Assembly (NCBI GenBank): GCA_030620515.1
Contig: JAUXEM010000008.1
Coordinates: 1 to 44,632, forward strand
DNA length: 44,632 nt
Direction: 5' to 3'
DNA from: Salinivirgaceae bacterium
Lineage (GTDB): Bacteria; Bacteroidota; Bacteroidia; Bacteroidales; SZUA-534
Part shown: piece by piece, positions 1 through 44,632 of the stretch
Layout: every line of letters begins with the position of its first letter
Numbering within the stretch: position 1 is the first letter of the stretch
Program-made: the position numbers and the translations under genes
Notes under the pieces: model-generated
What the model saw: the letters and a program-made list of their open reading frames with translations, nothing else
Database searches by the model: none
Told to the model about the DNA's origin: nothing

Positions 1-142
1 CTTGTTTTGTAATAGAATTTTTAATTTCTGTTAGAATTTCAATAATACGAGAACTGTTAACATATGCCCCCTCTTCATCATCCTGCGTCCAAGCGAGGTA
101 CATTTTTTCGGGGTCATGAATTAAGTCCCATTGGTAACTCAA
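1..142 (-). CDS. 5' part of an unrecognised gene running off the left edge
   Basis: On the minus strand a frame is open from just after a TAA, about 20 bases downstream of the tdh stop, to the window edge. It gives a plausible acidic peptide, about 47 residues from a TTG at 142, containing WDLIHDPEKMYLAWTQDDEE. There is no ATG at the expected place; the first in-frame ATG is at 103. An out-of-frame ATG at 150 reads only four codons. So the start is either TTG, the internal ATG, or the gene is frameshifted at its 5' end. It follows tdh closely and may be cotranscribed. I do not recognise the family. Confidence 0.4.
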   Translation of the reverse strand, partial: MSYQWDLIHDPEKMYLAWTQDDEEGAYVNSSRIIEILTEIKNSITKQ

Positions 143-171
143 AAGGACATTTTACTTATTTTCAACTAGAA

Positions 172-1203
172 TTAATCCCAGTTCAGCAATACTTTACCAC
201 AATTACCTTCTTCCATTACATCAAATCCTTTTTGAAAGTCGCTAATACCAAAACGATGAGTAATCATTGGCGATAAATCGAGACCAGACATAAGCATTTG
301 CTCCATGTGATACCATGTTTCGTACATTTCACGACCATAAATACCTTTCATGGTAAGACCTTTGAAGATAATTCTATTCCAATCTACTTGTGTATTTGGC
401 GGCAATATTCCTAATAACGAAATTTTACCAGAATTGTACATGTGTTCTACCAACTGGTTAAATGCAGCTGGTGCTCCAGAACATTCTAAGCCAATATCGA
501 AACCAATCATTCCTATTTCATCCATTATTTCGCGTAAATTCTCATTTATTGGATTAACCACACGAGTAGCACCCATTTTTTTTGCCAATTCTGCTCTGTA
601 AGGGCTTGTTTCGGTAGCAACCACATAACGAGCTCCAGCAAATTTTGCGACAGCAACAGCCATACTGCCAATTAATCCAGCACCAGTAACTAAAACGTCT
701 TCGCCAATTAATGGAAAAGATAATGCCGTATGTGTTGCATTACCAAATGGATCCATAATAGCTAAAATCTCATCGGGAATTTGAGCATTTATTTTCATGA
801 CATTTGTAGATGGAACTTTCACATATTCAGCAAAGGAACCATCAATATTAACACCAATACCAATAGTTGTTTCGCAAATATGTTGGCGTCCTCTACGGCA
901 ATTTCTACAATGCCCACAAGCAATATGACCTTCGCCAGTAACACGGTCTCCTTCTCTGAATTCAATAACCTCGCTACCAACTTCGGCAACATACCCTACG
1001 TATTCGTGACCTATTGTCATACCCACAGGAATAGTCTTCTGAGCCCATTCATCCCATTTATAAATATGCAAATCTGTACCGCAAATTGCCGATTTAGAAA
1101 CTTTAATTAATACGTCGTTGGGTCCAATATTTGGAATATTAACCTCCTCCATCCAAATACCTTTCTCAGCTTTAGACTTAACAAGTGCTTTCATTTTTGC
1201 CAT
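172..1203 (-). CDS. tdh: L-threonine 3-dehydrogenase
   Basis: Zinc-dependent medium-chain dehydrogenase that oxidises L-threonine to 2-amino-3-ketobutyrate with NAD+, in the cytoplasm. The protein follows the known Tdh sequence almost end to end. The catalytic-zinc stretch [15 protein letters not shown] and GHEYVG, the structural-zinc cysteines in [15 protein letters not shown], the Rossmann glycines GAGLIGSMA, and the Tdh-specific [13 protein letters not shown] and C-terminal GKVLLNWD are all present. The open frame begins at 1224, but I prefer the ATG at 1203 (MAKMKALV, 343 residues): family members begin near MKAL, and a promoter box at 1228-1235 would put transcription start at about 1221. 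kbl, the next enzyme of the pathway, is divergent next door. Confidence 0.96.
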
Positions 1204-1227
1204 GTTACCTATGTTTTTATTCAATTA

Positions 1228-1235
1228 CAAATGTA
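1228..1235 (-). promoter_or_regulatory. Bacteroidota -7 box for tdh
   Basis: Read on the minus strand the bases are TACATTTG, a full match to TAnnTTTG, the established Bacteroidota -7 element. Transcription would begin about seven bases downstream, near 1221, leaving a leader of about 18 bases to the ATG at 1203 and excluding the longer start at 1224. I see no convincing -33 box. Confidence 0.55.
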
Positions 1236-1326
1236 AAACATACTGATTAAAACGATCCTAATTAGAAACATATTTTACGCATGCTTCAAATCATAGTTTT
1301 ATAATGATTTAATTTAGATTAAATAA

Positions 1327-1334
1327 TAACTTTG
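1327..1334 (+). promoter_or_regulatory. Bacteroidota -7 box for kbl
   Basis: TAACTTTG matches TAnnTTTG and lies 30 bases before the kbl ATG, giving a predicted leader of about 24 bases. The tdh-kbl intergenic region therefore carries two divergent promoters about 90 bp apart, which would allow shared control of the pathway. No clear operator palindrome is visible. Confidence 0.5.
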
Positions 1335-1364
1335 TAAGTTGTAATAATTGCAAAACTTTAAGCT

Positions 1365-2555
1365 ATGTATAAAAACTTTCAAGAGCATTTAACGAAAGAA
1401 TTGGCAAATATTGCCGATGCTGGATTGTATAAAAATGAGCGCGTAATTATCTCTCCACAAGGGGCTGAAATTGAGGTAGAATCAGGACAAAAAGTATTAA
1501 ACTTTTGCGCCAACAATTACCTTGGTTTATCGAACAACCCACAATTAATTGATGCCGCAAAAAAAGCATTAGACTCACATGGTTATGGAATGTCGTCGGT
1601 TCGTTTTATTTGCGGAACATCAGACTTGCATAAAAAGTTAGAAGTGAAAATATCAGAACTATTTGGAACAGAAGATACCATTTTATATGCAGCTTGTTTC
1701 GATGCAAATGGTGGTGTATTTGAACCATTATTAGAAAAAGAAGATGCAATTATCTCAGACTCGTTAAACCACGCATCAATTATTGATGGTGTGCGCCTTT
1801 GCAAAGCACAGCGCTACCGTTATAAAAATGCCGACATGGACGATTTGGAAGAGCAACTAAAATTAGCACAAGCTCAGCGTTTTCGCATAATTGTTACCGA
1901 TGGTGTTTTCTCAATGGACGGAAATGTACCTCCTATGGATAAAATTATAGCTTTAGCTGAGAAATACAATGCTATGGTTATGATTGACGAATCACACTCG
2001 GCTGGTGTTGTCGGTAAAACTGGCCGTGGAGTAACTGAATTATTTGACTGCCGTGGTAAAGCAGAAATTATTACTGGAACTTTAGGCAAGGCTTTTGGTG
2101 GTGCAATTGGTGGTTTTACTACTGGTAAAAAAGAAATTATTGACATGCTGCGTCAACGTTCACGTCCATATTTATTCTCTAATTCAATACCTCCGATTGT
2201 TGCTGCAGCTGGTATCGAAATGGTGAAAATGATGAGCGACTCTAATGAGCTGCAAGATAAATTACATGCCAATACCCAATACTTTAATACTGAAATGCAA
2301 AAAGCAGGTTTCGATATTAAACCAACACAATCGGCAATTTGTGCAGTAATGTTATATGATGCAAAACTTTCACAAAAGTTTGCGGCAAAATTATTAGAAG
2401 AAGGCATTTATGTTATTGGATTCTATTTTCCTGTTGTTCCGCGCGGTGAAGCTAGAATTAGAGTACAGCTTTCAGCAGCTCATAAGCGTGAGCATTTAGA
2501 TAAAGCAATTGCTGCTTTTACTAAAGTTGGTAAAGAACTGGGCGTATTAAAATAA
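1365..2555 (+). CDS. kbl: Glycine C-acetyltransferase (2-amino-3-ketobutyrate CoA ligase)
   Basis: PLP enzyme of the alpha-oxoamine synthase family. It cleaves 2-amino-3-ketobutyrate, the Tdh product, with CoA to glycine and acetyl-CoA. The 396 residues match the usual length. Visible signatures are CANNYLGLSNNP near the N-terminus, DSLNHASIIDG, DESHSAGVVGKTGRG (the Asp that holds the PLP pyridine ring), the Schiff-base lysine in GTLGKAFGG, and the C-terminal RGEARIRVQLSAAH. It is divergent from tdh, so the two form one threonine-to-glycine module. BioF and serine palmitoyltransferase are in the same superfamily, but the tdh neighbour and sequence favour Kbl. Confidence 0.96.
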   Translation: MYKNFQEHLTKELANIADAGLYKNERVIISPQGAEIEVESGQKVLNFCANNYLGLSNNPQLIDAAKKALDSHGYGMSSVRFICGTSDLHKKLEVKISELFGTEDTILYAACFDANGGVFEPLLEKEDAIISDSLNHASIIDGVRLCKAQRYRYKNADMDDLEEQLKLAQAQRFRIIVTDGVFSMDGNVPPMDKIIALAEKYNAMVMIDESHSAGVVGKTGRGVTELFDCRGKAEIITGTLGKAFGGAIGGFTTGKKEIIDMLRQRSRPYLFSNSIPPIVAAAGIEMVKMMSDSNELQDKLHANTQYFNTEMQKAGFDIKPTQSAICAVMLYDAKLSQKFAAKLLEEGIYVIGFYFPVVPRGEARIRVQLSAAHKREHLDKAIAAFTKVGKELGVLK

Positions 2556-2572
2556 TACAGACATTTAACTAT

Positions 2573-2616
2573 AAAGCAATAAGTACAAAGTTATTTTACT
2601 TTATATTTATTGCTTT
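2573..2616. terminator. Stem-loop between convergent kbl and the metallopeptidase gene
   Basis: Perfect 10-bp arms AAAGCAATAA (2573-2582) and TTATTGCTTT (2607-2616) surround a 24-base AT-rich loop. The stem is AT-rich with a short T tail, so it is a weak candidate bidirectional terminator. Its position between two convergent stops fits the role. Confidence 0.5.
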
Positions 2617-2675
2617 TATATCTCATCAAAGCTTTTAATAAAATACTAAACGCTTACATAATTTGATTTCCCGAA

Positions 2676-4727
2676 CTATTTGACTCCAAAGTACTCCACA
2701 GCTGCTTGCGTTGCTGTAAGAATTGGTTCGTTTGAAATTTTAGCACCAACAGCCTTTTGCATCCAAGCTTGGGGTGTTAGTCTACCAATACTATACATAC
2801 GCTCAACTTCATTGGCAAAATCTTTTCCTGATATATATTGTTCTATTTGGAAATTGATTAAATGCCCAAATGAGTATGCCGATAAATAAAGTGGATAAGC
2901 AATCATATGTGAATAAATTGCTAAAATAGGCTCATCGCTAGTTCCAAAAACTGGAGCATAATAGCTGTTCCAAACATCTTTTGCAATATCAATAGCTGCA
3001 ACTTTTAATTCTAATGCTGTTGCATTAGGATTTTCATAAAGCCATTTCCAAAGATTCATATCAACCATGCTTACTCCCATTATTTCATATATTGACCAGA
3101 AAGTATCGATGGTTTTCAAGTAAATTTTGTCTGGGTTATTATCTTTAATTCCCAAAAGTTGTAAATCTCTACTTTGAAATATAAATGCTAAAGCCTCAGT
3201 AAATGCAGTATTTGGAATCCCGTTCATACTATAATAAGGTACATCATGCATTGAAATTGTCTGCTCCACATTATGTCCAAACTCATGTACTGCAATATTA
3301 TAACCTTTATAATTCATACCTGTTTCAGGCAAACGTGTTCGCAAATACGAATACATATCTTTCATTTCAGCACCCAAAGCATGTCCTGAGCCTCGAGCTG
3401 CTTCAACTTTAATTCGTGAAGATAAAAATTCAGCGCGTTCATTTTCCCAACCTAAATCAACTAACATATTCTGCATATCCACTTCAAAAGCTTTTGCATT
3501 TGGATATTTTGAGGTTGTTTTCTCATTTAATAAATCGGCAGAAATTGAACTTCTAGATTTAAACCCATCATACCAAATATCGTAAGGTTTTAAATCACGA
3601 CCCAATCGTTGTTTAATTAAAGCTCCTACCTTTTTAACTTGCACAGAAGATAACAATTCATGAAAAAGAGCCTCTACTTCTGGTTGGGCTATTTCCATAT
3701 CTCCTGAAAAATTACGCTCAATATAAGTGTTCAATACCGGATTAAATTCATCCATAGCCTGCAAGGCATGAAAGCTGTTTATAATTTGCTGGTAACGATC
3801 ATCTCCTTCCATCTCAAAACTTACATCTCCATTGGCATCTGAAACTTTATTTGCCACTGGGTTCCATTTAAGTTCACCTGAGTTAATTACCGAAGTTGGT
3901 ATAGTTTGATCAATTATCCGTTTCATTACAGAATAAACCATATCTTGTTTTGCTAATCCATTCTCAGTATCTGCATAGTTCGATTTAATTTCATCGCGCA
4001 AATTCCAATGTGTAAGCAAAACCATATCATCAGGAAACATTGTTTCTCCATTGCTGTTAATTAGGCTTCCCATGTATATATTATAGTCTGAAATATATAT
4101 ATCGGCATCGGTATTTACTTGACCAAACTTCTGGCCTAGTTGAGCTGGAACGCGTGAATCAAATTTATCACCCATACGTGCCCATGCCCATTCTTCATTT
4201 GTCCAATTTAAGCCTAACTCTTCTTTCTCTGTTAAAGAATAATACGGGAAATTCAAAGCAACAATAAAAGCAATCTTATTATTATATAAGTCGTTTGCCA
4301 AATGTGCGCCAGCGCTATATGCCCCAAACATTTTATCAATATCGTGTAATGGCCCATTGTTTAATGCAAGATTATTGTTGAGCCCAACTCCTATTTGAGC
4401 AAAATTGCCATTCAGGGTTTCAAAATACTGTTCTAGCTTAGAAAAAACTTGTGCTTTTTCTTCTTTTGGAATAAAAAAGTTTTCCTTACAAAAGCTTATA
4501 AATTCCTCTTTAGTACCATCTGAATTACGCCATAACGATGCCGCGTGATTTACTCCTTTATCTATTAAGGCTGTATCAACACTTTCAGAATTCTCCAAAA
4601 GGCTAGTAGTTACCATATTAATAGTTGCTGTATCAATATTTGGTGCATCAATATTGTTCTTGTTCTCAGGGCAAGAACACCCTACTATAAATGCCATAAT
4701 CATAACTAGTATTACAATATTTTTCAT
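2676..4727 (-). CDS. Gluzincin-type metallopeptidase-like lipoprotein
   Basis: Large predicted surface or periplasmic lipoprotein of 683 residues. The N-terminus is a lipoprotein signal, MKNIVILVMIMAFIVGCSC, with the acylated Cys at residue 17. The long helical body ends in a zinc site: HEFGH at residues 481-485 and a Glu in FTEALAF at about 511, 26 residues after the second His. That spacing is typical of M3-like gluzincins, so a zinc peptidase is likely. Substrate is unknown, and overall similarity to oligoendopeptidases outside the zinc helix is not obvious by eye. It is monocistronic: convergent with kbl, with a repeat-bearing gap upstream. Confidence 0.75.
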   Translation of the reverse strand: MKNIVILVMIMAFIVGCSCPENKNNIDAPNIDTATINMVTTSLLENSESVDTALIDKGVNHAASLWRNSDGTKEEFISFCKENFFIPKEEKAQVFSKLEQYFETLNGNFAQIGVGLNNNLALNNGPLHDIDKMFGAYSAGAHLANDLYNNKIAFIVALNFPYYSLTEKEELGLNWTNEEWAWARMGDKFDSRVPAQLGQKFGQVNTDADIYISDYNIYMGSLINSNGETMFPDDMVLLTHWNLRDEIKSNYADTENGLAKQDMVYSVMKRIIDQTIPTSVINSGELKWNPVANKVSDANGDVSFEMEGDDRYQQIINSFHALQAMDEFNPVLNTYIERNFSGDMEIAQPEVEALFHELLSSVQVKKVGALIKQRLGRDLKPYDIWYDGFKSRSSISADLLNEKTTSKYPNAKAFEVDMQNMLVDLGWENERAEFLSSRIKVEAARGSGHALGAEMKDMYSYLRTRLPETGMNYKGYNIAVHEFGHNVEQTISMHDVPYYSMNGIPNTAFTEALAFIFQSRDLQLLGIKDNNPDKIYLKTIDTFWSIYEIMGVSMVDMNLWKWLYENPNATALELKVAAIDIAKDVWNSYYAPVFGTSDEPILAIYSHMIAYPLYLSAYSFGHLINFQIEQYISGKDFANEVERMYSIGRLTPQAWMQKAVGAKISNEPILTATQAAVEYFGVK

Positions 4728-4895
4728 CTTAATTAAAATATAGTTTGTTAACTTAAAAAAAGATTAAAGATATATTAAAAATGAAATACTTGATGCATTT
4801 GCTTAAAAACATGAGCTGTATAATTTTTGAAAACGCAAAGCTTATTTACTAAATTGCAACTTTATTAGTTTAAAGTGAGCTAAAATTTTACACTA

Positions 4896-5055
4896 ATGGT
4901 TTTCTCAGAAATAAGTTCGATAATTTAGAAATAATATTTTGTGCATACATGAAGTTAAATAACGAAAGCATAGCAGGGTTACGGTAAGTATTTTTAATTT
5001 TATATATGTGCAAAAGATGTTTATCGAAATCGGGAGTTATTTTTGAGTGAACCCT
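4896..5055 (-). mobile_element. MITE-like element, left copy
   Basis: About 160 bp that recur in inverted orientation at 8188-8348 with only scattered differences. Each copy has imperfect terminal inverted repeats of about 25 bp with a common core like AGGGTTaACTtATAAATAA; here they lie at about 4896-4920 and 5030-5055. It is too short for a transposase and carries only an accidental reading frame. It fills most of the 374-bp gap upstream of the UPF0104 gene and ends 46 bp before that gene's ATG. Non-autonomous transposable element is an inference from the terminal repeats and duplication. Confidence 0.7.
5038..5045 (+). promoter_or_regulatory. Possible -7 box inside the MITE terminal repeat
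   Basis: TATTTTTG fits TAnnTTTG and points toward the UPF0104 gene, whose ATG is 56 bases downstream. The matching position in the right element reads TATTTATG, so this box is specific to this copy. There is no good -33 match. It may be a promoter brought in by the element, or chance in AT-rich DNA. Confidence 0.3.
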
Positions 5056-5101
5056 AAACATGCTAAACTCTTTACGATTATATCTAATAAACAACAATTA
5101 A

Positions 5102-6154
5102 ATGAATCAATCCGAATCACCATTACGCCAGATAAAAACCTCACGAGTAATTTATCCAACATTAATTGGCTTGGGGGTAATTGCGTACCTAATGTTTAAG
5201 GAATTTGACCCTAAAGCATTTAATGCTGTTCAATTTACTATACATTCGGTCTTTTGGCTTTTTGTTGCAGCATTAATGATGTTATTTCGTGATTTGGGAT
5301 ATGTATGGAGAATAAGGACACTTACTGGAAACCGGCTGAGCTTTATGCAGTCGGTGCGAGTAATCTTCTTATGGGAATTTACTTCAGCTATTACACCTTC
5401 AGCCATTGGTGGTACAAGTGTAGCTATTCTATATGTAAATAAAGAAGGTATTAGCCTTGGTAAAAGTTCGGCGGTTGTGATGACAACTTCTTTTCTCGAT
5501 GAAATTTATTTTGTTGTAATGTTTCCTTTGCTACTTATTGTCATAAATACCCAAGAATTATTTTATATAGGAGGTGGTTTTACTTTTGCAAACCCATTTT
5601 TTGCAGCTACTGTAATTGGTTATGGATTAAAAATGCTGTGGGTTATAGTAATAAGCTATGGTTTGTTTAAAAACCCTCGTGGCTTAAAATGGTTACTGTT
5701 ATTAATTTTTAAGCTGCCCTTTTTACGGCGTTGGCGTTATGGTGCAAGTAAGGCTGGAACCGATATTATTGCAAGCTCTAAAGAATTAAAAAAGCAGAAT
5801 TATAAATTTTGGCTTAAAGCTTTAGGAGCAACCTTCTTTTCCTGGACTGCTCGGTATTGGATTGTTAATGCACTTTTTTTGGCGTTTTTCACAGTAAACG
5901 ACCATTTCTTACTATTTGCTCGGCAATTAGTTATGTGGATAATGATGCTTGTAAGTCCAACACCAGGTGGAAGCGGTTTTTCAGAGTATGTATTTACAGA
6001 GTACCTAACTGACTTTCTGCCTTTTCCGGGAATAGCAATTTTAATGGCTTTATTGTGGCGAATATTTACCTATTATCCTTATTTATTTATAGGTGTATTT
6101 TTGTTTCCAAGATGGATTAAACAGAAATTTAGTAATCCAAATAACCAAGCATAG
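5102..6154 (+). CDS. UPF0104 / LPG-synthase-TM family membrane protein
   Basis: Polytopic inner-membrane protein of 350 residues with about seven or eight hydrophobic segments. It has family hallmarks of the flippase-like domain found in lysylphosphatidylglycerol synthases (PF03706): a first conserved block WEFTSAITPSAIGGTSVA, then SSAVVMTTSFLDEIYF, and the signature VSPTPGGSGFSEYVF near residues 290-305. No cytosolic synthase domain is attached, so its substrate is unknown; related proteins are linked to lipid or isoprenoid-lipid translocation. It precedes dxs on the same strand, but dxs has its own promoter. The gene starts 46 bp after a MITE. Confidence 0.85.
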   Translation: MNQSESPLRQIKTSRVIYPTLIGLGVIAYLMFKEFDPKAFNAVQFTIHSVFWLFVAALMMLFRDLGYVWRIRTLTGNRLSFMQSVRVIFLWEFTSAITPSAIGGTSVAILYVNKEGISLGKSSAVVMTTSFLDEIYFVVMFPLLLIVINTQELFYIGGGFTFANPFFAATVIGYGLKMLWVIVISYGLFKNPRGLKWLLLLIFKLPFLRRWRYGASKAGTDIIASSKELKKQNYKFWLKALGATFFSWTARYWIVNALFLAFFTVNDHFLLFARQLVMWIMMLVSPTPGGSGFSEYVFTEYLTDFLPFPGIAILMALLWRIFTYYPYLFIGVFLFPRWIKQKFSNPNNQA

Positions 6155-6220
6155 CATATTTTCGTTTACTCATTGCTATAATTGGTCAATTATAACTATT
6201 AACCAAGTTGGAAAGCATTA

Positions 6221-6248
6221 TTGCAAGGCAAATAATTTACTATATTTG
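6221..6248 (+). promoter_or_regulatory. Promoter of dxs
   Basis: TATATTTG at 6241-6248 is a full TAnnTTTG -7 box, followed by GCA as in many Bacteroidota promoters. A TTG at 6221-6223 sits at -33 spacing. Transcription would start near 6255, 16 bases before the ATG at 6271. This rules against the TTG at 6262 as the normal start and shows dxs can be transcribed independently. Confidence 0.65.
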
Positions 6249-6270
6249 CATGCTTATTTAGTTGGAAAGT

Positions 6271-8202
6271 ATGGAAGAACAAAATACCGAAAGGGAATTA
6301 CTGAAGAATATTAATAATCCAGATGATTTAAAAAAACTTGAACGTTTTGAGCTTATCAAATTAAGTGAAGAACTTCGCCAATTTATTATTGATGTTGTTT
6401 GTGAGCACCCTGGTCATTTTGGTGCTAGCTTAGGTGTTGTTGAATTAACTATTGCTCTTCATTATGCATTTAATACTCCATACGATCAAATTGTTTGGGA
6501 TGTAGGACATCAGGCCTATGGTCATAAAATTCTTACCGGACGAAGAGATCGTTTTCATACTAATAGAAAGTTAAATGGAATTACGGGGTTTCCAAATAAA
6601 TTTGAGAGCATTTACGATGCGTTTGGAGTAGGACACTCATCTACTTCAATATCGGCAGCATTAGGTTTAGCTGTGGGAGCAAAGCATAATAAAGAGACTG
6701 ATCGTCATGTAGTAGCTGTAATTGGTGACGGTGCTTTAACAGGAGGCATCGCTTTTGAAGGGCTAAATAATGCAGGTGTTCAGAAAGCTAATTTACTTGT
6801 TGTTTTAAACGACAACGACATGGCCATTGACCCAAATGTTGGTGCATTTAAAGAATATTTAGTAGATATTGCTACCTCAAAAACTTATAACAGATTAAAA
6901 GACGATGTTTGGAACATACTAGGAAAACTAAACCGTTTTGGACCTAATACCCAAGCTTTAATTCAGAAAATTGATAATGGAATAAAATCAATTTTAATGA
7001 AGCAAGGAAACTTTTTTGAATCGATGAATTTTAGATATTTTGGTCCTGTTGATGGTCATGATGTAGTTTACTTATCAAAAATTCTAGAAGACCTAAAAGA
7101 TATTCCTGGTCCAAAAATATTACATGTTAAAACAGTAAAGGGAAAAGGTTTTAAACAAGCGGAGATTGATCAAACAATATGGCATGCCCCTGGACCATTT
7201 AACAAAGAGACTGGACAGCTTATTAAAGGAGATATAAGCAAATGTATTCCTCCTAAATTTCAAGATGTATTTGGACATACCATACTTGAACTTGCCAGAA
7301 AAAATGATAAAATTGTTGGAATAACACCAGCAATGCCTTCGGGTTGCAGTTTAAATATTATGATGGAGCAGATGCCTGACCGCACCTTTGACGTTGGCAT
7401 AGCCGAACAGCATGCTGTTACATTCTCAGCTGGATTAGCTGCACAAAATCTTGTGCCTTTTTGCAATATTTATTCCAGTTTTATGCAGCGTGCATACGAT
7501 CAGGTTATTCATGATGTTGCCTTACAAAAATTACCTGTTATATTTTGTTTAGATCGTGGTGGTTTAGTAGGCGAAGATGGCCCTACGCATCATGGAGCCT
7601 ACGATTTAGCCTATTTGCGATCTGTGCCAAACTTAATTGTTTCAGCACCAATGGATGTGGTTGAGCTAAGAAATTTAATGTATACTGCTCAGTTGGAAAA
7701 TAATGGTCCTTTTTCCATAAGGTATCCTAGAGGTAGGGGTATAACACACGATTGGAAAGTACCGTTTAATAAAATTGAGATAGGTAAAGCAAGAATAATA
7801 AAAAATGGAAATGGTGTTGCCGTAATTACAATAGGTATTACCGGAACTTTTGTACTAGATATTAATGCTAGATTAGAGGCAAAAGACATTGATTATGCAC
7901 ATTATGATATGCGATTTTTAAAACCTATTGATGAGGAAATGCTGCATAGTATCTTTAAAAAGCACAATAAAGTAATTACTGTAGAAGATGGAACTATTAT
8001 TGGCGGCTTAGGCTCTGCTATTGTAGAATTTATGGTCGACAATAATTACAATGCTACAGTAAAAAGAATGGGAATACCTGACCAATTTATTGAGCAAGGA
8101 ACACCCGAAGAGCTTTATGCACTTTGTGGATTTGGTCCAGAAGGAATATTTAATGAAGTTTTAAAATTAAGTAAACCTAAGGTGTTAAGGGTTCACTCAT
8201 AA
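6271..8202 (+). CDS. dxs: 1-deoxy-D-xylulose-5-phosphate synthase
   Basis: TPP-dependent transketolase-like enzyme that condenses pyruvate and glyceraldehyde 3-phosphate, first step of the MEP isoprenoid pathway; cytosolic. Signatures: DVGHQAYGHKILTGRRDRF, the TPP/Mg motif GDGALTGG...NDNDMAI, YFGPVDGHD, the catalytic Glu region DVGIAEQHAVTFSAGLA, and DRGGLVGEDGPTHHGAYD. Length 643 from the ATG at 6271, slightly above the usual 620. The last four codons (RVHS) and the stop lie inside the terminal repeat of the right MITE, so the native C-terminus has probably been replaced. Product supply may link to the polyprenyl synthetase at 31.7-32.6 kb. Confidence 0.96.
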   Translation: MEEQNTERELLKNINNPDDLKKLERFELIKLSEELRQFIIDVVCEHPGHFGASLGVVELTIALHYAFNTPYDQIVWDVGHQAYGHKILTGRRDRFHTNRKLNGITGFPNKFESIYDAFGVGHSSTSISAALGLAVGAKHNKETDRHVVAVIGDGALTGGIAFEGLNNAGVQKANLLVVLNDNDMAIDPNVGAFKEYLVDIATSKTYNRLKDDVWNILGKLNRFGPNTQALIQKIDNGIKSILMKQGNFFESMNFRYFGPVDGHDVVYLSKILEDLKDIPGPKILHVKTVKGKGFKQAEIDQTIWHAPGPFNKETGQLIKGDISKCIPPKFQDVFGHTILELARKNDKIVGITPAMPSGCSLNIMMEQMPDRTFDVGIAEQHAVTFSAGLAAQNLVPFCNIYSSFMQRAYDQVIHDVALQKLPVIFCLDRGGLVGEDGPTHHGAYDLAYLRSVPNLIVSAPMDVVELRNLMYTAQLENNGPFSIRYPRGRGITHDWKVPFNKIEIGKARIIKNGNGVAVITIGITGTFVLDINARLEAKDIDYAHYDMRFLKPIDEEMLHSIFKKHNKVITVEDGTIIGGLGSAIVEFMVDNNYNATVKRMGIPDQFIEQGTPEELYALCGFGPEGIFNEVLKLSKPKVLRVHS

Positions 8203-8348
8203 ATAACTTGCGATTTTTAAAAATATCTTTTGCACATATATAAAACTAAAAATACTTACCGTAACCCTGCTATGCTTTCGTTTTTTAACTTTATCTATGC
8301 ACAAAATATTACTTCTAAATTCTCGAACTTATTTATAAGTTAACCCTA
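8188..8348 (+). mobile_element. MITE-like element, right copy
   Basis: Inverted partner of the element at 4896-5055. Long blocks are identical, such as CTTTTGCACATATATAAAA and ACTTACCGTAACCCTGCTAT. Terminal inverted repeats are at 8188-8213 and 8323-8348. The dxs stop codon (8200-8202) is inside the first repeat, so insertion or capture happened at the dxs 3' end. The rest of the gap up to the receptor gene shows nothing else. Confidence 0.7.
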
Positions 8349-8390
8349 AAAAGAAAAGTTAATTCATCGGTAAAGGGAGTCTCTTAACTT

Positions 8391-10772
8391 CTACTTATTA
8401 GCTTCAATTGCTTCCTTTAATCGTGTATTTATTTCCTTTTCTTTAGTTCTATCAATAGTAATTAATAGAATTTTAGGTTGAATTCTATCTTGCTCAATAA
8501 CCATGTATTCTTCAGCAAGTATTTGTTCTTTATTGCGATGTTTAATAATTTGATTGCGTTTACCTTTACCATTTTTAATTAAACTCTCCCAAAAATCATT
8601 AAATTTCTCACGCAACTTTTCATCTTGCGCAATAAACGCATCGTAATATTTACCTTGAATAGTATCGAGTGTAACTCCATGAACCATTAATAATGAAGGA
8701 CTCATATCCAAAACTCTTCCATTAATATCTAATTCGGCTATCATCATGGATTTCTTCAGGGTTTTTATGTATGAGGATAAATCCGATTCCCTTTTTCCAG
8801 CTTCTTCTTGTGTAGCCTGCATTTCTTCTAAATTTTGACGCATCTCTTCTTCATGCTGAGCTAATTCGTCAGCCTGATCTCTCGACTGTTCAAGTAACTT
8901 AGCTGTGCTTAAATTGGTTTTTACACTAGATATAACCGAGGCAATATTTTCACTAAGCTTCTCAATAAATTCTAACTGATGCTCTAAAAATGAATCATAG
9001 GATAATATCTCCAATACTCCATAAGTAATTTCGTTAATTGTAAGAGGTGAGATTACAAGGTTAGTTGGACGTTCTTCATTCTGCATTCCGGGTGAAATTT
9101 CCACATACTCTTGAGGAATGTTTTGTAAATAAATTATCTTATTCTCATCCACAGCCCTACCCAAAAGCTCTTGTCCTCTGGTTACTGATTTGGTAAGCAT
9201 CACAGGCTTTCCGTATGCTATTGCAGCTTTTAAAACAAATAGATCACTATTTTGATTATCATAATCAGTTTCTTCTCCAATAAAAACAGCACCTTGAGCA
9301 ACGTCTAGATAAGCTATTAATTCATTAATCACATTTTCAGAAAATTTGGTCATATCATCATTATCTCTACGGATAACTTCACCAAACTTTGCTAAACCAT
9401 TGGTTACCCAATTTCTATTTGCATCCTCTTTCTTCTTTTTTTCTTCCTCATCATTTGCCTTTACTAAGCTTGCCTGCATATCCAATAAAGAATTACCAAG
9501 TTCATCCTTAGCACTTAACAATTCATATTCAGCCTCTAAGTTTCCTTTCCCTATTTCAGTAGCAAAATCAGATGCCGAATTCAAGCCATCATATAATTCA
9601 TTAATAGTATCTGCTAAGTCCCTTATTTCATCATTTACAGTACAAGTAACTTTACCTTTAGCGTCAATATTCCCTTTTGCCAATTCTTTAAGAGCATTTG
9701 TTATTCTTATTATTGGTCGTGAAATTGATCTGGCAATAAGTGCAATTACAATTGTTAAAAACAATAAACCTAATAATCCTATTACTAATGTAATTCGAAA
9801 GCTTTTATTTGCTTTCTGAAAAATTGTGTCGGTGGGGATAGAAACACAACACGTCCATGGTGTTTTTATGTTCCCTACAAAAAGAGGTTCAAAAGCAAAC
9901 AAGCATTCTTCACCTAAGAGAGAATTTACGTCGTAGAATTCAAACGACTCCCCGTCTGCAATTCTTTCTAGAATATTATGTTTTTGAACCATAACCGAGT
10001 CCAACACATTAATAGATTTATTGATTTGATTAGTATCAGGACATGAAATGAATACTCCTTCATTCGAGAATATATATATCTGTCCGTCACCCATTGGCTT
10101 AAATTCTTTAAACTTTTCTTGAAAAATCGACAATGGCGCGTCAATACCAACTACACCATAAAATTTACCCTCATTTATAATTGGTGCTATAACATTTGTT
10201 TGTAAAATCTCATCTGCTTTGGAATCAGTATAGGAATAATAATATGGTTCTAACAGTAAATCGCATCTACAGTCCTTTGCTTTAGTAAAATAGTCTTGAG
10301 CAAACAATTCTGTTGATGAATTCTTTTCTAAAATTATTTCCCCACCATCTTTATAATAACCAGGTGAAAAGCTGCCAATATAAGTATTGCCAGGTAATCC
10401 AATCTGTGTAGAATCTAATGAATCAATTGTATTTGGTTCCCATATTGTCCATACCGATAAAAAACTATGGTTTTGCTCAAGAGACTCGTGCATAATACTC
10501 ATGAAATACGTCCTTCTTTTATTCTCAGGAATGTGTTTAAAGTTTGAGAATAAACTATTTATGGTTGCTAAAGATTCTACGTATTCGTTCAAAGTACGTT
10601 TTGCAATACTGGCATACTTAAAAGTTTCTTTATGAGTGTTTGCTGTTGCATTCTCCGATGAAATATTATATAGTTTATAGCTTATATATCCAAAAGATCC
10701 AGTGTATATTAAGGCTATTACACCAAGAATATACAAAAGCATTTTACCATTTATGCGTAGTCTTAATTTCAT
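8391..10772 (-). CDS. Membrane receptor dCache-HAMP-GAF-PAS without kinase
   Basis: Signal-transduction protein of 793 residues. Order: transmembrane helix about 9-29; large extracytoplasmic dCache-like domain about 33-320 with SVWTIWEPNTID and PGYYKDGGE typical of Cache sensors; second helix about 325-347; HAMP about 348-400; GAF about 457-614; coiled coil with the Bacteroidota signature EEEMRQNLEEMQATQEEA; PAS about 665-785. It ends 12 residues after the PAS domain, with no histidine kinase, GGDEF, phosphatase or methyl-accepting domain. Output must go through a partner protein or through the coiled coil. Paralogue of the gene immediately upstream, 85 bp away, and probably cotranscribed. 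Confidence 0.85.
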   Translation of the reverse strand: MKLRLRINGKMLLYILGVIALIYTGSFGYISYKLYNISSENATANTHKETFKYASIAKRTLNEYVESLATINSLFSNFKHIPENKRRTYFMSIMHESLEQNHSFLSVWTIWEPNTIDSLDSTQIGLPGNTYIGSFSPGYYKDGGEIILEKNSSTELFAQDYFTKAKDCRCDLLLEPYYYSYTDSKADEILQTNVIAPIINEGKFYGVVGIDAPLSIFQEKFKEFKPMGDGQIYIFSNEGVFISCPDTNQINKSINVLDSVMVQKHNILERIADGESFEFYDVNSLLGEECLFAFEPLFVGNIKTPWTCCVSIPTDTIFQKANKSFRITLVIGLLGLLFLTIVIALIARSISRPIIRITNALKELAKGNIDAKGKVTCTVNDEIRDLADTINELYDGLNSASDFATEIGKGNLEAEYELLSAKDELGNSLLDMQASLVKANDEEEKKKKEDANRNWVTNGLAKFGEVIRRDNDDMTKFSENVINELIAYLDVAQGAVFIGEETDYDNQNSDLFVLKAAIAYGKPVMLTKSVTRGQELLGRAVDENKIIYLQNIPQEYVEISPGMQNEERPTNLVISPLTINEITYGVLEILSYDSFLEHQLEFIEKLSENIASVISSVKTNLSTAKLLEQSRDQADELAQHEEEMRQNLEEMQATQEEAGKRESDLSSYIKTLKKSMMIAELDINGRVLDMSPSLLMVHGVTLDTIQGKYYDAFIAQDEKLREKFNDFWESLIKNGKGKRNQIIKHRNKEQILAEEYMVIEQDRIQPKILLITIDRTKEKEINTRLKEAIEANK

Positions 10773-10857
10773 CTATTTTATTTTTTCAATTGGCAATTGC
10801 AACTACTTACCAAATATATTTATTCTTCAACAAGATTATTCCTTTACATTAATATAT

Positions 10858-13611
10858 CTAAACTTCCAGTAGTAATCCAAGTTCTTTAGCAGCTACCGCC
10901 CAATGTTTCTTAATTTTATTTAAAATAATAGACACTTTACTTAAGTTTTTATTGTCAATTAACAATCTCTCAATGTTTCTAAATTCCTCATAGATAGCCT
11001 TAAGCCCTATATAACTCATTTTAGTTTTAAGACTATTTATTCTTGATTTTAGTCGTTTATAATCTCTTGAGTTATTAATATCTTCCAGTTCTAATAATTG
11101 AGGTGGAAGGGTTTCGTAATAAAGTTTTAATATATTATAAATTTTTTGGGCATCCTTCTTATATAACATTTTCAAATATGTTAAATCGATTACTTCTAAT
11201 TTAATAGAAAAATCTACTTCATTTACTGTTTCAAGCAGCAAATCTTTTTCCTCATTAATTTGAGAAATCCTTCCTTCTGCAATTCTTTTTATTTCACTTT
11301 CGGTTTTTCTCTGTTCAGTTATATCAATACCTACGCACAGTATCCTTTGAACAATGCCATGCTGATTTTTTATGGGTAAATAGCTTTCTTGTATCCAAAA
11401 ATCTCTTTTTCCTGATTTATAGTATTCAACAGATTCTGATACAATTCCATTTTTCAAATCTTCCCATAATTGTATGTGTTTTTTCTGTTCCTCGTCGTCC
11501 ATAAACAGGTCAGATTTGTGTTTCTTACCAATAAGCTGAGCTTTTGGTAGTTTTAGAAGACTAAGGTAATTATTGTTTATTTCTATAAGTTTTCCATTAT
11601 AATCATATTCAGAAACCAGTAAAATTGCTTTGAAAGTTCCAATTAAACTGCTTAATTTCATTTCTCTTTTTGTAGCCTCTTCTTGTGTAGCTTGCATTTC
11701 CTCCATATTCTGTCGCATTTCCTCTTCTTGTTGCTCCAGTTCTTCTGCTTGTTTTTGCGATCTGTCAAGTAACTGCGCTGTGCGAACATTTACTTTAACC
11801 GTTGCAATTGTTGAAGCTATAGTTTCAGCTAATTTATCTACAAACTCTATTTGGTATTGATGCATCTCTTTTAGAGATTCTAACTCTAATACTCCAATCA
11901 TTTTCAGATTACTAATTAGCGGAACTATTAGAATTGAAGAGGGAATAGCCTGCCCTAGTCCTGAGGTGATCTTTGCATAATATTTAGGCACTTCATTTAT
12001 GAAAATTGTATCTTTCTCAAGAATACATCTACCTATTTCACCTTCGCCAGGTTTAATATTTTTTTTATTAAATTTTTCTTTTGAAAAACCTATGTGTGAA
12101 ATTAGTTCATATATATCACTATCATCGCGAGACTTTAAATAAATACCCCCCATATGAGCCCCTAAATAAATAGTAATTGTTTCTATAATACTATAGGTAA
12201 GATTTTCTAAATTTTGATTATCAACACGAAGAATCTTATTGAAAATATTCATACCCTGAGAAGCCCAATTCATATTTTCTTCCTCAACAATTCTTTGCTT
12301 CTCCTCTTCGCGAGCACTAGCTAAACTATTTCTCATTTCAAGAATTGCTCGTCCTAATATATCCTCCTTACTTAACTGGTTAAATTCATATGAATAATTT
12401 CCATTACCAATATTTTCAGCGAAGTTTGTCACTTGATTTAATCCATCAATAACAGTGTTTGTGGAATCTGCCATATCTTTAGTTTCATCGGCAGTATTTA
12501 TAACTAATTTTTTAACATTATGAACATCGCCACCTGCCAATTTTTTTACCAACTCAGTAGTTTTTTGTAATGGTGAGATTAAACCAATAGCATTAAAAAA
12601 TATAACTATTATAATAATTACTAAACCTAAAATTCCTGCATTAACAACAACCTTTAACATGCTATCTATCTGAGACTCAATAGTTATCAATGGGGCAGAC
12701 ACAACTACACACCATGGCGTTGCGGTATTTGCTATTTTAAAAGATGAAATAGCAAAATTCAGACTATCTATTCCCGATTTACTTTTTAATGTAAAGCTCG
12801 AATTTTCTCCTGATTGTATTCTATCTAAAATACTAAACGTACGAGCCAAAAGAGTATCTGTTTCAATAATATTGCTTCCTATTGTATTTTTGTTTGGATG
12901 ATAAATTATATCTCCATTAAAGGAGAAAAACATAATATCAAAGGCATTTGTACTCGATAAAGAATCTAATAACTGGTTATACTTGGTTAAGTTTAGCTCT
13001 GCCCCGACAATACCTGCAAACTCGTCATTAACAAGTATAGGCATCATTAGGCTAGTTTTAAAAATTTTGTCTACAGATTTTCCCGTATAGGAATGCCAAA
13101 CTGGATTTTCAATAGCCTCTTCAGGTAAAAGTTTTATAAAAGCATAATTATTCTCAAAATCATCCCCATCTAAATCTAAGGAATCAATAGTATGCTCAAG
13201 GTGTCCTGATTTCCAAATCTGATAGTTAGTAATTCTTCCGTATGGTAAGTCCCAATTATTATCGACAAAACGCAGTTCCCAAGAATCCCAGATGCCAACA
13301 AAATCTGTATTATTGCGTACGAGCTCAGCAGTAGTATTATTGAATATGTCTCTTTTACTATACCAGTCTAAAGTAGTATTGGTTTGCATTAATTGGGCTA
13401 TGGTACGTATTTTATCAAAATCTTTATTTAAATTAGTTTTAATTATTGATGCTAATTTAGCTGCCTCGTTACTATTTGTTTCAAAAGCCTCACTATAAGC
13501 AACTTTTTTAAAGTTCTTACTTATAATATTTGAAGAGATATAAAAAATTAATACTGAAATACTTAAAATAAGTACTAGCATTCTTATTAATAATCTGAAC
13601 CTAAATTTCAT
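10858..13611 (-). CDS. Membrane receptor dCache-HAMP-GAF-PAS with degenerate Hpt domain
   Basis: Paralogue of the downstream gene. The frame opens at 13659, but the ATG at 13611 (MKFRFRLLIRMLVL) aligns with the paralogue's start and puts the first helix at the N-terminus, giving 917 residues. In the longer numbering: dCache about 50-330, helix 333-358, HAMP to about 415, GAF about 475-630, coiled coil EEEMRQNMEEMQATQEEA, PAS about 672-790, then an Hpt-like bundle about 820-925. The bundle opens with IDLTYLKMLYKKDAQKI as in Hpt domains, but the phosphorylatable His of the HxLKG motif is Asn (INSLKTKM, residue 875). It therefore should not accept phosphate. No kinase domain is present. Confidence 0.83.
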   Translation of the reverse strand: MKFRFRLLIRMLVLILSISVLIFYISSNIISKNFKKVAYSEAFETNSNEAAKLASIIKTNLNKDFDKIRTIAQLMQTNTTLDWYSKRDIFNNTTAELVRNNTDFVGIWDSWELRFVDNNWDLPYGRITNYQIWKSGHLEHTIDSLDLDGDDFENNYAFIKLLPEEAIENPVWHSYTGKSVDKIFKTSLMMPILVNDEFAGIVGAELNLTKYNQLLDSLSSTNAFDIMFFSFNGDIIYHPNKNTIGSNIIETDTLLARTFSILDRIQSGENSSFTLKSKSGIDSLNFAISSFKIANTATPWCVVVSAPLITIESQIDSMLKVVVNAGILGLVIIIIVIFFNAIGLISPLQKTTELVKKLAGGDVHNVKKLVINTADETKDMADSTNTVIDGLNQVTNFAENIGNGNYSYEFNQLSKEDILGRAILEMRNSLASAREEEKQRIVEEENMNWASQGMNIFNKILRVDNQNLENLTYSIIETITIYLGAHMGGIYLKSRDDSDIYELISHIGFSKEKFNKKNIKPGEGEIGRCILEKDTIFINEVPKYYAKITSGLGQAIPSSILIVPLISNLKMIGVLELESLKEMHQYQIEFVDKLAETIASTIATVKVNVRTAQLLDRSQKQAEELEQQEEEMRQNMEEMQATQEEATKREMKLSSLIGTFKAILLVSEYDYNGKLIEINNNYLSLLKLPKAQLIGKKHKSDLFMDDEEQKKHIQLWEDLKNGIVSESVEYYKSGKRDFWIQESYLPIKNQHGIVQRILCVGIDITEQRKTESEIKRIAEGRISQINEEKDLLLETVNEVDFSIKLEVIDLTYLKMLYKKDAQKIYNILKLYYETLPPQLLELEDINNSRDYKRLKSRINSLKTKMSYIGLKAIYEEFRNIERLLIDNKNLSKVSIILNKIKKHWAVAAKELGLLLEV

Positions 13612-13880
13612 TCGTGAAGGCTTTTCTGTTATACTTAATTGTCCCCTTAAAAACTGCATATAAAACTAAACAATAATGAATAAGCCACATGACTATCCAC
13701 TTATGCTAATTTATGAATAAATATGAGGATTTTTTTTTTTAAAACCTCAATTATTATCTATAAATTGAGACGAACCTATTGAATATTATAAAATAGCACC
13801 CTAACATTCCAATATTTAGAAAGTATGGTTGCTACTGTATTAATATTTTAGTAAACATTTTTTAGTATGTTACAATAGAT

Positions 13881-14025
13881 AATACTTCGTTAAACCTGCC
13901 TGTTGCAGACAGGTATTTGTTTCTCGTTAAGTCGCAAAGATTTGATATTAAATCAATTAGCTATATTTGCTAATTGTTGTAATTAACTATTAATCAGAAA
14001 GATATAAAAGCATACCGAACCATTG
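13881..14025 (+). repeat. Long intergenic direct repeat, copy A
   Basis: About 145 bp repeated, same orientation, at 44409-44562. Shared blocks include CTTCGTTAAA, TTTGTTTCTCG, TTTGATATTAAATC, AATTAACTAT and a CATACC-AACCATTG end. It holds a small CCTGT/ACAGG hairpin and a second hairpin AATTAGC/GCTAATT (13955-13961 and 13969-13975) that copy B preserves with a different loop. It occupies the 465-bp gap upstream of the receptor gene that starts at 13611; the rest of that gap, including a run of T at 13731-13740, shows no gene. Confidence 0.7.
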
Positions 14026-14076
14026 AATAGACAAATGTGTATAAACATCACATACAAAGCTTCTTATGATCCACTC

Positions 14077-15429
14077 TTAGTTAATGCGTTGTTGCATGAA
14101 AAGATTCATTTTATTTTTTTGCTGCTTACTAAAAAATCTTTCAAACTGAAATGTAGTATTCTTTGGTATAAAATTTGACTTAACCACAATACCCCCACAC
14201 AGTTGTATTGCTTGGGCTAATATAGGATCGTTAAGGTTGCCAAATGGCAGAGCATTCATCATTTCGTCTTTAATAAAATAATTAGGACTTAATCCATCTT
14301 TAAATTCTGTATAGCCATTTGCATTTGAGTACTTTAATACAATAGGCATCATTGCCCAATTATGTCTTGGGGGAGTTTCCATATCAGGAATTACCCACGA
14401 ACCAGTATATTTACCAAAAGTATTTTCTCCTATTGATACAACATTCATGTATGGCATTAAGCCTATCATTACTAATTCACTAGCAGATGCAGTGCCTCTA
14501 GCGCATAGGAAATATATATTGCTTAAATCTAGATTTACATCATTCTCAATGAATCTTATCTCTCTTTCTACTATAGAAGATATAGCATTAAGTTTATTGT
14601 TGTAATTAATATTAGTAAGTATCGACTTATTGTTTATTACGCTGGTAGGGGCAATTGCAGACGACAACCATTGAGCAGAGTTCATATAACCACCGCCATT
14701 ATAGCGAAAATCAACAATTAATTCATCAATTCCTGATGTCTTAAAACGCTTAAGAGATTCACCAACATGTTGAATAAATGCTGCATCATCAATAAATTCA
14801 GTTATAACACAATAACCAATTTTTGTATTATTTGATTCAAAAATAGTATCAAAAACAACTGGATTTACTTGTATTAACTCGGCATTCATATACAATTTTT
14901 CGTCTGTAATTTGCAAGCCATTACTTGTGTTTTCAGCAAGAGTTAAAGTTTGTGTGTTAGAATGAAACAAATCAGCATAGTTGTTAGTATTTAATTGCTT
15001 ATCATTAATTTCCATTACAATATCGCCTCTTTGCAATCCAGCTTTGGCAGCAGGTGAGTTAGGATATACATACTCAATTACCATAAAAACATTGTTTGAT
15101 CCAGTAAACTGCCCAAAGGTGGGTGAGTAACCCATGGTAACTGGTTCACCTGTTAAGCTTGCCATTAAACCAGCATAGTCATCGGTTATGTACGACCATT
15201 TATCTTCCTGGTCGTATGTTAAACTATAAAAGTAATCTTCTGGATACATAGAACCCGGCACATTATTATCCTCAATATTGTTACACCAAAAATAAAAATC
15301 GTTCATATTAGTGTATATCCAATTATTCTCTACTGTATACAAACTATCCTCATGTTTATCGCAACTTGGTAATACAAATGATAAACTAATAAATAGAATA
15401 ATGTTAATTATATAGAACTTTTTTTCCAT
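14077..15429 (-). CDS. S41-family (C-terminal processing) peptidase lipoprotein with PDZ domain
   Basis: Secreted serine peptidase of 450 residues. Lipoprotein signal ends LSFVLPSC, so it is predicted to be membrane-anchored. A PDZ domain lies about 110-165 (EYVYPNSPAAKAGLQRGDIV). The S41 catalytic domain has the Ser in TASASELVMIG (Ser315) and the Lys in GENTFGKYTG (Lys340), exactly 25 residues apart as in CtpA/D1P peptidases, plus DFRYNGGGY. It is predicted active. It starts 33 bp after the stop of the second KASIII-SDR gene and is the last gene of that operon by spacing, though it has no evident biosynthetic role there. Confidence 0.88.
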   Translation of the reverse strand: MEKKFYIINIILFISLSFVLPSCDKHEDSLYTVENNWIYTNMNDFYFWCNNIEDNNVPGSMYPEDYFYSLTYDQEDKWSYITDDYAGLMASLTGEPVTMGYSPTFGQFTGSNNVFMVIEYVYPNSPAAKAGLQRGDIVMEINDKQLNTNNYADLFHSNTQTLTLAENTSNGLQITDEKLYMNAELIQVNPVVFDTIFESNNTKIGYCVITEFIDDAAFIQHVGESLKRFKTSGIDELIVDFRYNGGGYMNSAQWLSSAIAPTSVINNKSILTNINYNNKLNAISSIVEREIRFIENDVNLDLSNIYFLCARGTASASELVMIGLMPYMNVVSIGENTFGKYTGSWVIPDMETPPRHNWAMMPIVLKYSNANGYTEFKDGLSPNYFIKDEMMNALPFGNLNDPILAQAIQLCGGIVVKSNFIPKNTTFQFERFFSKQQKNKMNLFMQQRIN

Positions 15430-15462
15430 GGTATGTTATTTAAAAATAATAGTTTCCATTTA

Positions 15463-17316
15463 TTAGATATCTACCTCTAGCTGATACCCATCACGTCTAA
15501 CTACCAAGGCGTTTTCATAATTATGATGCGTTCCTTCTACCTTAGGTATATATAATGAATTTACAATTCGAAATGCCGTTTCATTAGCTAGCAATGGTTT
15601 TTCCTGTCCTATTTCTACGGTAAACTGATATAAAGCTTTTGGATCAATGTTCCGAAGCATTCCTTCGCTTAATACTCCAGGAATATACCAAACTAAATAA
15701 TTCCCAGCTTTTAGTATTTCACCACTCATTGAAGCCATTGTACCATGCAAGCTCCTTTTTGCCGAAATAAAATTGTGTATTTCTGGAACATTAACATCTT
15801 CAGCGGCAGCACCCACAAAAAGAGCAGTCCCTTTTAAGTAAGGTATAATACTTTTGAATATTTTTAATGGCGCATAATGATTAACATTCAACACCTTACC
15901 CTTTTTTCTGCTCATTAAAACACCTGCTGCATTTACAAAGAAATTAATTTCTCTATCCTTACAAACCAAAATTTCAATAATCCTTTCTATTTGCTCTTTT
16001 ACATTAAAATTAGCCTGATAGCTTTCCGCTACTACATTATTATTTTTGGCAAATAATTCTAATTCTGCAATTTTCTGATTATGCTTATTATAATGTAAAA
16101 TTACATTTGCTCCTCGTACTATAAGTTCCTTTGCTATTTCAGAACCTAAAGTCCCACTTGCTCCCAGAACCAGAGCAGTTTTTTCCTTTAAATCTCCTTT
16201 AAAAAGGCGGGTTAATTTTTCCAATGAATATTTTTTTTCAGGTACCACATAAGAAAATGCTCCGTAGTTTCCCCCTACTCCGGCCATTGGGCTAAGTATT
16301 TTCATTCCTGGCTTTAGTTTTCCAGCTTTGTTTAGCATGGAGAAAGCTATTGGAACAGTTGCTCCTGAAATATTTCCATATTCATGCTGTGCTTCTAAGT
16401 AAACTTGTTGTGGTGTTAAACCAAGCAGTTTTGCTGCCGGATATAATATAGCATTCCCAGTTTGGTGCGGCACACATAAATCTACATCTTCTGCTTTCCA
16501 ATCCGATTTATTTAATATTTCAACAGAAGCTTCTGGAATATTTTTTATTGCTCGGTCTTTAATAAGTGAATCATCCATATATAGATTCCAATTTTTATCG
16601 ACTCCAACAAAATCAACCATTTGCATATCCTGATAATTATTCACGTTTAAAACACCCTGTGGAGTATCTGTTTCAGTGCGACTTAATACCACAAAAGCAG
16701 CGCCATCGGCAAAGGTTACAAAAGGAACAAATTTAACCCTTTGCGTTAAAAAGGACGACATTGTTTCGGCATGCCCAACAACTACATGTTTTGCTTCTGA
16801 ATTAGCTTTTAAATACTCAATAGCCCTTTCCAAATTAATATTAAAACCAGCACAACCTGATGTTAATGTATAAGCAGGTTTAAAATTGTTAAATGCAACA
16901 AAATGTGATTTAATAGCTGCTGCAATACCTGGGGCTTTTTGATGTGGTGAAACCGTACTTACAAACCATGCATCAATCTGCTTAGGCGTTATGCCGGCAT
17001 CTTTCATTGCCATATCTGCTGCTTTTACCCCAAGTTCAAGAGAGGTTTCAGCATAATTTAATTTTTTTCTCGTGGGAGGAAAAGGCGTAACATGCCAACG
17101 TGTAATAAAGCCCATTTTCTCACGCACAAAATAATCAAAGGGTCCAATATCATGATGCTTCACTTTATAGGCTTGGTAATTCTTGCTTTTTGCCATTCTT
17201 TCTTCATCAAAGCCACGTAAGAACCCTTTACGTAGTGCATCGGCAATAAACTCATTGCTTATTTGAAATTTACCTGCCGAATGACCCATCCCCGAGAAAA
17301 TATAGCTAGTTATCAT
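15463..17316 (-). CDS. KASIII-SDR fusion with inactive SDR half
   Basis: Two-domain protein of 617 residues. Residues 1-360 are a ketoacyl synthase III (FabH/thiolase fold) with Cys155 (TSGCAGFN), His284 (VPHQTGNA) and Asn315 (YGNISGAT) all present. Residues 375-617 are a short-chain dehydrogenase/reductase with the NAD(P) loop GASGTLG. The SDR catalytic residues are altered: the Ser 13 before the Tyr is Ala503, and YxxxK is FISAK (Phe516, Lys520). The reductase half is therefore predicted inactive while the condensing half looks competent. Same length and residue numbering as the paralogue at 18558-20411. It starts 8 bp after the ALDH-like gene and is probably translationally coupled. Confidence 0.88.
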   Translation of the reverse strand: MITSYIFSGMGHSAGKFQISNEFIADALRKGFLRGFDEERMAKSKNYQAYKVKHHDIGPFDYFVREKMGFITRWHVTPFPPTRKKLNYAETSLELGVKAADMAMKDAGITPKQIDAWFVSTVSPHQKAPGIAAAIKSHFVAFNNFKPAYTLTSGCAGFNINLERAIEYLKANSEAKHVVVGHAETMSSFLTQRVKFVPFVTFADGAAFVVLSRTETDTPQGVLNVNNYQDMQMVDFVGVDKNWNLYMDDSLIKDRAIKNIPEASVEILNKSDWKAEDVDLCVPHQTGNAILYPAAKLLGLTPQQVYLEAQHEYGNISGATVPIAFSMLNKAGKLKPGMKILSPMAGVGGNYGAFSYVVPEKKYSLEKLTRLFKGDLKEKTALVLGASGTLGSEIAKELIVRGANVILHYNKHNQKIAELELFAKNNNVVAESYQANFNVKEQIERIIEILVCKDREINFFVNAAGVLMSRKKGKVLNVNHYAPLKIFKSIIPYLKGTALFVGAAAEDVNVPEIHNFISAKRSLHGTMASMSGEILKAGNYLVWYIPGVLSEGMLRNIDPKALYQFTVEIGQEKPLLANETAFRIVNSLYIPKVEGTHHNYENALVVRRDGYQLEVDI

Positions 17317-17324
17317 ATGCTGTA

Positions 17325-18545
17325 TTATTTTGTAAACGTTTCTAACAAACTAAAACTCCCTGATTTGGCTTCCCAATTTGTTTCTTTGCTTAATGTAAAA
17401 CCTGAATTTTTGTATCCACCCCAAGTTCCAATGTAACCATTTTCAGTAGTAATAATATCAAGAATAGATTTATTCTTTAACACCATAATATGTTCTTTTA
17501 ATATTTCAGGTGTAAGTTGGTCTATTTCTTCTTCAGCCCCCCATAAGGTGGTGTAAATACCATAGTTAGTATTATTAATTTCCTTAGCAATTTCATTAAA
17601 ATCAAGAAAAACAATGGGTAATACTGGAGCAAAATGATAATCTTTCCAAATATTAGAATCCGTATTATGCAACCATATTAAACTAGGAGAAATTAGCGTG
17701 CTTTTTTCATTCTTATTTACACTATAATTCGTGATAATAGAATCTTTTTTTTCCGCTTCGCTAACTCTTTGTTCCAGTTGCTCTATTAAATATGGTGGAA
17801 TAATTGGAGTTACATAATTACTAGGATCCTCTCCACAAGTAATTTTCATTAACTTATCGTAAAATAAAGCTGCCACTTTAACTTTATCAATTCTGTTATC
17901 AATTATACAACGATTAATAGAAACTGCTACTTGACCAGAAAGAATGAAAGCCGATTCCAGAATTTTATCAATAGCTTGTTCTATATTAATATCTGATAGT
18001 ATTACTGCAGTGTTATTTCCGGGTCCATAGTAGGTTAAAGATTTAATCTTTTTAAACTCATCAATATATTTATACACCCACTTATCTCCAAAAACAACAC
18101 AATGTTTAATTGTTGTCATGGATAAAGTTTTGCTCATAAAATTCTTTGTGCCATAGCAAAAACTAAGGTTTGGTAATAAGTCACTATTCGAAATTAGTTT
18201 CTCAAGACACAAGCCATATTTTTTTAATATACTCGGAAAACCTATTAAAATATGTGCATTATTACCACCCAATTTAATAGCTGGTGCTAATACCATTCCA
18301 AATAAGGAAAACGAAGGGTCTCCATAACAAGAGTAAGCTGAGACACCTCCTGATAATTCTGAAGTGTGAGAAAGATTAATGCCTACATATGCTCTCAGCG
18401 ATGCTATTCCTCTTTCAATATTCTCAACATTAGTTTGCAAAGAGGTAAGTACATCTTCGGTATTGGCTTTTGCTATATCAAGCTTATTCTTCTCTAATAA
18501 ATCTGCTAAATTATTTAGCAAGTTGTTGTTCTCACTTGTTGTCAT
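17325..18545 (-). CDS. Aldehyde dehydrogenase-like protein lacking the catalytic cysteine
   Basis: Protein of 406 residues with the ALDH fold signature in its second half: TYYGPGNNTAVILSD (the usual ELGG region), SGQVAVSINR (usually GQxC), FAPVLPIVFLDFNEIAKEIN and GGYKNSG near the C-terminus. The nucleophile position is Ala207, and the general-base Glu of ELGG is replaced by Tyr at about 173, so ordinary aldehyde oxidation or acyl-CoA reduction is not expected. It is shorter than most ALDHs (about 480-500). It sits between the two KASIII-SDR genes with 12- and 8-bp gaps, which suggests a structural or acyl-binding partner of those enzymes. LuxC-type acyl reductase is an alternative, but it too needs a Cys. 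Confidence 0.75.
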   Translation of the reverse strand: MTTSENNNLLNNLADLLEKNKLDIAKANTEDVLTSLQTNVENIERGIASLRAYVGINLSHTSELSGGVSAYSCYGDPSFSLFGMVLAPAIKLGGNNAHILIGFPSILKKYGLCLEKLISNSDLLPNLSFCYGTKNFMSKTLSMTTIKHCVVFGDKWVYKYIDEFKKIKSLTYYGPGNNTAVILSDINIEQAIDKILESAFILSGQVAVSINRCIIDNRIDKVKVAALFYDKLMKITCGEDPSNYVTPIIPPYLIEQLEQRVSEAEKKDSIITNYSVNKNEKSTLISPSLIWLHNTDSNIWKDYHFAPVLPIVFLDFNEIAKEINNTNYGIYTTLWGAEEEIDQLTPEILKEHIMVLKNKSILDIITTENGYIGTWGGYKNSGFTLSKETNWEAKSGSFSLLETFTK

Positions 18546-18557
18546 TTTCTATAATGC

Positions 18558-20411
18558 TTAATATTTTGTATATCCATCTTTTCGTACGGTTAATACTCCA
18601 TGATATTCGGTACGAACATTAGCTACTTTAGGAATATACATTGATTTTACTATACGACCAGCGATATCTTTAAGAGGTATTAAATGCTTCTGTCCAACGG
18701 CCAACATCGATCCTTGAATTTGAGCGTCGTTTAACACTTCGGTCATTCCACCATTAATAACTCCAGGTATGTAATAAACACATTTTATGTTTGGATATTG
18801 AAGGCGAGCATAGCCAGATGCAAATCCAAATAAACCGCGTTTTGAAGCAACATAAGAAGATGAACCACTAAACTGTGCATCTTGTGCAATTGATCCTGTA
18901 AACAAAACAGTTTCAGTTAAAATATCGGTTAATCCCTCGGTTAATCGTTGCTGATTCACATGGTTTATATTTTCAACCCACTCCATTTCTTCATCGCTTA
19001 CTTCCGAAGCTTTAGAAAGGCTACCCGTAACAGCAACAGTATGAATTAAAAAATTTAACTCCTTTGTTTCGTTCTTAACTTGCTGAATGAGAGTGTCTAT
19101 TTCAGCTTCTTCGGCAAAATTAGCTTTTAAGCAGATATGCTTTAATTGCTGATTTGGAAGTTCAGAAAGTATTTTTTGAGCTTTATCGGCATTGGAATTG
19201 TAATGCAATATTACCCTACAACCTTTATCGGCTAATTGACGTGATATTTCACCTCCTAAACCGCCAGTGCAACCTGTTACTAGAGCAATTTTATTTTCCA
19301 GATCATTGTTTCGAGGTGTAAACCCACTTTTTTCAGGAACAATGTAGGAGAATCCTCCAAGCTCACCACCAAGCCCAGTAACTGAAGTAACAATTTTCAT
19401 TCCTGCCAATAATCGCTTATTCATTTTTAAATAAGCCAAGGAGGCTGGTATCGATGCTCCAGACAAGTTGCCAAATTCATACTGTATTTCTTGAAACACC
19501 TTCTCAGGTGGCATATCTAATTTTTTACCTGCACTATGCACAATAGCGTTTCCTGTTTGATGCGGTATGAATAAGTCTATTGTATCTTTTGTCCAATTTT
19601 GTTTTTCAAGCAATTCATTTGCTGACCTAACAATATTTGGTACAGCTCTCCACTTAACTCTTCGAGGATCCATAATTAGATTCCCCTTACGATCAGCTCC
19701 CAAAAAGTCAATCATTGCCATATCTTCATAATTTACCACATCGAGTATTCCTTCTTTTTTATCAGACTGCACCCTACTAACAATCACTGCGGCAGCCCCA
19801 TCTCCAAAAGTAGTAAACGGCACAAAATCATTTTCGTTGAGCAATAAATTACTCATTACCTCAGTATGTGCAACCACAATATGATTAGCCTCTGGGTGAC
19901 TTTTAAAATAGCTTACTGCTCTCTCAATATTGATATTAAAACCAACGCATGCCGATGTAGTTGTCATGGTTTGGGTACGGTTATCCATTTGGGTAAAAAA
20001 GCATTTTGCTGTTTCGGCAATACCTGGAGCCATTTCATGAGGAGTAGCTGTTCCTATAATCCAAGCAGCAACATCCTCTGGGTGAACTCCCGAATCATCA
20101 AAAGCCTTTTGAATTGCCCCAACCAACAAATCTAAGCTAGATTCAGCAGTTTCGTAAAGCTCGGCTCTTGGAGGAAATGGAACAACATGATAGCGGGTTT
20201 TAAACCCCATCATGTGCTCTGCCATATAATCGAATGGCTCAACAGTAGGAAGCTTCTCTTTTACCGCTTTAAATTTATCCGAATGTGTAATTCTTTCCTT
20301 ATCTAAACCAGTAAAATAGTTATTATCAATTAGTTTATCAATATCGCTATTGCTTACTTTATGTTTACCAGTAACAAATCCATATCCGCTAAATATTAAA
20401 TTCTCGTACAT
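18558..20411 (-). CDS. KASIII-SDR fusion with intact active sites
   Basis: 617 residues. N-terminal ketoacyl synthase III with Cys155 (TTSACVGFN), His284 (IPHQTGNA) and Asn315 (FGNLSGAS), the FabH-type triad. C-terminal short-chain dehydrogenase with the cofactor loop TGCTGGLGGE (about 379-388) and an intact triad Ser507, Tyr520, Lys524 (SYVASK). A single chain could therefore condense two acyl units and reduce the 3-keto product. KASIII domains can use acyl-CoA or acyl-ACP; nothing here decides which. The first 85 residues, including GFKTRYHVVPFPPR, are shared with the paralogue and differ from housekeeping FabH at 40407-41408. It lies 68 bp after the crotonase gene. Confidence 0.9.
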   Translation of the reverse strand: MYENLIFSGYGFVTGKHKVSNSDIDKLIDNNYFTGLDKERITHSDKFKAVKEKLPTVEPFDYMAEHMMGFKTRYHVVPFPPRAELYETAESSLDLLVGAIQKAFDDSGVHPEDVAAWIIGTATPHEMAPGIAETAKCFFTQMDNRTQTMTTTSACVGFNINIERAVSYFKSHPEANHIVVAHTEVMSNLLLNENDFVPFTTFGDGAAAVIVSRVQSDKKEGILDVVNYEDMAMIDFLGADRKGNLIMDPRRVKWRAVPNIVRSANELLEKQNWTKDTIDLFIPHQTGNAIVHSAGKKLDMPPEKVFQEIQYEFGNLSGASIPASLAYLKMNKRLLAGMKIVTSVTGLGGELGGFSYIVPEKSGFTPRNNDLENKIALVTGCTGGLGGEISRQLADKGCRVILHYNSNADKAQKILSELPNQQLKHICLKANFAEEAEIDTLIQQVKNETKELNFLIHTVAVTGSLSKASEVSDEEMEWVENINHVNQQRLTEGLTDILTETVLFTGSIAQDAQFSGSSSYVASKRGLFGFASGYARLQYPNIKCVYYIPGVINGGMTEVLNDAQIQGSMLAVGQKHLIPLKDIAGRIVKSMYIPKVANVRTEYHGVLTVRKDGYTKY

Positions 20412-20479
20412 TAATTTAGTGCTTTGGGTTATTAACTAAATATCTTTTATTTAAAATTTTTAATAAGCTTAAAAAACTA

Positions 20480-21235
20480 TTAGTTTTTCTCAAATTTACT
20501 TTCAATCTCTTTGTGTCCTTTTTTCGATAGTAGTGAAGAAAACCACATGGCCTCCTTTTTATATATCTCACGCAAGTTGGTTTTACTATTCTCACGCAAC
20601 ATCTTTTTTATGGCAACTAAGGCCTCTTTTGATGCTTTTCCGAAATATTCAGCTTGTTCACTTAATTCTTTTTTAAACGCATTAAGCAAAACTACATTCT
20701 GAATAAGACCAGCATTTAATGCCTTGTTCAAAGGAATGTCGTCTCCTGTGAGTAAATAAAAAGAGGCATCGGCATTTCCTAAGTGAATAGGTAGCTGAAC
20801 GGTCCCACCAGCGCCTGGTATCATACCATATCGCACTTCAGGTAAGGCAAGGCGAGTATTGTCAGCACATATACAAAAGTCGCAATGCATTGCTAATTCC
20901 AAACCGCCACCAAAACAGATACCTGAAATAAAAGCAACTACAGGTACTTCTATTTCATTCAATAACTGAAAAGTAGTTTGTACAAAAGCGCTTCTTTTTT
21001 CAGCCTCCTTTTGGTCAAGAGCTTTCATTTCAATTAAATCGCCCCCTGCACTAAATGCTTTATCGTTACCAAGTAAAAATAATGCTTTAATGTTTCTTAT
21101 ATTATTAGCTTCGGTAAACGCATGGTTTAGCTCAATTACCATATCAATACATAACGCATTATGTTTTTGTGGTCGGTTTAGGGTTACATATAAAATGTTA
21201 TTTTCAATTTTCGTTAGAATATATATATAGTTCAT
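20480..21235 (-). CDS. Enoyl-CoA hydratase/isomerase (crotonase) family protein
   Basis: 251-residue crotonase-fold enzyme. The oxyanion-hole segments are GNDKAFSAGGDL and SGICFGGGLELAMHCD. Both catalytic Glu residues of classical hydratases are present (GGLELAMHCD and LPEVRYGMIPGAGGT), so hydration/dehydration of enoyl thioesters is the likely reaction. First gene of the operon that continues into the two KASIII-SDR fusions; dehydration of the 3-hydroxy product would be a logical next step after SDR reduction. A role in ordinary beta-oxidation cannot be excluded, but no thiolase or acyl-CoA dehydrogenase is nearby. Confidence 0.88.
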   Translation of the reverse strand: MNYIYILTKIENNILYVTLNRPQKHNALCIDMVIELNHAFTEANNIRNIKALFLLGNDKAFSAGGDLIEMKALDQKEAEKRSAFVQTTFQLLNEIEVPVVAFISGICFGGGLELAMHCDFCICADNTRLALPEVRYGMIPGAGGTVQLPIHLGNADASFYLLTGDDIPLNKALNAGLIQNVVLLNAFKKELSEQAEYFGKASKEALVAIKKMLRENSKTNLREIYKKEAMWFSSLLSKKGHKEIESKFEKN

Positions 21236-21332
21236 GGTATTTAAATTATAGATAAACCTAGTGCATTGATTAATAAATACGCTTCCATATTTTTACAACT
21301 CTATTTCCTTTATGATGTGTTAAAAAATTAAA

Positions 21333-21344
21333 CCGTAGCTACGG
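21333..21344. repeat. Perfect 12-bp palindrome upstream of the KASIII-SDR operon
   Basis: CCGTAGCTACGG is a perfect palindrome in the 212-bp gap between plsC and the crotonase gene. It lies about 98 bp upstream of the crotonase ATG and could be an operator, or a short interspersed palindrome of unknown origin. Confidence 0.4.
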
Positions 21345-21447
21345 CTATGCATGATTTTTTTGCCTTTCCTAAATAAAAAACAGTCACAAAAAGTAACGAA
21401 AGGTATTTACAAAAAAAAGCACTAGCAACTTTAAAGCAAGTAAAAAA

Positions 21448-22182
21448 CTAAACAGCTAAACAATCACCAATCTTTTCTTTTACTATATCAAGCAATTGCT
21501 CGCTATCAACACTATTCCTATCAATAGGCTCTAATGCAGTATATTTTAATCGTATTCCAATATTAAGAGGAAACTTCCCCCATTTATGTAATTTGTAATT
21601 ACCATTTACTACAAAAGGAACAATTAATGCTGTGGGCGCTGCTTTCAGCAAAGTTTTAAAACCTGCCTCTTGGAACTTACGAAGCTCACCTGTCGTACTC
21701 CGTGAACCTTCAGGAAAAATACATGCCGACCAGTATTTGCTTTCCATATTCTTTCCAAGTTTGAGAATCTCTTTAATTGATTGGGACCCATTCTTTCTAT
21801 CAATAAGAACAGAACCTCCATTTTTAAGATTGTAGGATATTCCAGATAGTTTTTTACTCAGCTCTTTTTTAGATATATATTTTGGATGATGCTTTCTAAA
21901 AGCCCATCCAATTGGAGCTATATCGTACATGCTTTGATGGTTTGAAACTATTATGAATGGCGTATCTTTTGGTAATTTGCTAATTCCACGAAAACTTGGG
22001 CGACATAGCAATAAATACACTGTTTGCACTAGTAAAAAGTTAAGCACATCAATGACATTTTTATGGGCTTGATAACCAAAAACTTTTAAAGCAATTGCCT
22101 GAATAGGGTGAGAAATTATTACAATTGCAATGAAAGCGAAATAGTGAATGGCAGATAAAAAAACGGCTAATATTTTTTTCAT
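21448..22182 (-). CDS. plsC: 1-acyl-sn-glycerol-3-phosphate acyltransferase family protein
   Basis: Membrane acyltransferase that esterifies lysophosphatidate or a similar lipid. Hydrophobic N-terminal segments, then the catalytic HX4D motif in NHQSMYDI, the acceptor-binding FPEGSRSTTGE, and VPFVVNGNYKLHKWGKFPLNIG. The open frame begins at 22263, but the ATG at 22182 (MKKILAVFLSAIHYF) starts at the first membrane segment as in other PlsC proteins, giving 244 residues. It is the first gene of this minus-strand run, 212 bp before the crotonase gene, and may install the product of the downstream KASIII-SDR operon into a lipid; that link is inference. Confidence 0.87.
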   Translation of the reverse strand: MKKILAVFLSAIHYFAFIAIVIISHPIQAIALKVFGYQAHKNVIDVLNFLLVQTVYLLLCRPSFRGISKLPKDTPFIIVSNHQSMYDIAPIGWAFRKHHPKYISKKELSKKLSGISYNLKNGGSVLIDRKNGSQSIKEILKLGKNMESKYWSACIFPEGSRSTTGELRKFQEAGFKTLLKAAPTALIVPFVVNGNYKLHKWGKFPLNIGIRLKYTALEPIDRNSVDSEQLLDIVKEKIGDCLAV

Positions 22183-22549
22183 TATGACATAGAGTTTAAA
22201 ACTTTGGGCGAATATACTAAAAGCATATATTTTTTCGAAACCTGTAAGGAAAGAGAATTTCAAAAATGCATCTATTTTTAAAATTTAAGCAATAAAATTA
22301 CCATATTACAAAAAAAAAGAAGAGATATATTTGCAATTCAACCCACATAATCCAGTAGAATATCAGTAAGTACAATTTAATTTTATGTTAATGTGATTTA
22401 TGAAGTAACTTTAGCAATTGATTGATTTTCAATATATTATTTTAATAGCAGAGGCATTTCATAAACCAATAGTTCGTTAATATTTTATATCTAGACTATA
22501 ATAAGAGTGTTGCATAAAACTTGCAAATTTGCCTAATATACAGAATATC

Positions 22550-22664
22550 AGTACATTATAGTTCATCTCACTACCTTCCCGATTAAGACCACATGAGCAA
22601 TTCGATAAAGGCAGGCAAGCTCATACCTATCTGCCACCAAGCAGGTTTCAAAATATAATGTACT
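22550..22664. mobile_element. 115-bp MITE-like palindromic element
   Basis: Perfect 11-bp terminal inverted repeats, AGTACATTATA (22550-22560) and TATAATGTACT (22654-22664), bound 93 bp that contain GGCAGGCAAGC and CTATCTGCC/CAAGCAGG segments. Similar CAGACAG and CAAGCAGGC pieces occur at 24337-24376. It sits in the 500-bp stretch between plsC and the guanine deaminase remnant; nothing else is visible in that stretch. Confidence 0.5.
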
Positions 22665-22689
22665 ACTATATTTATATAAAGAAAATTAA

Positions 22690-23147
22690 ATGTATAGTAA
22701 ATATATGATATTCAACTATCTATAGCTAATGTTAAAAATGGTGCTAGTCCTTTTGATGCAGTAATAGTTAAGGATGGGGAAATTATTTCTGCTTCTGCTA
22801 TCAGTGTAACTATTGAGAATAACCCAACAGCCCATGCCGAGGTAAATGCAATTATAAAAGCTTGTAAAGCATTAAAAACTTTTGATTTATCAGGATATGT
22901 TATATACACTTCGTGTAAAACTTGCCCAATGTGCTTGGGTACAATTTATTGGGCACATATTCACAAGATGGTTAATGGCAATAATAAAACCGATGCTCGA
23001 AATATTGGCTTCGATAATTCTTTTATTTACGATGAAATTGATTTAGCGATAGATAAACGAAAAGTTAGCTTCACACAACTTTTGCCTAAAAAGACCATTA
23101 AGGCTTTTGATGCTTGGCAGGACAACGAGGACAAGGTTGCGTATTAG
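22690..23147 (+). pseudogene. Guanine deaminase / nucleoside deaminase, 5' frameshift
   Basis: A frame open from 22701 to the TAG at 23147 reads as a cytidine-deaminase-fold guanine deaminase (GuaD family): SPFDAVIVKDGEII, the zinc/catalytic NPTAHAEVNAI, the zinc cysteines in TSCKTCPMCLGTIYWA, and a C-terminal GFDNSFIYDEID and FDAWQDN typical of GuaD. The frame has no start codon before the active site; its first ATG (22929) is inside the zinc motif. An ATG at 22690 begins MYSKYM in another frame, matching where the protein should start, and hits a stop at 22723. A frameshift near 22706-22720 is the simplest reading. The catalytic residues are intact, so the loss is recent or a sequencing error. 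Confidence 0.75.
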
Positions 23148-23191
23148 TTCTGAGTCTCCCTCCCAATAATGAGTCATTCGGCTTCTGGGTC

Positions 23192-23210
23192 ATTCGGCTT
23201 CTAGCCGAAT
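23192..23210 (+). terminator. Stem-loop after the guanine deaminase remnant
   Basis: Perfect 8-bp stem ATTCGGCT/AGCCGAAT with a TCT loop, followed by ATATTTATT. It is the second of two direct copies of TCATTCGGCTTCT (23174 and 23190). It could terminate the guanine deaminase transcript and lies ahead of the convergent lipoprotein gene. Confidence 0.45.
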
Positions 23211-23302
23211 ATTTATTCACGCAGCTAGAAGCAGCGTGTCCCACAAAAAAAAGAGGCAAGATACTTCGTGACCCAACAACCAGAGGTCATTAGGTTCTCA
23301 AA

Positions 23303-24193
23303 CTACTCAATTATATGTGTTCTAATTTGTTTAGTTAAAGTTCTAATCTGTTCAATTTGTTCATCGCTTAAATTAATAAGGGCTCCCTCTGCAACAAAAA
23401 TTTTTCTTTTAGATGTATCAATAACCAAACTCTCAGAAGGGAATTTTATTTCCATTTCTTCAAACAAATTATTCATCTTTTTAATAAGCAGAAAGTACTC
23501 CGATACACTTATTTTATTTTGCGACATCTGCATAAGTTTAAACAAACTATTGGCTGAGAATTTCTGCGAAGCAACCCTACTAACTATTCTTTCATCGGGT
23601 CGGTCATACATATTTATAGCTATATATAATGTTTCAATCCAACCTCCAAATAGAATTAAACTAGCGGTATGTTCTCGTCCCGAATCTTTTAAATAAACCT
23701 CTGCTGTATAATACGATTCACGAGCTATAGAAATTAAAGTATCTAAATTGTTAACGTGGTTTTCAGCATCGTTAATAGTAAAATCCACAAAATCACGAGG
23801 AATCCCAAGCTGATCAGAAAGTACCTGAATAGCTATTAAATATGAATTAGCCTGTTGCGATTGATTAAACAGCCACAAATAACTTATATCGGCACCATAC
23901 ACACCCAAATTTAAAGCTGCTTTAACACTTTCATTATAATTGGTAATATTATTTAATGGATTTAATAACGATGAGTTATAAAACGAAACATCCTTAGTAA
24001 GCAAATAAGATAAATCAACTGGTGAAAAAAGATTATAAAAGACAATGTCTTCCATTTTATAATCACTAGCATTAAATTCCACAACATTTGTTTCTATGCT
24101 CTCTTTACTATTATCTTGTTGTTCTTGTGTGTTGTTTGTGCAAGCAAACCCTACAATTAGAGAAACAAATATTAATCCGAATATTTTATTCAT
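23303..24193 (-). CDS. Uncharacterised lipoprotein, paralogue 1
   Basis: 296-residue protein I do not recognise. N-terminal lipoprotein signal MNKIFGLIFVSLIVGFAC, then an acidic linker and a mostly helical domain. It is clearly paralogous to the protein at 24859-25761: both contain the core NSSLLNPLNNI..YNES or its close variant, LGVYGADISYLW, a D-LGIP segment, a GGW-ET segment and a final E-ReL/IRT tail. Predicted to sit on a membrane surface facing the periplasm or outside. No enzyme motif is visible. The two copies flank a small gene on the other strand. Confidence 0.8.
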   Translation of the reverse strand: MNKIFGLIFVSLIVGFACTNNTQEQQDNSKESIETNVVEFNASDYKMEDIVFYNLFSPVDLSYLLTKDVSFYNSSLLNPLNNITNYNESVKAALNLGVYGADISYLWLFNQSQQANSYLIAIQVLSDQLGIPRDFVDFTINDAENHVNNLDTLISIARESYYTAEVYLKDSGREHTASLILFGGWIETLYIAINMYDRPDERIVSRVASQKFSANSLFKLMQMSQNKISVSEYFLLIKKMNNLFEEMEIKFPSESLVIDTSKRKIFVAEGALINLSDEQIEQIRTLTKQIRTHIIE

Positions 24194-24315
24194 TAGTGAA
24201 AAATGTATTTAAGGGTTTGTGCTTTTAATAACTTTAATTCTAAATTTTGAATTGCAACTTTCTATTAACATGTAACATTCATATTTATTCATATCCTTGT
24301 AGTGAACTCTAGTAC

Positions 24316-24363
24316 ATGAAGTTTCATGGCATAAACCTGTCTGCCCAGCCTACCGACAGACAG
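24316..24363. repeat. Double palindromic repeat in the lipoprotein intergenic gap
   Basis: ATGAAGTTTCAT (24316-24327) is palindromic, and CTGTCTG (24337-24343) pairs with CAGACAG (24357-24363). The downstream GCCAAGCAGGCA resembles part of the element at 22550-22664. The remainder of the 454-bp gap 24194-24647 shows no coding frame of note. Confidence 0.45.
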
Positions 24364-24647
24364 ATGCCAAGCAGGCACAACTTTTTTTTCTAATAATTCT
24401 TTTAGAATTTTAAAAAATAAAGGTATTTCTTTGGTAAAATATTAGTATTCAATAAGTAAAAGTAATAAAATATTACCAGTTAATAATCATGTTAGATATT
24501 AACATAATAATATTATCTTGAAATAAATGCAAATGGTAATGCTTTTATGCAAGAGTCAAACTGCGTATATATACCTAATAATAAATCAGTTTTTATGGGG
24601 TTTAATTAAAAGAGATAGTCATATATTTTTGTTTTAGAAATTCAACT

Positions 24648-24833
24648 ATGGAACAAACAAATAATAAAGAAGTAGTATTAAACAAAATGGAGCAGGAAGA
24701 AACGCTCGAAGAACTCACATATAAAAATTCATTTTGGTCAAGAAATGAGACAATACAGGTTCTTTGGTTCTTTAGTATTGCTTTTGTTATGTTACTCGGA
24801 TTCGGATTTCTAATTAATAAATTCTTTTTATAA
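24648..24833 (+). CDS. Small single-pass membrane protein
   Basis: 61 residues: a Glu/Asn-rich N-terminus (residues 1-30), then WSRNETIQVLWFFSIAFVML, a hydrophobic stretch of about 22 residues, ending NKFFL. An inside-in single transmembrane helix is likely. TATTTTTG at 24624-24631 fits the TAnnTTTG box, 17 bases before the ATG, which supports real expression. Located on the plus strand between two paralogous lipoprotein genes. No family recognised. Confidence 0.5.
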   Translation: MEQTNNKEVVLNKMEQEETLEELTYKNSFWSRNETIQVLWFFSIAFVMLLGFGFLINKFFL

Positions 24834-24858
24834 GTTAATTAGTAACAATCTATAAATT

Positions 24859-25761
24859 CTAATTAATTATTAATTCACGAATCTCTGTTATCTGACTTTT
24901 TAATTGCTCAAACTCTTCTGGGCTAATCTCCAATTCTTTTGTTGAATTAAAAGTAATTGTCTTCCGTAAAGTATCAATTACTAATTGATCGGAAAAGTGA
25001 ATATTTTGTAGACGATCAAACTCTTCCAACAAATCATTAAGCTTATTGCCATAAACGGTTAATAATGCATTGTCTGGTTGTTTATATAATAAATTCAACA
25101 GGCTTGCTAACGAATATTTTTGACTAATAATTTTACATGCCATTCGGCTGTTTGGATGTGTATAAAGAAAAACTGCTGTATGCATTGTTTCAACCCAGCC
25201 TCCTAATAATACCAATACAGCTAAATCCTGCTGATCTCTTTCAATTAAATATTTATCGCAAGCGTAGTATGCTTGTCGAGCTATATGAATTAATGTGTCA
25301 ATATTATCGGTATACATTTCCGCTTTGTTTGCTGAGATATCAACATACTCTTCTGGTATTCCAAGGTCGTCAGCTAATTGTTTAATTGCTGTAAAATAAG
25401 AAAGAGCTTGCTGACCTTGCTTAAATACCCAAAGGTAGCTTAAGTCAGCCCCGTATACGCCAAGAGCGGTAGCCCTTTGAGTGCTTTCATTATATTTTGA
25501 GATATTATTTAGTGGATTTAGCAAAGTAGAATTGTAATAGGAATTCCGTTTATCAATTAGTACACCCAAATCAATAGGATACAACATATTATAGAATATA
25601 ACATCTTCCTCCACTTCGCCAGATACTTGTAGTATTAATTCAATGGAAGAATCCGTAGCTGCATCTATTTTATCTTGATCTAATTTATTACTGTTGTTTT
25701 TACTTGTACAACTTAACAACAGCAATCCGAATATTATTATTACATAGTTAGACTTGAACAT
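24859..25761 (-). CDS. Uncharacterised lipoprotein, paralogue 2
   Basis: 300 residues with lipoprotein signal MFKSNYVIIIFGLLLLSC and an extracytoplasmic helical domain. Same family as 23303-24193; conserved pieces include YNSTLLNPLNNISKYNES, ALGVYGADLSYLWVF, DDLGIPEEYVDIS, IARQAYYACDKYL and LLGGWVETMHTAV. The pair probably arose by tandem duplication, with the 61-residue gene and a palindromic repeat now between them. No known domain or catalytic motif is visible. Confidence 0.8.
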   Translation of the reverse strand: MFKSNYVIIIFGLLLLSCTSKNNSNKLDQDKIDAATDSSIELILQVSGEVEEDVIFYNMLYPIDLGVLIDKRNSYYNSTLLNPLNNISKYNESTQRATALGVYGADLSYLWVFKQGQQALSYFTAIKQLADDLGIPEEYVDISANKAEMYTDNIDTLIHIARQAYYACDKYLIERDQQDLAVLVLLGGWVETMHTAVFLYTHPNSRMACKIISQKYSLASLLNLLYKQPDNALLTVYGNKLNDLLEEFDRLQNIHFSDQLVIDTLRKTITFNSTKELEISPEEFEQLKSQITEIRELIIN

Positions 25762-25942
25762 TCTGGTAAAAATTGAGTTAATTATTTATGAAATTACAAA
25801 AAATATAGTGTAAATATACCTTTATGTTTTACTATTGTTAGAACATGGCTATTAAAAACACTATTTTTGTATGCAATAACAGACAAAATTAATTGTTCTA
25901 AAAACAAATAATCATAAGAGTTTAAACAAATACCTTTTAATA

Positions 25943-26386
25943 ATGGCTTTAATAAGAGTAAGTAAAGAATTTGATTTTGAGATGGCACATGCACTCTTAA
26001 ATTATGATGGATTATGTAAACATATTCATGGCCATTCCTATAAATTAAAAGTTACTGTTATTGGCGAACCAATTTCTGACTCATCCAGTCCAAAACTTGG
26101 AATGGTACTAGACTTTAGTGAATTAAAAAAGCTTGTTAATAAAAATATTGTAGAGGTGTACGACCATGCTTTTGTGGTTAATGAAAAGTCTGATTTCAAG
26201 GCCTCAAACCATGATATGTTTTCGAAGCTAATTGTTTCTAAATACCAACCTACTTCTGAAAAATTAATTCAAGAATTTGTCGAAATAATTAAAAAGCACC
26301 TGCCAAGCAATGTTAAGCTACACAACTTGCGTCTTTTTGAAACTGCTAATTCATATGCAGAATGGTTTGCATCCGATAATGAATAG
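25943..26386 (+). CDS. queD: 6-pyruvoyl-tetrahydropterin / 6-carboxytetrahydropterin synthase
   Basis: Zinc enzyme of the PTPS/QueD family that converts 7,8-dihydroneopterin triphosphate to 6-carboxytetrahydropterin, second step of 7-deazaguanine (queuosine) synthesis; cytosolic. 147 residues. Zinc-ligand histidines are in FEMAHALLN and HIHGHSYKL, with the catalytic Cys in GLCKHIHGH; LGMVLDFSELK and the catalytic-base region YDHAFVVNE follow; the C-terminal Glu is in RLFETANSYAEW. Other queuosine genes are not in the window, so QueD rather than a biopterin PTPS is inferred from bacterial norm. Confidence 0.88.
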   Translation: MALIRVSKEFDFEMAHALLNYDGLCKHIHGHSYKLKVTVIGEPISDSSSPKLGMVLDFSELKKLVNKNIVEVYDHAFVVNEKSDFKASNHDMFSKLIVSKYQPTSEKLIQEFVEIIKKHLPSNVKLHNLRLFETANSYAEWFASDNE

Positions 26387-26927
26387 GATAAATCTTTATT
26401 ATCAAGTTAAAGGTTAAAATCCTCATTAATTTCTACAAAATTTACCTTACTGTGGCTAACCCACCAAGGCACAAAAGCACAAAGTAAAAAAGCCTATTGA
26501 TAGTATTCTTAGTGACTTTAGATCTTAGGAACTATTTCAAAATAACTTGATATTTCATGAAAATCAATAATACTTTCTTAACTACATATTATAATCGTCA
26601 TTTTCTATCTCGAGATCAACATCGTTTTAATCAGTAACATAATTGAGTTTTAGCTGTGTATCAAGTATTTTCTCGTAATTAATTTTTTTGATTCTTCAAA
26701 AAGCATAATAACTTCGCATGAAAATGTCAATTTATTTCTGCACAGTCCCTTAGTGGTAAATAAATGTTCGTATTTCATTCGCTTTCAAAACCTATTGATT
26801 TTCAATCCAGTGTGGTTTAGCCTTTCCCACATCAGTGATTGTACTTTTTAAAAAGAAAAGCACACATATGAATCCATAAGCCAAATGGGTTTTCTATATT
26901 TGCTCTAAATAGAAAAACAATAGTTCC
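26387..26927. other. 541-bp intergenic region with degenerate repeats
   Basis: Between queD and polA. Near 26460-26488 the minus strand reads ACTTTGTGCTTTTGTGCC and then TTGGTGGG, resembling the CTTTGTG/CCTTTGTGG low-complexity units scattered in many Bacteroidota intergenic regions; a related CCCTTAGTGGTAAA occurs near 26747. Otherwise I see only the polA promoter at the right end and no credible gene. Confidence 0.4.
26895..26902 (+). promoter_or_regulatory. -7 box of polA
   Basis: TATATTTG, a full TAnnTTTG match followed by C, 25 bases before the polA ATG. Predicted transcription start is near 26909, a leader of about 19 bases. No clear -33 element. Confidence 0.55.
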
Positions 26928-29720
26928 ATGTCTGAAAAAACTATCTTTTTGCTCGATGCTTATGCTCTTGCTTACCGTTCATACTTTGCGTTTATTAAAA
27001 ATCCGAGAATAAATTCGAAAGGAGAAAACACTTCGGCTGTTTTTGGTTTTGCCAATACAATGCTTGAGGTTATTAACAAACAAAAACCAAGTCATTTAGG
27101 TGTGGTGTTCGACCCCAAGGGACCTACATTCCGACATGAAATGTATAAAGAATATAAGGCACATCGTGAAGCAATGCCCGACGATTTGCGCCAATCAATA
27201 CCTTACATAAAAGAAATGATTACTGCCATGAATATTCCTGTGGTTGAAGTAGCCGGGTTTGAGGCAGACGATGTAATTGGAACACTTGCAAACAAGGCAG
27301 AAATAGAGGGCTTCAAAGTATTTATGATGACTCCCGATAAAGATTATGCACAGCTTGTAACCGAAAATATATTTGTTTATAAACCAGCGCGAGGAGGAAA
27401 TGAAGCTGAGATTTGGGACAAAGAAAAAGTATTAGAAAAATTCAAAGTAACAACCGATCATATTATCGATTTACTCGGATTAATGGGCGATAGTGCCGAC
27501 AATATTCCTGGTTGCCCAGGTGTTGGTCCAAAAGGAGCCGAAAAGTTAATTACAAGCTTTGGGTCTATCGAAGGCATTTACGATAACCTTGACCAGCTTA
27601 AAGGAAAACAAAAAGAGAATTTAATAAACTTTAAAGAGCAAATAGCCCTATCGAAAGTTTTAGCAACAATTGATAAGGAAGTACAGGTTGATTTTAATTC
27701 CGCCGATTATGAGATTACTAGTCCTGACGAGGAGAAAATTATGGATCTATTTAATCGACTTGAATTTAACAACCTAATACCACGGGTTCTTGGAAAACAA
27801 GCTGCGCAAAGCATAAGCACGCATGCTACCAAGCCTACTTCGCAGCCAATACAACAATCGCTATTCGACCAGCCTATACAAGAAACGGAAGAACCCGAAA
27901 AGGCATATAGAAACTTTAATGACGGCAAAACAGATTACAAACATATTGAAACTATTTCCGAGGCAGAGACTTTGTTAAAAGAACTGCTATTACAAAAAGA
28001 AGTGTGTTTCGATACGGAAACAACATCGCTTGAAATTCATTCTGCTGAATTAGTAGGCTTTTCGTTTAGTTATTCGGCTAATGCTGCTTATTATGTTTCG
28101 GTAAATGAAAATTACAACGAGGCAAAAGAAATAGTAAGCGTTTTTAAACCGTTTTTTGAGAATACAAACATTGTGAAAATTGGGCAAAACATTAAGTATG
28201 ATATTTTAGTTCTTAAGAATTACGATATAAAAGTTGAAGGCCCACTATTCGATACTATGATTGCTCACTACCTAATTCAACCTGAGCATCGTCATAATTT
28301 AGACGCTTTGGCAAAGAATTACTTGCAGTATCAAACCATTACTACCGAAGAACTAATAGGAAAAAAAGGAAAGAACCAGATTAATATGCGTCAAGTAAAC
28401 ATTGATTTATTAAAGAATTATGCTTGCGAAGATGCCGATATTACCCTACAATTGGTTGAACCTTTAAAAAAGGAGCTTAAAAAATATAAAATGGATGCTC
28501 TTTTTACCAACATGGAAACCACACTAATTCCTGTTTTAGCCAACATGGAATATGAGGGTATTAAGCTAAACAAAGAGGGTTTAACTATTTATGCTAAAGA
28601 GTTAAATAAAGAGCTACTTAGAGTTGAATCTGAAATATACAAACAAGCTGGTGTCGAGTTTAACATCTCCTCGCCTAAACAGCTGGGCGAAATTTTGTTC
28701 GAACATCTTAAAATAATAGATAATCCAAAAAAGACAAAAACAAAGCAATATGCTACTGGGGAAGATGTTTTAAGTAAGCTAGCAGATAAACATCCAATTA
28801 TTGCATTCATTTTAGATTATCGCTCTCTTAAAAAACTACTATCTACCTATATCGAGGCTTTACCATTGTTAATTCATGATAAAACAAACAAAATACATAC
28901 ATCGTATAACCAAACCATAACTTCTACGGGTCGCTTAAGTTCAAAGAATCCAAACCTTCAAAACATACCAATACGTGAAGAGAGGGGTCGTGAAATCCGA
29001 AAGGCTTTTATTCCAACTAGCAACGAACATGTGTTATTTGCAGCTGACTATTCGCAAATAGAATTACGTGTAATGGCTCACCTAAGTGAGGATGAACATT
29101 TAATTGAGGCCTTTAAAAATGGTGAAGACATTCATGCTGCAACGGCTGCTAGAATCTTTAAAACTGAACTGTCGGAAGTAACTAGAGATATGAGAAGCCA
29201 AGCGAAGGGGGCTAATTTCGGAATTATATATGGTATTTCGTCTTTTGGTTTAGCGCAAAATCTAAACATTTCTCGTAAAGATGCTAAATCGATAATTGAC
29301 AACTACTTTGAAAGTTATCCAAAGGTGAAAACTTTTATGGACGACAGCATTAAGAAAGTGCGCCAACTAGGTTATGCTGAAACATTATTTGGTCGTCGCA
29401 GGTATTTAAACGACATTCAGGCTAATAATGCTATTGTGCGTGGCGCAGCAGAACGAAATGCAATTAATGCCCCTATTCAGGGAGCTGCTGCCGATATAAT
29501 AAAAATTGCAATGATTAAAGTACAAGCTAGATTAGAAGCCGAACAATTAAAATCAAAAATGATATTACAAGTACATGATGAATTGGTTTTTGATGTACTT
29601 AAAACGGAATTGGAAACTTTAAAGAAAATTGTAGTTGAAGAGATGGAAAGTGCCGCTCAATTATCTGTTCCACTAACGGTTGATTTTGGTGTTGGTGATA
29701 ATTGGTTAGAGGCGCATTAA
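26928..29720 (+). CDS. polA: DNA polymerase I
   Basis: 930-residue three-domain polymerase for gap filling and Okazaki fragment maturation. The 5' nuclease domain (1-290) has EADDVIGTLA and MMTPDKDYAQL and the helix-hairpin-helix GLMGDSADNIPGCPGVGPK. The 3'-5' exonuclease appears active: FDTETTSLE (ExoI), GQNIKYD (ExoII) and YACEDAD (ExoIII) keep their acidic residues and Tyr. The polymerase domain has TGRLSSKNPNLQNIP, motif A AADYSQIELRVMAHLS, motif B RSQAKGANFGIIYG and motif C LQVHDELVF. Convergent with the ATP synthase cluster. Confidence 0.97.
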   Translation: MSEKTIFLLDAYALAYRSYFAFIKNPRINSKGENTSAVFGFANTMLEVINKQKPSHLGVVFDPKGPTFRHEMYKEYKAHREAMPDDLRQSIPYIKEMITAMNIPVVEVAGFEADDVIGTLANKAEIEGFKVFMMTPDKDYAQLVTENIFVYKPARGGNEAEIWDKEKVLEKFKVTTDHIIDLLGLMGDSADNIPGCPGVGPKGAEKLITSFGSIEGIYDNLDQLKGKQKENLINFKEQIALSKVLATIDKEVQVDFNSADYEITSPDEEKIMDLFNRLEFNNLIPRVLGKQAAQSISTHATKPTSQPIQQSLFDQPIQETEEPEKAYRNFNDGKTDYKHIETISEAETLLKELLLQKEVCFDTETTSLEIHSAELVGFSFSYSANAAYYVSVNENYNEAKEIVSVFKPFFENTNIVKIGQNIKYDILVLKNYDIKVEGPLFDTMIAHYLIQPEHRHNLDALAKNYLQYQTITTEELIGKKGKNQINMRQVNIDLLKNYACEDADITLQLVEPLKKELKKYKMDALFTNMETTLIPVLANMEYEGIKLNKEGLTIYAKELNKELLRVESEIYKQAGVEFNISSPKQLGEILFEHLKIIDNPKKTKTKQYATGEDVLSKLADKHPIIAFILDYRSLKKLLSTYIEALPLLIHDKTNKIHTSYNQTITSTGRLSSKNPNLQNIPIREERGREIRKAFIPTSNEHVLFAADYSQIELRVMAHLSEDEHLIEAFKNGEDIHAATAARIFKTELSEVTRDMRSQAKGANFGIIYGISSFGLAQNLNISRKDAKSIIDNYFESYPKVKTFMDDSIKKVRQLGYAETLFGRRRYLNDIQANNAIVRGAAERNAINAPIQGAAADIIKIAMIKVQARLEAEQLKSKMILQVHDELVFDVLKTELETLKKIVVEEMESAAQLSVPLTVDFGVGDNWLEAH

Positions 29721-29762
29721 AAAAGAGAAGAAAATTTTAGACAAATGATAATTACAATAAAA

Positions 29763-29796
29763 AAAAGGGGAAATCTCAAAAAAAACTTCCCCTTTT
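29763..29796. terminator. Bidirectional terminator between polA and atpC
   Basis: Perfect 10-bp stem AAAAGGGGAA/TTCCCCTTTT with a 14-base loop, flanked by A-rich sequence on the left and T-rich on the right, so it can act in both directions. It separates convergent polA and the ATP synthase cluster. Confidence 0.8.
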
Positions 29797-29815
29797 CATT
29801 AAAATATATTTTCTC

Positions 29816-30058
29816 TTAAACCTTCTCAGCCAATAGAATAATTCCATTTCGATTCACCTCAATAACTCCTTTGCTAATATCAAAGAATTTTTCTGAATCA
29901 TCTTCTTCCACAATCTTTACCTTACCAGCATTTAAGGTAGAAATTATGGGTGCGTGATTCTTTAGAACCTCAAAAGAACCATCTGTTCCAGGTACTTGAA
30001 CAAGCTTAACTTCACCTGTATAAATTTTGCTATCGGGTGTTACAATCTCTAAATACAT
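29816..30058 (-). CDS. atpC: ATP synthase F1 subunit epsilon, short form
   Basis: 80 residues, consisting only of the N-terminal beta-sandwich domain of epsilon: MYLEIVTPDSKIYTGEV, PGTDGSFEVLKNHAPIISTL, and DISKGVIEVNRNGIILLAE. The C-terminal helical hairpin that inhibits ATP hydrolysis in the 130-140-residue proteins is absent. Short epsilon subunits are usual in Bacteroidota and relatives, so this is not a truncation by mutation. Last gene of the ATP synthase cluster, 80 bp after atpD across a palindrome-rich spacer. Confidence 0.92.
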   Translation of the reverse strand: MYLEIVTPDSKIYTGEVKLVQVPGTDGSFEVLKNHAPIISTLNAGKVKIVEEDDSEKFFDISKGVIEVNRNGIILLAEKV

Positions 30059-30070
30059 TTTTTCTATTTT

Positions 30071-30125
30071 AGATGTTAGACTTTAGATTCTAGAATCTAG
30101 AAACATAGTCTAGAATCTAGCATCT
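30071..30125. repeat. Palindromic spacer between atpD and atpC
   Basis: TAGATTCTAGAATCTA (30084-30099) is a perfect 16-bp palindrome, and CTAGAATCTAG occurs at 30090-30100 and again at 30110-30120. The outer AGATG and CATCT ends can also pair. The transcript could fold into alternative hairpins between atpD and atpC. Confidence 0.6.
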
Positions 30126-30138
30126 ACAATCTTCTTTT

Positions 30139-31674
<1,536 letters not shown>

Positions 31675-32649
31675 TTACTTTATTCTATTTAATAAGCTCT
31701 CACCTAAATCATGCAGTGTTTGCTTTTTATCTTCGCTTACTTTAATTTTATTTAAATATTCAAATGCTTTACTAGAATACTCTTTTGCTTTATTCATAGT
31801 TAGTTCGCCAGTATTTAAATTGTTGTAAATATTTTTAACAGCAGTAATCTTTTCTTTTTCGTTAAACGTTTCCTTACTTAACAAACCGTTTAATTCTGCT
31901 AATTGCTTGTTTTTTGCATTAGCCAAAGCCGAAATCAACATATAGGTTTTTTTGTTCGCCACAATGTCTCCGCCGGTTTTCTTGCCAAAAACTTTAGGAT
32001 CGCTATACACATCTAACCAATCGTCGAGCAATTGGAAAGCTATGCCAAGGTTCAATCCAAAATGATAAATATTTTCAGCATCTTCAGTATTTGCTTTACC
32101 AATAAGAGCACCTATTTTCAAGGCTCCTGCAATTAACACCGATGTTTTTAGCGTTATCATTTTAATGTACTCTTGCTCAGTAACATCATTTCGGTTTTCG
32201 AATTCCATATCGTACATTTGCCCTTCGCAAACACCAACTGCAACATTGGAAAACAATTCAAGTACACTTCGCAAACAATAATCAGGAGCTTGGTATACTA
32301 ATTTGTATGCCTCAATCATCATTGTATCGCCTGAAAGAATAGCCGTGTTAGCATTCCATTTAATGTGTACTGTAGGTTCGCCGCGACGTACCGGAGCATC
32401 GTCCATAATATCGTCGTGCAAAAGAGTGAAGTTATGAAAAACCTCAAGCCCTACTGCCGGATTTACAGCATCTTCAATCTTGTCAGAGAACATATTACAA
32501 GCCAATAAGGTTAATATTGGACGTATTCGTTTTCCTTTATTATTAAGTGTATAAGAAATAGGTTCGTATAGATTAACCGGCTGTATAGTATAGTCCAGCT
32601 TACTAATTCTTTCCTCTACAACTGCTCTTAACGATTCTGTTCCTTGCAT
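31675..32649 (-). CDS. Polyprenyl synthetase (trans-isoprenyl diphosphate synthase)
   Basis: 324-residue prenyltransferase that elongates allylic diphosphates with isopentenyl diphosphate. KGKRIRP near the N-terminus, first Asp-rich motif LLHDDIMDDAPVRRG, GQMYDMEFE, second motif FQLLDDWLDVYSD and GKKTGGDI are intact, so it should be active. Phe is five residues before the first motif, which in this family tends to mean short products (C15-C20); that is a weak guide. Its ATG overlaps the last 22 bases of the epimerase gene. It could use MEP-pathway precursors from Dxs. Confidence 0.92.
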   Translation of the reverse strand: MQGTESLRAVVEERISKLDYTIQPVNLYEPISYTLNNKGKRIRPILTLLACNMFSDKIEDAVNPAVGLEVFHNFTLLHDDIMDDAPVRRGEPTVHIKWNANTAILSGDTMMIEAYKLVYQAPDYCLRSVLELFSNVAVGVCEGQMYDMEFENRNDVTEQEYIKMITLKTSVLIAGALKIGALIGKANTEDAENIYHFGLNLGIAFQLLDDWLDVYSDPKVFGKKTGGDIVANKKTYMLISALANAKNKQLAELNGLLSKETFNEKEKITAVKNIYNNLNTGELTMNKAKEYSSKAFEYLNKIKVSEDKKQTLHDLGESLLNRIK

Positions 32650-33596
32650 ATTACATAATCTTTCAACTCAAATAATCCTTTTTCAAGTACTATTTTAATA
32701 CCATCTTCAACAACAACCAATTCACGCCCTAACAGTAATTTCATGTCTGAATTATCGGGTTGTCTACGCCTCATATCTCCATCTTTAAGAGGATCGACAT
32801 GTACAATTTTTGATTTAGAATTTGTTAATCGTACCACCATTTCGGCAAGTTCAAGAATTGTAACCTCACGATTACCACCAATGTTTATTACATCGTTTAC
32901 AAACTGATTGTCGTAAAAGGTTTTTAAACAAGCATCAACATTATCTTCAACATAACAGAAAGTACGTGTTTGCTTGCCATCGCCATAAATAGTAATGTCT
33001 TGATCATTAACCGCTGCAAGTATAAACTTACTAATAACAAAGTCTTTACTTTGTTTTGAACCATAAGTATTAAAAAAGCGGAAAATAGTATAATCTAAAT
33101 CGTATTCTTGCTTATACGAACGCATAAAAGCTTCGCCTACATTCTTAACAATTGCATATGGTAAGCGGCTATTTAATGGTGTGGTATAAACATTTTGAGG
33201 TATTTCAACTGGGTCACCATAAATTTCAGATGATGATGAAAAGAATACTCTTTTAACTGTAGTATTTTTACATAAAGAGAGTATGTTCTTAATTCCATCA
33301 ATATCTTTCAGAACACTTACCGGATATTCTTGTGTTCTTAATACACCAACCAAAGCAGCAAAATGAAAAACATAATCAAACTGATACGATGTCATTATTG
33401 GTGCCATGTCTTCATATACATTAACATCGCATTTAATAAATCTCCAGTTATCTTTAGGTAAATCAGGTAGTTTACCAATATTACCAGTTGATAAATCATC
33501 AACAATTACAACGTAATTATTCTTGTCGCGAATAAGCTTTTCAGCCAATACACTACCAACAAAACCGGCACCTCCTGTAACAAGTATTTTTATCAT
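32628..33596 (-). CDS. NAD-dependent epimerase/dehydratase (extended SDR)
   Basis: 322-residue nucleotide-sugar enzyme. Rossmann motif VTGGAGFVGSVL, VDDLSTGN, FHFAALVGV, and the catalytic Ser/Tyr/Lys in SSSSEIYG and YAIVK, followed by FRFFNTYG, QTRTFCYVEDNVDA and NIGGNREVTI. It resembles UDP-glucose 4-epimerase and UDP-glucuronate decarboxylase, and I cannot choose the substrate. It begins 144 bp after atpG and overlaps the polyprenyl synthetase gene, which suggests the two are translationally coupled; a cell-envelope glycolipid role is possible but unproven. Confidence 0.88.
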   Translation of the reverse strand: MIKILVTGGAGFVGSVLAEKLIRDKNNYVVIVDDLSTGNIGKLPDLPKDNWRFIKCDVNVYEDMAPIMTSYQFDYVFHFAALVGVLRTQEYPVSVLKDIDGIKNILSLCKNTTVKRVFFSSSSEIYGDPVEIPQNVYTTPLNSRLPYAIVKNVGEAFMRSYKQEYDLDYTIFRFFNTYGSKQSKDFVISKFILAAVNDQDITIYGDGKQTRTFCYVEDNVDACLKTFYDNQFVNDVINIGGNREVTILELAEMVVRLTNSKSKIVHVDPLKDGDMRRRQPDNSDMKLLLGRELVVVEDGIKIVLEKGLFELKDYVICKEQNR

Positions 33597-33740
33597 TTAA
33601 TTAAGCACATTGCTTAGAGGAGTTATCTCAAAGCAGTTATTAGTTTATATAAATACTAGGTCTATGAGCACTACTCTCATAATTCAAAATTAATAATTAT
33701 TGTTTGCTCCAAGCTAAATGCTCCCAACTAACAGCTTTCA

Positions 33741-34616
33741 TCATCCATTCAAAGCTTCAGCACCACTAACAATTTCCAAAATTTCTCCTGTAATTGAAGT
33801 TTGACGTGCTTTATTATAATGTAGTTTCAATTCTTTTAATAAATCAGTTGCATTATCGGTTGCTTTGTGCATAGCTGTCATTCTTGCACCATGCTCTGCT
33901 GCATTCGAATCTAATATTGCTCTGTAAAATTGTATTTTTAACGATTTTGGAATTAATTCCTTTACAATTTCTTCTTTCGAGGGCTCAAACAAGTAATCTA
34001 TATTTGAATTTGATTCCTCATTTTCTTCTTGTACTATTGGAAGAAATTGCTCGGAAGTTAAAATTTGAGTTGCAGCATTTTTAAACTGGTTATATACCAA
34101 ATAAACTTTGTCGTACATACCATCAGTAAAAGCTTTCATAACACTTTTTGCTATGGGTGAAACATGGTCAAAGTCAAGGTTGTCGTATAAATCGTTTTCG
34201 TTTTTGACACTAAAATCGCGACGAGTAAAAAAGTCGAATGCACTTTTACCAATTGCTAAAACATCTAAGTCACCACCTTTAAGTTGCTCTCCAAATTCAT
34301 GATGAGCCAACTGCAGAGCCTTCTTATTTACATTAGCATTAAAACCACCACATAATCCCCTATTCGAATTAATTACTACTAATAATACTCTATTATAACC
34401 TCTATCAATAGCATAAGGATTATCTTCCATTGAACTTAAGCTTTCGCTAAGATTCGATAAAATATCATGTAATTTACCGGCGTAAGGTCTAATTCGGATT
34501 ATTGCCTCTTGTGCTTTCCTCAGTTTGGCAGCCGATACCATTTTCATGGCACTTGTTACCTGTCGAGTGGTTTTCACCGAAGCCATCCGTGTTCGTATTT
34601 CCTTTAAATTGGCCAT
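33741..34616 (-). CDS. atpG: ATP synthase F1 subunit gamma
   Basis: 291-residue central-stalk rotor protein. N-terminal helix MANLKEIRTRMASVKTTRQV then TSAMKMVSAAKLRKAQ; the conserved NSNRGLCGGFNANV; and the C-terminal helix EHGARMTAMHKATDNATDLL and NKARQTSITGEILEIVSGA. It follows atpA by 91 bp, with a repeat-like spacer between them. Confidence 0.97.
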   Translation of the reverse strand: MANLKEIRTRMASVKTTRQVTSAMKMVSAAKLRKAQEAIIRIRPYAGKLHDILSNLSESLSSMEDNPYAIDRGYNRVLLVVINSNRGLCGGFNANVNKKALQLAHHEFGEQLKGGDLDVLAIGKSAFDFFTRRDFSVKNENDLYDNLDFDHVSPIAKSVMKAFTDGMYDKVYLVYNQFKNAATQILTSEQFLPIVQEENEESNSNIDYLFEPSKEEIVKELIPKSLKIQFYRAILDSNAAEHGARMTAMHKATDNATDLLKELKLHYNKARQTSITGEILEIVSGAEALNG

Positions 34617-34707
34617 ATCTTTTAGTCTTTCAGCCTTCAGTACCCAGCCTTCAATATAAAGTAAAACATACTGAATACTGTAGGTTGCAGACTGCTTACT
34701 AATTAAT
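34617..34707. repeat. Low-complexity spacer between atpA and atpG
   Basis: On the transcribed strand GAAGGCTG occurs twice within 20 bases (GAAGGCTGGGTACTGAAGG), with related CAGTATTCAGTATG nearby. This ACTGAA/GGCTG-type degenerate repeat fills most of the 91-bp spacer. No gene. Confidence 0.4.
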
Positions 34708-36309
34708 TTAAATATATTTTGCAGCTAATTCTTTCACTACATTCCTCATGGTATCTTCCGCTTCATCGGTAAGTTTACCCTCTCTAAGTAAGCTTAATAC
34801 ATTCTGATGCTTCATTTCCATTCTTTCCAAATACTCTATTTCAAACTCTTTAACTTTGTTAACAGGTACATCCTGAAGTAGTCCTCTCACGCCACAATAA
34901 ATAATTGCAATTTGTTTTTCAACTGCCATTGGGGTATACTGACCTTGTTTAAGAATCTCAACATTTTTACGTCCCTTATCAAGAATAGCCATTGTTGCAG
35001 CATCCATATCAGAACCAAATTTCGAAAAAGCTTCCAGTTCTCGGAATTGCGCTTGGTCAATTTTTAGTGTTCCTGCAATTTTCTTCATGGATTTAATCTG
35101 AGCATTACCACCAACACGCGATACCGAAATACCCACATTAATTGCCGGGCGAATACCAGAGTTAAATAAATCGGACTCAAGGAAAATTTGACCATCGGTA
35201 ATTGAAATTACGTTAGTTGGAATATATGCCGAAACGTCGCCTGCTTGTGTTTCAATAATTGGTAATGCCGTTAATGAACCACCACCCTTTACTAAAGGCT
35301 CGCCTTTTTCATCTTTTGCCTCAGCCAAAACTGGAGGTAAATCGTTCATTTGGCGAGCAACCTCGTCCGAATCAATAATTTTTGCAGCACGCTCTAATAA
35401 ACGACTGTGCAAATAGAACACATCACCAGGATATGCTTCACGCCCCGGAGGACGACGAAGTAAAAGAGAAACCTCACGATATGAAACCGCTTGCTTCGAC
35501 AAGTCATCGTAAATTACTAATGCTGGACGACCAGTATCGCGAAAAAATTCGCCTATTGCAGCACCGGCAAAAGGAGCATTAAATTGCATTGCAGCAGGGT
35601 CCGATGCTGTAGCCATTACAATAGTTGTATAAGCCATTGCACCATGTTTCTCGAGTGTTTTTGCAACATTGGCAACGGTAGTACCTTTTAAACCAATAGC
35701 CACATAAATACAGAAAACAGGTTCTCCTTTATCGTAAAATTCTTTTTGATTTATAATTGCATCAATAGCAATAGCTGATTTACCAGTTTGGCGGTCACCA
35801 ATAATAAGTTCACGCTGTCCTCGTCCAATAGGAATCATAGCATCAACAGCTTTTAAACCTGTTTGTAAAGGCTCGGTAACAGGCTGGCGATAAATTACAC
35901 CAGGAGCTTTACGCTCAAGAGGCATTTCATATAACTTTCCTTCAATAGGTCCTTTGCCATCAATTGGCTGACCAATGGTATTTATAATACGCCCAAGTAA
36001 ACCTTCGCCAACATTAATTGATGATATACGTTTTGTTCGCTTTACAGTATCACCCTCACGAATACCTTCCGATGGCCCTAAAAGCACAGCCCCTACATTA
36101 TCTTCTTCAAGGTTTAGGCAAATACCCATAATACCATTTTCAAACTCAATTAACTCGTTTGATTGTACATTGCTTAATCCGTAAATACGGGCAATACCAT
36201 CTCCAACGGTTAATACCGTACCTACTTCTTCTAATTCGCTTTCCGATTTAAAGCCTTCAAGCTGTCGCTTAAGTACTGAGGAAACTTCTGAAGGTTTAAT
36301 GTCTGCCAT
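34708..36309 (-). CDS. atpA: ATP synthase F1 subunit alpha
   Basis: 533-residue non-catalytic nucleotide-binding subunit. [17 protein letters not shown] at the start, DGIARIYGL, Walker [48 protein letters not shown], and [15 protein letters not shown] late in the protein. Normal length for the family apart from a slight increase. It is 85 bp after atpH across an AT-rich spacer made of TCAAAA-type repeats. Confidence 0.98.
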
Positions 36310-36394
36310 ATTTTTATTTTTTAAAAAATCAAAAAATCAAAATTCAAATCTCAAAAATTACTTTATTTAGAATTTGTGTTTTGATATTTGTGTT

Positions 36395-36937
36395 TTATAT
36401 TGTTGTATTTAAAAATTCTCTCTCTATTTTGCGTAATTTATTTGCTACACTGGCATCAATTTGTTGGTCGCCTACCCTAAGTATAAAACCACCAATAATC
36501 TCGCTATCTTCTTCGGTAGTTAATTCCACCTGTGTATTAAATAATTTAGCTATAGTTACTTTTATTTTTTCTTCCTCTTTTTTATCAAGTGCTGTAGCTG
36601 TGGTGACTTTTGCCGCTTTTATTCCATTAAGCTTTCTATATTGATCTACAAAATTGCGACAAATAGCTGGAATATAAGCTTCACGTTTATTATCTGCAAT
36701 CATGTTTAAAAAGTTCAAAGTCAGATCATTTACATTTTCGCCAAACAACTTTCTAAATATTTCTTTTTTGCGATAAATTTTCACAATTGGGCTTTCTAAC
36801 AACAGAATAAAATCTGTTTGTTTACAAGCCTGTGAAACTAAATCAATATTACTGCGTAATTCTTTAAGCACATTTTTTTCTTGTGCTACTTGGAAAAAGG
36901 CTTTAGCATAGCGAACCGATATTTTACTTTGATTCAT
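36395..36937 (-). CDS. atpH: ATP synthase F1 subunit delta
   Basis: 180-residue peripheral-stalk OSCP/delta subunit that joins F1 to subunit b. Start MNQSKISVRYAKAFFQVAQE and the C-terminal signature EEDSEIIGGFILRVGDQQID with VANKLRKIEREFL are typical. It starts 7 bp after atpF, so translation is probably coupled. Confidence 0.95.
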   Translation of the reverse strand: MNQSKISVRYAKAFFQVAQEKNVLKELRSNIDLVSQACKQTDFILLLESPIVKIYRKKEIFRKLFGENVNDLTLNFLNMIADNKREAYIPAICRNFVDQYRKLNGIKAAKVTTATALDKKEEEKIKVTIAKLFNTQVELTTEEDSEIIGGFILRVGDQQIDASVANKLRKIEREFLNTTI

Positions 36938-36944
36938 GGTTTGC

Positions 36945-37442
36945 TTAGTTTATGTTTGTTTTATCAAGCAAGTTATTAATCAACTCGTCTTGTCCTTTTT
37001 TATCTCCAAGTTCTTTCTGTAGAAGCTTTTCAGCAATGTCAACCGAAATAGAAGCTATTTGGTTTTTAATATCGTTAATAGCTGCACGTTTTTCATTATT
37101 GATGGCATTTTTTGCCGATTCAATAATTTTATCGGCCTCAACTTTAGCCAAAGCTTTTGCATCAACTACCATTTGGTCTTTTAAATCGCGCGCCTCTTTC
37201 ACAATATTGTCACGCTCAATACGTGCCTCTTTCAAAACTTGCTCGTTACTAGCTTGCAACTTTGACATTTCCTCTTTGGCTTTTTCAGCCGAATTTAAAG
37301 CCTCGGAAATACTATCGTTACGTTCTTTTACCGCATTCAAAATTGGTTTCCAAGCAAAAACTTTAAGCAGAACCAATAGAATAAGGAAAATAAGCGTCGT
37401 CCAAAATACTATACCAATAGCTGGCATTACTAAATCCAACAT
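36945..37442 (-). CDS. atpF: ATP synthase Fo subunit b
   Basis: Peripheral-stalk subunit with one N-terminal membrane helix and a long charged coiled coil. The frame opens at 37484, but the ATG at 37442 (MLDLVMPAIGIVFWTTLIFL) starts right at the membrane segment as in relatives, giving 165 residues. The helix ends KVFAWKPILNAVKERND, the usual b-subunit motif, and residues 45-160 are a Lys/Glu/Ala coiled coil. A strong stem-loop lies upstream, between it and atpE. Confidence 0.94.
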   Translation of the reverse strand: MLDLVMPAIGIVFWTTLIFLILLVLLKVFAWKPILNAVKERNDSISEALNSAEKAKEEMSKLQASNEQVLKEARIERDNIVKEARDLKDQMVVDAKALAKVEADKIIESAKNAINNEKRAAINDIKNQIASISVDIAEKLLQKELGDKKGQDELINNLLDKTNIN

Positions 37443-37506
37443 TTTTTCAGTTTTTATATTAAAGGTCTCCGGAATATCCTTCAACCAAAATCACCTTTCA
37501 AAATAA

Positions 37507-37535
37507 TTCTCTTGCAACCAACCGTTGCAAGAGAA
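37507..37535 (-). promoter_or_regulatory. Intercistronic stem-loop between atpE and atpF
   Basis: Perfect 12-bp arms, TTCTCTTGCAAC (37507-37518) and GTTGCAAGAGAA (37524-37535), around a 5-base loop. It lies 10 bp after the atpE stop in the transcript. There is only ATTATTTTG after it rather than a T run, so read-through with partial attenuation, or 3'-end stabilisation of the atpE message, is more likely than full termination. Subunit c is needed in many more copies than b, which such a structure could help achieve. Confidence 0.65.
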
Positions 37536-37545
37536 CAGAAGATTT

Positions 37546-37770
<225 letters not shown>

Positions 37771-37784
37771 TTAATTAAAATTTA

Positions 37785-38882
37785 TTAATGATGTTCTTGT
37801 ACAGCCAGGCCAATAAACAAGGACGACAACAACGTAAAAATATATGCTTGTAATATAGCAACCAACAATTCTAACACATCCATAAATAATACAAATGCAA
37901 TAGATACTGGTGCAATATATATTGTTTTAAAAATAAATATTAGCGAAACCAAACTAAGTACAATAATATGACCAGCAGTAATGTTTGCAAACAAACGAAT
38001 CATTAAAGCAAATGGTTTGGCAATTACACCAACTAGTTCAACAAATGGCATTAATGGAATTGGATATTTTAACCACCAAGGTACACCCGGTGTATTAAAA
38101 ACATGTTTCCAATAATTTTTGTTTCCGCTTACATTGGTAATTATCATGGTAAAAAATGCTAGGGTAAATGTTAATCCAATGTTCCCAGTCACATTAGCTC
38201 CAGTAGGAAACAACCCTAACATATTATTAAACCATATAAAAAAGAATACTGTAATTAAATAAGGCAAAAACTTTTTGTATTTCTGTTCTCCAATATTCGG
38301 TATGGCAATATCATCTTTAATAAAAAGAATAATTGGCTCCATAAAACCCTGCATGCCTGATGGCACACCATTTCCCTTTTTGTATTTACGCGCCATCGGA
38401 ATAAATATCAGCAATAATAACAGTGCTGACACCATCATAGAGGCTACAATTTTTGTAATAGAGAAATCTAAAGGCTTTATATTTGTTGGAAGGTGCTCAT
38501 TGTCGTAAACTATTTTGCCGTGTTCAGCTAAATAAATTTTACTGTGATATAAAATGTATTCTCTATCGCCTTTAATAACCGTGCTGTGTCCGTGGCTAAA
38601 TTTAGATGACATGAATACGTCTATATTTCCTTCGTGGAATAGTATTACTGGCAAAGGTATGCTTACCGATTTCGTTTCCCCTGTTTCTTTGTCTGTTTTA
38701 TCGAAAAGGTGCCAATCGTGTGCATCGGCTATATGATGCATAATAACTTCGGTGGCATTAAACTCTTCTTCCGTTGAATTATCATGTGAGTCTTCATCAG
38801 CCTTGTGTTCATTGGAGGCATGTAACGAAAACGGTAAAACAGTAGTTAATATTAAAAAAGCTAGTCTATTTATTAATCTCAT
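37785..38882 (-). CDS. atpB: ATP synthase Fo subunit a
   Basis: Stator channel subunit. The frame opens at 38996, but the ATG at 38882 begins a signal peptide, MRLINRLAFLILTTVLPFSL, so I place the start there (365 residues). A periplasmic N-terminal domain rich in His/Asp/Glu (HKADEDSHDNSTEEE) precedes the membrane part; this extension is typical of Bacteroidota AtpB. The essential stator Arg is in FALMIRLFANITAGH, with WFNNMLGLFPTGANVTGNI and LELLVAILQAYIFTLL. It is followed 26 bp later by atpE. Confidence 0.95.
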   Translation of the reverse strand: MRLINRLAFLILTTVLPFSLHASNEHKADEDSHDNSTEEEFNATEVIMHHIADAHDWHLFDKTDKETGETKSVSIPLPVILFHEGNIDVFMSSKFSHGHSTVIKGDREYILYHSKIYLAEHGKIVYDNEHLPTNIKPLDFSITKIVASMMVSALLLLLIFIPMARKYKKGNGVPSGMQGFMEPIILFIKDDIAIPNIGEQKYKKFLPYLITVFFFIWFNNMLGLFPTGANVTGNIGLTFTLAFFTMIITNVSGNKNYWKHVFNTPGVPWWLKYPIPLMPFVELVGVIAKPFALMIRLFANITAGHIIVLSLVSLIFIFKTIYIAPVSIAFVLFMDVLELLVAILQAYIFTLLSSLFIGLAVQEHH

Positions 38883-39094
38883 TTTGCAATATTTCTTCCG
38901 TTTAAATTTATACTCATGTTGAGTTTTCACACACTTATCAATCATGCTTGTATTGGTTTCAATAATTATCTCAGACATTGTCTGTTTCAAAGTCAATTTT
39001 AAGCAACGCCATTAAAACAAAAAATACGTAAAAATGTTTATGTTACAAATGTGAAAAATTAGTTTCAGTTATTGTTATAAAACAGGCATTAAAT

Positions 39095-39487
39095 TTAATG
39101 ATTTTTTCCCATACTTTTTGCAATAAAAATAACCTCATAAGTTAATAATACAAAATAAAGCGCCATAAAATTCATCGCCCACATAATTGATTGTTCATTT
39201 GAGGGGAATATATAGGGAAATAGATACAAAATACTAAATAGCATTTTACCCAAGCTTAAACCAGTAAATATAAACCCTGAATAGCGAGGCCATTTTTTAA
39301 ACAACCAATAAATAGCTATTATATGTACGGCTGAAAGTACAATCAGAAAGATGTATATTTCTGACAGAAACTGTATTGATAAGCCTGTATTAGATAAAAA
39401 TGCCCTATACAATAATACGTGTAGGCAAAAGGCTATGGTCACTATAATGAAAAAACGGAGAAAATATTTCTTTAAGTTAAGAATCAT
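39095..39487 (-). CDS. Small membrane protein of the ATP synthase cluster
   Basis: 130 residues with four predicted transmembrane segments (about 9-27, 38-62, 70-91, 103-124). Position between atpZ and atpB is where Bacteroidota commonly have a small membrane protein (DUF6168-like in some genomes; the assignment is from memory and context). A role in Fo assembly or cation supply is plausible, by analogy with AtpI/AtpR, but no motif proves it. Confidence 0.7.
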   Translation of the reverse strand: MILNLKKYFLRFFIIVTIAFCLHVLLYRAFLSNTGLSIQFLSEIYIFLIVLSAVHIIAIYWLFKKWPRYSGFIFTGLSLGKMLFSILYLFPYIFPSNEQSIMWAMNFMALYFVLLTYEVIFIAKSMGKNH

Positions 39488-39772
39488 ATCTTAATCCTAT
39501 TAAGTTTCGAAAAGTTTAATATTCTACGAAAGTGCAAAAAATTGAAATAATTTGAGCACAAATTCCTCTCAAATGCTAAATAAAGTTTGTTTATAAAGTC
39601 CAACTTCTGCGTTGTTACTCAAAATATAAATCCTCAAATACACTAGTATTCTGCGGTTTAAATTTTTCGCAGCCTTGAATTTGAACTTTCTACTTCAAAC
39701 TCTCGACTCTGTGGACAGGCTCTAAATAAGGTTTTACAATGGGTAATTTGGGTGCTTCAATTATTTAAAATG
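39488..39772. other. 285-bp spacer with a possible interspersed repeat
   Basis: Between atpZ and the small membrane protein. The segment 39597-39715 contains CTTCTGCGTTGTTACTC, then CTGCGGTTTAAATTTTTCGC with a CTGCG/CGCAG stem, then CCTTGAATTTGAAC. The layout resembles dispersed intergenic repeats in several bacteria, but no second copy is in this window. No gene is visible. Confidence 0.35.
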
Positions 39773-40000
39773 CTATTTCCTTAATAAACTTTTAAGTACC
39801 AAATAGAGACTTATAAATACAGAAAGAAGTGAAAGGATAGTTGTAAATAGGGGAAATTCGCCAGCTCGTTTTTCATCGAGCTTAACGCCGGCAAAGGTGC
39901 CAAAAAAAATAATGCCAAGCATTTCGAAAGCTAATCCCGAATACCTGGCAAAATATCTTAAAGTAGATTTTTTTATCTCTCTATTTTTTTTTGTCATCAT
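39773..40000 (-). CDS. atpZ: AtpZ/AtpI family protein
   Basis: 75-residue accessory protein of the F1Fo ATP synthase. Two membrane helices: YSGLAFEMLGIIFFGTFAGV then FPLFTTILSLLSVFISLYLV; GVKLDE between them is the family signature. AtpZ/AtpI proteins help c-ring assembly and Mg/Ca transport. The gene overlaps the end of the bactofilin gene by 20 bp; adjacent ATGs at 40000 and 39997 are both possible starts. The overlap includes a run of nine A on the coding strand. Confidence 0.88.
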   Translation of the reverse strand: MMTKKNREIKKSTLRYFARYSGLAFEMLGIIFFGTFAGVKLDEKRAGEFPLFTTILSLLSVFISLYLVLKSLLRK

Positions 40001-40364
40001 GTAATAATGGCTGGGTCGTTACAGCACCATTCATTTTACAACTACCTGTAAAGTTTGCTCCTGGTTCAATAGCAAGTTTCTTTGTTACTATATCGCCAAT
40101 AATAGATGAGGTTGCTTTTAATGAAAGAAGTTCTGCAACGATAATTTTTCCTTCAATTTTTCCTTCAATTTGAGAATTCTTACAAGTAACTTCACCTTTA
40201 ATCATACCTGAAGTGCCAACAACAACTTTACCTTGAACATTCAAATTCCCAATTAAGTTACCATCTATCCGAATATCGCCTGAACAGGTTATATCACCAT
40301 TAATGCTAGTTCCTGCTCCAATATTATTTAGTTGTTTTTGTTCTGTTTCAATAACTTTTGCCAT
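39981..40364 (-). CDS. Bactofilin (polymer-forming cytoskeletal protein)
   Basis: 127-residue bactofilin. After a short flexible N-terminus the sequence is a right-handed beta-helix: INGDITCSGDIRIDGNLIGN, GTSGMIKGEVTCKNSQIEGK, LSLKATSSIIGDIVTKKLAI, ending EPGANFTGSCKM. Bactofilins self-assemble into membrane-associated filaments that organise cell-wall enzymes or shape. It lies 42 bp after fabH and overlaps atpZ, joining the fatty-acid and ATP synthase clusters on one strand. Confidence 0.93.
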   Translation of the reverse strand: MAKVIETEQKQLNNIGAGTSINGDITCSGDIRIDGNLIGNLNVQGKVVVGTSGMIKGEVTCKNSQIEGKIEGKIIVAELLSLKATSSIIGDIVTKKLAIEPGANFTGSCKMNGAVTTQPLLHDDKKK

Positions 40365-40406
40365 AGTTTTATACTTAATAGGTTAATTCCCAATACAGGG
40401 TAAATG

Positions 40407-41408
40407 TTATTTATCACTGTTATATCCCCACTTTAAAAAGATTGAGCCCCAAGTAAACCCAGCTCCAAATGCAGATAAAATAAGATTATCGCCTTTTTCC
40501 AGCTGATTTTCCCATTCCCACAAACATAACGGAATAGTTGCAGATGTAGTATTTCCATACATCTGAATATTTACCATTACTTTTTCGGGGGCAAGCTCCA
40601 TGCGTTTTGCTGTTGCCTCGATAATACGATTATTTGCTTGATGTGGTACTAACCAGGCAATATCATTGGCGGTTAAATTATTACGCTCCATAATTTCAAC
40701 AGAAACGTCGGCCATTTTAGATACAGCATGCTTAAATACAGGTTGTCCCTCTTGATAAACATAGTGCATTTTTTTGTCGATTGTTTCGTGCGATGAAGGA
40801 TAACATGAACCACCAGCCTTCATGTGTAAATAATGACGACCCATACCATCGGAACGAGCAATATAATCCATCAATCCAATATTTTCTGAAGTAGGTTCAA
40901 GCATAACAGCAGTAGCTGCATCTCCAAAAAGAGGACAAGTTGTACGGTCAGTATAATCGACAACTGCCGACATTTTTTCCGCACTAACTACAATAACTTT
41001 TTTATACTGACCTGATTCAACAAATTTAGAGGCTGTAATTAAAGTATAAATAAATCCGGAACATCCAGCATTAATATCAAAATGAAATGCTTTCTTAATT
41101 CCTACTTTATCGGCAATAACACTTGCAGTAGATGGAAAAAGCATGTCGGGTGTAACAGTAGAGCAAAGTACCAAATCAATTTCATCGGGAGAAGTGTTTG
41201 TTTTTTCAAGCAGTTGTTTAACTGCTCGTTCGCCCATAAAAGAAGCTCCTTCACCTTTTTCTTTTAGAATGTGCCTTTCTTTTATTCCCACTCTGGTCAT
41301 TATCCACTCATCTGTGGTATCAACCATTTTGCCTAATTCATGATTATCAAGAATATAGTCGGGGACATAAGCTCCAACACCGGTAATTGTTGCTCTAATT
41401 TTTGACAT
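40407..41408 (-). CDS. fabH: 3-oxoacyl-[ACP] synthase III
   Basis: 333-residue KASIII that starts fatty-acid synthesis by condensing acetyl-CoA with malonyl-ACP. Catalytic Cys in [11 protein letters not shown], His in [11 protein letters not shown] and Asn in [25 protein letters not shown] and [12 protein letters not shown] near the N-terminus are standard FabH. Its ATG overlaps the plsX stop by one base (TAATG), so the two are translationally coupled. It is the housekeeping counterpart of the two KASIII-SDR fusions. Confidence 0.96.
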
Positions 41409-42349
41409 TATTGATATAATTCTATTATTTTTTCTGAAACGTGTGCTTCAATAACACTCTTTGTTTTAAATATCATTGCTTTAATAGTTGAATCATTGGA
41501 AACACCGTGTCCAATCATTACGGTGGAGTTCACTCCTAAAATAGGTGTACCTCCAACATTCTCAAAATTAAAGCCTTCCAAAAATTCGTTTTGAATACCT
41601 TGTTTTCTTAACAAGTCGTACATTCCTTCTGCTTGTTTAAGCACGATGTTTCCGGTAAATCCATCGCACACAACAACATCAGCAGGGCAATCGCCAAATA
41701 ATTGATTGCCTTCAATGTTTCCAATAAAATTAAAATCTTTATTGTCTTTCATAAGGTCGAATGCTCCTTTAACAACAAGACTTCCTTTTTTATTTTCGGA
41801 ACCAATATTTAGTAATGCTACTTTAGGTTTATCAATACCGTAAACTTCGCGAGAATAAACAGAACCAATTGCACCATACTGATATAATACATCAGGACGA
41901 CAATCGGGGTTTATACCCACATCGAGCAATATTGTTTTTTTGTTGTTAAATTGTGGCAGTTCAGTAGAAATACACGGACGTATTACACCAGGAATAGATT
42001 TCACAGTGTACATTGTACCTACCAACATTGCACCAGTATTTCCAGCACTGGCAAAACCATCAATCTTTTTTTTATATAGCATGCCAAAACCCTTGGCAAT
42101 ACTTGAATTTGGTTTTGCACTAAAAGCTTTTGCAGGATGTTCCCCCATTTCAATAACTTCTTCAGCATGTACAACTTCAAAACTATTACGATCAACTTTT
42201 TCAGCATCTAGTATTTCATAGATTTTAGCTTGATCGCCAATTAGCACGAGCTGCACATCTTTAGAAAGTTCCTTTAGGGCAAGGATTGCTCCTTTAACCG
42301 TTGAATTGGGTGCGAAATCGCCACCCATAATATCCACACCTATTCTCAT
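41408..42349 (-). CDS. plsX: Phosphate acyltransferase PlsX
   Basis: 313-residue enzyme that makes acyl-phosphate from acyl-ACP for phospholipid synthesis; peripheral at the inner membrane. [20 protein letters not shown] at the start, [42 protein letters not shown], and [17 protein letters not shown] are the family motifs. Standard rpmF-plsX-fabH order. Confidence 0.97.
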
Positions 42350-42382
42350 ATAAGGTTTATTGGATTATTTCGCCTAAGCGAA

Positions 42383-42568
42383 TTATGCTGTAACTACTTT
42401 CTCAACTGCTAATTTTCCACGGTAAAATCCGCATTCAGGACATACGTGGTGGTATTGAACAGTAGTTCCACAATTTGAACATTTTGACAAAGTAGGTGCA
42501 ACTGCTTTGTAGTGTGTTCTTCTCTTATTTCTTCTTTGTTTTGAAATCTTGTGTTTAGGATGTGCCAT
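42383..42568 (-). CDS. rpmF: Ribosomal protein bL32
   Basis: 61 residues. MAHPKHKISKQRRNKRRTHY is the classic L32 N-terminus, and CSNCGTTVQYHHVCPECGFY keeps all four zinc-binding cysteines (the C+ form). 20 bp after the DUF177 gene, 33 bp before plsX. Confidence 0.97.
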   Translation of the reverse strand: MAHPKHKISKQRRNKRRTHYKAVAPTLSKCSNCGTTVQYHHVCPECGFYRGKLAVEKVVTA

Positions 42569-42588
42569 TTCTCAATCGCTTTTAAATT

Positions 42589-43101
42589 CTAATTAATTAA
42601 ATCTCTTAATTTATCCCATCTGGGATCATCTATCTCGTTATTATTATCTCCTTGGAATTCATTTAGTTTATCAATCATTTTATGGTTACATAAACTATTT
42701 CCTTTTGCATCATTGGGGTGCAATTTTTGAAATGGCAAGCTTAAATTAATAAACTCAAAAAAATATTCTGCCATATCAAGATAATCTTCTGCATCCGATA
42801 ATACAATTAGTTCCTCTGATATTTCATATGTCTCGTCGCCGTATTCAAAAAACAACTTGCCTGAGTAATCAACATTTTCTAGATACTCATCAAGGCATCT
42901 GTCGCATGGAACTATAACTGTTCCTATAATCGTAAAAAAACATTCCATGCCTGTTGAACGTTTAACTAGCTCAACATGTGCTTCGAGTTTTCCTTCATTC
43001 ATTTCCGATTCAGGAAAATTTTCAAAGAACTTATTGTCTAAAGAAAAGTCGTATTTGTACTTTCCCTCTTTTAATCCCCTAAAAGGAATTTTATAATCCA
43101 T
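42589..43101 (-). CDS. DUF177 / YceD-family protein
   Basis: 170-residue cytosolic protein of the family linked to 23S rRNA accumulation. The CDRCL motif after PCDRCLDEY and a second conserved block in the C-terminal part mark it, and DUF177 upstream of rpmF is the widely conserved gene order. The family is needed for normal large-subunit rRNA in E. coli and plants; the exact activity is not established. A promoter box lies at 43137-43144. Confidence 0.9.
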   Translation of the reverse strand: MDYKIPFRGLKEGKYKYDFSLDNKFFENFPESEMNEGKLEAHVELVKRSTGMECFFTIIGTVIVPCDRCLDEYLENVDYSGKLFFEYGDETYEISEELIVLSDAEDYLDMAEYFFEFINLSLPFQKLHPNDAKGNSLCNHKMIDKLNEFQGDNNNEIDDPRWDKLRDLIN

Positions 43102-43136
43102 TGTATTCTAAATTCAAAAATACGTGCAAAAGTAAT

Positions 43137-43144
43137 AACTAATA
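43137..43144 (-). promoter_or_regulatory. -7 box for the DUF177-rpmF-plsX-fabH run
   Basis: On the minus strand TACTTTTG followed by CA, a full TAnnTTTG match. Predicted transcription start is near 43130, 29 bases before the ATG. A second weaker match, TATTTTTG, lies at 43125-43132. Close spacing downstream suggests this promoter can serve DUF177 through fabH. Confidence 0.5.
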
Positions 43145-43220
43145 ATCAATAAAAAAAAATTAGCCCGCAAATTTATAGTTTCATTTTGTTCTAAACAAAT
43201 GAAAGCAATAAAAATATAAA

Positions 43221-44375
43221 TTATTTTGGTAAAACAATTTTAAATGTAGTGCCTTGGTCTAGTTCAGAGTACTCTACTTGAATTTTTCCATTGTGATACT
43301 GCTCAATTATACGGTGTGTAAGCGATAAGCCAAGCCCCCATCCTCTGTCTTTTGATGTAACTCCCGGCTTAAAAATAGCTTTATGTTTGCTTTTTTGAAT
43401 GCCTTTTCCGGTATCAATAATTCTAATTATGGCTTCGTTATCTGTTTCGGAAAGTGTAGTAGTTATATTTCCTTCACCACCCATTGCATCAACAGCATTT
43501 TTTATTAGATTCTCAATTACCCAATTAAATAACGACTTGCTTAACGGAAGTATTAACTCACTAATACCATTATAATTAAACTCAAACTTTATTCTGCCTG
43601 ATGTTCTTGTTTGCATGTATTGGATTGCCAAATCAAGTGTTTTCTTTAAATCGCTGAGCGGTAAATCTGGTTTCGAGCCTATTTTTGAAAAACGATCTGT
43701 AATAGTTTCCAAACGAGCAATATCTTTATGCATCTCCTTTAAATAATCGTGATTTTCGTTATTCTGTTCTAGAATTTCGAGCCATGCCATTAATGAAGAT
43801 ATAGGTGTTCCTAATTGGTGAGCTGTTTCTTTCGACATGCCAACCCAAACTTGATTTTGCTCAGCTTTACGCGATGAACTAAAAGCAAAATAGGCAATAA
43901 GAATAAATAATGTAATAACACCTATTTGAATATATGGATAAATAGAAAGTTGTCTTAATATGGTAGAGTCTTCATAATAAATAGCATTTGTTTCACCATC
44001 GAGCAGTTGTATAATAATTGGGTCATGCTCTTCTGCCATTTTCTCAATCTTCTTTTGCAAGTAATGCTCATTATTTTCTTTTTTCTCTTTAATATTTCCA
44101 ACCGAAACAATAATACCATCGCTGTCGCATAAAATAACGGGTATGGTAGTGTTTTTGGTAATAATATTTAAATAAAAATTGAAGTCTTGACCTTGGTCGT
44201 CAACATTGGCGAGGTAACTGGTTGCCTCGGCCCATGTTTCCATGTTTTTGCGTTCCTCAATCTTCATTTTTTTTACCAGTGTATTGGTATATGATAAGGA
44301 AAGCACTCCTATTATAATTGCCATAATAAGTAAAGCTAATTTCCATTGCTTTTTATATGTGTAGGTGTGTTTCAT
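43221..44375 (-). CDS. Membrane sensor histidine kinase
   Basis: 384 residues. Helix about 13-30, a periplasmic sensing loop about 31-145, second helix about 148-167, then the kinase. H-box WVGMSKETAHQLGTPISSLM with phospho-acceptor His186, N-box VIENLIKNAVDAMG, G1 IIDTGKGI and G2 DRGWGLGLSLTHR, so the catalytic core is intact. No response regulator is beside it in the window. Its upstream region carries copy B of the long repeat. Confidence 0.92.
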   Translation of the reverse strand: MKHTYTYKKQWKLALLIMAIIIGVLSLSYTNTLVKKMKIEERKNMETWAEATSYLANVDDQGQDFNFYLNIITKNTTIPVILCDSDGIIVSVGNIKEKKENNEHYLQKKIEKMAEEHDPIIIQLLDGETNAIYYEDSTILRQLSIYPYIQIGVITLFILIAYFAFSSSRKAEQNQVWVGMSKETAHQLGTPISSLMAWLEILEQNNENHDYLKEMHKDIARLETITDRFSKIGSKPDLPLSDLKKTLDLAIQYMQTRTSGRIKFEFNYNGISELILPLSKSLFNWVIENLIKNAVDAMGGEGNITTTLSETDNEAIIRIIDTGKGIQKSKHKAIFKPGVTSKDRGWGLGLSLTHRIIEQYHNGKIQVEYSELDQGTTFKIVLPK

Positions 44376-44408
44376 ATCCTAAGGTAATTATTGTTTCTAT
44401 TTAATTTT

Positions 44409-44562
44409 AATGCTTCGTTAAATCTGCCTGTGGCAGATAGGTCTTTGTTTCTCGCAAAGCCGATAAGTCGCAAGTATTTGATATTAAATCTATTAGCCAT
44501 ACTGTGCTAATTGTAGTAATTAACTATTTATAAGATAAATATAAAAACATACCAAACCATTG
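44409..44562 (+). repeat. Long intergenic direct repeat, copy B
   Basis: About 154 bp matching 13881-14025 in the same orientation with small indels. It has a strong hairpin ATCTGCC/GGCAGAT at about 44422-44438 and the second hairpin ATTAGC/GCTAAT (44492-44497 and 44506-44511), whose stem is kept and loop changed relative to copy A. It starts 34 bp upstream of the histidine kinase start. The last 70 bases of the window show nothing I can assign. Confidence 0.7.
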
Positions 44563-44632
44563 TTAATTGGTTTAATTATTCACAATTACAGTTCCCAACC
44601 TTTTGTAACTGTTTGCTGTGAACTATCTTACA

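Follow-up and report, generated by a model that had tools for sequence, protein, structure and literature searches.

Gene Content and Organization of the Locus

The locus lies within a window of 44,632 nucleotides (the whole stretch of DNA analysed) on contig JAUXEM010000008.1 of a Salinivirgaceae bacterium, whose genome is a draft assembly of 3.9 Mb in 319 contigs. Four open reading frames, all on the minus strand, follow each other in the order crotonase, fusion B, ALDH homologue, and fusion A. The crotonase-fold enoyl-CoA hydratase (20480..21235) matches Pfam ECH_1 (5e-53) and carries the catalytic glutamates E113 and E133. Fusion B (18558..20411) joins a KASIII domain (residues 1-361) to an active-type SDR domain (residues ~368-617), as delineated by Pfam, residue comparison, and an AF2 model. 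The ALDH homologue (17325..18545), a 406 residues-long protein assigned by Pfam Aldedh (7e-30) and by fold matches, has Ala in place of the catalytic Cys and is read as a pseudoenzyme of the ALDH superfamily. Fusion A (15463..17316), defined by Pfam and a residue table, harbors a KASIII domain with an intact Cys-His-Asn triad followed by a degenerate SDR domain. Both fusions are 617 residues long, and each comprises the ACP_syn_III/ACP_syn_III_C and adh_short Pfam domains. The gaps are 68 bp between crotonase and fusion B, 12 bp between fusion B and the ALDH homologue, and 8 bp between the latter and fusion A; the reading frames thus stand at the positions first claimed, and the compact four-gene operon of the sequence-only reading is confirmed. 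No carrier protein, ligase, thioesterase, or enoyl reductase is found within the gene cluster, and promoter-like sites at the locus do not exceed the shuffled expectation.

A PlsC-like acyltransferase (21448..22182, minus strand, Pfam Acyltransferase, with a probable ATG start at 22182 and its end at 21448) lies 212 bp upstream of the crotonase gene and is not tightly coupled to it. A link between PlsC and the cluster, raised earlier, is not supported: an orthologue occupies the same neighbourhood in G001, a genome of the source family (f1) devoid of the fusions, and none was found in G002, which possesses them. An S41/PDZ peptidase (14077..15429, minus strand, NCBIfam GFO_1087 family, below cut-off), located 33 bp downstream of fusion A and absent from the sequence-only description, is also present in f1 genomes lacking A and B. 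Since both genes occur in relatives without the fusions, they are probably bystanders. Further neighbours, cyclophilins and an ion channel among them, are lineage-local and were likewise rejected as partners.

Further along the window, two related Cache/GAF sensor proteins are encoded in tandem downstream of the cluster (8391-13659, minus strand), and two adjoining paralogous lipoprotein-like genes without a Pfam match occupy 23303-24193 and 24859-25761 (minus strand). An open frame at 22700-23140 (plus strand), for which no start codon is listed, resembles nucleoside/guanine deaminases in its HAEVNAI and CKTCPMC motifs and is possibly a truncated gene. The canonical fabH, FA_synthesis, and YceD genes (40407-43101, minus strand) form the ordinary fatty-acid initiation locus of this genome.

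KASIII Domains

The AF2 model of fusion B has a pLDDT of 90.2, and its KASIII domain superimposes on FabH with a Z-score of 42.5 and an rmsd of 1.6 over 307 residues. FabH is the nearest relative of the domain both in sequence and in structure, PqsD being also among the close matches, and OleA ranks below FabH, PqsD, and BioZ in the structural comparison. The catalytic triad of fusion B is Cys155-His284-Asn315. The Cys, His, and Asn are kept by A and B in every row examined, and the KASIII and SDR triad residues listed for fusion B are invariant in B rows from five families. With the Cys-His-Asn triad present in both and the thiolase fold modelled for B, the KASIII domains of A and B qualify by these features as FabH-type condensing enzymes. 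The fusions score 106-140 bits against the curated FabH families of NCBIfam, for which the cut-offs are 249-292; these generic FabH families give the best scores, and neither fusion fits a curated equivalog. Judged by these cut-offs, the sequences of A and B define a divergent KASIII subgroup that is not FabH proper.

Two substitutions bear on the substrates of these domains. At the position of FabH Phe87, which limits primer size, Ala occurs in all 34 A/B rows covering it in the first set, with a single Thr in the rows added later, and the genome's own FabH retains Phe. A bulky residue at this position is reported to favour acetyl-CoA, and a smaller one long-chain primers (PMC3734052). Its replacement by Ala in both KASIII domains leads us to predict bulky or long acyl primers, a prediction drawn from a single residue position read off an alignment. 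The position of FabH Arg249 is occupied by Ala or Val in A and B; in E. coli FabH, this arginine is important for ACP docking. Crotonases normally act on CoA esters, and FabH extends on ACP. The loss of Arg249, together with a CoA-type crotonase, hints at a CoA-linked chemistry.

SDR Domains and Partner Proteins

The SDR domains are most similar in sequence to FabG-like reductases. SDR-B possesses a Ser507-Tyr520-Lys524 triad, kept in every complete B row, and the Rossmann Gly motif accompanies Ser-Tyr-Lys in 14 of 14 B rows; it therefore looks like an active, classical SDR reductase. In SDR-A of the locus, the catalytic Ser is replaced by Ala and the Tyr by Phe, the Lys being kept, so that SDR-B alone looks active here and SDR-A has probably lost its reductase activity. 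Pfam upholds the domains of the two KASIII-SDR fusions proposed earlier, but the reductase of fusion A is predicted to be dead. SDR-A is degenerate in families f1, f81, and f115, and intact in f82 and f90. Within f1, the degenerate SDR-A shows a mean pairwise identity of 64.7 per cent, compared to 67.6 per cent for SDR-B, with almost no indels. This near-equal conservation argues for a retained structural role. The SDR-A of f115 has drifted further (45.7 per cent mean pairwise identity).

Where the catalytic Cys of aldehyde dehydrogenases would follow the GQ motif, 6 of 6 ALDH homologues (the locus protein and five relatives) carry Ala. The description of the locus protein as cysteine-less was thus correct, and it is predicted not to be a catalytic aldehyde dehydrogenase. 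Its predicted structure, a modest model with a pLDDT of 74.5, matches ALDH folds. The gene is an optional extra, found in some genomes only.

All 19 cluster crotonases examined keep the GGG oxyanion motif as well as both catalytic Glu; they accordingly have the residues expected of enoyl-CoA hydratases and are putatively assigned as such. Within f1, 5 of 5 near-complete genomes with A and B possess the cluster crotonase clade, including G005 and G007, where it lies far from the fusions; among the f1 genomes without A and B, 0 of 4 tested harbor this clade, and they have distant crotonases only. Such a co-occurrence would arise once in 126 if genomes were independent; as the f1 genomes are related, it constitutes support and not proof. 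No crotonase lies next to the A/B pair in f90 or in part of the f81 genomes. Given this absence and the degeneracy of SDR-A in three families, only A plus B are strictly core. In one f81 genus (g87; L060, L061, and L074), a cyclophilin gene is located directly upstream of B, at the place held by the crotonase in other f81 genomes.

Distribution and Evolution of the A/B Pair

Fusions A and B occur together in five Bacteroidales families (f1, f81, f82, f90, and f115). An order-wide sample yielded fusions in 15 of 393 genomes, belonging to 7 genera. Family-wide searches retrieved a fusion in 30 of 31 f81 genomes (21 of 21 of good quality), 6 of 6 f115 genomes, and 3 of 3 f82 genomes. The distribution in f1 is patchy, genera g1, g3, g4, and g6 having fusions and g2, g5, and g7 having none. 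Class-wide and phylum-wide samples of 395 genomes each returned the source genome only, hence no carrier outside Bacteroidales among the genomes of these samples, and no plasmid-borne relatives were found at E 1e-30.

In a tree of 36 rows, a branch supported at 100/99 divides the 18 A sequences from the 18 B sequences, and f81 clusters with f1 within each half. The duplication thus appears older than the families, and A and B are best described, from this tree, as ancient paralogues. Nearly all genomes with one fusion also have the other; the few with a single copy are G009, G011, and G312, together with a fragment in G1137, some of them being fragmented or incomplete.

In every locus read where the fusions adjoin, B comes before A. 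The order crotonase-B-ALDH-A is observed in f1 (G000, G002), f82 (3 of 3), and f81 (G1148). Loci of the form crotonase-B-A, without the ALDH gene, are found in f81 and f115, and the pair B-A stands alone in G005, one f90 genome, and some of the f81 genomes. The crotonase-B-(ALDH)-A order thereby recurs in four families, and this identical order in other families of Bacteroidales places the arrangement far beyond chance. A and B are on separate contigs or far apart in G003, G007, G108, G133, and G1124. A candidate natural B-A single chain (a 1094-residue frame in G1151, L106:3045-6329) was discarded, as the frame crosses an N run corresponding to a scaffold gap. The neighbourhood search suggested by the sequence-only reading therefore bears out the A/B pair in five families, with the crotonase as a usual companion and the ALDH-like gene in some genomes, but not PlsC.

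Proposed Function and Alternative Readings

The A/B system is real and conserved. The open-licence papers searched contain no characterised counterpart of this gene set, as had been stated earlier, and within that scope the system is uncharacterised. The condense-reduce-dehydrate pathway originally put forward stands in that a dedicated gene set co-occurs elsewhere; with one reductase predicted dead and the ALDH-like gene optional, "pathway" keeps the status of a candidate. The reading we favour, to which we give an even chance, is that of a conserved two-KASIII module building an acyl chain (by condensation, reduction, and dehydration) for a lineage-specific lipid, its carrier and product being hypothetical. 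The analysis establishes the architecture, the active-site content, the pairing, the gene order, and the co-occurrence of the genes; the steps that follow are predicted. Weighing against the module are the lack of carrier, ligase, thioesterase, and enoyl reductase genes in the cluster, the reduction of the strict core to A plus B, the single position from which primer size is read, and the different carriers usual for crotonases (CoA) and FabH (ACP). In KASIII-B, Cys155 would take up a bulky or long acyl primer, with acyl-CoA as its probable source, for condensation with a malonyl thioester. SDR-B would then turn the 3-oxo product into a 3-hydroxy product using NAD(P)H, to be dehydrated by the crotonase into a 2-enoyl thioester. 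KASIII-A, with its own intact triad, may perform a second or alternative condensation, the product of which would be reduced by SDR-B within an A/B complex or stay a ketone. SDR-A would be retained as a structural domain in the source lineage, and the ALDH homologue, where present, could be a non-catalytic binding or scaffold partner. The near-universality of the A/B pair in some families makes a structural or physiological lipid likelier than an occasional secondary metabolite.

Other readings have to be weighed against this module. A and B might be extra FabH paralogues with a built-in FabG, initiating type II fatty acid synthesis on ACP from primers that are branched or odd, with normal FAS left to finish the chain. 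The proximity of the KASIII domain to FabH and of the SDR to FabG-like reductases agrees with this unlikely variant, and FAS could supply the ACP and enoyl reductase that the cluster lacks; however, the genome already has a canonical fabH (40407-41408) beside a plsX-type FA_synthesis gene, the Phe87 and Arg249 positions are altered to Ala and Ala/Val, and the companion gene is a crotonase and not FabZ. An unlikely, bolder version of the module is a bacterial elongase-like system, in which an A/B hetero-oligomer would extend preformed long or branched acyl-CoA outside FAS, with the pseudo-reductase and pseudo-ALDH as structural components and a family-marking lipid as the product.

A head-to-head condensation of two acyl groups as in OleA, followed by SDR reduction into long 2-alkyl-3-hydroxy acids, ketones, or beta-lactones, is quite unlikely. 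The combination of a thiolase-fold enzyme with an SDR does parallel OleA plus OleD (PMC7064751), and the small residue at the Phe87 position gives room for long chains. However, no OleB or OleC type gene is detected by Pfam among the window genes scanned or recurs as a conserved neighbour, as the earlier exclusion of an Ole cluster had it, and OleA has the lower structural rank noted above. Furthermore, the fusions have Ala at the loop position of FabH Phe87, the presumed equivalent of OleA Glu117. On present evidence from the window genes scanned and the conserved neighbours, the A/B system does not look Ole-type. Finally, the closeness of PqsD in structure and sequence could evoke a diffusible small molecule of the signal, pyrone, resorcinol, or quinolone type, but genes for an activating ligase, for export, or for tailoring do not recur nearby, and a secondary metabolite would not usually be near-universal across whole families, making this reading very unlikely.

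The two-KASIII module that we favour brings together a gene set near-universal in some families, a pair of condensing enzymes inherited together, and two inactive but conserved enzyme relatives, which point to an unknown lipid or acyl product. It could also exemplify a division of labour within a duplicated KASIII pair.

Comparison with Known Systems

As proposed, the module would carry out the equivalent of one or two rounds of fatty-acid synthesis. FabH plus FabG of type II FAS have the same folds as the fusions, and the catalytic triads are shared by KASIII-A, KASIII-B, and SDR-B. In contrast to them, A and B are single-chain fusions forming a duplicated pair, with an N-terminal insertion of roughly 30 residues, the Phe87 to Ala and Arg249 to Ala/Val replacements, a degenerate SDR-A, and a crotonase companion. 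The OleA/OleD olefin and beta-lactone pathway likewise relies on a thiolase-fold condensing enzyme working with an SDR; A and B, however, show no OleB/OleC nearby, possess Ala at the presumed position of a Glu in the cross-subunit loop, and are nearer to FabH. PqsD and BioZ share with A and B a FabH-like fold with an altered primer specificity, predicted in the case of A and B, but are stand-alone proteins without an SDR and in other gene contexts, whereas A and B are fused to theirs. The eukaryotic fatty-acid elongase cycle (KCS, KCR, HCD, ECR) follows a common logic of condensing, reducing, and dehydrating on preformed acyl groups; A and B differ from it as fused bacterial enzymes, in a set devoid of enoyl reductase and with a CoA dependence that, as read from the genes, is putative.

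Follow-up and report, generated by a model that had tools for sequence, protein, structure and literature searches.

The window analysed here, 44,632 nucleotides of a Salinivirgaceae bacterium contig (JAUXEM010000008.1), carries two genes for KASIII-SDR fusions, A and B, which lie in one operon and are transcribed with A first and B second. Their features, all on the minus strand, are as follows.

18558-20411, minus strand: copy A, a KASIII-SDR fusion of 617 aa (ORF, Pfam, alignment, AlphaFold2 model).
15463-17316, minus strand: copy B, a KASIII-SDR fusion of 617 aa (ORF, Pfam, alignment, AlphaFold2 model).
16237-17316, minus strand: KASIII half of B, FabH fold, residues 1-360.
15463-16194, minus strand: SDR half of B, about residues 375-617, with the Rossmann fold kept and the active site degenerate.
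15808-15810, minus strand: Ala503 codon of B, equivalent to Ser507 in A (A/B alignment).
15769-15771, minus strand: Phe516 codon of B, equivalent to Tyr520 in A (A/B alignment).
15838-15897, minus strand: helix alphaE in the SDR half of B, residues 474-493 (model helix and conservation).
15709-15768, minus strand: helix alphaF in the SDR half of B, residues 517-536, motif HGxxASxSGE (model helix and conservation).

Both proteins share one layout, a FabH-like KASIII at about residues 1-360 followed by an SDR at about 370-617, and they align end to end with 239 identities in 626 columns (39%). Pfam recognises KASIII (PF08545, PF08541) and SDR (PF00106) in both above curated cut-offs; for B, the PF00106 match scores 55.7 bits against a cut-off of 26.6. 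No other copy of the fusion occurs in the window genome. The KASIII triad, Cys155/His284/Asn315, is the same in A and B in the alignment. The SDR site of A is complete, with a TGCTGGLG loop, Asn483, Ser507, Tyr520 and Lys524, and that of B reads Ala503, Phe516 and Lys520 in place of Ser-Tyr-Lys, while the fourth residue of the SDR tetrad is kept as Asn479. A first-pass annotation had given these SDR and KASIII residue numbers for the two 617-residue paralogues, and the ORFs and alignment bear out every one of them. It had also called the cofactor loop of B intact, which is true of the glycines; however, the Thr of the TGxxxGxG motif is Leu (LGASGTLG in B versus TGCTGGLG in A), a change common to 86% of degenerate B copies. 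Because the same A/F/K set occurs in five B orthologues at 67-74% identity, four of them full-length and one partial, sequencing error is excluded. The A/F/K motif of B, VGAAAEDxxVPEIHxFISAKR, is itself conserved across six genomes. The observation of paired fusions with a degenerate SDR in B and an intact KASIII in both therefore stands.

AlphaFold2 gave confident models of B (pLDDT 92.2, pTM 0.91) and A (pLDDT 91.8, pTM 0.92). The KASIII half of B superimposes on 2ebd_A in VIA-align with a Z score of 42.4 and an rmsd of 1.8 Å over 309 residues, and the modelled SDR half shows alternating strands and helices in Rossmann-type order from residue 380 to 609. The Foldseek and VIA-align lists were taken up by matches to the KASIII half and bear on that half, not on the SDR half. 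Among the matches listed in PDB sequence searches, each solved chain covers one half and none spans both.

A scan of 84,980 species yielded 45 homologous loci, all but two on records titled Bacteroidales, Bacteroidia, Bacteroidota, Bacteroidetes, Marinilabiliales or Salinivirgaceae. The two exceptions, L033 and L063, are contigs whose titles name Candidatus Delongbacteria and Rikenella microfusus; they bear genes of the Bacteroidales pair and are probably misbinned or misnamed MAG contigs. Across the order Bacteroidales, 15 of 393 genomes have the fusion, the window genome included. The window's own genome was the sole match at 1e-40 in a phylum sample of 395 genomes, and plasmid records held no fusion covering 80% of the query. 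The closest relatives of the window fusions come from Salinivirgaceae/Marinilabiliales MAGs. Judged from the sequences sampled, the A/B duplication is old and confined to Bacteroidales.

Copy number is nearly constant: 24 of the 29 genomes checked have exactly two copies, four have one and one has A plus two B fragments, and whole copies never exceed two per genome. The usual gene order is crotonase-A-(ALDH)-B; it is found repeatedly in different lineages, and the gaps between genes are often only a few bases long. A and B are not adjacent in G007, G003, G802, G816 and G812/G108, and still number at most two copies there. An apparent natural fusion of A to B in L047 (6303-9587, 1094 aa) proved to be an artefact, as its frame spans a 100-N scaffold gap.

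To follow the SDR residues, we used a tree built from KASIII columns only, so that the SDR trait itself had no part in it, and this tree separates A from B as two clades. Ser-Tyr-Lys is retained in 43/43 A sequences, and the 40 B sequences divide into eight intact ones, which are basal, and 32 degenerate ones. Among the degenerate sets, AFK belongs to the window's family, and TFK, TWN, SWN, NWK, NWR, NYL, HLV, HVA and HIA occur elsewhere; this variety does not agree with the earlier expectation that operons always pair an intact SDR with an Ala/Phe one. Two further B copies carry HLF, and the glycine motif is largely lost too in B of the L060/L062/G816 group. In every A or B homologue covering those sites, the KASIII Cys, His and Asn are present.

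On a careful tree, three changes are needed to account for the SDR loss. None of 200 bootstrap trees has a single loss, and the AU test of a single clade returns p 0.038, a value just under 0.05 for a dead set that was named from the data. These results disfavour a single origin, and SDR loss most likely recurred, two to three independent times and always in B. The first-pass annotation had held that Ser/Tyr-bearing orthologues of the same copy, or a random pattern of loss, would speak against a selected pseudoenzyme: Ser-Tyr-Lys copies of B do exist, as the eight basal ones, but the pattern of loss is non-random. Two simple rules for where B stays intact failed. B is not intact only where A is missing, since G802 (L039) has an intact B plus A on another contig, and unlinked B copies do not always stay intact, since those of G007 and G003 are unlinked yet A/F/K. 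The KASIII halves of A and B also differ at fixed positions (Ala154/Gly beside the catalytic Cys, Thr123/Ser and others, in 100% of copies compared). Because these differences hold even where both SDRs are intact, the ketosynthases appear to have specialised before the SDR loss.

The genes around the pair in the window are the following.

17325-18545, minus strand: ALDH-like protein between A and B (PF00171 and alignments).
20480-21235, minus strand: crotonase/enoyl-CoA hydratase upstream of A, with both catalytic Glu kept.
14077-15429, minus strand: S41 peptidase lipoprotein downstream of B (Pfam).
21448-22263, minus strand: 1-acylglycerol-3-phosphate acyltransferase-like (LPAAT-like) protein, upstream (Pfam); adjacent in G003 too.

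Only the crotonase and the ALDH-like gene recur as partners; the others considered (a Tricorn-like protease, HutI, S41) looked like local synteny. The S41 gene does lie beside or near B in three related genomes as well, which is probably local synteny. The crotonase adjoins A in most lineages and, wherever a copy lies next to A, has both catalytic Glu residues; one operon could therefore provide condensation, reduction and dehydration. In the rumen relative L050, a cyclophilin-type peptidyl-prolyl isomerase (5373-6134) replaces the crotonase just upstream of A. Six genomes have the ALDH-like gene placed between A and B, and in 6/6 its catalytic Cys is Ala (Ala207, within GQVA, in the window). 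Its catalytic Glu is kept in 3/6, exactly those with an intact B SDR, and lost in the three with a degenerate B SDR, including the window, where it is Tyr173. In L046 and L048, genes close to the pair encode a crotonase, an LpxL-like acyltransferase and a protein resembling FabK, whose match falls short of the curated cut-off. Together with the LPAAT-like gene upstream in the window, this gene context hints at acyl-chain building for a lipid. Elsewhere in the window, the minus-strand genes at 23303-24193 and 24859-25761 encode lipoprotein-like proteins (296 and 300 aa) that resemble each other and are evidently paralogues by eye; Pfam gives no match for the first. The neighbouring genes at 8391-10772 and 10858-13659 (minus strand) encode a further pair of similar proteins, which look like membrane sensors; the Pfam list of the second contains GAF, PAS and a weak dCache match, and no kinase domain.

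Constraint on the SDR half is uneven. Divergence of the SDR half relative to the KASIII half is 1.1-1.3 in A and 1.2 in intact B, and rises to 1.4-1.5 in AFK- and TWN-type B and 2.1 in HLV-type B. In pairwise comparisons of close rumen relatives, dN/dS is about 0.08 for the SDR half of B, 0.07 for that of A and 0.03-0.04 for the KASIII halves. By these measures, the SDR half of B is somewhat relaxed but clearly constrained, and the open frames of B are full-length in all lineages with complete sequence. We also compared conservation element by element, a post hoc comparison on few sequences. In the active-site loop, identity is 0.72 in A against 0.37 in degenerate B of the main group, and the corresponding values for the HLV group are 0.97 and 0.36. 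Of 15 SDR elements, just two, alphaE and alphaF, match or exceed A in identity in both groups of degenerate B. AlphaF is the most conserved SDR element of the degenerate main-group copies and stands above A there (0.61 vs 0.52), as it does in the HLV group (0.63 vs 0.50). In most SDRs, alphaE and alphaF form the Q-axis interface, the main dimer contact (PMC1326212). Their conservation supports, without proving, a dimer-interface role in B.

The first-pass annotation had proposed a selected pseudoenzyme, and the one-sided degeneration, the purifying selection and the sparing of alphaE/alphaF agree with it: that the SDR half of B is a selected structural pseudo-reductase is well supported, with the loss of chemistry itself read from its residues. 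Two other fates for this half are both improbable. It could still be an active reductase with a non-canonical mechanism or another substrate, as the E. coli FabG mutants S138A, Y151F and K155A retain activity (PMC7973133); because S138A and Y151F are the exact changes in question, A/F/K alone is no proof that the window's B is dead. This copy also keeps Lys520, Asn479 and a glycine-rich loop, and its A/F/K motif is itself conserved. However, substitutions such as TWN, NWK, HLV and HIA in other B copies, the largely lost glycine motif of one group, and an active-site loop that diverges fast while alphaE/alphaF are kept all argue against retained activity. Conversely, the half could be a decaying tail, retained because a fusion is not easily truncated, which would fit the faster divergence of the degenerate copies and the great differences in residue sets between lineages. 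This is no better a prospect, given uninterrupted frames, low dN/dS, an alphaF that in two groups exceeds the intact sister in conservation, and a fold predicted with high confidence.

How A and B work together is a more even contest. The reading that we prefer, to which we give slightly less than an even chance, is that of an ancient acyl-condensing system with two subunits encoded by the operon. An acyl primer would be condensed on each KASIII half, A and B alike; the 3-keto product would be reduced by the SDR half of A, and the resulting 3-hydroxy product dehydrated by the neighbouring crotonase. In most lineages, the SDR half of B would do no chemistry and be kept for its fold, its alphaE/alphaF face most likely packing on the SDR half of A in an A-B heteromer, with one working reductase serving two working ketosynthases. 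Duplication, one-sided loss, intact KASIII and crotonase residues, predicted fold, spared alphaE/alphaF and purifying selection are the sequence-based support for it. The heterodimer that it invokes is plausible, but what preserves alphaE/alphaF could instead be packing against the KASIII half, or a B-B homodimer. A and B might be two separate homodimers with different tasks acting in sequence, A giving a reduced 3-hydroxyacyl product and B performing another condensation whose keto group stays unreduced, its SDR fold stabilising the B homodimer. The KASIII differences that predate SDR loss favour such a division of labour, and the unlinked genes of several genomes favour it too and count against the heteromer. 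Near-constant 1:1 presence and frequent adjacency, on the other hand, fit subunits at least as well, and we consider separate homodimers possible but doubtful.

The family appears to hold a replicated natural record of a reductase domain turning into a structural partner, with two to three losses always in the same paralogue and with living intermediates in which B is intact (L039, L046, L048, L049 and G203). Together, replicated losses and intact intermediates make the active/inactive heteromer idea directly testable. The A/B pair also flags an uncharacterised acyl-building pathway in many uncultured Bacteroidales, rumen lineages included. It is tempting to go further and picture a lipid- or metabolite-making complex with two pseudoenzymes, the reductase half of B as an obligate structural or allosteric subunit for that of A plus a pseudo-ALDH in some lineages, widespread in uncultured Bacteroidales and with no dedicated family model found; we regard this fuller picture as rather unlikely.

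Our literature search of open-licence papers turned up no account of a fused KASIII-SDR protein. The two halves share their folds and catalytic residues with FabH and FabG of type II fatty acid synthesis, which are separate proteins. The human mitochondrial KAR is an HSD17B8/CBR4 heterotetramer in which one SDR subunit carries the ketoacyl reductase activity; unlike A and B, this eukaryotic heteromer is made of separate proteins with no KASIII fusion. Type II PKS ketosynthase and chain-length factor are active and inactive sister domains kept together, with the Cys lost in one partner. The first-pass annotation drew this analogy, which captures the shared active/inactive logic but is inexact, as A and B both keep the ketosynthase Cys and it is the reductase that is lost. 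Among KASIII pairs, PqsBC of Pseudomonas aeruginosa is a heterodimer in which PqsB is without all three KASIII catalytic residues (PMC4807248). Like A and B, it consists of adjacent diverged KASIII paralogues, and it keeps one partner as scaffold in a FabH-like pseudo-symmetric dimer; unlike them, it has no SDR half, whereas A and B each have a complete KASIII triad and it is the fused SDR that degenerates. The lipstatin synthase LstAB is likewise an adjacent KASIII-like pair, soluble only together and with a predicted FabH-like interface, but it has no described SDR fusion and its Cys-His-Asn triad is described for LstA only (PMC12141560). With catalytic residues present in both ketosynthases and the asymmetry located in the fused second domain, A and B are not members of the PqsBC, LstAB or ketosynthase/chain-length factor kinds.
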